Origin: an uncultured Marinobacter sp. | Lineage (GTDB): Bacteria > Pseudomonadota > Gammaproteobacteria > Pseudomonadales > Oleiphilaceae | Reading direction: 5' to 3' | Assembly: GCF_946886895.1 (NCBI RefSeq) | Contig: NZ_CAMPJO010000001.1 | Span: 186,001 to 250,000 of the forward strand | Length of the DNA: 64,000 nt | Part shown: one piece after another, positions 1-64,000 of the stretch | How positions within the stretch are numbered: position 1 is the stretch's first letter | Layout of the letters: each line of letters opens with the position of its first letter | Position numbers and translations under genes: made by a program | The notes under the pieces: model-generated | Databases searched by the model: none | What the model was told of the DNA's origin: nothing | What the model saw: only the letters and a program-made list of their open reading frames with translations

Positions 1-475
1 GCGGAATAGCCGTATAAGCCGGAATGTTGGCCACCTCCAGCTTGACACGCTGCCTCGGCAAGTCCGGCCGTTCAGGCGATGTAGTAATAGCGATCTGCCA
101 CATATCCACATTGCGTTCAGCGTATGCTGCTTCTTTGCGCAGTGACTTGTGCTCTTTTACGCTGACTTCCAAGCCATAGCGATTGCTCAGGTAATCCAGA
201 ATGCACTCTTTCATCTTTGCGAGCTGGCTGGATGAAAAGTCGACGCCACCGGCGAAATCCAGATCTTCGCTAAAACGTTTTCCGCCATAGCAAAGGCGAA
301 CGGCCGTGCCGCCCTGGAACACCAGGTCATTCAACAGGCCCTCCTGGTCCAGCGCAAAAAAAAGGTCAAAGTGGATAATCTCTTTTTCAATCACTGGACG
401 CATATTGGCAAGATTGGGATCTCGCATGGCCAGAGAAACCAGCCGCTGAAAGTTTTCCTGATCATACCTACGCAC
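1..475 (-). CDS. abiEii: AbiEii-type nucleotidyltransferase toxin, 3' end outside window
   Basis: The N-terminal ~158 residues are visible. The motif GGTAVRL followed by RFSEDLDF is the nucleotidyltransferase signature (GG..., then an S-x-D-x-D metal site) of AbiEii/AbiGii toxins, which transfer nucleotides to target RNAs and are neutralised by AbiEi in type IV toxin-antitoxin modules. The likely start is a GTG at 475 that overlaps the last 8 bases of the antitoxin gene, so the two are translationally coupled. The C-terminal part lies beyond base 1, so intactness cannot be judged. Family assignment comes from the motif plus the antitoxin neighbour. Confidence 0.85.
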   Translation of the reverse strand, partial: MRRYDQENFQRLVSLAMRDPNLANMRPVIEKEIIHFDLFFALDQEGLLNDLVFQGGTAVRLCYGGKRFSEDLDFAGGVDFSSSQLAKMKECILDYLSNRYGLEVSVKEHKSLRKEAAYAERNVDMWQIAITTSPERPDLPRQRVKLEVANIPAYTAIP

Positions 476-1001
476 GGGCTTCCTCCGGGTCAATCAAATG
501 AGTGTTTCGACCCACTCGTTTGAGGTCACGCAAAGCTGCCTCTTTGGTCGCAATTCGCAACGGATGCCCTCTATCCCGTATGCCATCAAGAATATCGGTA
601 ACGGACCGTTTGGTGTGGGTGAATTCAATCACCCCATACGGCGTTTTGTATTCCCCTTTCCGCCCCGTGGTAACAACGGTGATGCGCCCTACGGGAACCT
701 GTGAAATCACGCCGTATTCAGACAGCGCAGATTCCAGACTGATATAGTTGTACTCACCACGACGGAGAGTCTTGGCCACCTGTTCCAGGGTATCCGATCC
801 TTTGTGGCGCGACAGGTTGTAGACGTACACGCCTTTCGAGGGCCGCTCAAGGATACCACTGCTCACCAAGCGCGCGACCGTTGCCTGCCGGCTACGTTCA
901 GATTCGTCGGGAAACAGCTTTGGCATATCCTTTGATGAATAGACATATCGCCCTTTCAAGTCGAATGCTGCCAAGCGTTTGATGGCATCTGATTGTTTCA
1001 T
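468..1001 (-). CDS. abiEi: AbiEi-family antitoxin / transcriptional regulator
   Basis: About 177 residues. The N-terminal half reads as a winged helix (RQATVARLVSSGIL, then a PSKGVYVY wing), as in AbiEi antitoxins that repress their own operon. The C-terminal half (YISLESALSEYGVI, then VTTGRKGEYKTPYGVIEF) is the usual AbiEi extension. The ATG at 1001 is preceded by GAGAG at good spacing, while an upstream GTG at 1028 has no clear ribosome site. The gene overlaps the downstream nucleotidyltransferase. Together they form a type IV toxin-antitoxin / abortive-infection pair. No other defence gene is seen on this side of the window. Confidence 0.82.
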   Translation of the reverse strand: MKQSDAIKRLAAFDLKGRYVYSSKDMPKLFPDESERSRQATVARLVSSGILERPSKGVYVYNLSRHKGSDTLEQVAKTLRRGEYNYISLESALSEYGVISQVPVGRITVVTTGRKGEYKTPYGVIEFTHTKRSVTDILDGIRDRGHPLRIATKEAALRDLKRVGRNTHLIDPEEARA

Positions 1002-1365
1002 TGCACTCTCTTGGCATTCATTAATCACATATAAAGATGCTGTTAGCGTCGATATATTAAATAAAAGTGATCAAATTTGCCACTTAAATGTGCAGTTAAC
1101 GTTTACTTAAAAAGCATTTCAATAGATGTGACAGAAGCACCGAGGGCTGCGCTGACCATCCTCGCTGATCGAGGTCAAGGAAGCAGAGTGAAGGAGATAA
1201 CTGAGGAGCCAAAACGCGAGAGGCGGGGCATACGATTCAGGACTATTGAGGGCCATGGACGGCCCGAAACAAGCCCCCATGGATGGGCTCGTAGCGTGTC
1301 CTGAATCGTATGCCCCGCTTCTCGCCGCCCCTGACCTCACAGGCTAGGAGCGGATCCAGCAGTTA
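1002..1365. other. Intergenic region between abiE and aceF
   Basis: The first ~110 bases are markedly AT-rich compared with the rest of the window and must hold the minus-strand abiE promoter. Several AT hexamers are possible and none stands out. AAGTG/CACTT half-sites at about 1066-1085 could be an AbiEi operator. The rest contains the long inverted repeat at 1217-1324 and no convincing gene. Confidence 0.5.
1217..1324. repeat. Long inverted repeat, 27-bp arms
   Basis: Arms at 1217-1243 and 1298-1324 are reverse complements over 27 bases with one mismatch. The 54-bp spacer itself holds two shorter palindromes (GGCC..GGCC near 1251-1264 and a CCAT/ATGG hairpin near 1273-1289). It lies 42 bases downstream of the aceF stop codon. 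There is no U-tract, so it is not a classical terminator. The structure suggests a MITE- or BIME-like dispersed repeat, but copy number cannot be seen from one window. Confidence 0.7.
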
Positions 1366-3069
1366 TCAAAGCAGAAGGGTGCGAATGTCCCCAAGAAGCC
1401 GACTGAGCACCGAAGTAAACCGGGCAGCATCTGCCCCATTCACCGCCCGGTGATCGTAAGACAGCGACAGCGGCAGCATCAGGCGAGGCTGGAACGCCTT
1501 GCCATCCCAGACCGGCTTCATCGCCGCCTTGGACACACCCAGAATCGCCACCTCCGGCGTATTCACAATCGGCGTGAACGCCGTGCCACCGATACCACCC
1601 AGGCTGGTGATGGTGAAGCAGGCACCCTGCATCTCCGCTGGCTTCAGTTGCTTGTCCCGCGCCTTCTGCGCCAGGTCCGCACTTTCCGCCGCCAGTTCCC
1701 AGAGCCCCTTCTTGTCCACATCCCGGATCACCGGCACCATCAGCCCGTGGGGCGTATCCACAGCAATCCCGATGTGAATGTACTGCTTGCGGATCACCTC
1801 CTTGCGACCCATGTCCAGCGACACATTAAACTGCGGCAGTTCCGCCAACGCCGTGGCACAGGCCTTCAGCAGGAACGGCAGCGGCGTCATCTTCACGCCC
1901 TTCTTCTCGCCGGCGGCCTTCTGGGCCTTGCGGAAATCCTCCATATCGGTGATATCCGCATCCTCGAACTGGGTCACGTGGGGCACGTTCAGCCAGCTGC
2001 GCTGCATGTTGTTGGCCGTGGCGAACATCATCCGCGACATGGACTCGCGTTCGATCTCACCGAACTGGCTGAAGTCCGGCAGTTTCACGCCGGGGATACC
2101 GGCACCGCCGCCACCGGCCACCGTGCTGCCCTGCTGCGTCTGCTGCAACTGGGTTTTCACGTAGGCCTGCACGTCATCCTTCAGGATGCGGCCCTTGGGG
2201 CCGGAGCCCTTGATGCGTATCAGATCCGCGCCGAATTCACGGGCCAGCTTGCGCACCGCCGGGCCAGCATGAACTTTAGCGCCCGGGGTAGGCGGCTCGT
2301 AGGTCGCCGATGACGGTTCAGCCTTCGGCTCCTCGCGCTTGCCTTTGGACTCGGCCTTGCTTTCCTGCTTGTCCTCACTCGAAGGCTTGTCAGAGCCAGA
2401 CGATGCCTCTTCGTCACCGTCTTCGTCACCGTCTTCGCCCCCGTCTTCCACAACGGTCATTTCAACCAGGTCGTTGCCTTCGGAAAGCTTGTCGCCGTCC
2501 TTGACCAGAATCTTCCCGATCTTGCCGGCGTAGGGCGACGGAATCTCCATAGTGGCCTTGTCGGATTCCACGGTGACCAGCGGATCGTCTGCCTCAACCT
2601 CATCGCCTTCGCTGACGTTGATCTCGATCACCGGCACATTGTCGAAGCCATCCAGCGCCGGCACCTTGACGGTTTCCTTGCGGGAACCGCCGGACTTCTT
2701 CGGCGCCGGCTTTTTGTCTTCGGCCTTGTCCTCAGACTTGGCTTCGGCCTTATCGTCCGTGCCGGAGCTGGCGTCTTCACCTGAAGCCTGGTTATCCGAG
2801 CCTTTGTCGGCGTCGGATTCACCGGCGTCGCCGCTGGCTTCCATCATGCCAACCACGTCGCCTTCCTTGACCTTGTCGCCCACCTTCACGGTGATTTTGG
2901 TGATCTTGCCGGCACCGGGGGACGGCAACTCAACCGACGCCTTGTCGGACTCGACCGTCAGAATCGGATCCTCTTCCTCAACCGAATCCCCCTGGCTGAC
3001 GAGCACTTCGATGACCTCGACCTCGTCTGCTCCGCCGAGATCCGGAACCTTGATTTCCTGTTCACTCAT
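1366..3069 (-). CDS. aceF: Pyruvate dehydrogenase E2, dihydrolipoyl acetyltransferase
   Basis: A 567-residue E2 core of the pyruvate dehydrogenase complex, which moves the acetyl group from lipoamide to CoA. Two lipoyl domains are visible, each with the lipoylated Lys in ESDKA (K43 and about K171). They are separated by acidic/Ala/Lys-rich linkers. A peripheral-subunit-binding domain follows (HAGPAVRKLAREFG, about 270-305) and then the catalytic acyltransferase domain ending in SYDHRAVNGADAARF. Asn replaces the usual Asp of the HxxxDG motif, a substitution also known in Azotobacter-type E2. The start has AAGGAG upstream. It follows aceE by 10 bases and is co-transcribed. No lpd gene is next to it. 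Confidence 0.97.
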   Translation of the reverse strand: MSEQEIKVPDLGGADEVEVIEVLVSQGDSVEEEDPILTVESDKASVELPSPGAGKITKITVKVGDKVKEGDVVGMMEASGDAGESDADKGSDNQASGEDASSGTDDKAEAKSEDKAEDKKPAPKKSGGSRKETVKVPALDGFDNVPVIEINVSEGDEVEADDPLVTVESDKATMEIPSPYAGKIGKILVKDGDKLSEGNDLVEMTVVEDGGEDGDEDGDEEASSGSDKPSSEDKQESKAESKGKREEPKAEPSSATYEPPTPGAKVHAGPAVRKLAREFGADLIRIKGSGPKGRILKDDVQAYVKTQLQQTQQGSTVAGGGGAGIPGVKLPDFSQFGEIERESMSRMMFATANNMQRSWLNVPHVTQFEDADITDMEDFRKAQKAAGEKKGVKMTPLPFLLKACATALAELPQFNVSLDMGRKEVIRKQYIHIGIAVDTPHGLMVPVIRDVDKKGLWELAAESADLAQKARDKQLKPAEMQGACFTITSLGGIGGTAFTPIVNTPEVAILGVSKAAMKPVWDGKAFQPRLMLPLSLSYDHRAVNGADAARFTSVLSRLLGDIRTLLL

Positions 3070-3079
3070 GGCGGACTCC

Positions 3080-5743
3080 TTAGCTCAGCACCGGGTTCGT
3101 TTTGTTGCGATCGATTCCGTACTTGCGCATGGCGTCGAGAACCACTTCATTCTTCAACTCACCTTCCTGGGCCAGGGCAGACAGCGCCGAGACCGTCACG
3201 TAGTAACGATCCACTTCAAAGAAGCTGCGAAGCTTCTCCCGGGTATCACTCCGGCCAAAGCCATCGGTACCGAGCGTCAGGTAGGTTTTGGGAATGAATG
3301 CCCGGAGCTGCTCGGAGTGCAGCTTGATGTAATCCGTTGAGGACACCACCGGCCCGGCCTGCTTCTCCAGGCACTGGGTGACGTGGGCTTTCCTGGGTTT
3401 GTCATCCGGGTGCAGGCGGTTCCAGCGCTCTACGTGCTGGCCTTCACGGGCCAGCTCATTGAAGCTGGTCACGCTCCACACATCCGAGGCAACGCCCCAG
3501 TCGTCTTTCAGCAGTTGGGCTGCGGCGCGCACCTCATTGAGGATGGCACCGGCGCCGAGCAATTGAACCCTCGGCGTTTTCTTGCGGCCCTTGGTTTCGA
3601 CGGACTCGAACAGGTACATGCCCTTGACGATGCCCTCTTCGCACCCCTTGGGCATGGCGGGCTGCTCGTAGTTCTCGTTCTCGATGGTCAGGTAGTAGAA
3701 GACGTTCTTGTTGTCCTCGAACATCTCTTTCATACCCTTGCGAAGCACCACGGCCATTTCATAACCGTAGGCCGGATCATAGGCCTTGCAGTTCGGAATG
3801 GTGTTAGCCAGCACGTGGCTGTGACCATCCTGGTGCTGCAGCCCTTCGCCGTTCAGGGTGGTGCGGCCGGCGGTACCGCCGATCAGGAAGCCACGGGCCT
3901 GCATGTCGCCGGATGCCCAGGCCAGATCGCCCACGCGCTGGAAGCCGAACATGGAGTAGAAGATGTAGAACGGGATCAGCGGGAAGTTGTTGGTGCTGTA
4001 GGAGGTCGCTGCCGCCATCCAGGCCGCCATGGAGCCAGCCTCGTTAATACCTTCCTCGAGGATCTGGCCCTTTTTGTCTTCCCGGTAGTACATGATCTGG
4101 TCCCGGTCTTCCGGAACGTATTTCTGTCCTTCGGCGGTGTAGATGCCCAGTTGCCGGAACATACCTTCCATACCAAAGGTACGGGCCTCATCCGGAACAA
4201 TGGGTACCACGCGCTTACCGATGCGTTTGTCTTTGGTCAGCGCCGCCAGTATCCGGACAAAGGCCATGGTGGTGGAAATTTTCCGGTCGCCGGAGCCGTC
4301 CAGCACCGCCTTGAAGATGTCCAGGTCGGGTATCTGCAACGGCTGGCAGTCTTTGCGCCGCTTCGGATAGAAGCCACCCAGTTCCTGCCGGCGCTTCTTC
4401 ATGTAGACGATTTCCGGGCTGTCCGGCGCCGGCCGGTAATAGGGGACGTCTTTGAGTTCTTCGTCCTTCAGCGGCACGGCAAACCGGTCGCGGAACGCCC
4501 TCAACTGGTCAATGTCCAGTTTCTTCAGCGAATGCGCGGTGTTCTGCGCCTCGCCGGCCTCGCCGAACCCGTAGCCCTTGATGGTATGGGCCAGGATCAC
4601 GGTCGGGCGACCGCCGTTGTTATGGATGGCATGATGGTAGGCCGCGTAGATCTTGTACGGGTCATGGCCGCCACGGTTAAGCTTGTTGATCTCCTCATCG
4701 GAAAGATTTTCAACCAGCTTCGCGGTTTCGGGATACTTGCCAAAGAAGTGCTTGCGCGTGTAGGCCGGGCCGTTGCTCTTGAAATTCTGGAGCTCACCAT
4801 CGCAGACCTCGTCCATGATTCGCTGCATCATGCCATCCTTGTCGTTTTCGAACAGCGGATCCCAGTGGCGACCCCAGACGACCTTCAGCACGTTCCAGCC
4901 GGCGCCCCGGAAGACACCTTCAAGCTCCTGCATGATTTTACCGTTACCCCGGACCGGGCCGTCCAGGCGTTGCAGGTTGCAGTTAACCACGAAAACGAGG
5001 TTGCTGAGGTTTTCCCGGCCAGCCATGGAAATGGAGCCCAGGGTTTCCGGCTCGTCACATTCGCCGTCACCCACAAAGCACCAGACTTTGCGATCACCCA
5101 TCTCGATCAGCTCACGGCTGTCGAGGTATTTCATAACATGGGCCTGATAGATCGCCTGCATCGGGCCAAGGCCCATGGACACCGTCGGGAACTGCCAGTA
5201 GTCCGGCATCAGCCAGGGGTGCGGATAGGAGGAGAGGCCGGCACCATCCACTTCCTCCCGGTATTTATCCAGGTCTTTCTCGTCGAAACGGCCTTCCAGG
5301 AAGGAGCGGGCATAGATACCCGGCGATGAATGCCCCTGGAAATACACCAGATCGGATTCGCGCTTGTCATCCCCACCGTGGAAAAAGTAGTTGAAGCCGA
5401 CGTCATACAGGGTGGCAGCGGACGAGAACGACGACACGTGTCCACCGAGGTCACCTGGTCTCTGGTTGGCGCGCATTACCATGGCCATGGCATTCCAGCG
5501 GATCAGGGATCGGATCCGCCGCTCCATGAACAGATCGCCCGGCATGGGTGTCTGCTGCGAGACCGGGATACTGTTCCGGAAGGGTGTGGTTATGGAGTAT
5601 GGCAACTCGGTGCCGTCGCGACTGGCTCGCTCCGAGAGTCTCTCCAGTATGTATTTGACTCTCTCTACGCCCTCGTTCTCGATCAGAGACTCCAGCGCGT
5701 CCAGCCATTCACTGGTTTCAATGGGATCATCGTCCTGGTACAT
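3080..5743 (-). CDS. aceE: Pyruvate dehydrogenase E1 component, homodimeric type
   Basis: About 887 residues, the length of the single-chain E1p of Gammaproteobacteria. It decarboxylates pyruvate with thiamine diphosphate and passes the acetyl group to the lipoyl domains of AceF. Visible family features include the N-terminal E2-binding segment, GDGECDEPETLGS (the ThDP/Mg GDG motif), the HDGHSHV-type loop (GLQHQDGHSHV) and the C-terminal transketolase-like region. The ATG at 5743 is preceded by GGGAGG. A TTG one codon earlier is less likely. First gene of aceE-aceF. Confidence 0.97.
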   Translation of the reverse strand: MYQDDDPIETSEWLDALESLIENEGVERVKYILERLSERASRDGTELPYSITTPFRNSIPVSQQTPMPGDLFMERRIRSLIRWNAMAMVMRANQRPGDLGGHVSSFSSAATLYDVGFNYFFHGGDDKRESDLVYFQGHSSPGIYARSFLEGRFDEKDLDKYREEVDGAGLSSYPHPWLMPDYWQFPTVSMGLGPMQAIYQAHVMKYLDSRELIEMGDRKVWCFVGDGECDEPETLGSISMAGRENLSNLVFVVNCNLQRLDGPVRGNGKIMQELEGVFRGAGWNVLKVVWGRHWDPLFENDKDGMMQRIMDEVCDGELQNFKSNGPAYTRKHFFGKYPETAKLVENLSDEEINKLNRGGHDPYKIYAAYHHAIHNNGGRPTVILAHTIKGYGFGEAGEAQNTAHSLKKLDIDQLRAFRDRFAVPLKDEELKDVPYYRPAPDSPEIVYMKKRRQELGGFYPKRRKDCQPLQIPDLDIFKAVLDGSGDRKISTTMAFVRILAALTKDKRIGKRVVPIVPDEARTFGMEGMFRQLGIYTAEGQKYVPEDRDQIMYYREDKKGQILEEGINEAGSMAAWMAAATSYSTNNFPLIPFYIFYSMFGFQRVGDLAWASGDMQARGFLIGGTAGRTTLNGEGLQHQDGHSHVLANTIPNCKAYDPAYGYEMAVVLRKGMKEMFEDNKNVFYYLTIENENYEQPAMPKGCEEGIVKGMYLFESVETKGRKKTPRVQLLGAGAILNEVRAAAQLLKDDWGVASDVWSVTSFNELAREGQHVERWNRLHPDDKPRKAHVTQCLEKQAGPVVSSTDYIKLHSEQLRAFIPKTYLTLGTDGFGRSDTREKLRSFFEVDRYYVTVSALSALAQEGELKNEVVLDAMRKYGIDRNKTNPVLS

Positions 5744-6408
5744 CAAATCCTCCCCTTGGCATCAAAAAGTGCGGCACTGGCCACGATCAGCAGCCTGGCG
5801 CTTTGCGGTGTCGATAAGCTGCGATGGAATGCAGTGTCTTGTTGTGGGTCTATCAGCCTGACGGGCGCGCCGTTCTGCGGCACACGAAACTACCTCAAGC
5901 ATAGAACAGCTTTCACACTTTTCCTGCCTGATCACCCGTGATCGCCGGGCTTTCGGCCCCGGGGATGATCGACATCATGCGGTACTGTCCGGATACGTCC
6001 GCCCATTTTGTAGTATTTTTACTACATTTTGGCACCTGAATTCAAATAAAGTGCCAACTCTGTCTATCTGAGCAGGAATCCTTGCGGTTACTTACGGAAG
6101 AATGACCGTTTTTGGGCCTTTGAACAACCTGAATGCGACCAATGTCGTAGCACGCTTACCGCCTGACAATTTAATTATCACGCTAAACGATAGCGCGCGC
6201 TGTTTTCGACGACGTTTGATGAAAATGGCGAATTTTTACCAACGCTGCATGGAAAACAATCGTTTATCTGCAGCCAGGACCGACCGTATTTAATTAGACC
6301 TGAAAATAAACAGCAATGTAGGTATACTCGCCTGCCCGTTTTTTAACCAGCGGAGTGGCGACAGGCCCCGCTCCGGACATTTGTCGATTAACCTGCAGAG
6401 GGCGATCC
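5744..6408. other. Long divergent intergenic region with a TGTAGT-N6-ACTACA palindrome
   Basis: This 665-bp region separates the divergent aceE and the radical SAM gene and must hold both promoters. The clearest element is a perfect dyad, TGTAGT-N6-ACTACA, at 6009-6026, of operator size and AT-rich. A good plus-strand -10 (TATACT) occurs near 6323-6328 ahead of the radical SAM gene, with a poor -35. A possible 63-codon ORF at 6102-6293 has no ribosome site or recognisable protein character. No pdhR-like regulator gene is adjacent. Confidence 0.5.
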
Positions 6409-7773
6409 ATGAACTCCATCGTCAACTTTCCGAACCGGATTCCGACCACTGAATTCGAGGAGCGGCGCTTCAAGGTCTACACGGACCGCCAGCTCGACAA
6501 GATTGACATTATCCAGGCTCTCCCCGAGGAGACCCTGTTTGAGATGAAGGTGGTGGCCAGCGTGCTGCCGTTCCGGGTCAACGAATATGTGATCAACGAA
6601 CTGATCAACTGGGACAAGGTACCAAACGACCCGATCTATCAATTGGTCTTCCCTCAAAAAGGCATGCTGAAAGACGAGCATTACGAGCGCATGGCAACGA
6701 TGCACCGGGAAGGTGCCGACAAGAAAGACATTCAGGCCGTTGCCAAGGACATCCGTGACGAACTAAACCCCCACCCGGCCGGCCAGATGGAAATGAATAT
6801 GCCGGAACTGGACGGCGAGGTGCTCGACGGCGTCCAGCACAAGTACCGGGAAACGGTTCTGTTTTTTCCGGCCCAGGGCCAGACCTGCCACTCCTACTGC
6901 ACCTTCTGCTTTCGCTGGGCGCAGTTTGTGGGCGATAAAGACCTGAAAATGGCCAGCACCGAAGCCGGGAAGCTGCACGGCTACCTGCGCGAGCACACCG
7001 AGGTCACCGACCTGCTGGTGACCGGCGGCGACCCCATGGTCATGAAAACCAAAAACCTGGTGCAGTATCTGGAACCGCTGCTTGAACCGGAGCTCGACCA
7101 CATCCAGACCGTCCGCATCGGTACCAAGGCCCTCACCTTCTGGCCCTACCGTTTTGTGACCGACAAGGACGCGGACGAGCTGATCGACCTGTTCGCCCGC
7201 CTGGTGGATGCCGGCAAGCACGTGGCCATCATGGCCCATTACAACCACTGGCAGGAAATTACCACCGACATCGCCGAAGAGGCCATTCGCCGAATCCGCG
7301 CCACAGGCGCCGAGATTCGCGCCCAGGGCCCACTGATCAAGCACGTGAACGACGACGCCACAGCCTGGGCCAGGCTCTGGAAGAAGGAAGTGCAGCTCGG
7401 CATCATCCCCTACTACATGTTTGTAGAGCGGGACACCGGCGCCAAGAATTACTTCGAAGTGCCGCTGGCCGAGGCCTTTCAGATCTACCGGGACGCCATG
7501 AAGCAGGTCTCTGGCCTGGCGCGCACTGCCCGCGGCCCGTCCATGAGTGCCGGCCCCGGCAAGGTGGAGATTCAGGGTATCACCGAGATTCACGGTGAGA
7601 AGGTGTTCGTGCTGCGCTTCCTGCAGGGCCGCAACCCGGATTGGGTACAACGCCCGTTCTTTGCCAAATACAGCGAAACGGCCACCTGGCTGCATGAGCT
7701 GGAACCGGCGTTCGGAGAGGAAAAGTTCTTCTTCGAGGATGAGTACGAGGCAATGAAAAAAGGCAACGGTTAA
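6409..7773 (+). CDS. KamA-family radical SAM aminomutase (substrate uncertain)
   Basis: About 454 residues, related to lysine 2,3-aminomutase, a radical SAM/PLP enzyme that migrates an amino group from C2 to C3. The iron-sulfur motif C-x3-C-x2-C is C160, C164 and C167 (CHSYCTFC), followed by VTGGDPM. The PLP lysine is most likely K385 in SAGPGK. By ungapped comparison with clostridial lysine aminomutase, the two aspartates that hold the substrate lysine (D293, D330) correspond to R341 and S378, so lysine is doubtful. In clostridial glutamate 2,3-aminomutase those positions are Lys and Asn. It is not EpmB, which is shorter. The ATG at 6409 has GAGGG upstream. It stands alone, convergent with the thioredoxin gene. 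Confidence 0.85.
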   Translation: MNSIVNFPNRIPTTEFEERRFKVYTDRQLDKIDIIQALPEETLFEMKVVASVLPFRVNEYVINELINWDKVPNDPIYQLVFPQKGMLKDEHYERMATMHREGADKKDIQAVAKDIRDELNPHPAGQMEMNMPELDGEVLDGVQHKYRETVLFFPAQGQTCHSYCTFCFRWAQFVGDKDLKMASTEAGKLHGYLREHTEVTDLLVTGGDPMVMKTKNLVQYLEPLLEPELDHIQTVRIGTKALTFWPYRFVTDKDADELIDLFARLVDAGKHVAIMAHYNHWQEITTDIAEEAIRRIRATGAEIRAQGPLIKHVNDDATAWARLWKKEVQLGIIPYYMFVERDTGAKNYFEVPLAEAFQIYRDAMKQVSGLARTARGPSMSAGPGKVEIQGITEIHGEKVFVLRFLQGRNPDWVQRPFFAKYSETATWLHELEPAFGEEKFFFEDEYEAMKKGNG

Positions 7774-7790
7774 ACGGAGAGCGCAAACAC

Positions 7791-7821
7791 CGGGGCCAGA
7801 TGAAAATTTCATCCGGCCCCG
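7791..7821. terminator. Hairpin between convergent genes
   Basis: Nearly perfect palindrome: CGGGGCC at 7791-7797 pairs with GGCCCCG at 7815-7821, and GATGAAA pairs with TTTCATC in the centre. It sits between the convergent radical SAM and thioredoxin genes and probably ends transcription from both sides, although neither strand has a strong U-tract. Confidence 0.6.
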
Positions 7822-7830
7822 CCTTCAACC

Positions 7831-8694
7831 TCAGTGCATCAGCGTATACAGCTTGCGCCGGTAGGTCCGCACGTCAGGATTGTTATTGCCCAGCTTGTCG
7901 AACAGCTCGATCAGTGTGGTCTTGGCCACTTCATCCTTGTATTTGCTGTCGACCTGCATCAGGCGGATCAGCAGGTCCATGGCGCCGGCGTTGTTTTCCT
8001 GCAGTACGTGGTGCAGCGCCAACTGGTGCAGTGCGTTGGGGTCTTTCGGATCCTGTTCCAGCGCCATCTCCAGGTCCTTGACCGGGGGTAACTCGGCTGA
8101 CTGCTCCAGGAACTTCACCCGGGCCGCCAGTTGCTTCGCCTTGTGCTGCAGCTTTTCTTCCGGAGGCAGACTGTCCAGTACCTGCCGGGCCGTCTCCAGA
8201 TCACCCTGTTCGGCTTTCAGCTGGGCCAGGTCGATCAATACGTCCAGGTTGTCTGGGTCTTTCTGGTTCAGTTCGGTGAGGATAGCCAGGGCACCGTCCA
8301 CATCGCCGGCCTCCCACAGAGCATGCGCTTTTTCATACGGGTCTTCCGCCGGCGCTTCGATGTGCTTTTCCAGAACCTTGCGGATCTCGCTTTCCGGCCG
8401 GGCTTCGTTGAAGCCATCCACCGCCTGGCCGTTTTTCACCAGAATCACCGTCGGCAGGCTGCGCACGCCCAGGGAGTTTGTCAGCTCCTGCTGTTCATCG
8501 GCGTTAACCTTGGCCAGTTGAAAGTTGCCCTGATATTCATCGGCCAGCTTTTCGAGGATTGGCATCAGCTGTTTACAGGGCGCACACCACTCAGCCCAAA
8601 CGTCCACCAGTATCGGTGTGGTGGCAGAGGCTTCCATGACTTTCTGCTGAAAGTTTTCGATGGTGGCTTCAAAAATAAACGGAGAATTGCTCAT
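7831..8694 (-). CDS. cnoX: CnoX/YbbN-like thioredoxin with TPR tail
   Basis: About 287 residues. An N-terminal thioredoxin domain (to about residue 110) carries an intact WCAPC active site, followed by helical TPR repeats. This is the architecture of YbbN/CnoX, a chaperedoxin that protects proteins from oxidation and hands them to chaperones. E. coli CnoX has SxxC, whereas this protein keeps both cysteines, as in many other bacteria, so it may also act as a redox enzyme. The ATG at 8694 has AGGTG upstream, and the earlier ATG at 8724 has no ribosome site. Divergent from the Lon-like gene. Confidence 0.88.
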   Translation of the reverse strand: MSNSPFIFEATIENFQQKVMEASATTPILVDVWAEWCAPCKQLMPILEKLADEYQGNFQLAKVNADEQQELTNSLGVRSLPTVILVKNGQAVDGFNEARPESEIRKVLEKHIEAPAEDPYEKAHALWEAGDVDGALAILTELNQKDPDNLDVLIDLAQLKAEQGDLETARQVLDSLPPEEKLQHKAKQLAARVKFLEQSAELPPVKDLEMALEQDPKDPNALHQLALHHVLQENNAGAMDLLIRLMQVDSKYKDEVAKTTLIELFDKLGNNNPDVRTYRRKLYTLMH

Positions 8695-8790
8695 GGGCCG
8701 CACCTGACATGTCGTTTGATTCATTGAGAGCTGCAGGAATCATGGGGCCTGATGCAGGAAAATCAAGCGAGCCCTGATGAAAGCCAACTC

Positions 8791-8818
8791 CTTGAAATCG
8801 CCGTATCTGCCGTTACAT
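8791..8818 (+). promoter_or_regulatory. Possible sigma-32 promoter of the Lon-like gene
   Basis: CTTGAAA at 8791-8797 matches the sigma-32 -35 consensus exactly. About 13-14 bases later CGTTACAT is only a partial match to CCCCATnT. A heat-shock promoter would suit a Lon-like protease, but the weak -10 makes this tentative. Confidence 0.35.
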
Positions 8819-8903
8819 AGGCTAGTAGGTAACCAGCCCGGGCCGGCCGCTGCGCCAGGTGCCCGGAAGATTCCCCAACGTTTCAGGACGGATGCGCCAA
8901 GGC

Positions 8904-11354
8904 ATGAATGACGAGACTCGCAACGACACACTGGAAGAATTCGAAGAGGATGTGACCGAGTACATTGGCAAAGACGAGCACAGTAAGGGTCTCGCCCTGC
9001 CCCAGCAGATGATGCCCCGGCGAATGTATGTTCTGCCGGTGTCCAACCGTCCATTTTTTCCGGCCCAGGTCCAGCCTGTAATGGTCAACCAGAACCCCTG
9101 GCAGGAGACACTGAAGCGTGTTGGCGAGACCGACCACCGGGTGCTGGGCATCTGCTTTGTGGATGAGCCCGGAGCCGAGGACGGCATACCGGGCAGCGAG
9201 GCACTCGAAACCATCGGTTGTGCGGTGAAGGTGCACCATGCCCAGGGCGAAGGGGGCAAGGTCCAGTTTATTGCCCAGGGCCTTCAGCGCTTTCGCATTG
9301 TGCAGTGGCTCCGGCGCAAGCCGCCCTATCTGGTGGAAGTGGAGTACCCCAGCGAACCCGAAGAAGCCGCCGACGAGCTCAAGGCCTACACCCTGGCTAT
9401 TATCAGTGCCATCAAGGAATTGCTGCGCACCAATCCGCTCTATGGCGAAGAGGTGAAGCAGTACCTGTCCCGGTTTGGGCCGGATGACAGTTCACCACTG
9501 GCGGATTTCGGCGCCTCCATGACCAGCGCACCGGGCCGGGAACTGCAGGATATCCTCAATACGGTGCCCCTGTTGCGCCGGATGGAGAAGGTACTCCTGC
9601 TGATGCGCAAGGAGCAGGAAGTAGCGCGCTTGCAGTCGGAAATCTCCGAGGAAGTGAACGAGAAGGTACAAAAGCATCAACGCGAGTTCTTCCTGCGGGA
9701 GCAACTGAAGGTCATCCAGCGCGAGCTGGGCATGGCCAAGGACGACAAGACCGCCGATGCCGAGCGTTTTGACGAGCGGATGGCCCGGCTCACCCCGCCG
9801 GAACCGGTCCGTGAACGCTACGAAGACGAGCTACAGAAACTCCAGGTACTGGAACAGGGCTCGCCGGAATACGGGGTGACCCGGAATTATCTCGACTGGC
9901 TGACCCAGGTGCCCTGGGGCGTGTATTCCCGGGACCAGTTTGACCTGGCCGAGGCCCGCCGCATCCTGGACCGGGACCACGATGGCCTGGCGGATGTCAA
10001 AGACCGCATCGTCGAGTTCCTGGCCGAGGGTACGTTCAAGGGTGAGGTCAGCGGCTCCATCCTTCTGCTTGTAGGCCCGCCCGGTGTCGGCAAAACCTCC
10101 ATCGGCCATTCGGTGGCGGATGCCCTGGGCCGCAAGTTCTATCGCTTCAGTGTCGGTGGCATGCGTGACGAGGCGGAAATCAAGGGCCATCGCCGCACCT
10201 ACATCGGCGCCATGCCGGGCAAGTTTGTGCAAGCCCTGAAAGACACCCGGGTGGCCAACCCGGTGATCATGCTCGATGAAATTGACAAGATCGGCGCGTC
10301 TTTCCAGGGCGATCCGGCGTCTGCCCTGCTGGAAACCCTGGACCCGGAACAGAACCGGGAATTCCTGGATCACTACCTGGACGTCCGCATGGATCTGTCC
10401 AAGGTGCTGTTCATTTGCACCGCCAACCAGTTGGACACCATTCCACGGCCCCTGCTGGACCGCATGGATGTAATCCGGCTATCCGGCTACATCGGTGAGG
10501 AAAAGCTCGACATTGCCAAACACTATCTGTTGCCAAGGTTGCTGAAACGCGCTGGCCTGCTGAAAAAGCAGTTCAACGTTACCGACGCGGCTATCCGGCA
10601 GATTATCGAAGGCTATGCCCGCGAAGCTGGCGTGCGCAATCTTGAAAAACTGCTGCACAAGATCCTGCGCAAGGGCATCGTGAAATTGCTGGAACACCCG
10701 GAGCAACCGGTGAAGGTCGGCGTTTCGGACCTGCAGACCTACCTCGGCCAACCGGCATTCCGGAAAGAGCGATCGCTCAAGGGCACGGGCGTGGTCACGG
10801 GCCTGGCGTGGACCGCCATGGGAGGCGCCACCCTGAGTATCGAAGCCTCCCGGATTCACAGCACCCAGCGCGGGTTCAAGCTGACGGGCCAGCTCGGGGA
10901 CGTGATGAAAGAGTCCGCTGAAATTGCCTACAGCTACGTGTCGTCGAACCTGAAACGGTTCAAGGGCGACCCGACATTCTTCGACAAGTCGTTCGTGCAC
11001 CTGCACGTGCCCGAAGGCGCCACGCCCAAGGACGGCCCCAGTGCGGGGGTCACCATGGCCACCGCGCTGCTGTCCATTGCCCGCAAAGAGGCGCCCCAGC
11101 AGAATCTTGCCATGACCGGCGAACTGACGCTGACCGGGCAGGTGTTGCCCGTTGGCGGCATTCGGGAAAAGGTCATCGCCGCGCGCCGGCAGAAGATCAA
11201 TAACCTGATTCTGCCAGAGGCCAACCGTGGGGATTATGAGGAGTTACCGGAGTATCTAAAAGAAGGCCTGGCGGTCAATTTTGCCAGGCACTACAGCGAG
11301 GTATTTCAGGTGTGTTTTGGCAACAAACCCAAACAGGGGGCTTCGGTGCATTAA
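8904..11354 (+). CDS. lon: ATP-dependent Lon-family protease, AsrA-like second Lon
   Basis: About 816 residues. An N-terminal LAN domain ([16 protein letters not shown]) and coiled region are followed by an AAA+ domain with GPPGVGKT (K397) and VIMLDEID, then the Lon protease domain with the Ser-Lys dyad S713 (KDGPSAG) and K756 (GGIREKV). It degrades unfolded and regulatory proteins in the cytoplasm. The sequence recalls the Pseudomonas aeruginosa AsrA paralogue more than canonical Lon, which in these bacteria sits with clpX and hupB. Those genes are absent here. The start is uncertain between ATG 8904 and ATG 8892. Confidence 0.94.
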
Positions 11355-11366
11355 GGTGAGCTGGGT

Positions 11367-11394
11367 TGTCGGATTACGCTGCGCTAATCCGACA
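11367..11394. repeat. REP-like palindrome (GTCGGATTA...TAATCCGAC), copy 1
   Basis: TGTCGGATTA at 11367-11376 and TAATCCGACA at 11385-11394 form a hairpin between the convergent lon and marR genes. The same arms recur at 22201-22229, and in split form near 43284-43344, so this is a dispersed element. It may also serve as a transcription end. Confidence 0.7.
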
Positions 11395-11401
11395 CCACCG
11401 T

Positions 11402-11899
11402 TCAGGCTTTTTCTTTCCAGCCGTCGTCCTTCAGCACCGAGCCCACGGTCAGCACCGGCGAGGCATCAATGTCGTCGGCGTCCATCATATTGGCCACCCG
11501 CTGCAACGAGGCCAGAATCATGGTCTGCTCCCACTCCGCCAGGCTCTGGTACTTCTGGATGAAATCCTCCTGCAGCGGATTCGGGGCGCGGGCCAGAAGC
11601 TCCGCGCCTTCATCCGTCAGGTGTGCGTGCACCTTCCGTTTGTCCCGGGTGCTGCGCACCCGGTAAACCAGTTGGCGATGTTCAAGGCGGTCAAGAATGG
11701 TGGTGACCGTGGCCTGGCTCAGGCTGACCTTCTCGGCGATGGTGCCGATGGTGACTTCGCCAAGATCCCGGATGGTTCGCATGATCAGCAACTGGGGGCC
11801 GGTCAGGCCGGCGTGCTTGCTGAGCCGCTTGGAATGGAGATCCGTTGCCCGGATGACGCGCCTCAGCGCAACCAAAACATGTTCGAAATTATGCACCAC
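11402..11899 (-). CDS. MarR-family transcriptional regulator
   Basis: A 165-residue winged-helix repressor of the MarR family. The recognition helix region is GTIAEKVSLSQATVTTILDRLE and the wing is STRDKRKVHAHLT. The N-terminal LVALRRVIRATDLHSKRL...GLTGPQLL resembles EctR/CosR-type MarR regulators of compatible-solute genes in marine bacteria. That link is from memory of the family, and no ectoine or betaine genes are nearby. It is monocistronic, convergent with the Lon-like gene. Its targets cannot be read from the window. Confidence 0.85.
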   Translation of the reverse strand: MVHNFEHVLVALRRVIRATDLHSKRLSKHAGLTGPQLLIMRTIRDLGEVTIGTIAEKVSLSQATVTTILDRLEHRQLVYRVRSTRDKRKVHAHLTDEGAELLARAPNPLQEDFIQKYQSLAEWEQTMILASLQRVANMMDADDIDASPVLTVGSVLKDDGWKEKA

Positions 11900-12083
11900 G
11901 CTACTCCGATAAGCGTCCAGTTCAGAACAGGCACTTCTTTATACCTCTAATAATTAGATGTCTTTGTACCAGGGATTGCAAGTAGCGGTTTTTACCTGCC
12001 TGCCCGGTAACCGGCATCATTTCCGCCGGTCATTATGCTAAGGTCACGACTTTGACCCACAACCGAGAGACGGATCCAACCCG

Positions 12084-12995
12084 ATGGCCAGATATCTCCT
12101 CACTTTTCTGTTCACCCTGCTGCTGACCAGCACGGCGTTTGCTCAGGAAAACCCCATACCAGCGAAGGAACTGACCGCCGAGGAGATGGAAGAGACGGTC
12201 GAAAATCTCGAGGAGCCCATGTACACCCCCTTCGTGGAGCTGTACCTGCTGGAAGAGACCAAGGCCCTGCGCAAGGAGATGATGAACACCCGCGCCGAAC
12301 TGATTGAGAAAGTGGTGGACAAGGAACTGTCGGTGGCCGACAAGACCATGTCTTACGCCACCGACACGGTGACCTATTTCTTCTACCTGATTGCCGGTGC
12401 CACGTCGATCCTGGTGGTGATCGGATGGAACTCGATCCGCGACATGCGCAACCAGCTCACCAGCCTGGCCGAAAAGCGGGTCAACGAGCTGGTGGTGGAG
12501 TACGAGAAACGTCTCAAGTTCATCGAAGAGCAGTTACAGCAGAAGTCCGACATCATCCATCAGAACCAGGCGGAGATCGAGCGCACCAATGAGGTGCACT
12601 CGCTCTGGCTGAAGGCGAGCCAGGAAACTTCCCAACAGAACAAGATTGCTGCTTATGACCGGATACTGGATTTGCGCCCGGACGATGTAGAAGCACTCAG
12701 TTACAAGGCCGACGCGGTGCTGGAAATGCAGGAGCCATTGTGGGCCATCAGCCTGTGCCAGCGAGCCCTGAAGCTGGCACCGGATAATGGCCACGCGCAT
12801 TATCAGTTGGCGTGCGCCTACGCCGAAATCGGCCGATGGGAAGACGCAGTGGGTACACTGGAAAAAGCCATTGAGATTTCCGAGGCCTACAGGGATGATG
12901 CGTCGGTAGACGTCAGCTTTGAGCAGTTGCGTGATCACGACAGCTTCCGCAGACTGGTGTTTCCGGATCAACAGGATGAAGGCACGGATGCGTGA
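12084..12995 (+). CDS. Membrane-anchored TPR/coiled-coil protein of unknown function
   Basis: A 303-residue protein with a signal peptide (cleavage after STAFA, about residue 20), a short periplasmic acidic region, one transmembrane helix at about 94-113 (VTYFFYLIAGATSILVVIGW), a coiled coil at about 115-165 and TPR-like helices at about 165-270 (KLAPDNGHAHYQLACAYAEIG). The repeats should lie in the cytoplasm if the first segment is cleaved. I do not recognise a named family. It has its own short intergenic regions and is followed by the livK gene. It probably works as a scaffold, by analogy only. Confidence 0.8.
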   Translation: MARYLLTFLFTLLLTSTAFAQENPIPAKELTAEEMEETVENLEEPMYTPFVELYLLEETKALRKEMMNTRAELIEKVVDKELSVADKTMSYATDTVTYFFYLIAGATSILVVIGWNSIRDMRNQLTSLAEKRVNELVVEYEKRLKFIEEQLQQKSDIIHQNQAEIERTNEVHSLWLKASQETSQQNKIAAYDRILDLRPDDVEALSYKADAVLEMQEPLWAISLCQRALKLAPDNGHAHYQLACAYAEIGRWEDAVGTLEKAIEISEAYRDDASVDVSFEQLRDHDSFRRLVFPDQQDEGTDA

Positions 12996-13098
12996 GCCAG
13001 AGACTGGCTCAGCTCGCTTGACAAGCGACCAGGACTGGTGTTTGTTTACCCCGTTGAGAACATAAGAATAACCCTGACCAAAACAGGACAGACCTAAT

Positions 13099-14211
13099 AT
13101 GAAAAACTCAGTCAAGAAACTTGTAACCGCCGTTAGCACATCCGTCGCCCTCCTGGCGGCAGGCAACGCCGCTGCTGAAATCAAGATCGGCATCGCCGGC
13201 CCGATGACCGGCCCGGTCGCCCAATATGGCGATATGCAGTTCTCCGGCGCCCGCATGGCCATTGAGCAGATCAACAAGAATGGCGGCGTCATGGGCGAAG
13301 AGCTGGTCGGCGTCGAATACGACGACGTCTGCGACCCCAAGCAGGCCGTCAGCGTGGCCAACAGTCTGGTCAACGATGGCGTTCGCTTTGTGGTGGGCCA
13401 CCTGTGCTCCAGTTCCACCCAGCCTGCCTCGGACATTTACGAGGATGAAGGCGTCCTCATGATCACACCGGCGTCTACCAGCCCCGCGATCACAGAGCGT
13501 GGATACGAGCTGGTGTTCCGCACCATTGGCCTGGACAGCATGCAGGGGCCGGTGGCCGCCAACTACCTGGCCAGCCTGAACCCCGAACGTGTTGCCATTA
13601 TCCACGACAAACAGCAGTACGGTGAGGGTATTGCCACCGCCGTGCGCGATACCCTGAAAGACAAGGGCGTGGAAATCGCCATGTTCGAGGGCATTACCGC
13701 CGGTAGCAAGGATTTCTCCTCGCTGGTGAGCAAACTGAAAGTCGCCGATGTCGATTACGTTTATTACGGCGGCTACCACCCTGAACTGGGCCTGATTCTG
13801 CGCCAGGCTGAACAGGCTGGCCTTGATGCCACCTTCATGGGGCCGGAAGGCGTTGGCAACAAAGACATCAACACCATCGCTGGCGAAGCCGCCGAAGGTC
13901 TGTTGGTGACCCTGCCACCGGCCTTTGATCAGAAGGCCGAGAACCAGGCGCTGGTCAAGGCCTTCGAGGCCAAGGGCGAAGACCCCTCCGGTCCGTTCGT
14001 ATTGACCTCCTACACCGCCGTTCAGCTGATTGCCGAAGGCATTGAAAAAGCGCAGTCCACGGACCCGTTTGAAGTAGCCGAAGCCCTGCGCAACGGTTCA
14101 TTCGAGACTCCCATCGGTACCGTGGAATACGACAAGGCCGGTGATATGAAGTCGTTCGACTTCGTCGTCTACGAATGGCATTCAGATGGCAGCAAAACTC
14201 CGTTAAACTAA
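13099..14211 (+). CDS. livK: Branched-chain amino acid ABC transporter, periplasmic binding protein
   Basis: A 370-residue Leu/Ile/Val-binding protein (BraC/LivK type). It has a signal peptide ending AGNAAA, then EIKIGIAGPMTGPVAQYGD, the usual start of the mature fold, and the type I periplasmic binding domain with the HLCSSSTQPASDIYEDEGV and VFRTIGLDSMQGP segments. It captures substrate in the periplasm and delivers it to LivHM. It is the first gene of a livK-H-M-G-F locus. A terminator-like hairpin after the gene would favour excess binding protein over permease. TTGACA at about 13019-13024 is a candidate -35 upstream. Confidence 0.95.
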   Translation: MKNSVKKLVTAVSTSVALLAAGNAAAEIKIGIAGPMTGPVAQYGDMQFSGARMAIEQINKNGGVMGEELVGVEYDDVCDPKQAVSVANSLVNDGVRFVVGHLCSSSTQPASDIYEDEGVLMITPASTSPAITERGYELVFRTIGLDSMQGPVAANYLASLNPERVAIIHDKQQYGEGIATAVRDTLKDKGVEIAMFEGITAGSKDFSSLVSKLKVADVDYVYYGGYHPELGLILRQAEQAGLDATFMGPEGVGNKDINTIAGEAAEGLLVTLPPAFDQKAENQALVKAFEAKGEDPSGPFVLTSYTAVQLIAEGIEKAQSTDPFEVAEALRNGSFETPIGTVEYDKAGDMKSFDFVVYEWHSDGSKTPLN

Positions 14212-14244
14212 GCCGAAATCGTTAACGAACGGTAATACTGAGAG

Positions 14245-14279
14245 CACCTTCTCACCGCGATCCGGGAGAAGGTGTTTTT
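14245..14279 (+). terminator. Attenuator-like terminator between livK and livH
   Basis: CACCTTCTC (14245-14253) pairs with GAGAAGGTG (14266-14274), followed directly by five T. It lies in the 162-bp gap between livK and livH. Partial termination here would leave more livK than livHMGF message, as is common for binding-protein operons. Confidence 0.8.
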
Positions 14280-14373
14280 CTAGGCTCCTGTTGATCCTTC
14301 CCCGTTGTCCGGCCGGATATCCCGTGCCTGCCAATGCGGTTGTTGAGGGAGCAGGCTTTCGGAGTTAAAAACA

Positions 14374-15300
14374 ATGTCAGAAGCTACTCTGTATTTTATT
14401 CAGCAGCTCATAAACGGGCTGACGATTGGCAGCGCCTATGCGCTGATCGCCATCGGCTATACGATGGTTTACGGCATCATTGGCATGATTAACTTTGCCC
14501 ATGGTGAAATCTACATGATCGGTGCCTACACCGCACTGATCGCCATCACTGGCCTTGCGACCCTCGGTGTTGCCTGGCTGCCCCTGATACTGATCGTTGC
14601 CCTGGTGTGTGCGGTGATTGTATCCAGCGCCATGGGCTGGGCCGTGGAACGGGTGGCTTACCGGCCGGTTCGTGGCCGGCACCGGCTGATTCCGCTGATC
14701 TCTGCGATCGGTATGTCCATCTTCCTGCAGAACTATGTCCACCTCGCCCAAGGTTCCCGCAATGTCGGCTTCCCTCTGCTTATCGATGGCGGATTTATTT
14801 TCGGCTCAGAGTCGACCTTTCAGGGAATGGTTTCATACATGCAGATCACGATATTTGTCACCACCTTCCTCTGCATGACCGCCCTGTCCCTGTTTATATC
14901 CCGTTCTCGCATTGGCCGCGCTTGCCGCGCCGTGTCTCAGGATCTGGGCATGGCCAATCTGCTGGGCATCGACACTAACCGCATCATTGCCGCCACCTTC
15001 GTGATTGGCGCTGCCCTGGCGGCCGTGGCCGGACTGCTGCTGGGTATGTACTACGGCTCCGTCGACCCACTCTTCGGCTTTATCGCCGGCCTGAAAGCCT
15101 TCACCGCTGCGGTTCTGGGGGGCATTGGAAGTATCCCCGGCGCCATGCTGGGCGGACTTATCCTGGGCGTTTCCGAGAGCATGACCTCAGCCTACATCAG
15201 TGGCGCGTATAAAGATGTCGTTTCATTCGGCCTCCTCATTCTGATCCTGCTGTTCAAACCCACCGGCCTGCTCGGCAAACCGGAGGTTGAGAAGATCTGA
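14374..15300 (+). CDS. livH: Branched-chain amino acid ABC transporter permease LivH
   Basis: A 308-residue inner-membrane permease with about eight hydrophobic segments. It opens with the typical [20 protein letters not shown] and has the [20 protein letters not shown] loop, which contacts the ATPase. It forms the translocation pore with LivM for Leu/Ile/Val import. The stop overlaps the livM start (TGATG), so translation is coupled. Confidence 0.96.
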
Positions 15301-16571
15301 TGATTGCCAATAACCTGAAACACGCACTGTTCTGCGGGGTGATAACTCTGGTTATCTCCTACCCCATCCTTGGCTTCAACCTCGTTGCCGAAGGCATCGA
15401 CATCACACTCACCGGCGCCAACACCACAACGTTGGTATTGGTCGCGCTGGCTGCTCTTGTTGTCTTTGGGTTTCAACTGTTCCGCGACCACATCATGAGC
15501 ACGATTGCCGCCATCCCCAAGCCGGCCTCCGACACCCCAAAAGAGCCCATGGAAGAGAACAAACGGGCCCGGATCGAATCCTGGGTGCTTACTGGCATTC
15601 TGGTGCTGGCGCTGTTCTGGCCGTTCTTTGTCTCCCGGGGCTCGGTGGATCTGGCAACCCTGGTGCTGATCTACATCATGCTGGCCCTCGGCCTGAACGT
15701 GGTGGTAGGGCTTGCCGGCCTGCTGGACCTTGGCTACGTCGCGTTCTACGCGGTGGGTGCCTACACCTTTGCCCTGCTCTCGGACTACGCTGGCTTCTCG
15801 TTCTGGATGGCCTTGCCGGTAGGTGCCTTGCTGGCCGCCCTGTTCGGGCTGGTACTGGGCTTCCCGGTGCTGCGATTGCGGGGCGACTACCTGGCCATTG
15901 TCACTCTCGGCTTTGGCGAGATCATCCGCATCCTGCTGAACAACTGGACCAGCCTGACCGGCGGGCCCAACGGCATTGGTGGCATTCCCGAACCCACCCT
16001 GTTCGGCATGGAATTCGGTCGCCGGGTCAAGGAAGAAGGCAACACCTCCTTCCATGAAACCTTCGGCATCGCCTACAGCGGTGAGGACAAGGTCATTTTC
16101 CTCTATCTGATCTCCCTGGTGCTGGCGGTGTTCACCGCCCTGGTCATTCGGCGCTTCATGCGGATGCCGGTGGGCCGGGCCTGGGAAGCCTTGCGTGAGG
16201 ATGAAATCGCGGCCCGCTCCCTGGGGCTCAACCGCACCGCCGTCAAACTCTCGGCCTTCACCATTGGCGCCTTCTTTGCCGGCTTCGCGGGCACGGTCTT
16301 TGCGTCCAAGCAGGGCTTCATCAGCCCGGAATCGTTTGTCTTCCTGGAGTCCGCCATCATCCTGGCGATTGTTGTACTCGGGGGTATGGGCTCCCAGCTC
16401 GGTGTGATTCTGGCGGCCATCGCCGTCACCATCCTGCCGGAACTGGCCCGGGAGTTCTCCGAGTACCGCATGCTGATTTTCGGCGCCGCCATGGTGCTGA
16501 TGATGATCTGGCGGCCACAGGGTATGATGCCCATGCGCCGTATACACATTGAACTGACAAAGCAGGAGTGA
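15300..16571 (+). CDS. livM: Branched-chain amino acid ABC transporter permease LivM
   Basis: A 423-residue second permease. The N-terminal ~90 residues (two extra hydrophobic segments and a charged loop [15 protein letters not shown]) precede the core, as in the long gammaproteobacterial LivM. The core has [27 protein letters not shown] and the coupling loop [19 protein letters not shown], which docks on LivG/F. It overlaps livH by one base and is followed by livG after 6 bases. Confidence 0.96.
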
Positions 16572-16577
16572 CGGACG

Positions 16578-17333
16578 ATGCTTGACGTACAAAATCTGTC
16601 CATGCGCTTTGGCGGCCTGCTTGCGGTGGACCAGGTATCTCTCGATGTTCAGGAGCATGAAATTGTTTCCATCATCGGGCCCAACGGTGCCGGCAAAACC
16701 ACCGTGTTCAACTGTATGAGCGGTTTCTACAAACCCACCGGTGGCAAAATCCTGTTCGAAGGGCAGGAGATCCAGGGCAAGCCCGACTACCGGATTTCCA
16801 GAAGGGGCCTGGTGAGAACCTTCCAGCACGTCAGGCTGTTCAGCCAAATGACAGTGGTGGAAAACCTTCTGGTGGCCCAGCACCGGCACCTGAACACCAA
16901 CCTGATCGCGGGCCTGCTGAGCACACCGGATTACCGCAAGCGCGAGCAAAAATCCCTGGACCGGGCCGCCTACTGGCTCGATCGCGTGGGTCTGCTGGAG
17001 CTGGCCAACCGGGAAGCCGGCAACCTGGCCTATGGCCAGCAGCGGCGCCTGGAAATCGCTCGCTGCATGGTGACCGAGCCCAGGCTGCTGATGCTCGACG
17101 AGCCAGCCGCCGGCCTCAACCCCGCTGAAACCAAAAACCTCAACCAGCTGATCGTCAGCCTGAAAGAGGATTACAACGTTTCGGTGGTGCTGATTGAGCA
17201 CGACATGAGCCTGGTGATGGATATCTCCGACCGGATCTATGTCATTAACCAGGGGCGCCCCCTGGCCAATGGCACGCCACAGGACATCCGCCAGAACGAC
17301 GACGTGATCAAAGCCTATCTGGGCGAGGCCTGA
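16578..17333 (+). CDS. livG: Branched-chain amino acid ABC transporter ATPase LivG
   Basis: A 251-residue cytoplasmic ATPase of the LivGF heterodimer. Walker A is GPNGAGKTT, the signature region is YGQQRRLEIAR (a degenerate LSGGQ normal for LivG), Walker B is LLMLDEPAAGLNP, and the switch His is in LIEHDMSLVMDI. It couples ATP hydrolysis to import through LivHM. Tightly spaced between livM and livF. Confidence 0.96.
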   Translation: MLDVQNLSMRFGGLLAVDQVSLDVQEHEIVSIIGPNGAGKTTVFNCMSGFYKPTGGKILFEGQEIQGKPDYRISRRGLVRTFQHVRLFSQMTVVENLLVAQHRHLNTNLIAGLLSTPDYRKREQKSLDRAAYWLDRVGLLELANREAGNLAYGQQRRLEIARCMVTEPRLLMLDEPAAGLNPAETKNLNQLIVSLKEDYNVSVVLIEHDMSLVMDISDRIYVINQGRPLANGTPQDIRQNDDVIKAYLGEA

Positions 17334-17342
17334 GGAAAAACC

Positions 17343-18044
17343 ATGCTTGTATTAGAAGACGTCCATACCCATTACGGCAAAATCGAAGCACTGCACGGAG
17401 TGTCTGTGGAAGTAAAAAAGGGAGAGATTGTCTCCCTGATCGGCGCCAATGGCGCCGGTAAAACCACCCTGCTGATGACGGTGTGCGGCAATCCCCAGGC
17501 CAGCGCCGGGCGGGTGATCCTGCAGGGCCGGGATATTACCCGGGACCCCACCGCCAACATCATGCGATCCGGCATTTCCATCGTGCCGGAGGGCCGGCGG
17601 GTGTTTTCGGGCCTGACTGTTGAGGAAAACCTGCACATGGGGGGGTTTTTCAACACCAAACCCGAAATCCGGAAAAGCATCGACCATGTGTACGAGCTGT
17701 TCCCCCGCCTGAAGGAGCGTGAACATCAGCGGGCGGGCACCATGTCCGGCGGTGAACAGCAAATGCTGGCCATTGGTCGTGCCCTGATGAGCAAGCCCAA
17801 CATGATCATTCTGGATGAGCCATCCCTCGGGCTGGCTCCCTTGGTGATCAAGCAGATCTTCGAGATCATTGGCCACTTGCGGGAAGAAGGCATTACCGTG
17901 TTCCTGGTGGAGCAGAACGCGCATCAGGCGCTGAACCTGGCAGACCGGGGCTATGTCCTGGAAACCGGCCGGATACGGCTCCATGATACCGGCAAGAACC
18001 TGCTTGACAATCCAGACGTACAGAATGCCTACCTGGGCGGTTAG
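17343..18044 (+). CDS. livF: Branched-chain amino acid ABC transporter ATPase LivF
   Basis: A 233-residue partner of LivG, with Walker A GANGAGKTT, signature MSGGEQQMLAIGRAL, Walker B MIILDEPSLGLAP and VEQNAHQAL. It is the last gene of the liv operon and is followed 20 bases later by a strong terminator. Confidence 0.96.
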   Translation: MLVLEDVHTHYGKIEALHGVSVEVKKGEIVSLIGANGAGKTTLLMTVCGNPQASAGRVILQGRDITRDPTANIMRSGISIVPEGRRVFSGLTVEENLHMGGFFNTKPEIRKSIDHVYELFPRLKEREHQRAGTMSGGEQQMLAIGRALMSKPNMIILDEPSLGLAPLVIKQIFEIIGHLREEGITVFLVEQNAHQALNLADRGYVLETGRIRLHDTGKNLLDNPDVQNAYLGG

Positions 18045-18063
18045 CGTCCGTATCCTGCGCACG

Positions 18064-18102
18064 AAAAAGCCGGGGGCATGTCACCATGCCCCCGGCTTTT
18101 TT
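18064..18102. terminator. Rho-independent terminator after livF
   Basis: Perfect stem AAGCCGGGGGCATG/CATGCCCCCGGCTT with a 4-base loop, A-rich on the left and T6 on the right. It ends the liv operon and, read from the other strand, the convergent lipoprotein gene. Confidence 0.95.
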
Positions 18103-18119
18103 AATCAGGCAACCGCGTA

Positions 18120-18554
18120 TTACTGAACGCTTTTAATGGTGCCCTTATAACCTTCCACGGTTACATCAATGGTGCCGTATACGACATAATCGTTCTTCTT
18201 GACGGTGTAACGCGGGGCTACAATCACATCGGCACCGGAGGCCGAGATGGCGTTGTAGGCTGCCGCGGACTTAACCGCAGACACCGGGTCCAGGCCTCCA
18301 AGACCAAAGGCGCTGCTGCCACCGTTGCCGTATTCCATGCCATCAGCATATTCATTGTCATCACTCAGGGTGAAGAACAGAATCTTGGTGGCAGAGGACT
18401 GGCCCGTGATTTTTTCGCCAACTTCGATATCAGCCTTGATATCCGTATCAACAGAGCCGTTCAGGGGAACGGGGCTGGAGCTGACGTTAAGGGAGGAACA
18501 ACCGGTCATTGCGCCGGCCAGCAAGAGGCTGGATGCGATCAGTACGTTTTTCAC
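18120..18554 (-). CDS. Small lipoprotein of unknown function
   Basis: About 144 residues from a GTG at 18554 with GGAGAG upstream. The N-terminus is a lipoprotein signal (VKNVLIASSLLLAGAMTGC, Cys about residue 19). The mature part has DIEVGEKITGQSSATKILFFTLSDDNEYADGMEYG and AYNAISASGADVIVAPRY, a pattern seen in small periplasmic lipoproteins of unknown role. It has its own sigma-70 promoter. No catalytic motif is visible. Confidence 0.82.
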   Translation of the reverse strand: MKNVLIASSLLLAGAMTGCSSLNVSSSPVPLNGSVDTDIKADIEVGEKITGQSSATKILFFTLSDDNEYADGMEYGNGGSSAFGLGGLDPVSAVKSAAAYNAISASGADVIVAPRYTVKKNDYVVYGTIDVTVEGYKGTIKSVQ

Positions 18555-18599
18555 AGAATACTCTCCATGTGTTGTGTGTAAGCCTTCATGGCCGCGCGC

Positions 18600-18628
18600 A
18601 CTATACTCAATGACCATATTTATAACAA
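18600..18628 (-). promoter_or_regulatory. Sigma-70 promoter of the small lipoprotein gene
   Basis: On the minus strand, TTGTTA (18628-18623), a 17-bp spacer and TATAGT (18605-18600). The GTG start codon follows about 46 bases downstream. Confidence 0.7.
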
Positions 18629-18882
18629 GTTTATGAAAAAAATTTGTTTTTTAGCCTGTTTGGCAATATGTACATACGGTCATTTTTGCCGGATTATCGG
18701 GCCAAATCGATGATTCACTGTTCAGTAACCTTGCCTTTCAGTGATTTGGACTATACTCAACGGAACGGTCAACCTGTCTCCACAGAAAAATCAGTCAGGG
18801 CCGTTTTCACGAACGATTCCGCTATGTTGCGAATCTGTCGTGTTATGCGACGAGAGCTAAAAACCACAGAAAGGAGTGGATA
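18629..18882. other. Intergenic region between divergent small exported-protein genes
   Basis: AT-rich near 18630-18720. It should contain the plus-strand promoter of the DUF3015 gene. TATACT at about 18753 has a weak TTGCCT 15 bp upstream. No gene or strong hairpin is seen. Confidence 0.4.
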
Positions 18883-19347
18883 ATGAAAAAACTGATCGCA
18901 GGTGCAATTCTTCTGGGCGCTTCCTCCATGGCCTTTGCCCAACCGGGCTGTGGCGTTGGTGCCATGATCTGGAAGGGACAGTCCGGGATTGCTCCCCACG
19001 TGTTGGCGGCAACCACCAACGGAACCTTCGGCAACCAGACCTTCGGTATGACCACCGGTACCCTCGGCTGTCAGACCAACGAAGCCGTCCAGTCCATGGC
19101 CATGTACATGGACAGCAACATCGACAAGGTCGCCCGCGACATGTCCCGGGGCTCTGGTGAAAACCTCGATACCCTGGCAGTGCTGCTGGGCGTGGACGAA
19201 GCGGACCGCGATACCTTCCGTCAGGTCTTGCAGCACAACTTCGCCACTATCTTCCCGAACTCCGACACCACCTCCGGCGAAGCCGTCGATGCCATTGTGG
19301 CCCTGCTGGAGAAAAATGAGTCACTAAGCAAGTACGTAGCAGCCTGA
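18883..19347 (+). CDS. DUF3015 family exported protein
   Basis: A 154-residue protein with a clear signal peptide (MKKLIAGAILLGASSMAFA). The mature protein starts QPGCGVGAMIW, followed by APHVLAATTNGTFGNQTFGMTTGTLGC, the conserved core of DUF3015 with two cysteines likely to be disulfide-linked, and a C-terminal helical part. Function is not known for the family. A good GGAG ribosome site precedes the ATG. It is likely periplasmic and is followed by the DUF4105 gene after ~100 bases. Confidence 0.85.
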   Translation: MKKLIAGAILLGASSMAFAQPGCGVGAMIWKGQSGIAPHVLAATTNGTFGNQTFGMTTGTLGCQTNEAVQSMAMYMDSNIDKVARDMSRGSGENLDTLAVLLGVDEADRDTFRQVLQHNFATIFPNSDTTSGEAVDAIVALLEKNESLSKYVAA

Positions 19348-19454
19348 TACCGGATCCATACCCGGCATCAATCAAGAGAAGGGACCCACTGCGCCAGGGA
19401 CGGCGCATCTTCCCGGCCTTACACTCAGCTAACTCCCGGAAACCTTTGTCATTC

Positions 19455-21320
19455 ATGGGCAATTTGCTTCGTCTTGGGTCAGCCATCGGCTGGCTCGCAG
19501 TAGGCCTCCCGGCTTTGGCAGACACTGCTGCCGGCCCGGATAACCCTTATCTCGACCCGACCTGGCTAACCCTGGTCCATTACCAGAAAAACATCGTCGG
19601 GGACGGTTATACCAGCCAGGCGGACGACCCCGACTTTTTTCTGAGCGATCAGGGCAAGACCTCCCCCAGAGCCGAGTTTGAAGCCACACTCCAGGCCATC
19701 CAGGCGCCCGGGGGCGGCAACGACCATGCACGATGCCGGTTTCCGGCCCGGGATCGCTGGCTCAGGGCACAACGGGATCTGCCCGACACGCCGGTGGTCT
19801 GCCCGGCCTACCAACAGTGGTCCGATACCCTGAATACCGAGACGGTAACCCTGGTGTTTGCCGCTTCCTACCTGAACAGCCCGTCATCCATGTTCGGCCA
19901 CACCTTCCTCCGGCTTGACCCACCCAAAGAAGACGACGAAACCAATCTGCTGCTGGCCAATACCATCTCCTATGCCGCGGATGCCGCCGCCCATGACAGC
20001 GAACTCCTGTTCGCCTACCGGGGTATCTTCGGAGGCTATCCGGGCATCACCACGGTTCAGCCCTACTACGAGAAAATCCGCCTGTATTCCGACATTGAGA
20101 ACCGGGATCTCTGGGAATACACCCTGAACCTGAGCCAGAGTGAAGTGGACATGATGGTGGCGCACGCCTGGGAGATCCGGGACCATAACTTCGACTACTA
20201 CTTCTTTGACGAGAACTGTGCCTATCGTCTGCTGGCACTGATCGACGTAGCCCGGCCCGGCACCAACCTGCTGGCGGAGGTTGGTACCCACGCCATCCCC
20301 TCGGACACGGTTCGCTGGGTGGTGGACAAGGGGCTGGTGCGCGACATCCACTACCGGCCCTCGGCAGCCACCTCCGTTGCCTACAGCCTCGACAGGCTGC
20401 CCGACGACCAGCAAACCCTGGCCGCCGCCCTGGCCAACGGCTATATCAGCGCCAGTGGCCCCGAGATCACAGCGCTGACACCCACCGAGCAAGCCCACGT
20501 ACTGGATGCCACCTACGATTACGTGCGCTACCAGAGCGAAGCCGAGGGCTGGCCCCGGGAGCTCGCCGCGCCGCTGTCCCACGACCTGCTGAGTGCCCGC
20601 AGCCAGATCGACAACACGCCGCCACCGGCAACGCCGCCCAGGCCCGATGTGCGCGACGATCAGGGCCACGATACCTTCCGGATCAGCCTGGGGGCCGGCC
20701 AACAGGCACACCGGGAGTTCACCCGGTTGACCTTGCGGCCAGCCTACCACGACGTCCTCGATCCGCCGGAAGGTTATCGCAGCGGCGCCCAGCTGCAGTT
20801 CCTGCGCCTGGATGCCCGCTACTATACGGATAATGACGAACTGCAGCTGGAACAGCTCACCGGTGTTGAGATACGTTCCCTGAGCCCGAGAAACGCCTTC
20901 TTCTCCCCGCTATCCTGGCAAGTCGGGTTCGGCGGCCGTCGAACCGAAACAGGCCACAAGCGCGTTCTGACACCGTACCTGGAAGGCGGTACCGGAGGCA
21001 GCTGGCGCCTGGGCGATCACACCCAGGCATTCGCGCTGGCCACCGCCGACCTGGAGATCGACAACGACCTCCGGCGGGGCTACGACGCAGCCCCCGGCGC
21101 CGATATCGGCCTGCTACACCAGAACCCCCGCTTCAGCCTGCTGGCCGGGGCGAAAACCAAAGCCTGGATCGTCAGCAGCCAGCGCCGCCAGGATCAGCTC
21201 TACGCAAAGGCCAACTGGCACATCGGGCGAGACTTCAGCCTGTTTGCCGAATTCACCCGGGAAGACCACTTCGACAGGTACCAAAGCACATGGCAAGCCG
21301 GACTGCACGCCTACTTCTGA
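19455..21320 (+). CDS. DUF4105 (Lnb N-terminal-like) periplasmic protein with barrel-like C-terminus
   Basis: About 621 residues. After a signal peptide (cleavage near PALA) comes a domain with SSMFGHTFLRL (H149) and FFDENCAYRLLALID (C255), the conserved His and Cys of DUF4105 proteins, which are thought to be papain-like periplasmic enzymes. From about residue 400 the sequence turns into alternating beta strands rich in aromatic and polar residues (FRISLGAGQQAHREF ... TWQAGLHAYF, ending in Phe), as in an outer-membrane barrel. The role is unknown. The start is ATG 19455 or TTG 19446. It overlaps the next gene by 31 bases. Confidence 0.85.
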   Translation: MGNLLRLGSAIGWLAVGLPALADTAAGPDNPYLDPTWLTLVHYQKNIVGDGYTSQADDPDFFLSDQGKTSPRAEFEATLQAIQAPGGGNDHARCRFPARDRWLRAQRDLPDTPVVCPAYQQWSDTLNTETVTLVFAASYLNSPSSMFGHTFLRLDPPKEDDETNLLLANTISYAADAAAHDSELLFAYRGIFGGYPGITTVQPYYEKIRLYSDIENRDLWEYTLNLSQSEVDMMVAHAWEIRDHNFDYYFFDENCAYRLLALIDVARPGTNLLAEVGTHAIPSDTVRWVVDKGLVRDIHYRPSAATSVAYSLDRLPDDQQTLAAALANGYISASGPEITALTPTEQAHVLDATYDYVRYQSEAEGWPRELAAPLSHDLLSARSQIDNTPPPATPPRPDVRDDQGHDTFRISLGAGQQAHREFTRLTLRPAYHDVLDPPEGYRSGAQLQFLRLDARYYTDNDELQLEQLTGVEIRSLSPRNAFFSPLSWQVGFGGRRTETGHKRVLTPYLEGGTGGSWRLGDHTQAFALATADLEIDNDLRRGYDAAPGADIGLLHQNPRFSLLAGAKTKAWIVSSQRRQDQLYAKANWHIGRDFSLFAEFTREDHFDRYQSTWQAGLHAYF

Positions 21321-22165
21321 GCCTCAAAGCACGCCGCCTGACTGCACTCGTCCTGAGCCTGCTGCTCCTGCCCGGGTGCAGCAGCCTGTTCTTCTACCCG
21401 GACCGCGTCACCTACCTCACCCCGGATCGTCTCAACCTCAGCTACGACGACGTCTACCTGGACACCGCCGACGGCGAAACCCTCCACGGTTGGTGGCTGC
21501 CTGCGGAAACACCTGAGAGCGATGCCAAGGGCACGGTCTATTTTCTCCATGGCAACGCCCAGAATATCAGCAGCCACCTCCTCAACGTCGCCTGGTTACC
21601 CGGGGAAGGCTACAACGTCTTCATCCTCGACTACCGGGGCTACGGAAAGTCCACCGGCGCCCCGGATATCGACGGCGCCCTGCACGATGTCGAAACCGGC
21701 CTGCGCTGGCTGGCCGGGAACACCGATGTGAAAGGCCGGCCCGTCTACATCCTCGGCCAGAGCCTGGGCGGCGCCCTCGCCATCCCCCTGGCCAGCGAAT
21801 GGACCCGGCGCCGGGAACAACCCCACCTCGACGGCCTGATACTGGACGGCACCTTCTCCGGTTTTCGCAAAATCGCTCGGGAGAAACTCGGCGCCTTCTG
21901 GCTCACCTGGCCGTTCCAGATTCCCCTGAGCTGGACCATTCCGGCGGACTACGAAGGCGTTGACTACATCGACGATATCAGTCCGATTCCGGTGATGATT
22001 ATTCACAGTGTCCGGGATGGGATTATTCCGTTTCATCATGGGGAGGCGCTTTATGAGGCCGCGGAAGAGCCAAAGGAATTTCTGCAGACGGATACGCCTC
22101 ACGCGGCGACGTTTGTGATTCCGGGGTATCGCGAGGCGGTTCTTGAGTTTATGGAAGGGCCATAA
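21290..22165 (+). CDS. Alpha/beta-hydrolase lipoprotein
   Basis: A 291-residue hydrolase with a lipoprotein signal (LLLLPGC, lipid-modified Cys30) and an alpha/beta-hydrolase fold: oxyanion region VYFLHGNAQNISS, nucleophile elbow GQSLGG (S158), acid D243 (VRDGIIP) and H271 (PHAATF). It resembles YfhR/BEM46-type serine hydrolases, with unknown substrate. It is anchored in the envelope, probably the outer membrane (residue +2 is Ser). The start lies inside the end of the DUF4105 gene, so the two are translationally coupled and may act together. Confidence 0.88.
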   Translation: MASRTARLLLSLKARRLTALVLSLLLLPGCSSLFFYPDRVTYLTPDRLNLSYDDVYLDTADGETLHGWWLPAETPESDAKGTVYFLHGNAQNISSHLLNVAWLPGEGYNVFILDYRGYGKSTGAPDIDGALHDVETGLRWLAGNTDVKGRPVYILGQSLGGALAIPLASEWTRRREQPHLDGLILDGTFSGFRKIAREKLGAFWLTWPFQIPLSWTIPADYEGVDYIDDISPIPVMIIHSVRDGIIPFHHGEALYEAAEEPKEFLQTDTPHAATFVIPGYREAVLEFMEGP

Positions 22166-22201
22166 AAAACCCGCCGAACTCGTGAGAGTGGCGGGTTTTT
22201 T
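22164..22201. terminator. Bidirectional terminator between hydrolase and pnp
   Basis: A6-CCCGCC (22164-22175) pairs with GGCGGG-T6 (22190-22201). It has U-tracts on both strands and lies between convergent genes. The hydrolase stop codon overlaps its first bases. Confidence 0.93.
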
Positions 22202-22230
22202 GTCGGATTACGCCTTCGGCTAATCCGACC
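22201..22230. repeat. REP-like palindrome, copy 2
   Basis: TGTCGGATTA (22201-22210), CGCCTTCGGC loop region, TAATCCGAC (22221-22229). The arms are the same as in the copy at 11367-11394. It abuts the terminator. Confidence 0.75.
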
Positions 22231-22250
22231 TACCTGTTGCGTCAACCAGC

Positions 22251-24371
22251 TTAGGCAGAGAAGTCGGTCGGCTGCTCGCCTTCCGCAACTTCCTTCATGG
22301 ACAGCTTGACGCGACCACGGTTATCCACATCCAGCACCTTCACCAGAACTTCCTGACCTTCGCTCAGCTCATCAGTGACATTCTCGATGCGGCGCTCGGA
22401 GATCTGGGAAATGTGCACCAGACCATCCTTGCCGGGCAGGATGTTCACGAAGGCACCAAAGTCCACAATGCGCTCAACGCGGCCCTTGTAGATAGCACCC
22501 ACTTCGATCTCCGCGGTAATTTCCTTAACCCGGTTCACCGCCGCCTGGGCCGCTTCCTGGTTATCGGCGTAGATCTTCACGTTGCCGTCGTCATCCAGAT
22601 CAATGGACGCACCGGTCTCGTCACAGATGGAACGGATCACAGAACCGCCCTTGCCGATCACGTCACGGATCTTCTCCGGATTGATCTTGATGGTGGTAAT
22701 GCTCGGCGCGCGCGCAGACAGCTCGGCACGGGGCGTAGAGATCACCTTGTTCATCTCGCCCAGAATGTGCAGGCGCGCCGCGTGGGCCTGTTCCAGGGCC
22801 AGTTCCATGATCTCGTCGGTAATGCCGTTGATCTTGATATCCATCTGCAGGGCGGTGACGCCCTCCTGGGTACCGGCAACTTTGAAGTCCATGTCGCCCA
22901 GGTGGTCTTCGTCACCCAGGATATCGGTCAGAACCGCGAACTTGTCGCCTTCCTTGACCAGGCCCATGGCGATACCGGCCACCGGCGCCTTGATGGGCAC
23001 ACCCGCGTCCATCAGTGCCAGGCTGGAACCACAGACCGAGGCCATGGAGCTGGAACCGTTGGATTCAGTGATCTCGGATACTGCCCGGATGGCGTACGGG
23101 AACTCTTCCAGAGTCGGCATGACCGCCAGAACACCACGTTTGGCCAGACGACCGTGGCCAACCTCGCGGCGGCCCGGGGTGCCGACACGACCCGCTTCAC
23201 CCACGGAATACGGAGGGAAGTTGTAGTGGAACAGGAACGGATCCTTACGCTCGCCTTCCAGGGCATCGATGATCTGCACATCGCGGGAGGTACCCAGCGT
23301 GGTGGTCACGATGGCCTGGGTTTCACCCCGGGTGAACAGCGCTGAACCGTGAACACTGGGCAGAATGCCCACTTCAATCTCGATCGGACGCACGGTCTTG
23401 TTGTCGCGGCCATCAATACGGGGCTTGCCCTCGATCACCTGGTTCCGGACGATGGCTTTTTCCACCTTGCCAAAATACTTTTTGACGTCATCCGCGGACG
23501 GCTGGCCTTCCTCTTCGCCGGCCAGTTTCTCAACCAGGGCCGACTTGATCTCGCCCAGGCGAGCATAGCGCTCCATCTTGTCACGGATGCCGTAGGCTTC
23601 CTCAATGGCAGCAGCAGCTTCGGACTTGACGATATTCAGCAGCTCGGTGTTCTCCGGTTCTGGTTGCCAGTCCCAACGCGGTTTGCCGTTCTCGGCCGCA
23701 AATTCCCGGATGGCGTTAACAGCCACCTGCATTTCCTGATGGGCGTACAGAACGCCACCCAGCATCTGGTCTTCCGTCAGGCCCTTGGCTTCAGACTCCA
23801 CCATTAGAACCGCATCTCCGGTACCGGCAACCACCATGTCCAGCAGGGAGGTTTGCAGCTCTTCGAAGGTCGGGTTCAGAAAGTAGCCCCGCTCGTTGGT
23901 GTAACCCACGCGGGAAGCACCGATGGGGCCATCAAACGGAATGCCGGAAATGGACAGCGCCGCAGAAGCGGCCAGCATTGCGGCAATATCCGGATCCTGG
24001 TTCTTGCTCGAGGACATCACCGTGGTAATGACCTGAACTTCGTTCATGAAGCCGTTCGGGAACAGCGGACGAATCGGACGGTCGATCAGGCGGGAGGTCA
24101 GGGTTTCCTTCTCGGAAGGACGACCTTCGCGCTTGAAGAAGCCACCGGGAATTTTACCCACGGCGTAGGTCTTCTCGAAGTAGTTGACCGTCAGCGGGAA
24201 GAACGGCTGACCCGGCTTGGCTTCCTTGGCGCCGACGACCGTACCGAGAACGGAAATATCGTCGATGGTTACCAGCACGGAGCCGGTTGCCTGGCGGGCA
24301 ATACGGCCGGTTTCCAGGGTGACGGTTTTGCCACCGAGTTCAAATGTTTTCTTGATGGGATTCAGATTCAC
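22251..24371 (-). CDS. pnp: Polyribonucleotide nucleotidyltransferase (PNPase)
   Basis: About 706 residues from a GTG at 24371 with CAGGAG upstream. Longer readings extend into the structured leader. Two RNase PH domains flank a helical linker (the second holds [12 protein letters not shown] and the catalytic region [19 protein letters not shown]), followed by a KH domain ([12 protein letters not shown]) and an S1 domain ([29 protein letters not shown]). It degrades mRNA 3'-5' phosphorolytically as part of the degradosome. It is last in the rimP-to-pnp operon. The stem in its leader suggests the RNase III/PNPase autoregulation known from E. coli. Confidence 0.97.
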
Positions 24372-24483
24372 AATAACTCCTGATCTATCTTTTCCGAATT
24401 GATTCAATCCGCGCGCCCCTGCGTGCGGATCGTTGTTCGCAGGCGTGTTCCTGTGACCCGAAGCCAACCCGTCTGAAAGCTAA

Positions 24484-24554
24484 CAGGCTGTTGCAAAACC
24501 CCGCTCCGTCTGGCGATTCGGGAATCGGCCAGGCCCGGGTTTTTCAACAACCTG
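24484..24554 (-). promoter_or_regulatory. Long stem-loop in the pnp leader, RNase III-type
   Basis: Outer arms at 24484-24503 and 24536-24554 pair over about 18 bases with few mismatches. The middle carries a second hairpin (CTGGCGATT ... AATCGGCCAG). In E. coli a comparable stem upstream of pnp is cut by RNase III and then used by PNPase to destabilise its own message. The position here (about 110-180 bases before the GTG) fits that role. Confidence 0.65.
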
Positions 24555-24679
24555 CTATCAATTTCGGCTTTCCGTTACGACAGGGAACCCTTCATTATCA
24601 CTGACAACACAACTGCGGCGTACATGCCCTTTGCCGTCCCCGGATCCGGGGCCTGGCAAAACGCAGGAGAGAAGCACAG

Positions 24680-24705
24680 CCGGCAGCACCCGAAGGTGCT
24701 ACCGG
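24680..24705 (-). terminator. UUCG-capped hairpin after rpsO
   Basis: On the minus strand CCGGTAGCACC-UUCG-GGTGCUGCCGG, an 11-bp stem with one mismatch and a C(UUCG)G tetraloop, 21 bases after the rpsO stop. The U-tract is poor, so it probably gives partial termination or protects the rpsO 3' end. Confidence 0.65.
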
Positions 24706-24726
24706 TTGAAGGCCACAAGGACCGGA

Positions 24727-24996
24727 TCAGCGACGCAGGCCCAGACGCTGGATAAGCTCCAGGTAACGGTCGGCGTTTTTGCGCTTCAGGTAATCCAGCA
24801 GCTTACGACGCTGGTTTACCATACGGATCAGACCACGGCGGGAATGATGATCCTGCTTGTTGATCTTGAAGTGATCCTGCAGCTTGTTGATGTTGGCGCT
24901 CAGCAGTGCCACCTGAACTTCAGGGGAACCGGTATCGCCATCACCTTGCTGATAATCCTGAACAATCTGTGCTTTCTCATTGGCAGACAGTGCCAT
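24727..24996 (-). CDS. rpsO: 30S ribosomal protein S15
   Basis: An 89-residue full-length S15, with the typical N-terminus ([13 protein letters not shown]) and the rRNA-binding [21 protein letters not shown]. It binds 16S rRNA early in 30S assembly. It sits between truB and pnp in the conserved order, with a structured end after it. Confidence 0.97.
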
Positions 24997-25068
24997 AACT
25001 CACCTCATTGTTTGCGATGCTATCGAATACGGCCGAACCGCGCATCTCTACAGCCCGGCTACACAGCA

Positions 25069-26004
25069 TTACGCCTGAGGCGTTCCGCTGCTTTTCACCA
25101 GACGACGGGGCACCAGCCTGGTGTCCTCGTCTTCCGATAAAGCTTCTGCCAGCCCCACAAAGCCCCTGTTGCCATAAATGCGCACAAAGCCATGGAGTGA
25201 CTGACCCGGTATTCTAACCGGTTGTCCGTTCAATATCGATACCAGCGCCGGTCCCGCCAACCGGTGCTCCGGGAACATGGAAAGGGCGGCGTCCGGCGCG
25301 ACCAGCAGGCCATCCAGGCTTTCCTCCCGCTCCCGCATGGCCTCCAGGTCTTTTACATCACGGGCATCGGCCAGGGTAAACCCCGAGGCCATGGTTCGCC
25401 GCAAGGCGATGACGTGTGCTCCGCAGCCGAGCGCTTCGCCCAGATCCTCAACCAGTGAGCGAATGTACGTACCCTTGGTGCAACTCACTGCGATGTCCAG
25501 CTCGTTGTCCCGCACATCCAGTAGCGTTAGCTGGTAAATGGTGACCGGGCGCGCCGGGCGCGCCACCTCGATGCCCTCGCGGGCGTACTCGTATAGTGGT
25601 CGCCCCTTGTGCTTGAGCGCGGAATACATGGAGGGAACCTGCTGTATGTCACCACGGAACTGATCCAGCAGGGGCTCGAGACGTTCGGTGGAGAGGTCGG
25701 TCGGCACCGGTTTTTCCGCCACGACCGCACCCTCACTGTCGCCAGTCTCGGTACGAACGCCGAGCCTCGCAGTGGCGATATAAGCCTTGTCACTGTCCAG
25801 CATCATCTGGGAAAACTTGGTCGCCTCCCCGAAACACAACGGCAGTACACCGGTCGCCAGCGGATCCAGGGCACCGGTGTGTCCGGCCTTGGCCGCCCCG
25901 AACAACCGCTTGACCTCTTGCAGAATGCCATTGGAGGTGATGCCCTGAGGCTTATCAATGACCAGGATGCCGTTAACATCACGGCCTTTGCGACGACGAC
26001 TCAA
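25069..26004 (-). CDS. truB: tRNA pseudouridine-55 synthase
   Basis: A 311-residue TruB. The catalytic Asp is in [13 protein letters not shown] and the GITSN motif is near the N-terminus. It isomerises U55 in the T-loop of tRNAs. The TTG start overlaps the rbfA stop (TTGA), so it is coupled. The C-terminal PUA-like domain has [20 protein letters not shown]. Part of the rimP-to-pnp operon. Confidence 0.96.
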
Positions 26005-26432
26005 GCGTCCCGCTCCGGGTTACCCGATACCGGATCGTCGTTGTCGTCCCTGGGCACCGCCGGCTTTTCACCCACGGCCTCGCGAATCAGGCTGTCCATG
26101 TGGCGGCTGTAGCCCTGGAGGCTGTCAAAGTGAAAGCGCAGTTGCGGCACAACCCGCAACTTCATGGCGCGCCCCACCTGGCCACGCAGGAACCCCGCTG
26201 CCTTGTTCAGCGCCGACAGTGACGTTTTCACTTCCGGCGATTCGGCGGTCAGTTCCTCGGTCGAGAGCAGGGAGACATAGATGTCGGCGTAGCCAAGATC
26301 ACGACTGACCTTGACTGCGTTGACCGTCACCATGCCCACCCTGGGATCCTTGACCTCCCGCTGAATCAGCTGAGCCAGTTCCCGTTGCATCTGATCGCCG
26401 ATGCGATCAATACGACTGAACTCTCTTGGCAT
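26001..26432 (-). CDS. rbfA: 30S ribosome-binding factor A
   Basis: A 143-residue KH-fold assembly factor with the usual [35 protein letters not shown] core and LRFHFDSL. It helps mature the 5' end of 16S rRNA. It shares TGATG with infB upstream and overlaps truB downstream. The C-terminus is acidic and variable, as in relatives. Confidence 0.96.
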
Positions 26433-29011
26433 CAGGCCCCCGTGGATTCGAGCTTGCGTTCAACCCGGACGCGATCAAAGACCTCGATCTGGTCTCCGAC
26501 TTTCACGTCGTAGCCTTTCACGCCAATACCGCACTCCATGCCATTGCGGACTTCGGGAACGTCGTCCTTGAAGCGACGCAGGGATTCCAGCTCGCCTTCA
26601 AAGATCACCACGTTGTCCCGCAGAACCCGAATCGGCTTGTTACGGTAGACGTTGCCCTCAACCACCATACAGCCGGCCACCTGACCGAACTTCGGTGAGC
26701 GGAACACATCGCGAACATCGGCAATGCCGACAATGTCTTCACGGAATTCCGGCGCCAGCATGCCCGTCAGGGCGGCTTTCACGTCATCAATCAGATTGTA
26801 GATGATGCTGTAGTAGCGCAGATCCAGACCTTCCTGTTCGACCAGGCGCTTGGAGGCGGTGTCGGCTCGCACGTTGAAACCGAAGATAACCGCGTTGGTC
26901 GCCATGGCAAGGCTGACGTCAGTCTCGGCGATACCACCGACACCGGAAGACACAATCTTCACCTGGACCTCGTCATTGCCAAGGTCCTGCAGGGCCTTGG
27001 TAATGGCTTCCAGAGAGCCACGCACATCGGTCTTGAGCACGACGTTGAGGGTTTTGACCTCGTCCTTGCCCATGTTCTCGAACAGGTTCTCAAGCTTCGC
27101 CGCCTGCTGACGCTGGAGGCGCTGCTCCCGCTCGCGGATCTGCCGAAATTCGGCCAGTTCCTTCGCTTTGCGCTCGTCTGCAACTGCAAAGAACTCATCA
27201 CCGGCGTCCGGTGTGCCATTCAGGCCGAGAATCTCAACCGGAATCGACGGGCCAGCTTCCCTGGTCTGCTTGCCGGCTTCGTCGGTCATCGCCCGAACTT
27301 TGCCGAAATAGGCACCGGCAACCACCATATCACCCTGGCGCAGGGTACCGTTCTGAACCAGGACGGTCGCCACGGAGCCACGGCCCCGCTCAAGGCTCGA
27401 CTCAACGACAACACCCTTGGCCGGCGCATCCGTAACGGCTTCCAGTTCAAGGATTTCAGACTGCAGCAAGACAGCCTCGAGCAGCGCATCGATACCTTCA
27501 CCGGTGTGGGCGGAAACAGGCACAAACTGAACATCCCCGCCCCAGTCTTCCGGAACGACTTCCAGGGCAGCCAGTTCACTCTTGATGCGGTCCGGGTCAG
27601 CCCCTTCCTTGTCCATCTTGTTGATGGCTACCACCAGCGGCACACCGGCGGAGCGGGCGTGCTGCACCGCTTCCTTGGTCTGCGGCATAACGCCGTCATC
27701 CGCCGCGACAACCAGGATAACGATATCGGTACACTGGGCACCACGGGCACGCATCGCCGTAAAGGCTGCGTGGCCCGGCGTATCCAGGAAGGACACCATG
27801 CCGTGATCCGTTTCCACGTGATAGGCACCGATGTGCTGGGTAATGCCACCGGACTCGCCGGAGGCCACCTTGGTACGGCGAATATAATCCAGCAGCGAGG
27901 TTTTGCCGTGGTCAACGTGACCCATCACGCTCACCACCGGAGCACGCTTGGTCTTTTCACCACCCTCGAATGAGAACTCACTCAGAACTTCTTCCTCGAA
28001 GGCATCTTCACTGACGGTCCTGGCTTTGTGCCCCAGTTCCTCGGTCACAAGAACCGCGGTTTCCTGGTCCAGCGCCTGGTTAATGGTGGCCATGACACCC
28101 ATACCCATCAGGGTTTTGATGACATCCGCCGATTTGACCGCCATGCGCTGGGCAAGATCGCCAACGCTGATGGTTTCCGGAATCTCTACTTCTCTGACCA
28201 TTGGTTTGGTCGGCCTCTCGAAGCCATGACGCTTCTCTTTGGGTTTCTTTTTCGCGCGCAGCGGCTTACGCAGGGTGGTGTCTTCCTCTTCTTCGGAAAT
28301 CACCAGCGGCTCGTCCACCGGACGACTGCGCGGACCACGATGGCCAGCCTGTTTCTTTTTCGGCTTGCCTTCTTCCACTTCGTCGCCACGTTCGCGAACT
28401 TTTTCTTTCTTTTTCTTCGGCTTGCGGTCTTTACCTTCACCCTCGGCCGGCGGCGGAATGGGCATATCCTCCGGCGCGGGAACAGGCTCGGGCTCAGGTT
28501 TGGCGGCCGGCTTCGGCTCTGCCTTTTCTTCCGCTACCGGCGTTTCGGCAGGCGCTTCTTCCTGAGTGCCCGCGGCGGTATCCGCCGTGGCTTTCGTCTC
28601 TGCCTGAGGCGCCTGTTCCGCAGCAACCTTGGGCGCCTCCTCTACCGGCGCCTGGGGCTGGGATTGCGCCTGCTCTTCAGCGGCGGCCTCCTGTGCCGCT
28701 GACTCCGCCTCCGGCTGAGCCTCCGCGCGCTTGATGTAGGTGCGCCGTTTGCGGACTTCCACATTCACTGTCTTGGCCTTGCCAGCCTTCAGTGTCGTGG
28801 TGGTTTTACGCTTCAGTGTGATCTTGCGCGGCTCGGAGTCCGCCTCACCGTGGGTCTTTCGCAAATAGGCCAGCAACTGCTGCTTCTCATCACTGGAGAC
28901 TGCGTCATTTTCCGAGCGCGCCTTAAGGCCGGCTTCCACGATCTGCTTCAGCAAACGATCCACGGGAGCGCCTACATCTTCGGCCAGTTGTTTTACCGTT
29001 ACTTCAGCCAT
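26432..29011 (-). CDS. infB: Translation initiation factor IF-2
   Basis: 859 residues. An IF2 N-terminal helical domain ([20 protein letters not shown]), a long Ala/Glu/Lys-rich disordered linker (~90-270), then the GTPase with [17 protein letters not shown] and NKMD, and the C-terminal domains that bind fMet-tRNA. It promotes initiator tRNA binding and subunit joining. The order nusA-infB-rbfA is conserved. One intact start is seen. Internal starts giving short forms, as in E. coli, are possible but not evident. Confidence 0.97.
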
Positions 29012-29029
29012 ACTGGTCCTCCTCCCGAA

Positions 29030-30523
29030 TTAAGCCTGGTCTTCAAACCAGGGGGCACGTGCGGTCATAATCAACTGACCGGCACGCTCTTCATCCATAC
29101 CGTCGATCTCGAGCAGGTCATCCACCGACTGCTCCGCCAGGTCTTCCATCGTGCGTACGCCCATGCCGGCGAGTTTGAATGCCAGACCACGATCCATGCC
29201 GTCCATCGCCAGAAGATCTTCCGCTGGCTCCGCGCCCTCAAGAGCTTCCTCACTGGCCAGCGCCTGGTTCAGCAAAACGTCCTTGGCACGACGACGAAGT
29301 TCGGTAACGGTTTCTTCGTCAAAACCGTCAATGGCCAGCATCTCTTCCATCGGTACATAAGCCACTTCCTCGATTGAGGTAAACCCCTCCTCAATCAGGA
29401 TGCCAGCAAATTCCTCATCGACATCCAGGTTGCCGGTGAAGTGCTCCACCAGGCGCGTGTACTCCTGCTCCTGGCGCTCGCCGGCTTCCTCTTCGGTCAT
29501 TACGTTCAGTATCCAGCCGGTCAGGTCCGTGGCCAGACGCACGTTCTGGCCGTTACGGCCGATGGCCTGGGCCAGGTTGTCTTCGGCGACCGCCACTTCC
29601 ATGGTATGGCGATCCTCATCCATCACAATGGAGGCAACTTCCGCCGGTGCCATGGCGTTGATCACCAACTGCGCCGGATTGTCGTCCCAGAGCACGATAT
29701 CGACGCGCTCTCCGCCAAGCTCGTTGGATACCGCCTGCACCCTGGACCCGCGCATACCAACACAGGCACCCACCGGATCAATCCGGCGATCATTGGTTTT
29801 CACGGCGATCTTGGCACGGGAACCGGGATCTCGGGCGGCGCCGCGGATCTCAATCAGCTCCTCGGCAATCTCCGGTACTTCAATGCGGAACAGTTCGATC
29901 AGCATCTGTGATGCCGTGCGGCTCAGGATAAGCTGGGGGCCGCGATGATCGGTCCGGATCTCCAGCAACAGGGAGCGCACCCGGTCACCCATGCGGAAGG
30001 TTTCCCGGGGAATCAGGTGCTCCCGCGGTAACAGGGCCTCGGCGTTACTGCCGAGATCGACAATCACATTGTCGCGGGTCACTTTCTTGACCGTGCCAGA
30101 CACCAGCTCACCGACACGATCACGGTAGCTGTCGACAATTTTCATGCGTTCGGCTTCGCGAACTTTCTGGAAGATGATCTGTTTCGCAGCCTGGGCACCA
30201 ATCCGGCCAAATGCCTCGGATTCGACTTTCTCTTCGTGGGTATCGCCAGGCTTCAGGGCCGGGTCGATCTCCTCGGCTTCCTGCAGAGTGAGCTCGGTAC
30301 CCAGCGCAGGCACGGCATCGTTGTCCACAACCAGCCAACGACGGAAGGTTTCGTACTCTCCGGTTTTCCGGTCAATCGAAACCCGGATATCCGCCTCTTC
30401 GTCATCAAAGCGTTTTTTGGCAGCGGTGGCCAGTGCCAGTTCGATCGCCTCAAAAATCACATCCTTCTCGACCCCTTTCTCGTTCGAGACGGATTCAACC
30501 ACCAGCAAGATCTCTTTACTCAT
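29030..30523 (-). CDS. nusA: Transcription termination/antitermination factor NusA
   Basis: A 497-residue NusA of the long gammaproteobacterial type: N-terminal RNA-polymerase-binding domain, S1 domain ([25 protein letters not shown]), two KH domains ([18 protein letters not shown] and [12 protein letters not shown]) and two acidic C-terminal repeats. It modulates pausing, termination and rRNA antitermination. It lies 18 bases upstream of infB. In E. coli NusA feeds back on this operon, which fits the terminators in the rimP leader. Confidence 0.97.
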
Positions 30524-30577
30524 TGGATTGCCCTGCCCTCAACATAAACTGTGCGTCCACTGACGTTTTAATATCAC

Positions 30578-31039
30578 TCATTCGAATACCGGTATGATGT
30601 GGGCCTTTTCGATGCTGTCAAACGGCAACAGGTATTCGTGGTCATCAACGACCACCACCACATCATCGCCTTCCACACCCCGGATCAGACCCTGAAACTT
30701 CCGGCGCCCCTCAAAGGCCATCCGGAGACGAATCTGAACCTGGTGACCGGCAAACGCTTCGTATTGCTCCAGACGAAACAGCGGGCGATCCATCCCCGGG
30801 GATGAAACCTCAAGTGTGTATTCCGTCTGGATGGGATCTTCCACATCCATCACACCGCTGATCTGGCGACTGACTTTTTCACAGTCCTCAATGCCGATGC
30901 CGTTCTCGGCATCGTCAATAAACACCCGCAGCAGGGAATGATGGCCCTGGGAGCGGAATTCCATGCCCCAGAACTCATACCCCAGGCCCTCGACCACAGG
31001 CTGAAGAATGTCTTCCAGTTGCTTAAGCTTGGCTGACAA
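30578..31039 (-). CDS. rimP: Ribosome maturation factor RimP
   Basis: A 153-residue RimP. The N-terminal alpha/beta domain has [24 protein letters not shown] and [12 protein letters not shown], and a C-terminal SH3-like domain follows. It acts in 30S assembly before RbfA. The start is a TTG at 31039 with GGAGAAGG upstream. First protein gene of the rimP-nusA-infB-rbfA-truB-rpsO-pnp operon, preceded by a leader with two terminators. Confidence 0.95.
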
Positions 31040-31080
31040 GTTACGCCTTCTCCGTTATCAGATTTACCGACCCCAAAAAC

Positions 31081-31110
31081 AAAAAAAGGGCTGTTTTATC
31101 AGCCCTTTTT
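31081..31110 (-). terminator. Terminator 2 in the rimP leader
   Basis: AAAAAGGGCTG-ATAAAA-CAGCCCTTTTTTT on the minus strand: a 7-bp GC stem with a U-tract, 42 bases before the rimP start codon. It has a U-tract in both directions. Located where read-through must be regulated for rimP-nusA expression. Confidence 0.85.
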
Positions 31111-31145
31111 ATGCACCAGGGCCCTCTGCGCCAGGCCCCTTAATC

Positions 31146-31173
31146 AAAAAGCCCCGAACGAATGGGGCCTTTT
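31146..31173 (-). terminator. Terminator 1 in the rimP leader
   Basis: On the minus strand AAAAGGCCCC-loop-GGGGCTTTTT. It lies about 100 bases after the inferred transcription start at 31274. Confidence 0.8.
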
Positions 31174-31280
31174 GTTGCAAGAACTCACAGGAAGCAAACC
31201 GATGTACCGCTTCCTGCTGACAGACACCTGGCCTGCCAGAAACCCGTCAGCACAAAGCTGCAGGTCCCAATATCCGCCGG

Positions 31281-31319
31281 AGTATAGAGACGCCAGACAG
31301 AGTGGTCAAGGACTGACCA
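31281..31319 (-). promoter_or_regulatory. rimP operon promoter with overlapping dyad
   Basis: On the minus strand TTGACC (31309-31304), exactly 17 bp, TATACT (31286-31281): close to sigma-70 consensus. A dyad TGGTCA-N5-TGACCA (31303-31319) overlaps the -35, so a repressor could block it. It lies between the tRNA-Leu terminator and the leader terminators. Confidence 0.7.
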
Positions 31320-31322
31320 AAG

Positions 31323-31354
31323 AAAAACGGCCTGGAATGTCCAAGCCGTTTTCT
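31323..31354 (-). terminator. Terminator after tRNA-Leu
   Basis: On the minus strand AAAACGGCTTGGA-loop-TCCAGGCCGTTTTTC, a stem with T5, 8 bases after the encoded CCA. It ends the ftsH-to-tRNA transcript. Confidence 0.85.
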
Positions 31355-31361
31355 TTACAGA

Positions 31362-31446
31362 TGGTGCCCGGGGCCGGACTCGAACCGGCACGGCTTTCGC
31401 CACTACCCCCTCAAGATAGCGTGTCTACCAGTTTCACCACCCGGGC
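31362..31446 (-). tRNA. leuU: tRNA-Leu (anticodon GAG)
   Basis: 85 bases. Acceptor stem GCCCGGG/CCCGGGC with encoded CCA (31364-31362), D-arm GTGAAACTGGTAGACAC, anticodon loop CTTGAGG (anticodon GAG, reading CUC/CUU), a long class II variable arm and the T-arm GGTTCGAGTCC. It lies just downstream of secG, the usual place for this tRNA in Gammaproteobacteria. Confidence 0.97.
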
Positions 31447-31453
31447 AACACTT

Positions 31454-31834
31454 TTACTCGAGCTCGGGGAGTTCTGGCTCCCCGTTCCCGGTTTCGCTCG
31501 GGGCTGCTGCACCGTCTTCAGCGGCTGATGTATCGGCTGGGGTCTTGCTGGACTCCTGAACTACAGGAATACCGGCTTGCCCGGCCACTTCAGCCCGCTG
31601 CTTGGCAAACACCGCCAGCGAGAAACTTGTTACAAAAAACACAATGGCGAGCAGGGTTGTCATCCGGGTCAGGAAGCTGCCACTGCCCTGGCTACCGAAA
31701 ACGGTCTGGGAGGCACCACCACCAAAGGCTGCGCCAGCATCGGCACCTTTGCCCTGCTGAATCAGCACCAGACCCACCAGTGCCACGGCGATAACCACGT
31801 GCACAACGACTACCAGTGTTTCCAACCAATCCAT
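31454..31834 (-). CDS. secG: Protein translocase subunit SecG
   Basis: 126 residues: two transmembrane segments (LVVVVHVVIAVALVGLVLIQQGKGADAGAAFGGG and LLAIVFFVTSFSLAVFA) with the conserved GKGADAGAAFGGGASQTVFG loop, then a disordered acidic C-terminal tail. It assists SecYE-SecA protein export. It sits between tpiA and tRNA-Leu, the standard order. Confidence 0.96.
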   Translation of the reverse strand: MDWLETLVVVVHVVIAVALVGLVLIQQGKGADAGAAFGGGASQTVFGSQGSGSFLTRMTTLLAIVFFVTSFSLAVFAKQRAEVAGQAGIPVVQESSKTPADTSAAEDGAAAPSETGNGEPELPELE

Positions 31835-31858
31835 AACGACTCTCGCGAACCTTATACG

Positions 31859-32617
31859 TTAGATACTCGCCGGTACAGCCCGGCAAATACTCACAAAATC
31901 CTCAGCTTTTAACGACGCACCACCGATCAAACCACCGTCAATGTCCGGCTCGGCGAAAAGTGCCGCTGCATTATCCGCTTTTACACTACCCCCGTAAAGC
32001 AGAGATACGTCTTCCGCCGGGGCACCGAGCTCAGCAAGCTGCTTACGTATCCAGCCATGCATCGCCTGGGCATCTCCCGCCGTGGCGGTTTTCCCTGTCC
32101 CGATTGCCCAGACCGGCTCGTACGCGACTACCACTTGCTGCCAGCGATCATGGCCAACTTTCGCCAACCCGCTCCGAACCTGAGCCGCTACCACCGACTC
32201 AGCCTTACCGGACTCTCGCTCGGCGAGCGTTTCGCCAACGCAGACCACGGCGGTCAGCCCACTTGAGAGCAGGTGCTCAACCTTGGCGGCTACACTCTCG
32301 TCGGTCTCGCCAAACAACTGGCGGCGCTCCGAGTGACCCACCAGGGCAAATTCACACCCCATGTCCCAAGCCATGCCTGCGGAGATTTCTCCGGTGTAGG
32401 CACCCGACAGCCACTGCCCGACGTTCTGAACACCAACGGATACTGAAGCGCCGGCTAACTCGACCACATCCCTGACGTACAAAGCGGGCGGAATAATAAC
32501 AACTTCCGCACCGTTATCAAGGTCGCTGATTCCGGACCGGACCGAGCCCACCAGGCTTTTCGCCAGATCTCTCGACCCGTTCATTTTCCAGTTACCGGCT
32601 ACAATCTTGCGGCGCAT
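31859..32617 (-). CDS. tpiA: Triose-phosphate isomerase
   Basis: About 252 residues, starting MRRKIVAGNWKMNGS at ATG 32617 with GGGAT upstream. An earlier in-frame start lacks family sequence. Active-site residues are visible: K in NWKMN, H in VGHSERR and the catalytic Glu in VVAYEPVWAIGTG. It interconverts DHAP and G3P. It lies between glmM and secG in one operon. Confidence 0.97.
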   Translation of the reverse strand: MRRKIVAGNWKMNGSRDLAKSLVGSVRSGISDLDNGAEVVIIPPALYVRDVVELAGASVSVGVQNVGQWLSGAYTGEISAGMAWDMGCEFALVGHSERRQLFGETDESVAAKVEHLLSSGLTAVVCVGETLAERESGKAESVVAAQVRSGLAKVGHDRWQQVVVAYEPVWAIGTGKTATAGDAQAMHGWIRKQLAELGAPAEDVSLLYGGSVKADNAAALFAEPDIDGGLIGGASLKAEDFVSICRAVPASI

Positions 32618-32693
32618 AACAGATCCCGAACGTGAGGGAGGGCGAACTATACAGCAGTCCCTCGCAGCAGACAACCGCCTGAAAACACAAAAG

Positions 32694-34037
32694 TCATGGC
32701 CCGGATTGCTCCACAATCCGGGCCAGTTCCCGGACCACCCGCTGAATACTGTCGGCGTCCTGGCCTTCGGCCATCACCCGAATCAGCGGCTCGGTTCCGG
32801 AGGCCCGCAACAGCACCCGGCCGGCACTGCCCAGCTCTGCCTCGGCCTTTTCCACCGCCGCCACAATCTCGTCCCGGCTGAACGGATCAAAACGTTGGCC
32901 AACGCGGACATTAATCATTTCCTGGGGCAGTTTGCTCATGCCCTGGCGCAGATCCGTCAGGGTTTTGCCCGACTTGCCTACGGCCAGCAAAACCTGAAGC
33001 GCAGAGACAATGCCGTCGCCGGTGCTGGTGCAATCGCGAATCACCAGATGCCCGGAACCTTCTCCGCCCAGCACCCAGTTGTTGGCGAGCAACCGCTCCA
33101 TCACGTAGCGGTCGCCCACCTTGGCACGCTCGAATTCGATGCCGATCTCGCGCAACGCCAGCTCGACACCAAGGTTGGTCATTAACGTTCCGACCACACC
33201 ACCCTTCAGGCGGCCTTCGGCGAACCGCTGCGAGGCAATAACATACAGCAGCTCGTCGCCATCCACCTCGGAACCATCGCGATCGACCATCAGCACCCGG
33301 TCACCGTCGCCGTCAAAGGCAATACCCAGATCAGCGCCCCGGGCGACCACCGCCTTTTTCAACTCTTCCAGGTGAGTGGACCCGACATTCAGGTTGATGT
33401 TCAGGCCATCCGGATTCGCACCGATCACCGAGACATTCGCCCCCAACTCCCGGAACACCTTGGGGGCGACGTGGTAGGTCGCACCGTGAGCGCAGTCCAG
33501 AACAATCGTCATATCATCCAGGGTGAATTCGTTGGGCACCGTGCTTTTGCAGAACTCCACGTATCGGCCCGGAGCATCATCGACCCGCGAGGCTTTACCA
33601 AGCTCACCCGGCGTGCACACCTCAATGGGCATATCCAGCCAGCGCTCAATTTCTGCTTCCAGGGCATCGTCGAGTTTGGTCCCGGCAGCGGAAAAAAACT
33701 TGATGCCGTTATCGTGATGCGGATTGTGGGAGGCACTGATCACAATACCCGCGGAGGCCCGGAACGTTCGGGTCAGATAGGCGATGGCCGGCGTCGGCAT
33801 GGGGCCAAGCAGCTTGACGTCAACACCCGCTGCGGAAAGACCGGCCTCCAGGGCTGACTCGAACATATACCCGGAAAGGCGGGTATCCTTGCCAATCAGC
33901 ACACTGTTGCGCTGCCCATCACGCTTGAATGCCTGCCCGGCTGCCCAGCCCAGCTTGAGCATGAATTCCGGTGTTATCGGAAACTCACCAACACGGCCAC
34001 GAATACCATCGGTGCCAAAATAGGTTCTCTCGGACAT
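32694..34037 (-). CDS. glmM: Phosphoglucosamine mutase
   Basis: 447 residues. Phosphoserine loop [16 protein letters not shown], metal loop [11 protein letters not shown], sugar-binding GEGSGHL and C-terminal [15 protein letters not shown]. It converts glucosamine-6-phosphate to glucosamine-1-phosphate for UDP-GlcNAc, hence peptidoglycan and LPS. It shares TAATG with folP and belongs to the ftsH-folP-glmM-tpiA-secG run. Confidence 0.97.
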
Positions 34038-34867
34038 TACCCTGCCTCCCTCATGGCCGTCACGACCTTGACGGCATCTACGGTTTCCCTGACATCGTGC
34101 ACCCGGATGATACTGGCGCCCTTCATGGCAGATATTGTCGCGGCTGCGAGGCTGGCCGGCAACCGTTCGCTGACGTCACGGCCGGTAATCTGGCCAAGCA
34201 TGGACTTGCGGGAGATACCCACCAGCAAGGGATGCCCAAGGAGTTGAAACTGCTCCATCGTCGCCAGTAACTGAAGATTGTGTTCCAGGCTCTTGCCAAA
34301 GCCGAAGCCGGGGTCCAGCAGGATATTCTCGGGCCTGACTCCGGCCATCCCGGCCACCCGCATACGCTCGGTCAGGAAGCTGCTCACGTCACGTCGTACG
34401 TTCCGGTAATCCGGCCGATCCTGCATGGTGTCCGGCTCACCCTGGATGTGCATGATACACACCGGAACGGCCGCCTTCGCCACCACCTCCGCCGCTCCCT
34501 TTCGCTGCAGCGCGCGCACGTCGTTGATAAGGCCAGCGCCGAGCTTCGCGGTTTGCGCCATCACCTCGGGCGCACTTGTATCCACTGACACCACAACATC
34601 AAGCTCCGCTGTGATCGCCTCCACCACCGGGCAGACCCGATCAAGCTCCTCCTGCAGGGATACGGGGGACGCTCCCGGCCGGGTCGACTCACCGCCAACG
34701 TCGATAAATGCGGCGCCATCCGACACCATCTGTCGGGCCCGGGCAAGAGCCGCCTCAGGCCTGTTGAACTGCCCTCCATCGGAAAAGGAGTCCGGAGTGA
34801 TATTGAGAATACCCATGACGTGGCAACGGGACATATCCAGTACCCGACCGGCAAAATTCATTTCCAT
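34037..34867 (-). CDS. folP: Dihydropteroate synthase
   Basis: About 276 residues from ATG 34867 (AAGG upstream). Hallmarks: [56 protein letters not shown] and IIRVHDV. It condenses pABA with the pterin pyrophosphate and is the sulfonamide target. It overlaps glmM by one base and is separated from ftsH by a terminator. Confidence 0.96.
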
Positions 34868-34945
34868 AGCAAACCTTTTCTGGACTGATCTCCATCCGCA
34901 AAGCCGACTGCGCACCCGGCCCCCCCACTTCCCAGACCACAAAAC

Positions 34946-34976
34946 AAACGCCGCCCGGAGTCCCGGGCGGCGTTTT
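34946..34976 (-). terminator. Terminator between ftsH and folP
   Basis: Stem AAAACGCCGCCCGG/CCGGGCGGCGTTT with a 4-base loop, followed on the minus strand by a T-rich stretch (GTTTTGTGG). Very stable. It should partly insulate folP-glmM from ftsH. Confidence 0.88.
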
Positions 34977-35004
34977 GGGTAATGACCTCGCTACCGTCGT
35001 GGCG

Positions 35005-36948
35005 TCAGTGCTCGCCAGCAGGCCGGCCAACACCTGGACGATGACCGTCGTCGGTATTTTTCGGTTCCGGAGCACGTTCAGGCTCATCGGCCGTTACCCC
35101 ACCGGCTGGACCGCTGTCACCCCAACCCTTCGGCGGGCGCGGCGCACGACCTTCCATGATGTCGTCGATCTGATGACGGTCAATGGTCTCGTATTTCATC
35201 AAGGCATCCGCCATCAGGTCGAGCTTGTCCCGGTTATCGATCAGCAGCTGCTTGGCCTTCTCGTAACAGGAATCGATGATGTTGCGGACTTCCTCGTCAA
35301 TACGCTGGGCGGTCTCAGGCGAGTACACCGTCTGCGCCTGGCCAGCAGACCTGCCCAGGAACGGCTCTTCGCTGTCGGTATCATACTGCAGCGGCCCCAG
35401 TTTTTCGGACAGACCCCAGCGGGTTACCATATTCCGGGCCAGACTGGTCGCCCGCTCGATATCGTTGGAGGCACCCGTGGTCACGCCATCAAAGCCGAGG
35501 GTCAGCTCTTCAGCAACCCGCCCACCGAACAGGCTGCAAATAGAGCTGATCAGGAAGCGCTTACTGTGGCTGTACTTGTCTTCTTCCGGCAGGAACATGG
35601 TCACACCCAGCGCACGGCCCCGGGGAATGATGCTGACCTTGTACACCGGATCGTGCTCAGGCATGAGACGCCCGACAATGGCATGGCCAGACTCATGGTA
35701 AGCCGTGTTCCGCTTTTCCTTCTCGCTCATCACCATGGACTTGCGCTCGGCGCCCATCATGATCTTGTCCTTGGCGAGCTCAAATTCTTCCATGGAGACC
35801 AGGCGCTGATTGCGACGCGCCGCAAACAGGGCCGCCTCGTTTACCAGGTTGGCCAGATCCGCACCCGAGAAGCCGGGCGTACCGCGAGCTATCAGGACCG
35901 GTTCAACACCATCCGCCAGGGGCACCTTCTTCATGTGCACCTTCAGGATCTGCTCGCGACCAATGATGTCCGGCAGCCCAACCACGACCTGGCGGTCGAA
36001 ACGGCCCGGGCGCAGCAGCGCAGGGTCCAGAACATCCGGACGGTTGGTGGCGGCAATCACGATAACGCCTTCGTTACCTTCAAAGCCGTCCATTTCAACC
36101 AGCAACTGGTTCAGGGTCTGCTCGCGTTCGTCGTGGCCACCGCCCATGCCGGCACCGCGATGGCGACCGACCGCGTCAATCTCGTCGATAAAGATGATGC
36201 ACGGGCTTTGCTTCTTGGCCTGCTCGAACATGTCGCGGACCCGGGAGGCACCCACACCCACGAACATTTCCACGAAGTCGGAGCCGGAGATGGAGAAGAA
36301 CGGCACCTTGGCCTCTCCGGCAATGGCTTTGGCCAGCAGGGTCTTACCAGTACCGGGCTGCCCGACCATCAGGACGCCCTTCGGAATGCTGCCACCAAGG
36401 CGCTGGAACTTGCTGGGATCCCGGAGGAAATCCACCAACTCCTTGACGTCTTCCTTGGCCTCGTCGACACCGGCGACGTCCGCAAAGGTCGTTTTGATCT
36501 GGTCTTCGCTCATCAGGCGCGCCTTGCTCTTACCAAAGGACATGGGGCCTTTGCCGCCGCCACCTCCCTGCATCTGGCGCATGAAGAAGACGAACAACGC
36601 GATAATGATCAGTATCGGGAAAGCGGCCACCAGCAACTGCGTCCACAGGCTCTGGCGCTCGGGCTCCTTGCCGATGACTTCGACGTTGTTTGCCAGCAGG
36701 TCATCCATCAGCTTGTTGTCAGCCACCTGCGGACGGATTGTCTGGAACTGGGAACCGTCGTCGCGGGTGCCCTGGATTTCCAGACCATCAATCGTGACTT
36801 TGTTAACCTGGCCCTGCTGGACCATTTCAACGAATTGGGAATAATTGACTTGCTGGCCGGTGGTGGTCGGAGTGAAATTCTGAAACACCATCAGCAGCAC
36901 GGCGGCTATAATCAGCCAGAGAACCAGATTTTTTGCCATATCGTTCAA
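35005..36948 (-). CDS. ftsH: ATP-dependent zinc metalloprotease FtsH
   Basis: 647 residues. Two membrane segments ([15 protein letters not shown] and [18 protein letters not shown]) flank a periplasmic domain. The AAA+ module has Walker A GQPGTGKT (Gln where most FtsH have Pro), Walker [10 protein letters not shown] and the [21 protein letters not shown]. The zinc protease site is HESGH. It degrades membrane and regulatory proteins such as LpxC and sigma-32 in E. coli. The TTG at 36948 has AGGTGA upstream. The ATG at 36939 is the alternative. Its usual partner rlmE lies upstream. Confidence 0.97.
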
Positions 36949-37077
36949 GGATCATCACCTGTGAATTGAGGGTCGCCTTGTCGGGAGGCCACCCTTTCCT
37001 GACACCTTACACCAATTGTACGCCCGTCCACCAGAAACGGCCTATCCGTATCGGCCACAGGCAGCATGACCATTTGG

Positions 37078-37698
37078 TCAGCCTTTGAAGCCCTTGCAAA
37101 CCTGGTAAATCTCGCGGGAACGCGCCCTTGAAGAATCCGGCTTGCGACTCACAACCGTGCTGAAGCTGCCACGCATGTCCGCCAACAGTCCATCAAAGCC
37201 TTCGCCCTGAAACACCTTGGCGACAAACACGCCCCCCGGCCGCAAAACCCGTTGCGCCATATCCAGGGCCAGCTCAACCAGCCCCATGGCTTTCGGGATA
37301 TCAACTGCGGCCATACCACTCATATTGGGCGCCATATCCGAAATTACAACGTCTGCCCGTCGATCACCGAGCAACGCAAGCAACTCCTCGAACACCGCGT
37401 CTTCCGTAAAGTCGCCCTGCACAAAGTCCACACCGGCAATGGGATCCATCGGCAGAATGTCGCTGGCAATCACCCTACCGTTGTCTCCCACTTTGTCAGC
37501 CGCCACCTGCGACCAGCCGCCCGGCGCAGCCCCCAGGTCCACCACCAACTGGCCAGGGCGGAACAGCTTGTCCTTATGGTCCAGCTCAATCAGCTTATAA
37601 CTGGCCCGGGAACGGTAGCCGTCTTCCTGAGACTTTTTGACCCAGACGTCGTCGAAATGTTCCTTGAGCCAGCGGTCACTGGACTTTGAGCGGGCCAA
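37078..37698 (-). CDS. rlmE: 23S rRNA (U2552-2'-O) methyltransferase
   Basis: 206 residues of the RlmE/FtsJ family: SAM-binding [15 protein letters not shown] and the catalytic K-D-K-E set ([26 protein letters not shown]). It methylates U2552 in the A loop, and in E. coli is part of the heat-shock regulon with ftsH. A TATAAT box on this strand lies at 37796-37791. Divergent from yhbY. Confidence 0.96.
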
Positions 37699-37858
37699 TA
37701 TAACCTCCTGAAAACGGTTCAGCCCCCGACCCGGCGCCGATACGTGTTTACGGCCATTTCCCGGGCAGGACGATCTGTTACAATCCGTTGATTATACGAT
37801 CAGGCCAGCGGCAACACTGCTGACCTTTTGTTAATTGCACCGATAAAGAGATTGCATC

Positions 37859-38170
37859 ATGAGCCTTTCACCGGAACAACGCCGGGAATACCGGGCGATC
37901 GCCCACAACCTGAAGCCGGTCATCATCGTCGGTGACAAGGGCCTTTCTGAGGGCCTTCAGGAAGAGCTGGAGCGTGCCCTGAATGATCACGAACTGATCA
38001 AGGTCAAGGTAGCCAGCCAGGATCGCGAGGTTCGCCAGGAAACCATCTCCGCCCTGTGCGAGACCGCCGGCGCGGAGCTGGTTCAATCCATTGGCAAGGT
38101 CGCGGTGATCTTGCGCCGGGCGAAAAAGCCAAACCCCAAGCTCTCCAACCTGCTGCGCAACAAACACTGA
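37859..38170 (+). CDS. yhbY: YhbY/CRM-domain RNA-binding protein
   Basis: A 103-residue single CRM domain: LKPVIIVGDKGLSEGLQEELERALNDHELIKVKV, with the GxxG-like loop. It is associated with 50S precursors in E. coli and probably acts in ribosome assembly. It is placed beside rlmE as in many Gammaproteobacteria. Its TGA abuts the greA stop on the other strand with no gap (TGATCA). Confidence 0.94.
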   Translation: MSLSPEQRREYRAIAHNLKPVIIVGDKGLSEGLQEELERALNDHELIKVKVASQDREVRQETISALCETAGAELVQSIGKVAVILRRAKKPNPKLSNLLRNKH

Positions 38171-38650
38171 TCAGACGTACTCGACTTCCTCGATTTCGTA
38201 TTCCACGGTGCCCGAGGGCACCCGAATCGCGACCACATCACCCTCGCTCTTGCCCACCAGGGCACGGGCGATGGGCGAGGAAATCGACAGTTTGCCCGCC
38301 TTGATATCGGCCTCATCCTCGCCAACGATCTGGTACCGGACCTGTTGATCGGTGTCCATGTTGAGCAAGTGGACGGTGGTACCGAAAATCACCTTGCCAG
38401 TGTTCTCCATGGTGGTGACATCAATCACCTGGGACGCCGACAGTTTGCCTTCGATTTCCTGGATGCGGCCTTCGATAAAGCTCTGCTGCTCGCGGGCGGC
38501 ATGGTATTCCGCGTTTTCCTTGAGGTCGCCATGTTCACGGGCATCCGCGATGGCGGCGATTACCCGGGGACGGTCTTCTGACTTCAGCTTCTGAAGCTCC
38601 TCACGGAGGCGGCTCTCCCCCGCCTTTGTCATCGGTACTCTGTCAGCCAT
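38171..38650 (-). CDS. greA: Transcription elongation factor GreA
   Basis: 159 residues. The N-terminal coiled coil has the acidic tip ([20 protein letters not shown]), followed by the C-terminal FKBP-like domain ([23 protein letters not shown]). It stimulates transcript cleavage by backtracked RNA polymerase. It starts 4 bases after carB and is part of carA-carB-greA, the order known in Pseudomonas. Confidence 0.97.
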
Positions 38651-38654
38651 AGTC

Positions 38655-41873
<3,219 letters not shown>

Positions 41874-41952
41874 GTCTTGGTAAACCTGTCAGCAACTTTT
41901 GAATTCTGGCAGCGCAACGCGCGGCGCCGGTGAGTTTTCCTGGCGACCCCGC

Positions 41953-43083
41953 TCAGGCGGATCGCATTTCCATCAGGCGGATAAACTCGTCAAACAGCGG
42001 GGCCACGTCATGAGGACCGGGGCTGGCTTCCGGGTGGCCCTGGAAACTGTAGGCCGGTTTGTCAGTCCGGCGAATGCCTTGCAGGGTGCCATCGAACAGA
42101 GACTTGTGAGTCGCCTCGACATTGGCCGGCAGGGTTGCCTCGTCTACGGCAAAGCCGTGGTTCTGGCTGGTGATCATCACCGTGCCTTTGGCAAGATCCT
42201 GCACCGGGTGGTTGGCACCGTGGTGGCCGTGGCCCATCTTCATGGTTTTGGCGCCACTGGCCAGGGCCAGCAACTGGTGACCCAGGCAGATGCCAAACAC
42301 CGGGATATCGGTTTCCAACACGTCCTTGATGGCAGTGATGGCGTAATCACAGGGCTCGGGATCCCCCGGCCCGTTGGACAGAAATACGCCATCCGGATTC
42401 ATCGCCAGCACGTCGGAGGCCGGGGTCTGCGCCGGGACCACGGTAATGTCGCAACCGCGTGAGGCCAGCATGCGCAGAATGTTGAGCTTGACCCCGTAAT
42501 CCCAGGCCACAACCTTGAAGCGGGCTTTCTCGCGCTCACCGTAACCCTCGCCCAGGACCCATTCGGTCTGGCTCCAGGACCAGATTTTGTCGGTGGTAAC
42601 TTCTTTCGCCAGATCCATGCCTTTAAGGCCCGGAAACGCTCTGGCCAGTTCCAGCGCTCGCTCTGCAGTGGCGTTTTCGCCGGCCACGATGGCGCCGTTC
42701 TGGGAGCCTTTGTTACGCAGCAGGCGGGTCAGTCGGCGAGTGTCAATATCCGCTATCCCGACCACGTTGTTGCTTCTCAGGTAATCGTCCAGGCTTCCCT
42801 TGCTACGCCAGCTACTGGCCATGAGGGGCAGATCGCGGATAATCAGGCCGGCGGCCTGAATGCGGTCTGATTCCACATCCTCTTCGTTCACACCGGTGTT
42901 GCCGATGTGGGGATAAGTCAGGGTGACGATCTGGCGAGCGTAGGACGGATCGGTCAGGATTTCCTGGTAGCCGGTCATGGCGGTGTTGAACACCACTTCG
43001 CCACTGGTTTCTCCGTCAGCGCCAATGGCGATGCCGTAAAAGAGGCTTCCGTCTGCGAGTGCAAGGATTGCGGGTGTACTCAA
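41953..43083 (-). CDS. carA: Carbamoyl-phosphate synthase small subunit
   Basis: About 376 residues. The class I glutamine amidotransferase domain has the nucleophile Cys in [13 protein letters not shown] and the His/Glu in [12 protein letters not shown]. It supplies ammonia to CarB. The TTG at 43083 has AGGA eight bases upstream and gives [15 protein letters not shown], matching other CarA N-termini. The ATG five codons upstream has no ribosome site. It is preceded by a promoter, leader ORF and terminator consistent with attenuation. Confidence 0.96.
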
Positions 43084-43143
43084 GGCTTGTATCCTCATCG
43101 AGTGGCGTATCGGTTCGTCACGAACAGGAACGCAAGCGCAAAT

Positions 43144-43206
43144 TCAGGTTGCAAAAAAGCGAGACGGAGTCTTGGCTCGGTCCCGCTTTCTTATGAACTT
43201 TTTCAA
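43144..43206 (-). CDS. Candidate carA leader peptide (20 codons)
   Basis: A TTG-initiated 20-codon reading frame in the carA leader, basic at first (MKKFIRKRDR) and ending RFFAT, runs straight through the terminator hairpin and stops 7 bases past its U-tract. That is the geometry of the pyrBI leader peptide in enterobacteria, where ribosomes disrupt the terminator when UTP is low. The ribosome site is weak, so translation is unproven. Confidence 0.35.
   Translation of the reverse strand: MKKFIRKRDRAKTPSRFFAT
43153..43189 (-). terminator. Attenuator terminator in the carA leader
   Basis: On the minus strand AAAGCGGGAC pairs with GTCTCGCTTT (one G-U) and is followed by T6. It lies between the carA promoter and the carA start codon, about 70 bases before the latter. 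Confidence 0.75.
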
Positions 43207-43226
43207 AAGGTACGCTTGGTGCAGTC

Positions 43227-43265
43227 AAACCGCCTTATTGTAAGAAATATGGCGGTTTTTGTCCA
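43227..43265 (-). promoter_or_regulatory. carA promoter within an inverted repeat
   Basis: On the minus strand TGGACA (43265-43260), exactly 17 bp, TACAAT (43242-43237): five of six matches in each hexamer. Eight-base arms AAACCGCC/GGCGGTTT at 43251-43258 and 43227-43234 flank the -10, forming a dyad that could be an operator. The start of transcription would be near 43230. Confidence 0.65.
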
Positions 43266-43303
43266 CGGGAAATGTCCACGCTGTGGATTAGCCCGAAGCA
43301 CCG

Positions 43304-43331
43304 GCGGGCGCCTGGGATTGGAGGCGCCCGC
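43304..43331. terminator. Hairpin after dapB, inside a split REP-like element
   Basis: GCGGGCGCC (43304-43312) pairs with GGCGCCCGC (43323-43331). Outside it lie GGATTA (43285-43290) and TAATCCGACA (43336-43345), the arms of the REP-like palindrome seen twice elsewhere. There is no U-tract. It probably marks the dapB 3' end. Confidence 0.5.
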
Positions 43332-43354
43332 CTCGTAATCCGACAAACCAGCCC

Positions 43355-45332
<1,978 letters not shown>

Positions 45333-45358
45333 GCTTTAAAACCCTGTTTTTTAAACGC

Positions 45359-45389
45359 GGAAAACGCGGGGAATCCCCCCGCGTTTTCC
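45359..45389 (-). terminator. Hairpin between dnaK and dnaJ
   Basis: A 13-bp perfect stem GGAAAACGCGGGG/CCCCGCGTTTTCC with a short loop. It is followed only by GCGTTTAAAA, so termination should be partial. It likely lowers dnaJ relative to dnaK. Confidence 0.65.
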
Positions 45390-45411
45390 AACTGCCTGAT
45401 GTACGTCAGAT

Positions 45412-47331
45412 TTATCGCTTGTCGTCGTCTTTCACTTCTTCGAACTCGGCGTCCACGGCATCATCAGCCTGCTTGGCCTGGGCTTCTTCGCCCTGCCCGC
45501 CGGCCTGATCGGCCTGGTCTGCGTACATCTTCTGGGCCAGCTCAGAGGACACTTCCGTCAGCTTCTGGGTCTTGGCCTCAATGTCTTCCTTGCTGGAACC
45601 TTCCAGAGCTTCTTCCAGCTCCTTGATCGAGGCTTCGATAGATTCCTTTTCGCTGTCGCTGACCTCGTCACCGGCGTCTTTCAGGGTTTTGCGAACGGCA
45701 TGCACCATGGCATCCCCCTGGTTACGAACCTGAACAAGCTCTTCGAACTTGCGGTCTTCCTCGGCGTTGGCCTCGGCATCGCGAACCATCTTCTCGATTT
45801 CATCGTCATTCAGGCCGGAAGACGCCTTGATCACGATAGACTGCTCCTTGCCGGTGGCCTTGTCTTTCGCGGACACGTTCAGGATACCGTTGGCATCGAT
45901 GTCAAAGGTGACTTCAACCTGCGGCACGCCGCGCGGAGCCGGCGGAATGTCCGCCAGGTCAAAACGACCCAGGGACTTGTTCTGCTGCGCCTGTTTGCGC
46001 TCGCCCTGCACCACGTGAATGGTGACCGCGGTTTGATTGTCGTCCGCTGTGGAGAAGGTCTGCGACTTCTTGGTCGGAATCGTGGTGTTCTTGTCAATCA
46101 ACGGCGTGGCCACACCACCCATGGTTTCGATGCCCAGGGTCAGCGGGGTAACGTCCAGCAACAGAACATCTTTTACATCACCGGACAATACGGCCGCCTG
46201 GATGGCAGCACCCATGGCCACGGCTTCGTCCGGGTTAACGTCCTTGCGGGCTTCTTTGCCGAAGAACTCTTTCACCTTCGCCTGCACCAGCGGCATGCGG
46301 GTCTGACCGCCGACCAGAATAACTTCGTCGATTTCGGAGGCCTTCATGCCGGCATCCTGCATCGCCACTTTACAGGGCTCGAGGCTGCGCTGAACCAGGT
46401 CTTCCACCAGCGATTCCAGCTTGGCGCGAGTCAGTTTCACATTCATGTGCTTGGGACCAGACGCGTCCGCCGTAATGTACGGCAGGTTCACATCGGTCTG
46501 CTGGCTGCTGGAGAGCTCGATCTTGGCCTTCTCGCCCGCTTCCTTCAGACGCTGCATCGCCAGGGAGTCACCCCGCAGGTCAATGCCGCTGTCTTTCTTG
46601 AACTGATCTGCCAGATACTCGATGATTTTCAGGTCGAAATCTTCACCACCCAGGAAGGTGTCACCATTCGTGGCCAGCACTTCGAACTGATGCTCGCCAT
46701 CGACATCGGCAATTTCGATAATGGACAGGTCGAAGGTACCGCCACCCAGGTCATACACCGCGACAGTGCGATCACCGTTCTTCTTGTCCAGGCCATAGGC
46801 CAGGGCGGCCGCCGTCGGCTCGTTGATGATGCGCTTTACTTCCAGGCCCGCAATTTTTCCGGCATCTTTGGTGGCCTGACGCTGGCTATCATTGAAGTAG
46901 GCCGGGACGGTAATAACCGCTTCGGTCACTTTCTCGCCCAGGTAGTCTTCCGCGGTTTTCTTCATTTTCTTGAGAACTTCCGCAGACACCTGCGGCGGCG
47001 CCATTTTCTCGCCCTTCACCTCAACCCAGGCATCCCCGTTGTCCGCCTTGGCAATTTTGTAGGGCACCATCTTGATGTCTTTCTGAACCACATCGTCTTC
47101 AAACCGGCGACCGATCAGACGCTTGATGGCGTACAGCGTGTTATGCGGATTAGTGACCGCCTGACGCTTGGCGGACTGGCCGACCAGCGTTTCGCCATCA
47201 TCGGTGTACGCGATAATGGAGGGGGTGGTGCGATCACCCTCGGCGTTTTCAATTACCTTCACCTTGTCACCATCCATGATGGCTACACAGGAGTTGGTGG
47301 TTCCCAGGTCAATACCGATGATTTTGCTCAT
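45412..47331 (-). CDS. dnaK: Chaperone DnaK (Hsp70)
   Basis: 639 residues, full length. The nucleotide-binding domain starts [17 protein letters not shown], with [14 protein letters not shown]. The linker [16 protein letters not shown] and the substrate-binding domain follow, with a lid and the conserved acidic tail [12 protein letters not shown]. It is the central ATP-dependent folding chaperone. Expressed from the sigma-32 promoter upstream of grpE and perhaps internal ones. Confidence 0.98.
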
Positions 47332-47424
47332 TGAGTCACTCCAATTCTTCTGAATGCTTGACCGGAGGACATACTGCCTCCACTTTCGCTAATTACTGGC
47401 TATATTGGCGCGTTAATCCGCTTT

Positions 47425-48018
47425 TCAAGCCTGCTCATCAATTTTTGGTGCATCTTCCGCCTTGGCCACCATCACCATCGCAGGGCGAACGACGCGGCCA
47501 TTCAGCAGGTAGCCTTTCTGCACCACGGCCACCACGCTGTTCGGTTCGGCATCGGGAGCCGGCACCATGGACATGGCCTCGTGCTGCTGAGGGTCAAACG
47601 GCTCGCCCACCGGGTTCAGCTGCTCGACATTGAATTTGCCCAGGCTACCCATGAACAGGTTGAGAGTCATTTCCACACCTTCGCGGATAGAAGCCACCAG
47701 TTCACCGGCGCCCTCATGGCCTTCGGTGCTTTCAACAGCCTTCTCCAGGCTGTCCGCGACCGGCAACAGTTCCTTGACAAATTTCTCAAGGGCGAACTTG
47801 TGTGCTTTCTCCACATCAATCTCGGCGCGACGCCGGACATTCTGCATCTCTGCCTGGGAGCGCAACACCTGATCCTTGAGCTCCTGCACCTGATCTTTCA
47901 GGGCATCCACTTCGGAGGTTTCACCCCCGGCGTCGCCATTCATCGCCTCCTCGGCCGCTGCTTCCGTGGCCTGCTTCAGCTCATCCGCCTGTTCATTACG
48001 GTTCTCGTCAGTATTCAT
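47425..48018 (-). CDS. grpE: Nucleotide exchange factor GrpE
   Basis: 197 residues: acidic disordered N-terminus, a long coiled coil (about 40-90), then the beta domain ending [26 protein letters not shown]. It releases ADP from DnaK. First gene of grpE-dnaK-dnaJ, 95 bases downstream of a sigma-32 promoter, and divergent from recN. Confidence 0.97.
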
Positions 48019-48112
48019 GAAGACTCCTGTTCAATCTTCTCCGGCCGACTTCAGGGCCGATGGAACGTAAAACCGGTCGCCGCGCGCGCCGGAAAAATGG
48101 TGTTGCGAACGG

Positions 48113-48140
48113 ATATGGGGCCCCGCATTCAGGTTTCAAC
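48113..48140 (-). promoter_or_regulatory. Sigma-32 heat-shock promoter of grpE-dnaK-dnaJ
   Basis: On the minus strand GTTGAAA (48140-48134), 13 bp, CCCCATAT (48120-48113), against the consensus CTTGAAA-N(11-15)-CCCCATnT: one mismatch overall. It supports heat-shock control of the whole operon. Confidence 0.85.
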
Positions 48141-48181
48141 CATCGATACAGGCATTGCTGAAGAAAATCCCGTCGACAGGT

Positions 48182-48210
48182 TTGCAAACAGAAAAAATCC
48201 TGTATATATT
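48182..48210 (+). promoter_or_regulatory. recN promoter
   Basis: TTGCAA (48182-48187), 17 bp, TATATT (48205-48210). The -10 lies inside the first LexA box and the second box covers the start region, so LexA binding must block transcription. Confidence 0.85.
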
Positions 48211-48215
48211 CACAG
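48200..48215 (+). promoter_or_regulatory. LexA (SOS) box 1 of recN
   Basis: CTGTATATATTCACAG, a perfect CTGT-N8-ACAG overlapping the recN -10. Confidence 0.95.
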
Positions 48216-48218
48216 TCA

Positions 48219-48234
48219 CTGTATGCATTCACAG
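48219..48234 (+). promoter_or_regulatory. LexA (SOS) box 2 of recN
   Basis: CTGTATGCATTCACAG, a second perfect CTGT-N8-ACAG, 19 bp after box 1, about two helical turns, so both dimers can bind the same face. Confidence 0.95.
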
Positions 48235-48274
48235 TATTCAGTCGAATTTCAGGAACGTCGCGGAGGTTATCTGC

Positions 48275-49954
48275 ATGCTTACCCAGCTCACGGTTTCCAA
48301 TTACGCCATCGCCGAACGGGTGGAGCTCCAGTTCGGCAAAGGCATGACCGCGCTGACCGGCGAAACCGGTGCCGGTAAATCCATCGTTCTGGACGCCCTG
48401 GGCCTGGCCATGGGTGGTCGGGCCGATGCCGGCGCGGTTCGCCATGGAGCCAAGCGCGCGGATATCACCGCGACCTTTGATGTCTCCGGCATTGCAGACG
48501 CCAGCCGATGGCTGGAAACCCACGAGCTGGACGATGAGAACAACTGCATCCTGCGCCGCGTAATCAGCAAGGATGGCCGCACCCGGGCCTACATCAACGG
48601 TCAGCCCTGCCCCCTCACGCACCTGAAAGACCTCGGCAGCCTGCTGATGGATATTCACAGCCAGCACCAGCACCAGTCCCTGTTGCGCAAGGAAACCCAC
48701 CGGAAGCTGATCGATGAATTCGCTGGCGTTGAGGGCCTGGCCCGAGACACCCGGGAGGCCTGGAAAGCGTGGCATCAGATCCGCCAGCGCCTGCACGAGC
48801 GTCAACAGAACGCGGACGAGGCGGAGGCCAAACTGCAGCTTCTGCGCTATCAGGTGGAAGAGCTCGACAGAATGGCGCTGGAGGACGGTGAGCAGGCCCA
48901 GCTCGAACAGGAGCAGGCCCAACTGAGCCAGGCCGATGCGGTACTGCACAGCAGTCATCAGGCGGCCCTGCTGTGCACCGAGGACGAGACCAGCGCGGCG
49001 GATCTGGTGCGCCAGGCCCTGCAGCAACTGGAACAGCTTCCAGTTGATGTGCCGGCATTGGCCGACACCATCCAGATGCTGAATGACGCACAGATTCAGA
49101 TTACCGAAGCAGGCAATAACCTGCGCCATTTTGTCGAGGATTACGAGGCCGACCCGGCACGCCTGGCCGAGGTGGAGGAGAGGTTGAGCGCCATTTACCA
49201 GATGGCGCGCAAGCACCGGATCAGCCCGGAAGCACTGCCCGAGCTGCACCAACGCCTGAGTAGCGAACTGGCGGAACTTGATGGCGGCGAAGGCAGTCTG
49301 GAGCAACTGGAAGCCGAACTGGCCAGCCACCGCACACGGTTTGATGAGTTGGCGGACCCACTCTCCGAGGCGCGCAAAAACGCGGCGACAGCCCTGGACC
49401 AGTGCATCGCCCAGGAGCTGAGCCAATTGAGCATGCCCGCCGTGCAGTTCGTGACCCATTTGAAGCGGAACAGTGATGACGAGCCGGCCGCCCATGGCCT
49501 GGAAGACGTTGAATTCCTGGTCAGTGCCAACCCGGGGCAGCCGGCACGACCACTGGCGAAAGTAGCGTCCGGCGGGGAACTGTCGAGAATCAGCCTGGCC
49601 ATCCAGGTGGTCGTTGCACAAACATCCACCACGCCAACCCTGGTCTTCGATGAAGTGGATGTTGGTATCGGAGGCGGCACAGCAGAAGTGGTCGGGCGGC
49701 TACTGCGAACGTTGGGCAGTGGTGGCCAGGTTCTGTGCGTCACCCATTTACCCCAGGTCGCTGCCCAATGTCACCAACATCTGTTTGTCAGTAAATTTAC
49801 CGAGCAGGACGCCACCTTTTCGAGAATCGAGGCGCTGGATGACCAGGGAAGAATCAGTGAAGTGGCACGGATGCTGGGGGGTGTCGACATGACCGAACAC
49901 ACCATCGCTCACGCCGAAGAAATGTTCTCAAAGGGCCAGGCAACCCATCACTGA
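48275..49954 (+). CDS. recN: DNA repair protein RecN
   Basis: About 559 residues from ATG 48275 (GGAGG upstream). SMC-like ATPase: Walker A GETGAGKS, a long coiled coil (about 150-370), signature ASGGELSRISLAIQVV and Walker B TLVFDEVDVGIGGGTAE. It holds broken DNA ends and sister chromatids together in double-strand-break repair. SOS-controlled by the two LexA boxes. Convergent with fur. Confidence 0.97.
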   Translation: MLTQLTVSNYAIAERVELQFGKGMTALTGETGAGKSIVLDALGLAMGGRADAGAVRHGAKRADITATFDVSGIADASRWLETHELDDENNCILRRVISKDGRTRAYINGQPCPLTHLKDLGSLLMDIHSQHQHQSLLRKETHRKLIDEFAGVEGLARDTREAWKAWHQIRQRLHERQQNADEAEAKLQLLRYQVEELDRMALEDGEQAQLEQEQAQLSQADAVLHSSHQAALLCTEDETSAADLVRQALQQLEQLPVDVPALADTIQMLNDAQIQITEAGNNLRHFVEDYEADPARLAEVEERLSAIYQMARKHRISPEALPELHQRLSSELAELDGGEGSLEQLEAELASHRTRFDELADPLSEARKNAATALDQCIAQELSQLSMPAVQFVTHLKRNSDDEPAAHGLEDVEFLVSANPGQPARPLAKVASGGELSRISLAIQVVVAQTSTTPTLVFDEVDVGIGGGTAEVVGRLLRTLGSGGQVLCVTHLPQVAAQCHQHLFVSKFTEQDATFSRIEALDDQGRISEVARMLGGVDMTEHTIAHAEEMFSKGQATHH

Positions 49955-50000
49955 CAGATCGCCGTTAATACCCTACCCCTCTCGATCCTGAGAGCTCTTC

Positions 50001-50031
50001 GGGGCGAGCCTTCAAGGCCCGCCCCTTTTTT
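50001..50031 (+). terminator. Terminator after recN
   Basis: GGGGCGAGCCTT pairs with AAGGCCCGCCCC and is followed by T6. It separates recN from the convergent fur gene. Confidence 0.88.
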
Positions 50032-50056
50032 CTGTCTGTGCGGGTGTGGGCAAGGA

Positions 50057-50467
50057 TCAGGACTTAATGGGTTTGACGTAGAGAATCAGGCTATGGTCGA
50101 CAATTTCATAACCGTGCTCTTCGGCAATCTTTTTCTGGCGTTCCTCGATGACTTCATCAACGAACTCAATCACTTCTCCGGTCTGGGTGCAAACCATGTG
50201 GTCGTGATGGTCGTCACCCGCCATCTCGAAGACGGCGTGACCACCTTCGAAATTATGACGTAATACCAGGCCCGCTGCTTCAAACTGGGTGAGCACCCGA
50301 TACACCGTCGCCAGCCCCACGTCATCTCCCTGGTCCAGCAGCTTCTTGTACACATCTTCCGCACTGAGGTGATGCTCCTCGGCGGTTTCCAGGATGTTGA
50401 AAATTTTCACTCTCGGCAGAGTAACTTTCAGACCGACTTTTCGTAATTCGGCGTTCTCAGATGACAT
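50057..50467 (-). CDS. fur: Ferric uptake regulator Fur
   Basis: About 136 residues from ATG 50467. N-terminal winged helix (LKVTLPRVKIFNILE ... VYKKLLDQGDDVGLATVYRVLTQFEAAGLV), then the metal-binding HHDHMVC region. It represses iron uptake genes when Fe(II) is bound. Divergent from bamE, as in Pseudomonas. No Fur box was recognised in the shared intergenic region. Confidence 0.96.
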   Translation of the reverse strand: MSSENAELRKVGLKVTLPRVKIFNILETAEEHHLSAEDVYKKLLDQGDDVGLATVYRVLTQFEAAGLVLRHNFEGGHAVFEMAGDDHHDHMVCTQTGEVIEFVDEVIEERQKKIAEEHGYEIVDHSLILYVKPIKS

Positions 50468-50589
50468 GTTACTATTCACTCTTTGGTGTGCCTTACGGCT
50501 TCCGGTATGATGAAGCCGCCGTTGAACGGATACCCCGTGTCACACCTGCCTCTGGCAGGCGATTTCAAGATAGAGGATTTCCCCCCGCG

Positions 50590-50916
50590 ATGCAAAAGCT
50601 CACAGCTCTCATTCTCACTCTCGTTTTATCCGGCTGTGCCTTTCCGGGCGTCTATAAAATCAACGTCCAGCAAGGCAACATCGTCACGGATGAGGAGCTG
50701 ACCTCGCTCTCGGAGGGCATGCCCCGCAGCCAGGTGCACGCCCTGCTCGGTACCCCGCTGGTACTGAATCCCGTGGACCTTTCAAGAGAATACTACATCT
50801 ATACTTTTCAACGCCGGGGCGGTGAGATCAAGGAGCAACGGATCATTGTTTACTATGACAACGATCAGTTTTCCCATTACGAAGCGCAACTGCTGGAAGA
50901 GACTCCCGCTTACTAA
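50590..50916 (+). CDS. bamE: Outer membrane assembly lipoprotein BamE
   Basis: A 108-residue lipoprotein: signal with lipobox LSGC, then the SmpA/OmlA fold with VYKINVQQGNIVTDEELTSLSEGMPRSQVHALLGTPL. A component of the BAM complex that inserts beta-barrel proteins. The ATG at 50590 has GAGG upstream. Convergent with the rnfH-like gene. Confidence 0.95.
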   Translation: MQKLTALILTLVLSGCAFPGVYKINVQQGNIVTDEELTSLSEGMPRSQVHALLGTPLVLNPVDLSREYYIYTFQRRGGEIKEQRIIVYYDNDQFSHYEAQLLEETPAY

Positions 50917-50925
50917 AGGCCAGTC

Positions 50926-51210
50926 CTAACCCTTTTTCTTTGCCCGGTTCAATCGCGCCTGCTTCGGATCAATCTTCAGTGGCCGGTATAGCTCCACCCG
51001 GTCACCCTCTCGCAAGGCATGGTCCGCCGGTTTTTTGATGACCTTGCCGAAAATCCCCATATCGATGGTCTCGGGGTCAATCTCGGGGAAACTGTCGACA
51101 ATGCCGGAGAGCTTTACAGCTTCCATCGCCGTCGTTCCCTCCGGCACGGTGACCGGTACGATTTCCTGCTTATCCGGGCGTGCGAAGGCCACCTCCACCT
51201 GCACGGTCAC
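50926..51210 (-). CDS. rnfH: RnfH-family ubiquitin-like protein
   Basis: About 94 residues from a GTG at 51210 that overlaps the ratA stop (GTGA). Beta-grasp fold with VQVEVAFARPDKQEIVPVTVPEGTTAMEAVKLSGI and ELYRPLKIDPKQARLNRAKK, matching the UPF0125/RnfH family. Function unsettled. It is almost always paired with ratA, as here. Confidence 0.92.
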   Translation of the reverse strand: MTVQVEVAFARPDKQEIVPVTVPEGTTAMEAVKLSGIVDSFPEIDPETIDMGIFGKVIKKPADHALREGDRVELYRPLKIDPKQARLNRAKKKG

Positions 51211-51650
51211 GCCCCCTCCGCGTAAACATCGTCTGCCCGGCGACAAAAGGCATCCACCATGGTGGTCGCAGCCTGGCTGAACACGGTACCGGCGGCCATA
51301 CGCGACAGCGAGCCGGAGAACTCGAACTCCAGCCTGAGCATGACCTTACAGGCATTGTCTGCCAGAGGTTTGAAGTGCCAGCGACCGGTCAGGTTCCGGA
51401 AGGGGCCATCGACAAGGCTCATTTCAATCGCTTCCGGCATCGACAAGCGATTACACGTGGTCAGGGTATGGCTGACACCGCCCTTCGCAATCTGTAACGA
51501 CGCCGTCACCTGCCCGGCATTCTGCTCATGGATCTCCGCCCCGGCACACCAGGGCAGAAACTCCGGGTAACGGGCAATGTCGTTGACTATCTGAAACATG
51601 CGCTCCGCCGAGTGCATGACCAACGCTGATTTATCAATCTGATGAGCCAT
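51207..51650 (-). CDS. ratA: RatA/COQ10-like START-domain protein
   Basis: 147 residues of the polyketide cyclase/START fold: SALVMHSAERMFQIVNDIARYPEFLPWCAGAEI and the C-terminal helix AAGTVFSQAATTMVDAFCRRADDVYA. In E. coli RatA was reported to block 70S association. The family is also related to ubiquinone-binding Coq10. It precedes and overlaps rnfH. smpB lies nearby on the other strand, the usual neighbourhood. Confidence 0.94.
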   Translation of the reverse strand: MAHQIDKSALVMHSAERMFQIVNDIARYPEFLPWCAGAEIHEQNAGQVTASLQIAKGGVSHTLTTCNRLSMPEAIEMSLVDGPFRNLTGRWHFKPLADNACKVMLRLEFEFSGSLSRMAAGTVFSQAATTMVDAFCRRADDVYAEGA

Positions 51651-51715
51651 CGAAACCGGTTGTCCTGCTTACAATCTCATTTCGGGCCTGCCCGGGCCGG
51701 GGAAAGCCGCCGTTA

Positions 51716-53329
51716 TCAGACACTATGGTAAAGGATATCGTCGTCTTTGGGTGCACTTTCATCCGGCGAATGGGTCCCGGGCTCCGGTGACGAGGGCTTC
51801 GCAGCGGGAACCGCCTTGTCCGACCGGTTACCGGGGGTTTGTCCCCGCTCCACCGGCCCGGCACCGGGTTGCTCCAGCGCCTTCTCACCGCCGGACAGGA
51901 GGCTTCCCCGGGGCTGGCACCAGAGAGCGGAACTGCCGTTGTCACAGAGGTTGGAGAGGGAGAACACGGTGTACTGGATACCGATAAAAGCGACCACCAC
52001 CGGTAACACCAGACGCATCACCCAGAACCAGATAACAACGAACAGCTTTGGGGTGGCGCCGAGAATCATTCGGGAATAATGGCGCGTCAGGCACCAGCCG
52101 GTGAACAGGGCAATCAGGATCGCCACGGCCGGAATCAGCAATCCGCCGGTCAGCAGCTCCAGCCAGCGGAAAATCGTGGCACCCCCGAACCGGTAGGTGG
52201 CCCACAGATTGAACGACAGCAATGAACCCAGCCCGGCCAGCCAAACCGCCACCCCGATCAACACCACAGACCAGCCCCTGGGCGCGCCCGTCCACTCCCG
52301 GAACCAGCCAACAATCGGCTCCAGCAGCGCCAGGGACGTGGTCCAGACGATCATCACCACCATCAGGAACAACGCCGCAATCACCAACTGGCCCAGGGGT
52401 AGCTGGGCCAGTGTCACCGGCAGGGATACGAACAGCAGACTGAAGCCACGCTCGCCATCCAGGTTGCCAGCGTCGACGGCCAGGGAAAAGATCATCAACC
52501 CGGCGACCATTGCCACCAGGGTATCCATCAACACCACCGCGAGAATCGATCGTTTCAGGCGGGTTTCCGGGGGCGTGTAGGCGCCGAGGATCGACCACAC
52601 CCCCATCCCCAGGCCGAGGGTGAAGAAAGCGTGAAACAACGCCGCCTTCAGGCTGGCCCAGGTCATATCCTCAGGGTGCACTTCCAGCATCGACTGAATG
52701 GCTCCGTCAACCCGGCCGTACCAGGCCCCCAGGACAAACAGGGCCAGCATCAGCAGCAGCATACCAGGCACCACAACCCGCACGGTGCGCTCGACTCCTT
52801 TCACCACGCCCTGAGCCGATACCCAGACCACCAGAATCAGAAAAAAGCCGTGCCAGGCCATAAACTTCCGATACTCTCCGGGCGCCGATACCAGATCGGA
52901 CAGAATTCCGGTGGCCCCCGCCTGGTCGGTTCCGGCAAACAGCCCCAGGGCGCCGAAGAACACATACGCCACGGCAATGGCACCAAAAACAGCGGTGAAG
53001 GAGAGCACCACAAACGCCGCCAGAATGCTGAGCCGCCCGGCAACCATCCAGGCACGGGAGCATTTGGCGCTGCGGATGTACCCATCCATCGCCAGCACAA
53101 TGCCATGGCGGGCATGGCGACCCAGCGCCGCTTCGGTCACCATCAGCGGCAAGGTCACCAGCAGCAGGCAGCCGAGATACAGCAGAATAAACAACCCGCC
53201 GCCGTGCTGACTGGCCAGGTAGGGAAACTGCCACAGATTGGCGAGGCCCACCGTCGCACCGACCGAGGCCCAGAAAAACGTTGATTTTCGGGAAAAGGAC
53301 CCGATAGAAGTCTGATACGGCGTAGGCAT
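51716..53329 (-). CDS. Sodium-dependent transporter, SNF (neurotransmitter:sodium symporter) family
   Basis: 537 residues with about 11-12 membrane segments. The first unwound helix is ANLWQFPYLASQHGGGLFILLYL, the conserved substrate/sodium site of the LeuT fold, followed by VTEAALGRHARHG. The cytoplasmic C-terminal ~75 residues are hydrophilic and Pro/Gly/Ser-rich, longer than in LeuT. It imports amino acids or similar solutes with Na+. Substrate not predictable. Inserted between ratA and smpB. Confidence 0.92.
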   Translation of the reverse strand: MPTPYQTSIGSFSRKSTFFWASVGATVGLANLWQFPYLASQHGGGLFILLYLGCLLLVTLPLMVTEAALGRHARHGIVLAMDGYIRSAKCSRAWMVAGRLSILAAFVVLSFTAVFGAIAVAYVFFGALGLFAGTDQAGATGILSDLVSAPGEYRKFMAWHGFFLILVVWVSAQGVVKGVERTVRVVVPGMLLLMLALFVLGAWYGRVDGAIQSMLEVHPEDMTWASLKAALFHAFFTLGLGMGVWSILGAYTPPETRLKRSILAVVLMDTLVAMVAGLMIFSLAVDAGNLDGERGFSLLFVSLPVTLAQLPLGQLVIAALFLMVVMIVWTTSLALLEPIVGWFREWTGAPRGWSVVLIGVAVWLAGLGSLLSFNLWATYRFGGATIFRWLELLTGGLLIPAVAILIALFTGWCLTRHYSRMILGATPKLFVVIWFWVMRLVLPVVVAFIGIQYTVFSLSNLCDNGSSALWCQPRGSLLSGGEKALEQPGAGPVERGQTPGNRSDKAVPAAKPSSPEPGTHSPDESAPKDDDILYHSV

Positions 53330-53508
53330 TCGCGTCCCTGATGATATCTGGCCCGTTATTGTAGCCGATGCCCACCGATCCGCACGACCGAACGCAAACC
53401 ATCCCGGCGAATTCGTGACCGGTCTGGCACTCCTGGGCTACAATGCGCGCTTTGCCGGGCCTGAGCCTGGCCCACTCGTTCACTCGTCCGAACCCGGATA
53501 ATGGATTC

Positions 53509-53988
53509 ATGAGCAAGAAGAAACCCGGAACGCCAAGCAGCACCATCGCCCTGAACAAAAAGGCGAAACACGAATACCACATCGAGCAACGTTTCGAAGC
53601 CGGTCTGGCGCTGCTGGGCTGGGAAGTGAAATCCCTGCGCGCCGGCAAGGCCCAGCTGGTAGACGCCTATGTGCTGCTGAAAAACGGCGAAGCCTGGCTG
53701 CTCGGCTCGCACATCACACCGCTGACCACCGCGTCCACCCACGTCATTGCGGACCCGACGCGCACCCGAAAACTTCTGCTGCACGCCAAGGAGATCGCCA
53801 AGATCATCGGCAGTGTTAACCAGGCAGGCTATACCTGCATCCCCCTGGCACTGTACTGGAAACAGAACAAGGTAAAGTGCGAAATCGCCCTGGTGAAGGG
53901 CAAAAAGCAGTTCGACAAGCGTGCCACCGAGAAAGAGCGCGACTGGAACCGCCAGAAGCAGCGTATTCTGCGCGAAGCGAACACCTGA
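53509..53988 (+). CDS. smpB: SsrA-binding protein SmpB
   Basis: 159 residues from ATG 53509. OB-fold core with [32 protein letters not shown] and the basic C-terminal tail [25 protein letters not shown] that enters the mRNA channel. It delivers tmRNA to stalled ribosomes. The tmRNA gene is 1.7 kb downstream on the same strand, with one gene in between. Confidence 0.97.
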
Positions 53989-54137
53989 CCCCAGGCACTG
54001 CCGCACCGATTTGTGTCGCATTCTGACACTCTTTGCCCGTTCCGTATTCAGCCCTATACTGTCTGGCTCCGGCGGCTGAGCTGTCCCGGTCCGTCGAGGT
54101 AGTTCGACAATCACGGTGCATGGCAAAGGGAGCGCTT

Positions 54138-55559
54138 ATGTCACCCGAACTGACCCCCATGTCAGCCATTGACCGCGCCTGGCTGAGAATGGACACGCCA
54201 ACCAATCCGATGATGATCAGCAGCGTGCTGATTTTCGACCACCCACTTTCGATTCCCCGGCTCAAGCGAACGCTCCGGGAGCGCCTTCTCTGTTATGACC
54301 GATTCCACCAGCGCGTGGTCAGCCAGAGAGGCCGGGTGTACTGGCAGGACGACCCCCTGTTCGACATTGACAACCACCTGCATCGCATCGGCCTGCCCGG
54401 TAACGCCGGCATGGCCGAACTCCAGGCGCTGGCCAGTGACCTCAACAGCACGACACTGGATTCCCGGCGGCCACTCTGGCAGATCCACTGCATTGATAAC
54501 CTCAACGGCAACGGCGGCGCACTGCTTGTACGAATTCACCATTGCATTGCCGACGGCATTTCCCTGGTTCGGGTGCTCTTGTCACTTACCGACAGAACGC
54601 CCGAGCCGAGGCTGGACCGGATAGCACCGAGACCGGATAGCAGACGATCACCCCGCTCGGCCGCTCGCCGGTTGTCCGGACGACTGGCCGACAACGCGAA
54701 AACCGCGGCCACCCAGGCCCGGCACTTCCTGCGGGCCCTGCGCCGGAATCCCGGCTACCCAATCCAGCTGGCAACCGCCGCGGGCGGTATCACCATGGAC
54801 CTGCTCAAACTCGGCCTCGCGCCTTTCGAGCCCGATACCGGCCTTAAAACACCGCTATCCGGGCGCAAACAGGTAGCCTGGGCCAAACCACTGGCACTGG
54901 CCGACGTGAAAGCCTGCGCGAAGTCGCTGGGCGGTAGCATAAACGACGTCTTGCTCTGTGCCGCCACCGGCGCCCTCCAACGGTACTTCCTGGCCCACGG
55001 GGAAACCATCCCTCCTTGCGGCATCCGCGTGGCTGTGCCGTTCAACCTGCGCCCCCGGAGCCAGCCCGTCCGTGAACTGGGCAACCAGTTTGGACTGGTT
55101 CTGGTATGCCTGCCCGTGGACGTGCCGGAGCCGGTCATGTGTTTCCATCAGGTCCAGGAAAACATGAATCGCCTCAAGCGCTCCTGGCAGGCCCAGGTCA
55201 CCTACAGCCTGCTGGATCTGTTTGGCCGGGGGCCAGATGCCCTCGAAAGGCGGGCCCTGGACTTGCTCAGCCACAAGGCCTCGGCGGTGCTTACCAACGT
55301 GCCCGGCCCCCGCCAACCTGTCTACCTGGCCGGCAGCAAACTGGTCCAACCCATGTTCTGGGTACCCCAGACCGGCAACATCGGCATCGGCATGAGCATC
55401 TTCAGTTACGCCGATACCGTACAATTCGGCATCAGCGTCGATACCGCCATCCGGGTAAACCCGAACGAAATCATGTCGTACTTCCGGGAAAGCTTTGAGA
55501 CGCTCAATCAGGCAGCACAAGCGGCCAACCAGCCCCAACTGGCCCGTCAGGCAGGCTGA
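54138..55559 (+). CDS. Wax ester synthase / diacylglycerol acyltransferase (WS/DGAT)
   Basis: About 473 residues. The catalytic motif HHCIADG (H134, H135) and conserved PLWQIHCI, VAVPFNLRP and NVPGPRQPVYLAG segments identify the bacterial WS/DGAT family, which esterifies fatty alcohols or diacylglycerol with acyl-CoA at storage lipid bodies. Marinobacter carries several such enzymes, so this paralogue's main substrate is uncertain. ATG 54138 with GGGAG is chosen over ATG 54120. It sits between smpB and ssrA. Confidence 0.93.
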   Translation: MSPELTPMSAIDRAWLRMDTPTNPMMISSVLIFDHPLSIPRLKRTLRERLLCYDRFHQRVVSQRGRVYWQDDPLFDIDNHLHRIGLPGNAGMAELQALASDLNSTTLDSRRPLWQIHCIDNLNGNGGALLVRIHHCIADGISLVRVLLSLTDRTPEPRLDRIAPRPDSRRSPRSAARRLSGRLADNAKTAATQARHFLRALRRNPGYPIQLATAAGGITMDLLKLGLAPFEPDTGLKTPLSGRKQVAWAKPLALADVKACAKSLGGSINDVLLCAATGALQRYFLAHGETIPPCGIRVAVPFNLRPRSQPVRELGNQFGLVLVCLPVDVPEPVMCFHQVQENMNRLKRSWQAQVTYSLLDLFGRGPDALERRALDLLSHKASAVLTNVPGPRQPVYLAGSKLVQPMFWVPQTGNIGIGMSIFSYADTVQFGISVDTAIRVNPNEIMSYFRESFETLNQAAQAANQPQLARQAG

Positions 55560-55608
55560 CCGTAGGTACAAATAACGGCCGCTGGCTGGCCAGCAACAAA
55601 ATGAAGCC

Positions 55609-55638
55609 TTGAAGTCCGGCAAGCCGGACACATATACT
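55609..55638 (+). promoter_or_regulatory. ssrA promoter
   Basis: TTGAAG (55609-55614), 18 bp with a GTCCGGC/GCCGGAC dyad, TATACT (55633-55638). The mature tmRNA 5' end is 9 bases downstream, so the transcript may need little 5' trimming. Confidence 0.75.
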
Positions 55639-55646
55639 GCACCTAA

Positions 55647-56011
55647 GGGGACGACATGGCTTCGACGCCGGTGGCGAACCCTTGGGTGCATGTCGAGATG
55701 GCAGCGAATCTCGTTAATCCAAAGCTGCAACGCAATAGTCGCAAACGACGAAAACTACGCACTAGCAGCGTAAGCTGCTAGTCGTCCTGACCGGGTCGCC
55801 CGTAGCCCGGAAGCAACATCTCAGGACGTCATCGCTTACGGGATGCTCCGTTTTCCAGAGTTCACTGGCTAACGGCTAAGATCTAAAGAACTCGGTTCTT
55901 GCACCCTGGCTCTCGGGTCGCTTGAACTTAAATCAATAGAGAGACGCTAAGCATGTAGACCTCAAGGCTGAGTACTGGCGGACGCGGGTTCAATTCCCGC
56001 CGTCTCCACCA
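55647..56011 (+). ncRNA. ssrA: Transfer-messenger RNA (tmRNA)
   Basis: 365 bases. 5' end GGGGACGACATGGCTTCGAC and 3' end GGTTCAATTCCCGCCGTCTCC-ACCA form the tRNA-Ala-like domain. The open reading frame from GCA at about 55742 encodes the tag ANDENYALAA followed by TAA, the typical gammaproteobacterial degradation tag. It rescues stalled ribosomes with SmpB. Confidence 0.98.
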
Positions 56012-56020
56012 ACCAACCGC

Positions 56021-56050
56021 AAAAAAGCCCCTGATTTCAGGGGCTTTTTC
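56021..56050 (+). terminator. Terminator after ssrA
   Basis: A6-GCCCCTGA/TCAGGGGC-T5, 10 bases after the tmRNA CCA end. Confidence 0.95.
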
Positions 56051-56158
56051 GTTAAATCTTCACCAACTAACCTCTTTTTCATTCCCCTTTCATGAATTCA
56101 CAGCCCATCCACGGTACTGTTCACTTCTACGTTTACCGAGCCCCATAGCCACGCATTC

Positions 56159-56755
56159 ATGAATCAGCCAGACGACCCATCCAGTCTCACCGAGCTTCTG
56201 CATCGCCTTCGGACAGAAACAGAAGGTATGGACCAGGTCTCCGTAGACGACATTCTGTCTGCCGTTGGTGAGCGCTCGTTCGGGCCGCTGGTTCTGATTG
56301 CCGGGGTGATCGCGCTGGCACCGCTTATTGGCGACATTCCGGGGGTGCCTACACTGCTGGGGCTGTTGGTGTTGCTCACATTGGGCCAGTTGATCTTCCA
56401 CCGGCGCGCCATCTGGATTCCGGCGAAGCTGGCGAGGAGAAAGGTTGCGCGGGGTAAACTGCTCAGGGGGCTGGACTGGATGGATAAGCCGGCACGGTTC
56501 CTGGATCGCGGCGCGAAGCAGCGGCTGATCTGGATCGTCCGGGGACCGGGGCAATACGTTATGGCCATTATCTGTATGCTGGTGGCGGCCGCCATGCCCA
56601 TTATGGAAGTAGTCCCCTTCAGCGCCAATGGCGGTGGGCTGGCATTGACGGCCTTCGGGCTGGCCATTGTGGCAAGGGACGGGCTGCTCGCCCTGTTCGC
56701 CATCCTGATGACCGCAGGCACCACCTGGTTCGTGTTGAGCAACCTGCCGTGGTAA
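56159..56755 (+). CDS. exoD: ExoD-family membrane protein
   Basis: A 198-residue ExoD protein: a soluble N-terminus (TELLHRLRTETEGMDQVSVDDILSAVGERSFGPLVLIAGVIALAP) followed by four hydrophobic segments. ExoD was named for a Rhizobium exopolysaccharide phenotype, but its molecular role is unknown. No polysaccharide genes are nearby. The ribosome site is poor. Confidence 0.9.
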   Translation: MNQPDDPSSLTELLHRLRTETEGMDQVSVDDILSAVGERSFGPLVLIAGVIALAPLIGDIPGVPTLLGLLVLLTLGQLIFHRRAIWIPAKLARRKVARGKLLRGLDWMDKPARFLDRGAKQRLIWIVRGPGQYVMAIICMLVAAAMPIMEVVPFSANGGGLALTAFGLAIVARDGLLALFAILMTAGTTWFVLSNLPW

Positions 56756-56936
56756 CCGGCCCGGACGAATTCTGTCACCATTTGAAACAAAGCTTCTGAA
56801 TCCCGGGTTATCCCAAAGCTGCTACTATTGCTACATACTTTCTCTGGCTGTGCAGCCTCTGGCACACCACACTGAACCAACCCTGCGACCAAGCTCCTGC
56901 CGTCGGGAGCTTTTGCATGTGAAAGGATCCGGCTTT

Positions 56937-57824
56937 ATGTCCAGCAAAGCGAAGCAGTCCCAAAAACTTCTGCTGTTCCGGCTCTCCGGTGAGCGTCTGT
57001 TCGGGATTGGCACCCTGAAGATCCGGGAAATCCTGCCTTTCATGCGTCTGACCAAACTGCCGCACAGTCATCACGCGGTGATCGGCACGGCAACCTTTCG
57101 GGGTTCGGCTGTTCCCGTGATCGATATGGCGGCAGCCGTGGGTTACACGCCACTCACCCGTGAAGAACAGACCAAGGCCTCGATTATTGTCACCGACATC
57201 CAACGCCAGGAGATCGGTTTTCTGGTGCGCAGTGTCCAGCAGATTGTCGAAACCGACTGGAAAGAGGTAATGCCCCCGCCCAAGGCATTGGGCACCAGGG
57301 CGTTCATCACCGGGTTGCTGGATCTTGATGGCGACATCATCCAGTTGCTCGATGTGGAATTACTGCTGGCCAAGGTGTATCCGGAGTCCCTGAATGCGCA
57401 GGACGTAACACTGACGGATGTCCAGAGCGAAACCCTCAAATCCCTCAACATCCTTTTGGTGGACGACTCCCAGGTGGCGCGCAAGCAGTTGTCAGACGTG
57501 CTGGACAGCAAGGACATCCGTTACCAGGTGACCAGCAACGGCGATGAGGCCCTGCAGATTCTGCTGCGTGACAACGAACTGGGCCGGCCCACCGAAATCC
57601 TGGTCAGCGATATTGAGATGCCGGGCCTGGACGGCTACGAGCTGGCGTTCAATATCCGGGACAACCCGGCGCTGAAACAGCCGTATATTATCCTGCACAC
57701 TTCACTGAACAGTGAGATGAGCCTGAGCTATGCCAACCAGGTCGGCGCCAACGAGGCGCTGACCAAGTTTGATGCGCAGGAGTTGTTGCAGGCTATGCTG
57801 AGGGGCGCGGAGCAAGACGGTTAA
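56937..57824 (+). CDS. cheV: Chemotaxis protein CheV (CheW-receiver fusion)
   Basis: About 295 residues. The CheW-like coupling domain (about 10-150, LLFRLSGERLFGIGTLKIREILPF) joins a response-regulator receiver (about 165-295) with ILLVDDS, phospho-acceptor D225 (VSDIEMPGLDG) and the Lys in ALTKFDAQEL. It couples receptors to CheA and adapts by phosphorylation. It stands alone here. A small hairpin with T4 (GCTCC...GGAGCTTTT, about 56893-56915) lies in its leader. Confidence 0.93.
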   Translation: MSSKAKQSQKLLLFRLSGERLFGIGTLKIREILPFMRLTKLPHSHHAVIGTATFRGSAVPVIDMAAAVGYTPLTREEQTKASIIVTDIQRQEIGFLVRSVQQIVETDWKEVMPPPKALGTRAFITGLLDLDGDIIQLLDVELLLAKVYPESLNAQDVTLTDVQSETLKSLNILLVDDSQVARKQLSDVLDSKDIRYQVTSNGDEALQILLRDNELGRPTEILVSDIEMPGLDGYELAFNIRDNPALKQPYIILHTSLNSEMSLSYANQVGANEALTKFDAQELLQAMLRGAEQDG

Positions 57825-57828
57825 GGCC

Positions 57829-58164
57829 TCAGCCCCCGGATGAAGGCTTCCGCGTCGACGCGTCATCTTTCAGAGCGTCTTCCGCAGACTGCTCAAGTTC
57901 CTTCATGGCCTCTTGCAGCCTCTCACCGAATTCGTCCACGGCGCTCTCAGCCTTGCGGCTCAGCTCACCCATGATGCTGCTGAACGGCGATGGGTTCAGG
58001 ATCGCCTCAGCGGTGCGATCATAATCCACCAGCCACTGGTCCTGGGTGCGCACCAGATAGGTGATCAGTTCCGCGCGGTCATCTCCGGAGCCGGCCTCGG
58101 CGGGCAACCGGGTTACGATGGTGGCTTCACGGTCCTCGATGACAACCCGGCCAAACGATGGCAC
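57829..58164 (-). CDS. Unknown small protein, possibly N-terminally truncated
   Basis: A 111-residue reading frame from a GTG with GGA upstream. It begins abruptly with VPSFGRVVIEDREATIVTRLP, and in-frame codons upstream (GFKRDWTDV) look coding until a TAA about 36 bases before. This suggests a longer ancestral protein or a frameshift. ELITYLVRTQDQWLVDYDRT and NPSPFSSIMGELSRK look like conserved blocks, followed by an amphipathic helix. There is no signal peptide. The family is not recognised. Confidence 0.55.
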   Translation of the reverse strand: MPSFGRVVIEDREATIVTRLPAEAGSGDDRAELITYLVRTQDQWLVDYDRTAEAILNPSPFSSIMGELSRKAESAVDEFGERLQEAMKELEQSAEDALKDDASTRKPSSGG

Positions 58165-58263
58165 AACGTCTGTCCAGTCGCGTTTGAAACCAAGCCTTTA
58201 AAACAGGGACGAATCATTACCGTGCTACCTCCGGCTCGAAATCCGGAACGCATGATACACCGC

Positions 58264-59934
58264 TTACAGGTTGCAGGTCAGTTCCGCCAGTTCCTCGTCA
58301 AAAACCCTCCGGTTCTCGCTGTAGTCCACGGGCACGTCCACCAGGTGGACACCCCCATCAGCCAGCGCACGTTCCAGGGTCGGGCGCAGATCCTCAGTTC
58401 GGGTAACGCGGTGACCGGTGGCGCCGTAGGATTCGGCGTACTTCACAAAATCCGGGTTGCGATAGTCCAGTCCGAAGCCCTCGTACCCTTCCTGGGCCTG
58501 CTTCCACTTGATCATGCCATAGGCACTGTCGTTGATAATCAGCACCACCAGGTTGAGGTTCAGGCGAATGGCCGTTTCCATCTCCTGACTGTTCATCATG
58601 AAGCCGCCGTCGCCGCAGATCGCCATCACCTTCAGGTCCGGGTACAGCATGGACGCCATCATGCCGCTGGGCAGGCCGGCCCCCATGGAGGCCAATGCGT
58701 TATCCAGCAGTACGGTATTGTTATCGTAAGCCCGGTAATTGCGGGCAAACCAGAGTTTGTACATGCCATTGTCCAGCGCGATGATGCCGTTGTCGGGCAT
58801 CACCTGCCGGACATCATGAACAATGCGCTGGGGAATGACCGGGAACCGGTCGTCTTCCGCCCGCTCCTGCAGGTGCGCGTCCACGGCCTCCTTCACCTCC
58901 ATAAGCTGGCTGAAGTCGTGGTTGGCACACTGGCCGCAGTTCTCAGCTATGTAGTCCACACTGTTGGCGATGTCCCCCACTACCTCGTGTTGCGGGAAGT
59001 AGACCGGGTCGACATCGGCCGCACTGAAGTTCACGTGAATGACTTTCTTGCCACCCGGAGTCATGAAAAACGGCGGTTTTTCAACGACATCATGGCCAAC
59101 ATTGATCACCAGGTCGGCACGGTCGATGGCGCAATGAACAAAATCTCCGGCGGAGAGTGCGGCATTGCCCAGATAACGGGGATGTCGTTCATCCACCACG
59201 CCCTTGCCCATCTGGGTAGTAAAGAACGGAATGCCGGTCACGTTGACCAGATGAATCAGTGCCTGCGACACCCGTTTGCGGTTGGCGCCGGCACCGATCA
59301 TGATCAGCGGGTGCCGGGCGTCGCGCAGCATGTCACACGCCACATCCAGGCTCTTCTGGCTGGCGGAAGGCCGCCGGGCGTCGCTGGGCGTGAAGATATG
59401 CGTGCCCGGCTCGGGCACCTCATCGGCAATGTCTTCCGGCAGTTCCAGGTGCACCGCACCCGGCCGCTCCTCCGACGCCAGCCGGAAGGCTTCGCGAACC
59501 TTGGCGGGAATGGTGTTGGCGTTACTGATCTGGCGGGTGTACTTGGTGAGAGGGCGCATCAGGTCCACCACGTCCAGAATCTGGAACAAGCCCTGCTTCG
59601 AGGATTTGATCGGCTTCTGGCCCGAGATCATCATCATGGGCATGGCACCGAGTTGCGCGTAGGCCGCCGCCGTCACCAGGTTGGTGGCGCCGGGCCCCAG
59701 GGTAGAGAGGCAAACGCCCACCTGGCCAGTCAGGCGCCCGTACGTGGCGGCCATAAAGCCGGCTGCCTGTTCGTGGCGGTTAAGAACCAACTGGATACTT
59801 GAGGTTCGCAGAGCTTCGAGGAACGCCAGGTTTTCCTCGCCAGGCACCGCGAAAATGGTTTTTACGCCTTCATTTTCCAGCGCCCGGATAAACAATTCGG
59901 CCCCGTTGCGGGCCTGAGGTTGATCGTTGTCCAT
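58264..59934 (-). CDS. Acetolactate-synthase-like ThDP-dependent enzyme
   Basis: About 556 residues with the three-domain fold of acetohydroxyacid synthase/pyruvate oxidase: catalytic Glu E55 in NRHEQAAG, central domain IMIGAGANRKRV, and the ThDP motif GDGGFMMNSQ...IINDSAYG (D442). It would decarboxylate a 2-oxo acid and transfer the carbanion to an acceptor. No small subunit (IlvN) is beside it, and it closes a cluster with an unknown protein and an ATP-grasp protein, so biosynthetic IlvB is unlikely. ATG 59934 has AGGA upstream. Substrate unknown. Confidence 0.85.
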   Translation of the reverse strand: MDNDQPQARNGAELFIRALENEGVKTIFAVPGEENLAFLEALRTSSIQLVLNRHEQAAGFMAATYGRLTGQVGVCLSTLGPGATNLVTAAAYAQLGAMPMMMISGQKPIKSSKQGLFQILDVVDLMRPLTKYTRQISNANTIPAKVREAFRLASEERPGAVHLELPEDIADEVPEPGTHIFTPSDARRPSASQKSLDVACDMLRDARHPLIMIGAGANRKRVSQALIHLVNVTGIPFFTTQMGKGVVDERHPRYLGNAALSAGDFVHCAIDRADLVINVGHDVVEKPPFFMTPGGKKVIHVNFSAADVDPVYFPQHEVVGDIANSVDYIAENCGQCANHDFSQLMEVKEAVDAHLQERAEDDRFPVIPQRIVHDVRQVMPDNGIIALDNGMYKLWFARNYRAYDNNTVLLDNALASMGAGLPSGMMASMLYPDLKVMAICGDGGFMMNSQEMETAIRLNLNLVVLIINDSAYGMIKWKQAQEGYEGFGLDYRNPDFVKYAESYGATGHRVTRTEDLRPTLERALADGGVHLVDVPVDYSENRRVFDEELAELTCNL

Positions 59935-59965
59935 GGCTATCCTTTTGAGTCGGTGGATTCCGCAT

Positions 59966-61987
59966 TCAATCGGTTCTGGGAGGCTCCGCCTGCAGTGCAT
60001 CAGCCGGTACGCGGTCCTTGCCCCAGCTCCGGAGTACACCCTGTACTACGCGCTGCAACTCCTCATCGCTCACTTCTGCAGGCTCACCGCGTTCCAGCGG
60101 ATCGAAATGGAAGATGTAGAGCCGCGAAGTGAACTGCTCGAACGGCAGCGACGACTCGCCAAAGCGTTCACCGTGTCCGGAGGTACTCACCTTCACGTCG
60201 TCGCCCCAGTTCTGGCCGCTGTCGTTATTTGGGTTGAAAAAGTACACCCGCATCTCACCGTCCGGATCCAGCGCTGCCCGGAGGATGGTAATGGCATGCC
60301 AGCCAATGAACCGCGCCGCACTGTCGGTGACGGCGATGCCGGCCGGCTGGGGATGGATCAGCGGCTGATTGCCGTTGTAGTAAGGGTGGTAACTGGCGTA
60401 GAAGTGCCGGATAAAACCGTCCAGATCGTCCAACTGCCCGGTCGCCACATCCACATTGATGGCGAAGCCCCGGCCAGCGGACCAGCCGTGAAACTCGGGG
60501 TTCACCCACTTATGAGGGTCGCCCTCGCGCACAACACACAGCCGCCCCATCTCTGCGTAGATACGGTCCAGATGGGGAACCACCACCAGCGACACCGGGT
60601 CCAGATCCAGGGCAACCTCCGATGCAACCCCACCCGCACTGCGGGCGGAAGACACCGGCTGCCCCTCAAAGTGCATGATGATCTCGTTATCCCGGGCCGC
60701 CCAGGCCACCATCTGCAACAGATAGTCCGGGTCGTTGTAGGCCCACATGGACAGAGCCCGGGCCGATTGGCACGTCGGGTTGTTGCCCTGGCCAACCCCC
60801 AGGGGCTGGCCCAGCATGTTCAGAACACCCTGGATCAGCCAGGCCCCCGGTGATGGCTGGTACCCGTACGCCAACTGCAAACGCTCCCGGGCTTTTGGGC
60901 ACAGGGCCAGCCGAACCTGACGCCATAGCGCCGGTGCCACCGGTGGCTGGTAGAGGATGCCACGTTCAAGCGTGAGCGCCAGCCCGTAAAGCCCCTGGGC
61001 CGTCTCCGGATGGACCGATTCCCGGATCAGGGCGTGCACCAACTCCCGGTAACACAGCAGGCAGTCACGTCCGGTACTCGACAAACCCAGGGCTTCACTC
61101 AACAGAGTATCGTGGTCACCGACAATAAAGCGGACAAAGGTGGCGTGGTAGGGGGAAACCAGCCCGGTATCATGCATGGAACGGGCAAACCCGGTCGCTT
61201 CGTTCTGCAGCGCCACGCCATCCATGGATTCCAGCCGCTGCTGGTAGATGGCGGTGCCAGGGTCTTCGCTGCAGCCTCGCGTCGGGCCATACAGGCTTGA
61301 AATCAAACGGTCCGCGCCACGACCGGCACCACCCAGATCCGCCTCCGGGTCCGCCCGGCAGATGGCGATCTGGGTAATCATCCGGCGTACGTCGGCCACC
61401 TGGATCGGTCGCTGCTCCAGAATCCTCCAGATTTCTTCGATCAGGCTGTCGATGACGTGTTCGTAGCCAATATGGGTGGCCACATGCTGAACCACGGCCT
61501 GACTGATCAGGGCCAGCTTGCCCTGCTCACGCTCCGCCTCCCCGGTCATGCCGAACAACAGGCCCAGGTTGATCGCCAGCACCTGGGTCAGGTAATGATG
61601 GGCCTGCTCGGCCGAGACACTGGGATGCAGATATTGGTCGCGCGCCACCGCCAGTAACCGGAGTTCACTGAGTGCCTCAATCACGACGGTGTCGGCGTTG
61701 GTGCTTTGCAGGGCAAAGGTGGTCAGCGACGGCAGCAGGTTGCCGGGCTCAGCCCAGTCCGTGCCAGAAAACACGCCGGCTTCTTCCAGGCGTTGCGCCC
61801 GGGCCTCGATCACGCCACACCCGCCGGGCTGCAACAGCACCCGGCGGGCGTTATCAAGCAGACGCGGGAGCTTGCCCACCTTGGCAAACGGCCGGCTCTC
61901 CGCAACCGCCGCAAGGGCATCGTCGAGATTCTGCACCAGCTTGTCCATGTTGACAGCCGGTGCGCCGCCCGGTTGATGATCACTCAA
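59966..61987 (-). CDS. Large unknown protein with papain-like Gln/Cys-His-Asn pattern
   Basis: About 673 residues. A TTG at 61987 with GAGGAA seven bases upstream fits best. The N-terminal ~390 residues are mainly helical without membrane segments. The C-terminal third has QGNNPTCQSARAL (Q400, C406), a strand FIGWHAITILRA (H564) and VYFFNPNNDSGQNWG (N585). The spacing Gln-x5-Cys equals Q19-C25 of papain, and His then Asn at strand ends is the clan CA order. A cysteine peptidase, amidase or transglutaminase-like enzyme is inferred, not shown. It lies between an ATP-grasp gene and a ThDP enzyme gene. Confidence 0.7.
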   Translation of the reverse strand: MSDHQPGGAPAVNMDKLVQNLDDALAAVAESRPFAKVGKLPRLLDNARRVLLQPGGCGVIEARAQRLEEAGVFSGTDWAEPGNLLPSLTTFALQSTNADTVVIEALSELRLLAVARDQYLHPSVSAEQAHHYLTQVLAINLGLLFGMTGEAEREQGKLALISQAVVQHVATHIGYEHVIDSLIEEIWRILEQRPIQVADVRRMITQIAICRADPEADLGGAGRGADRLISSLYGPTRGCSEDPGTAIYQQRLESMDGVALQNEATGFARSMHDTGLVSPYHATFVRFIVGDHDTLLSEALGLSSTGRDCLLCYRELVHALIRESVHPETAQGLYGLALTLERGILYQPPVAPALWRQVRLALCPKARERLQLAYGYQPSPGAWLIQGVLNMLGQPLGVGQGNNPTCQSARALSMWAYNDPDYLLQMVAWAARDNEIIMHFEGQPVSSARSAGGVASEVALDLDPVSLVVVPHLDRIYAEMGRLCVVREGDPHKWVNPEFHGWSAGRGFAINVDVATGQLDDLDGFIRHFYASYHPYYNGNQPLIHPQPAGIAVTDSAARFIGWHAITILRAALDPDGEMRVYFFNPNNDSGQNWGDDVKVSTSGHGERFGESSLPFEQFTSRLYIFHFDPLERGEPAEVSDEELQRVVQGVLRSWGKDRVPADALQAEPPRTD

Positions 61988-62040
61988 TTGCACTTCCTCA
62001 GGGCCTGCATCAAACCCATATGAATTAATGCGTGCGCTGA

Positions 62041-63273
62041 TTATACATAGAAATCGAGCTCTTCCTGATGTTTGAGCAGGTCTCGCATGGTGTAGGGGTC
62101 CTCACCGAAGAAATAGATAAGCCCCCAATGCGTACCGAATGCGGTGCGCTTGGTGACGGTTTCCTCCACGGGCGGTGTCAGCTCGTGCGACTCGAAGTAC
62201 TCGTGGTTCTCGGTCTCCTCCGGTATCTCCAGACGGCTGACCACACGGCGACGGGGGTATACACCGAAGCAACCGGCGTAGCCCTTGGCATCCACCACTT
62301 CTTTCGGGAAGAATGCGGTGATTTCCTCGTCCGTGGTTTTCGGGTCGAACGCCAGGATCATCCCCTGGTAGGCGTTGAAGCCATAGGAGCGCTCCAGCAG
62401 TTCGAACACCTTGAAGCCCGGCGGACGGTAGGCCACTTCGCCAAAGTACATGGTGCCATCGCTGGTCACGAAATACTCCGGATGCACGAAACCGAAATCG
62501 ATATCGAATGTCTTGATCAGTTTTTCGATTTCCGAGGTAATCTGGGCCCGGTATCGTTCCAGGTCCGGCGTGGCCGGCACAAACACCGAGTAACCGAGGG
62601 TGACGTACTCGGAAATATTCAGGAACCGGATCTTGCCGTTATGGATCCAGGCTTCAACCGCGAACTCCCAGCCGTCCAGGTGGGACTCCATCAGCACCGG
62701 AAACTCCTCATCGGGAATGGTATCCACTTCATCCGGTGTCCGGATCACCCGGTGGCCAAGGCAACCGGCCTTGTCGAAGGCCTTGAGGTGTATGGGGTCG
62801 TTGGGGTCGCCGTCGAGCTTGAGCAGCGTCTGGTTTACCCGCTTCAGGAAACGAATCACGTCTTCCCGGTCATGGGCTTCCTCGAAGATGCCCACGCGGA
62901 TCCCGCCCAACTGGGCGCGACGCTTCATCAGCGCCTTGTCACGCAGCAGCATGGCCTGGCCGAACAGTCGCGGGTTGTCCATCAGTACCGAGTTGATGGC
63001 GCCGGCCCACTCTACCGTTTCCTCGAACAGCGGTATGGCAACATCCACCCCCATGTCCTTGAGGGTTTGCGCAATTTCCACGGAGCGGTCGTTCAGGCGT
63101 TCGAAATTCCAGGGCACGTAGGGGATATCGTGCTCTTTGCAGTAGGGCTCGGCCCAGTCGGGAGCGACAACAACATAACGGCGGTCAAATTTATCGGCGG
63201 CCTCAATGGCGTTCAGGCTCCAGCCGAGCAGCGCGATGTACCCCTTCTCAGGATTGTAGTTTTGCTCTGTCAT
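62041..63273 (-). CDS. ATP-grasp domain protein, unknown substrate
   Basis: 410 residues with an N-terminal pre-ATP-grasp domain (IALLGWSLNAIEAADKFDRRYVVVAP) and an ATP-grasp fold: LLRDKALMKRRAQLGG, EFPVLMESHLDGWEFAVEAWI and metal-binding FGEVAYRPPG (about E279). Such enzymes join a carboxylate to an amine or thiol through an acylphosphate. The C-terminal ~90 residues form an extra domain. GGAGAG precedes the ATG. First gene of the three-gene cluster, 53 bases before the next. Confidence 0.85.
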   Translation of the reverse strand: MTEQNYNPEKGYIALLGWSLNAIEAADKFDRRYVVVAPDWAEPYCKEHDIPYVPWNFERLNDRSVEIAQTLKDMGVDVAIPLFEETVEWAGAINSVLMDNPRLFGQAMLLRDKALMKRRAQLGGIRVGIFEEAHDREDVIRFLKRVNQTLLKLDGDPNDPIHLKAFDKAGCLGHRVIRTPDEVDTIPDEEFPVLMESHLDGWEFAVEAWIHNGKIRFLNISEYVTLGYSVFVPATPDLERYRAQITSEIEKLIKTFDIDFGFVHPEYFVTSDGTMYFGEVAYRPPGFKVFELLERSYGFNAYQGMILAFDPKTTDEEITAFFPKEVVDAKGYAGCFGVYPRRRVVSRLEIPEETENHEYFESHELTPPVEETVTKRTAFGTHWGLIYFFGEDPYTMRDLLKHQEELDFYV

Positions 63274-63305
63274 AAGCTCTCTCCTTGGTTCAGGGTTTCT
63301 TTATT

Positions 63306-63333
63306 AGCCTACGCTGACCGATGCAAATGGCAA
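63306..63333 (-). promoter_or_regulatory. Possible promoter of the ATP-grasp cluster
   Basis: On the minus strand TTGCCA (63333-63328), 16 bp, TAGGCT (63311-63306). A modest match. It lies after the mqo terminator and 33 bases before the ATP-grasp start codon, the only place a cluster promoter can be. Confidence 0.4.
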
Positions 63334-63353
63334 CTTCAACGCCCCGGAGAGAT

Positions 63354-63397
63354 AAAAAAGCACTCTGGCTATCGGCGGATAAAACCAATAGCCACAG
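63354..63397 (-). terminator. Terminator after mqo
   Basis: On the minus strand CTGTGGCTATTGG pairs with CCGATAGCCAG (63397-63365), followed by T6 (63359-63354). It ends mqo and isolates the ATP-grasp cluster. Confidence 0.8.
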
Positions 63398-63429
63398 TAC
63401 GTTGAGAGTTTTTAGATCATTTGGGAATA

Positions 63430-64000
63430 TCAGCGTAAACCGAGAGTTGCCAGCGTCCTTTGCCGAACCTCCGTCAACAGGGCCTCATCGTCAACCAGCG
63501 ACCGGCCATAGGAAGTCACCAGCTCCCTCAGACGAGCCTGCCATTGCTCTGTTTTTAACTTCTCGGGGAAGCAGCGCTCAAGAACATCAAGCATGGCGTT
63601 CGCCGCCGTCGAAGCCCCGGGTGAGGCACCCAGCAGTGCCGCCAGCGTGCCATCCTGGGCAGCCACAATCTCGGTACCAAACTCAAGCTTGCCACCGCCG
63701 TCTTCAACCTGTTTGATGATCTGCACACGCTGGCCCGCCATCTTCAGCTCCCAGTCTTCCTCGTGAGCGTCCGGATAGAAGTTGCGCAGGGCAGCCACGC
63801 GGTCACTGTGAGACTGGAACACTTCCCCGATCAGATAGCGGGTGAGGTCCATATTGCTTTTGCTCACGGAGAGCATCGGACGAAGGTTGGTGGGCTTCAC
63901 CGAGCCAAACAGATCGAACAGTGATCCCTGTTTCAGGAAGCGGGTGGTAAAGCCCGCAAACGGGCCGAACAGCAGGGCCGGCTCACCGTTGATAATCCGG
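63430..64000 (-). CDS. mqo: Malate:quinone oxidoreductase, C-terminal part
   Basis: The C-terminal ~189 residues are in the window; the 5' part lies beyond base 64000. GEPALLFGPFAGFTTRFLKQGSLFDLFGSVKPTNLRPML and LGASPGASTAANAMLDVLERCFPEK are typical of FAD-dependent Mqo, a membrane-associated TCA-cycle enzyme that passes electrons from malate to quinone. The end TLGLR is normal. Confidence 0.93.
   Translation of the reverse strand, partial: RIINGEPALLFGPFAGFTTRFLKQGSLFDLFGSVKPTNLRPMLSVSKSNMDLTRYLIGEVFQSHSDRVAALRNFYPDAHEEDWELKMAGQRVQIIKQVEDGGGKLEFGTEIVAAQDGTLAALLGASPGASTAANAMLDVLERCFPEKLKTEQWQARLRELVTSYGRSLVDDEALLTEVRQRTLATLGLR

Follow-up and report, generated by a model that had tools for sequence, protein, structure and literature searches.

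Glutathionylspermidine (trypanothione) synthetase-amidase combines an ATP-dependent ligase with a cysteine amidase, and one amide is thereby both made and broken. The two activities are fused in a single polypeptide, in which the amidase is of the CHAP type and the synthetase belongs to a family of its own. The pairing of synthesis with hydrolysis in this enzyme is described in PMC2784880, and in butirosin biosynthesis BtrJ is an ATP-grasp enzyme and BtrH a papain-like acyltransferase, according to PMC4431377 and PMC10318531. Here we analyzed a locus of an uncultured Marinobacter sp. in which the gene for an ATP-grasp ligase (ATPg) is followed by the gene for an undescribed protein (MID) with a predicted papain-like domain. 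No description of this pair was found in the literature searched, and the sections covered of the papain-like family classification in PMC10318531 do not mention it.

Results

The reverse strand of the window (the whole 64,000-nt stretch of DNA analyzed) carries the genes for ATPg, MID and a ThDP enzyme, separated by gaps of 53 and 31 bases; the positions of the open reading frames agree with the original prediction of three co-directional genes, in coordinates as well as in spacing. An mqo terminator had been proposed as the upstream boundary, and the 3′ end of mqo does lie upstream of ATPg on the same strand (Pfam PF06039, 274 bits), followed by a terminator-like hairpin with an 11-pair stem and a T-run (63366..63394, reverse strand). 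Terminator-like matches in the region numbered five against a shuffle mean of 5.1, the hairpin at 63394-63366 having the longest stem, and hairpins of differing sequence were seen by eye at the same place in several relatives in an alignment of 15 upstream regions. A promoter-like element, TTGCCA-N16-TAGGCT, was found upstream of ATPg as a pattern match in the sequence only (63306..63333, reverse strand). A looser form of the pattern, written after inspection of the 15-region alignment, matched 22 of 39 upstream regions (the window and 38 loci of the Marinobacter set), where base shuffles would be expected to give 0.025 per set. Elsewhere in the window, an ORF that by eye resembles a wax ester synthase/DGAT (54033-55559) adjoins a tmRNA gene (55647-56011).

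ATPg (62041..63273, reverse strand) encodes 410 amino acids. The ATP-grasp motifs that had been noted in it correspond to a match to PF13535 with an E-value of 8.9e-5 and 22.6 bits, under the curated cut-off of 27 bits; the same profile is precomputed for many close relatives of ATPg among the matches listed. By sequence, its nearest solved relative is the L-amino-acid ligase BL00235 (3vot), with an E-value of 0.0011, or 0.0015 with a profile. Glu196, Glu203, Glu266, Glu279 and Arg283 of ATPg align with the same residues of BL00235 and do not vary among the 13 rows of an alignment, and the profile match together with these conserved Glu/Glu/Arg residues of the ATP-Mg site places ATPg in the ATP-grasp superfamily. 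The likeness concerns the acidic and arginine residues of the ATP site; however, the aligned span covers only about 115-125 residues of ATPg, and the substrate of BL00235 is not transferable to it.

MID (59966..61987, reverse strand) is a protein of about 675 residues whose reading frame ends in the stop codon at 59966. Its likely start is a TTG at 61987, six bases downstream of the end of a GAGGAA; that GAGGAA is directly abutted by an in-frame GTG at 61993, from which residues are numbered here. In the window (61987) and in L001-L081, script-picked MID starts are mostly TTG or GTG rather than ATG; this difference from ATPg hints that MID is translated at a lower level. By eye we saw no signal sequence, and the protein is thus probably cytosolic. 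In the structural models, a helical N-terminal part (residues about 16-365) precedes a C-terminal domain (residues about 366-640).

The papain-like superfamily is defined by a Gln/Cys/His/Asn set, and a papain-like nature had been guessed for MID from blocks of Cys, His and Asn. These blocks are invariant in the aligned sequences: Gln402, Cys408, His566 and Asn587 are each conserved in 95 of 95 alignment rows, which comprise 93 distinct sequences. Cys408, the predicted nucleophile, lies in GQGNNPTCQSARALSMW (codon 60770..60772, reverse strand) six residues after Gln402; His566, the predicted general base, lies in GWHAI (codon 60296..60298, reverse strand), and Asn587, the predicted third residue, in FFNPNND (codon 60233..60235, reverse strand). 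In the models a helix begins at Cys408, which thus occupies its N-terminus, and the His and Asn lie by successive strands (567-575 and 581-586), as well as following the superfamily order. The C-terminal domain was modeled with a pTM of 0.81, and comparison of the predicted structure with solved members placed it in the papain-like fold, calpain cores being the top matches with modest scores. The invariant residues and the domain model both speak for the guess, and the C-terminal domain looks papain-like. Sequence searches with MID gave no match to Pfam or NCBIfam models at E-values up to 1 and no credible relative in the PDB. When 60 members of the set of MID relatives (A3) were compared with Pfam at E-values up to 10, no Peptidase_C2 match was obtained; only six other families appeared, each in at most five members and with a best E-value of 0.012.

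A contig scan with an ATPg alignment matched at least 592 stretches, of which at least 563 were confirmed and the best 80 kept; one Halomonas locus from a plasmid collection, found with MID, brought the set to 81. ATPg was followed by MID on the same strand in all 81 loci (the best 80 of at least 563 by ATPg, plus one). Because 80 of these had been fetched by ATPg, as its closest relatives, whole genomes were sampled too. MID occurred in eight of 299 Pseudomonadota genomes sampled evenly from a larger group, and ATPg (E-value up to 1e-50) in the same eight; under random placement such a coincidence has a probability of about 7e-16, or 2.6e-14 without the seed genome, both figures being made optimistic by kinship. 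In 246 Actinomycetota, both genes occurred in the same two genomes. Both surveys included the seed genomes, and their copy numbers are lower bounds, since few candidates were scored per genome. At two of the 14 ATPg places of the Pseudomonadota survey (L103 and L105), no MID was present within the 15-17 kb fetched. In an order-level sample, MID was found in 15 of 115 genomes, at 28 full-length places and as one short fragment; ATPg was adjacent at 19 of the full-length places and not at nine, and each of the 15 genomes had at least one adjacent pair. In a divergent second type, about 52-58% identical to the window in MID and about 75-85% in ATPg, the two genes stay side by side, whether in tandem, reversed or divergent (head-to-head) order.

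These distributions bear on the reading that MID acts on another protein as a regulatory or processing protease, with ATPg serving the same process at a different bond. Calpains, the best structural matches, are regulatory endoproteases, and there are solo MIDs with intact catalytic residues, as such a role would allow. However, the pairing of MID with ATPg persists through rearrangement, and the two coincide at the genome level in two samples, so that we consider this reading unlikely.

Solo copies of both MID and ATPg exist. Four or five full-length MIDs occur in the Marinobacter-like genomes G001, G181 and G077 (L082-L085, L109, L110, L112, L113, L123-L125), some without an adjacent ATPg, and those that were aligned keep the catalytic residues. 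Inspection by eye revealed a NADAR-like ORF near both a solo ATPg (L105) and a solo MID (L082), a similar MFS-transporter-like ORF common to L105 and L084, and, immediately after the solo MIDs of L082 and L124, an ORF of ~330 amino acids resembling a metallo-beta-lactamase-fold hydrolase; in L109, an ORF of this kind lies ~3.7 kb downstream of the solo MID. In L013 and L031 MID is split over two reading frames, as is the ThDP gene in L031, by either real frameshifts or assembly errors.

The ThDP gene (58264..59934, reverse strand, ATG at 59934) encodes 556 amino acids, and the ThDP motifs reported for it were recovered as three TPP_enzyme domains, each with an E-value of 2.5e-28 or better. It is of the PRK08322 type (NF006187, acetolactate synthase large subunit, 877 bits against a cut-off of 509) and by model is not an ordinary IlvB, an identity that the original prediction had considered, as it scores 355 bits with TIGR00118 for the biosynthetic IlvB, where the cut-off is 538; it also falls below the cut-off of the AlsS model. 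Its nearest solved relative is the acetolactate synthase 13bb in the PDB (E-value 2.5e-149), and its product looks like an ordinary acetolactate synthase. The gene adjoins the pair in 26 of the 81 loci (again the best 80 of at least 563 by ATPg, plus one), all Marinobacter-like: 25 of 37 named Marinobacter and one Marinobacter-like MAG labelled Halomonas. This MAG (L010) is probably mislabelled or mis-binned, its trio being Marinobacter-like and 94, 87 and 91% identical to that of the window. The ThDP gene was seen beside the pair in none of the other 43 loci, two of which (L054 and L073) have too little sequence after MID to judge.

All three genes had been proposed to form one cluster, and a shared pathway, with the ThDP enzyme providing the pair with a 2-oxo acid or using one up, would fit the 31-base gap and the 26 loci with adjacency. 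However, 55 of the 81 loci, including the two that end early, showed no ThDP gene adjoining the pair, and the family match of this gene is acetolactate synthase. Among eight genomes without an adjacent copy, moreover, a close orthologue was found elsewhere in two and none in six: in two of six Marinobacter genomes an orthologue of 81-82% identity lies beyond the 10 kb retrieved around the pair, another has a relative of 64%, and the remaining three, like one Halomonadaceae and one Streptomyces genome, have nothing above about 31%. We regard the three-gene pathway as highly improbable. Proximity in one genome is no proof of membership; judged by its distribution, the ThDP gene is a Marinobacter-specific local neighbor outside the conserved pair. 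Of the proposed cluster, the link between the ATP-grasp and papain-like partners has thus stood, while the membership of the ThDP gene, rarely adjacent in relatives, has not: on the sequence comparisons, ATPg and MID are the conserved unit and the three genes are not one cluster.

ATPg of the window is 87-90% identical to its counterparts in Halomonadaceae, Guyparkeria, Methylophaga, Streptomyces, a Nitriliruptoraceae MAG and a Rhodococcus MAG. With DnaK as the sole yardstick, this appears unusually high: DnaK of the window is 81% identical to that of Halomonadaceae, 75% to Methylophaga, 73% to Guyparkeria and 55% to Streptomyces, against 87% for ATPg in the last case (no DnaK was found in the Rhodococcus MAG). 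At four-fold degenerate sites of ATPg, 43-71% differ in 13 comparisons, where 55-72% would be expected for independent codon choice; the window-Streptomyces value is near the limit of independence, and recent transfer between these lineages is therefore unlikely. In the MID tree, all but one of the 11 actinobacterial rows group together among gammaproteobacteria, next to an Oceanisphaera row. This suggests that horizontal spread took place long ago, although deep nodes are weak and the L115 row is an artefact; the ATPg tree was poorly resolved. The hosts of the pair are scattered marine and soil bacteria: marine and halophilic gammaproteobacteria, and actinomycetes.

Discussion

Comparison across genomes shows the two genes to be an evolutionary unit, with conserved catalytic residues in both partners, and a papain-like fold is predicted for MID. 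Because the genes pair, and because glutathionylspermidine/trypanothione synthetase-amidase and BtrJ/BtrH offer precedents, we infer that ATPg and MID share one bond as their target. We thus favor, with a probability of roughly 0.55, a two-gene module whose enzymes work on this bond either in opposition or one after the other. ATPg would use ATP to activate a carboxylate and then join it to an amine or thiol, giving a short amide- or thioester-linked compound or an amino-acid tag on a protein. From the bond so made, MID would form an acyl-enzyme on Cys408, in the calpain/papain-like domain that is predicted to follow the long helical domain, and would either remove the acyl group by hydrolysis or transfer it to a second acceptor. 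The acetolactate synthase encoded downstream would play no part. A family without a Pfam or NCBIfam match can now be considered papain-like and is tied to a ligase that seems exceptionally conserved. The pair represents a testable two-step chemistry, in which a bond is made and then broken or moved, and it is small enough for direct expression and assay.

Tubulin tyrosine ligase, an ATP-grasp enzyme, and the papain-like vasohibin provide a model for a more specific version of this module, which we consider doubtful. ATPg would be the writer, modifying a particular, highly conserved protein by ligation of an amino acid or a small acyl group, and MID the eraser, recognizing its target through the helical domain; the module would have spread horizontally and multiplied in Marinobacter to several MID erasers per genome. 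If so, the constancy of the partner surface would partly account for ATPg being better conserved than DnaK across phyla.

Alternatively, the two enzymes may act in sequence in small-molecule biosynthesis, ATPg making a dipeptide-like or acyl-carrier intermediate and MID finishing the product as an acyl- or aminoacyltransferase, in the manner of BtrJ/BtrH in butirosin or of phytochelatin synthase acting on glutathione. The likeness to BtrJ/BtrH lies in the combination of an ATP-grasp with a papain-like enzyme. However, clustering of the ORFs around the pair gave no shared carrier protein, transporter or further biosynthetic gene, and a full pathway therefore seems not to be encoded there; unlike in butirosin biosynthesis, neither a carrier protein nor aminoglycoside genes were noted near the pair, and at E-values up to 1 MID has no match to BtrH_N or to the phytochelatin synthase family. 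MID also differs from phytochelatin synthase (C83, 2bu3) in being larger, in having its own ligase and in lacking a sequence match. We judge such a biosynthetic role to be possible, at appreciably less than even odds.

The C-terminal domain of MID has its best structural match in the calpain core (Peptidase_C2, MEROPS C2), with whose layout its Gln-x5-Cys, His-Ala and Asn-Pro elements agree, although the two are only 9-13% identical in the 19 top calpain alignments and no Pfam match is found. Family C2 itself was considered for MID and rejected, the Peptidase_C2 profile giving no match to the window protein at E-values up to 1. Likewise, the glutathionylspermidine synthetase and CHAP profiles match neither ATPg nor MID at E-values up to 1. 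In contrast to the fused synthetase-amidase, the pair has two genes, a different ATP-grasp family, and a partner that combines calpain-like and long helical domains.
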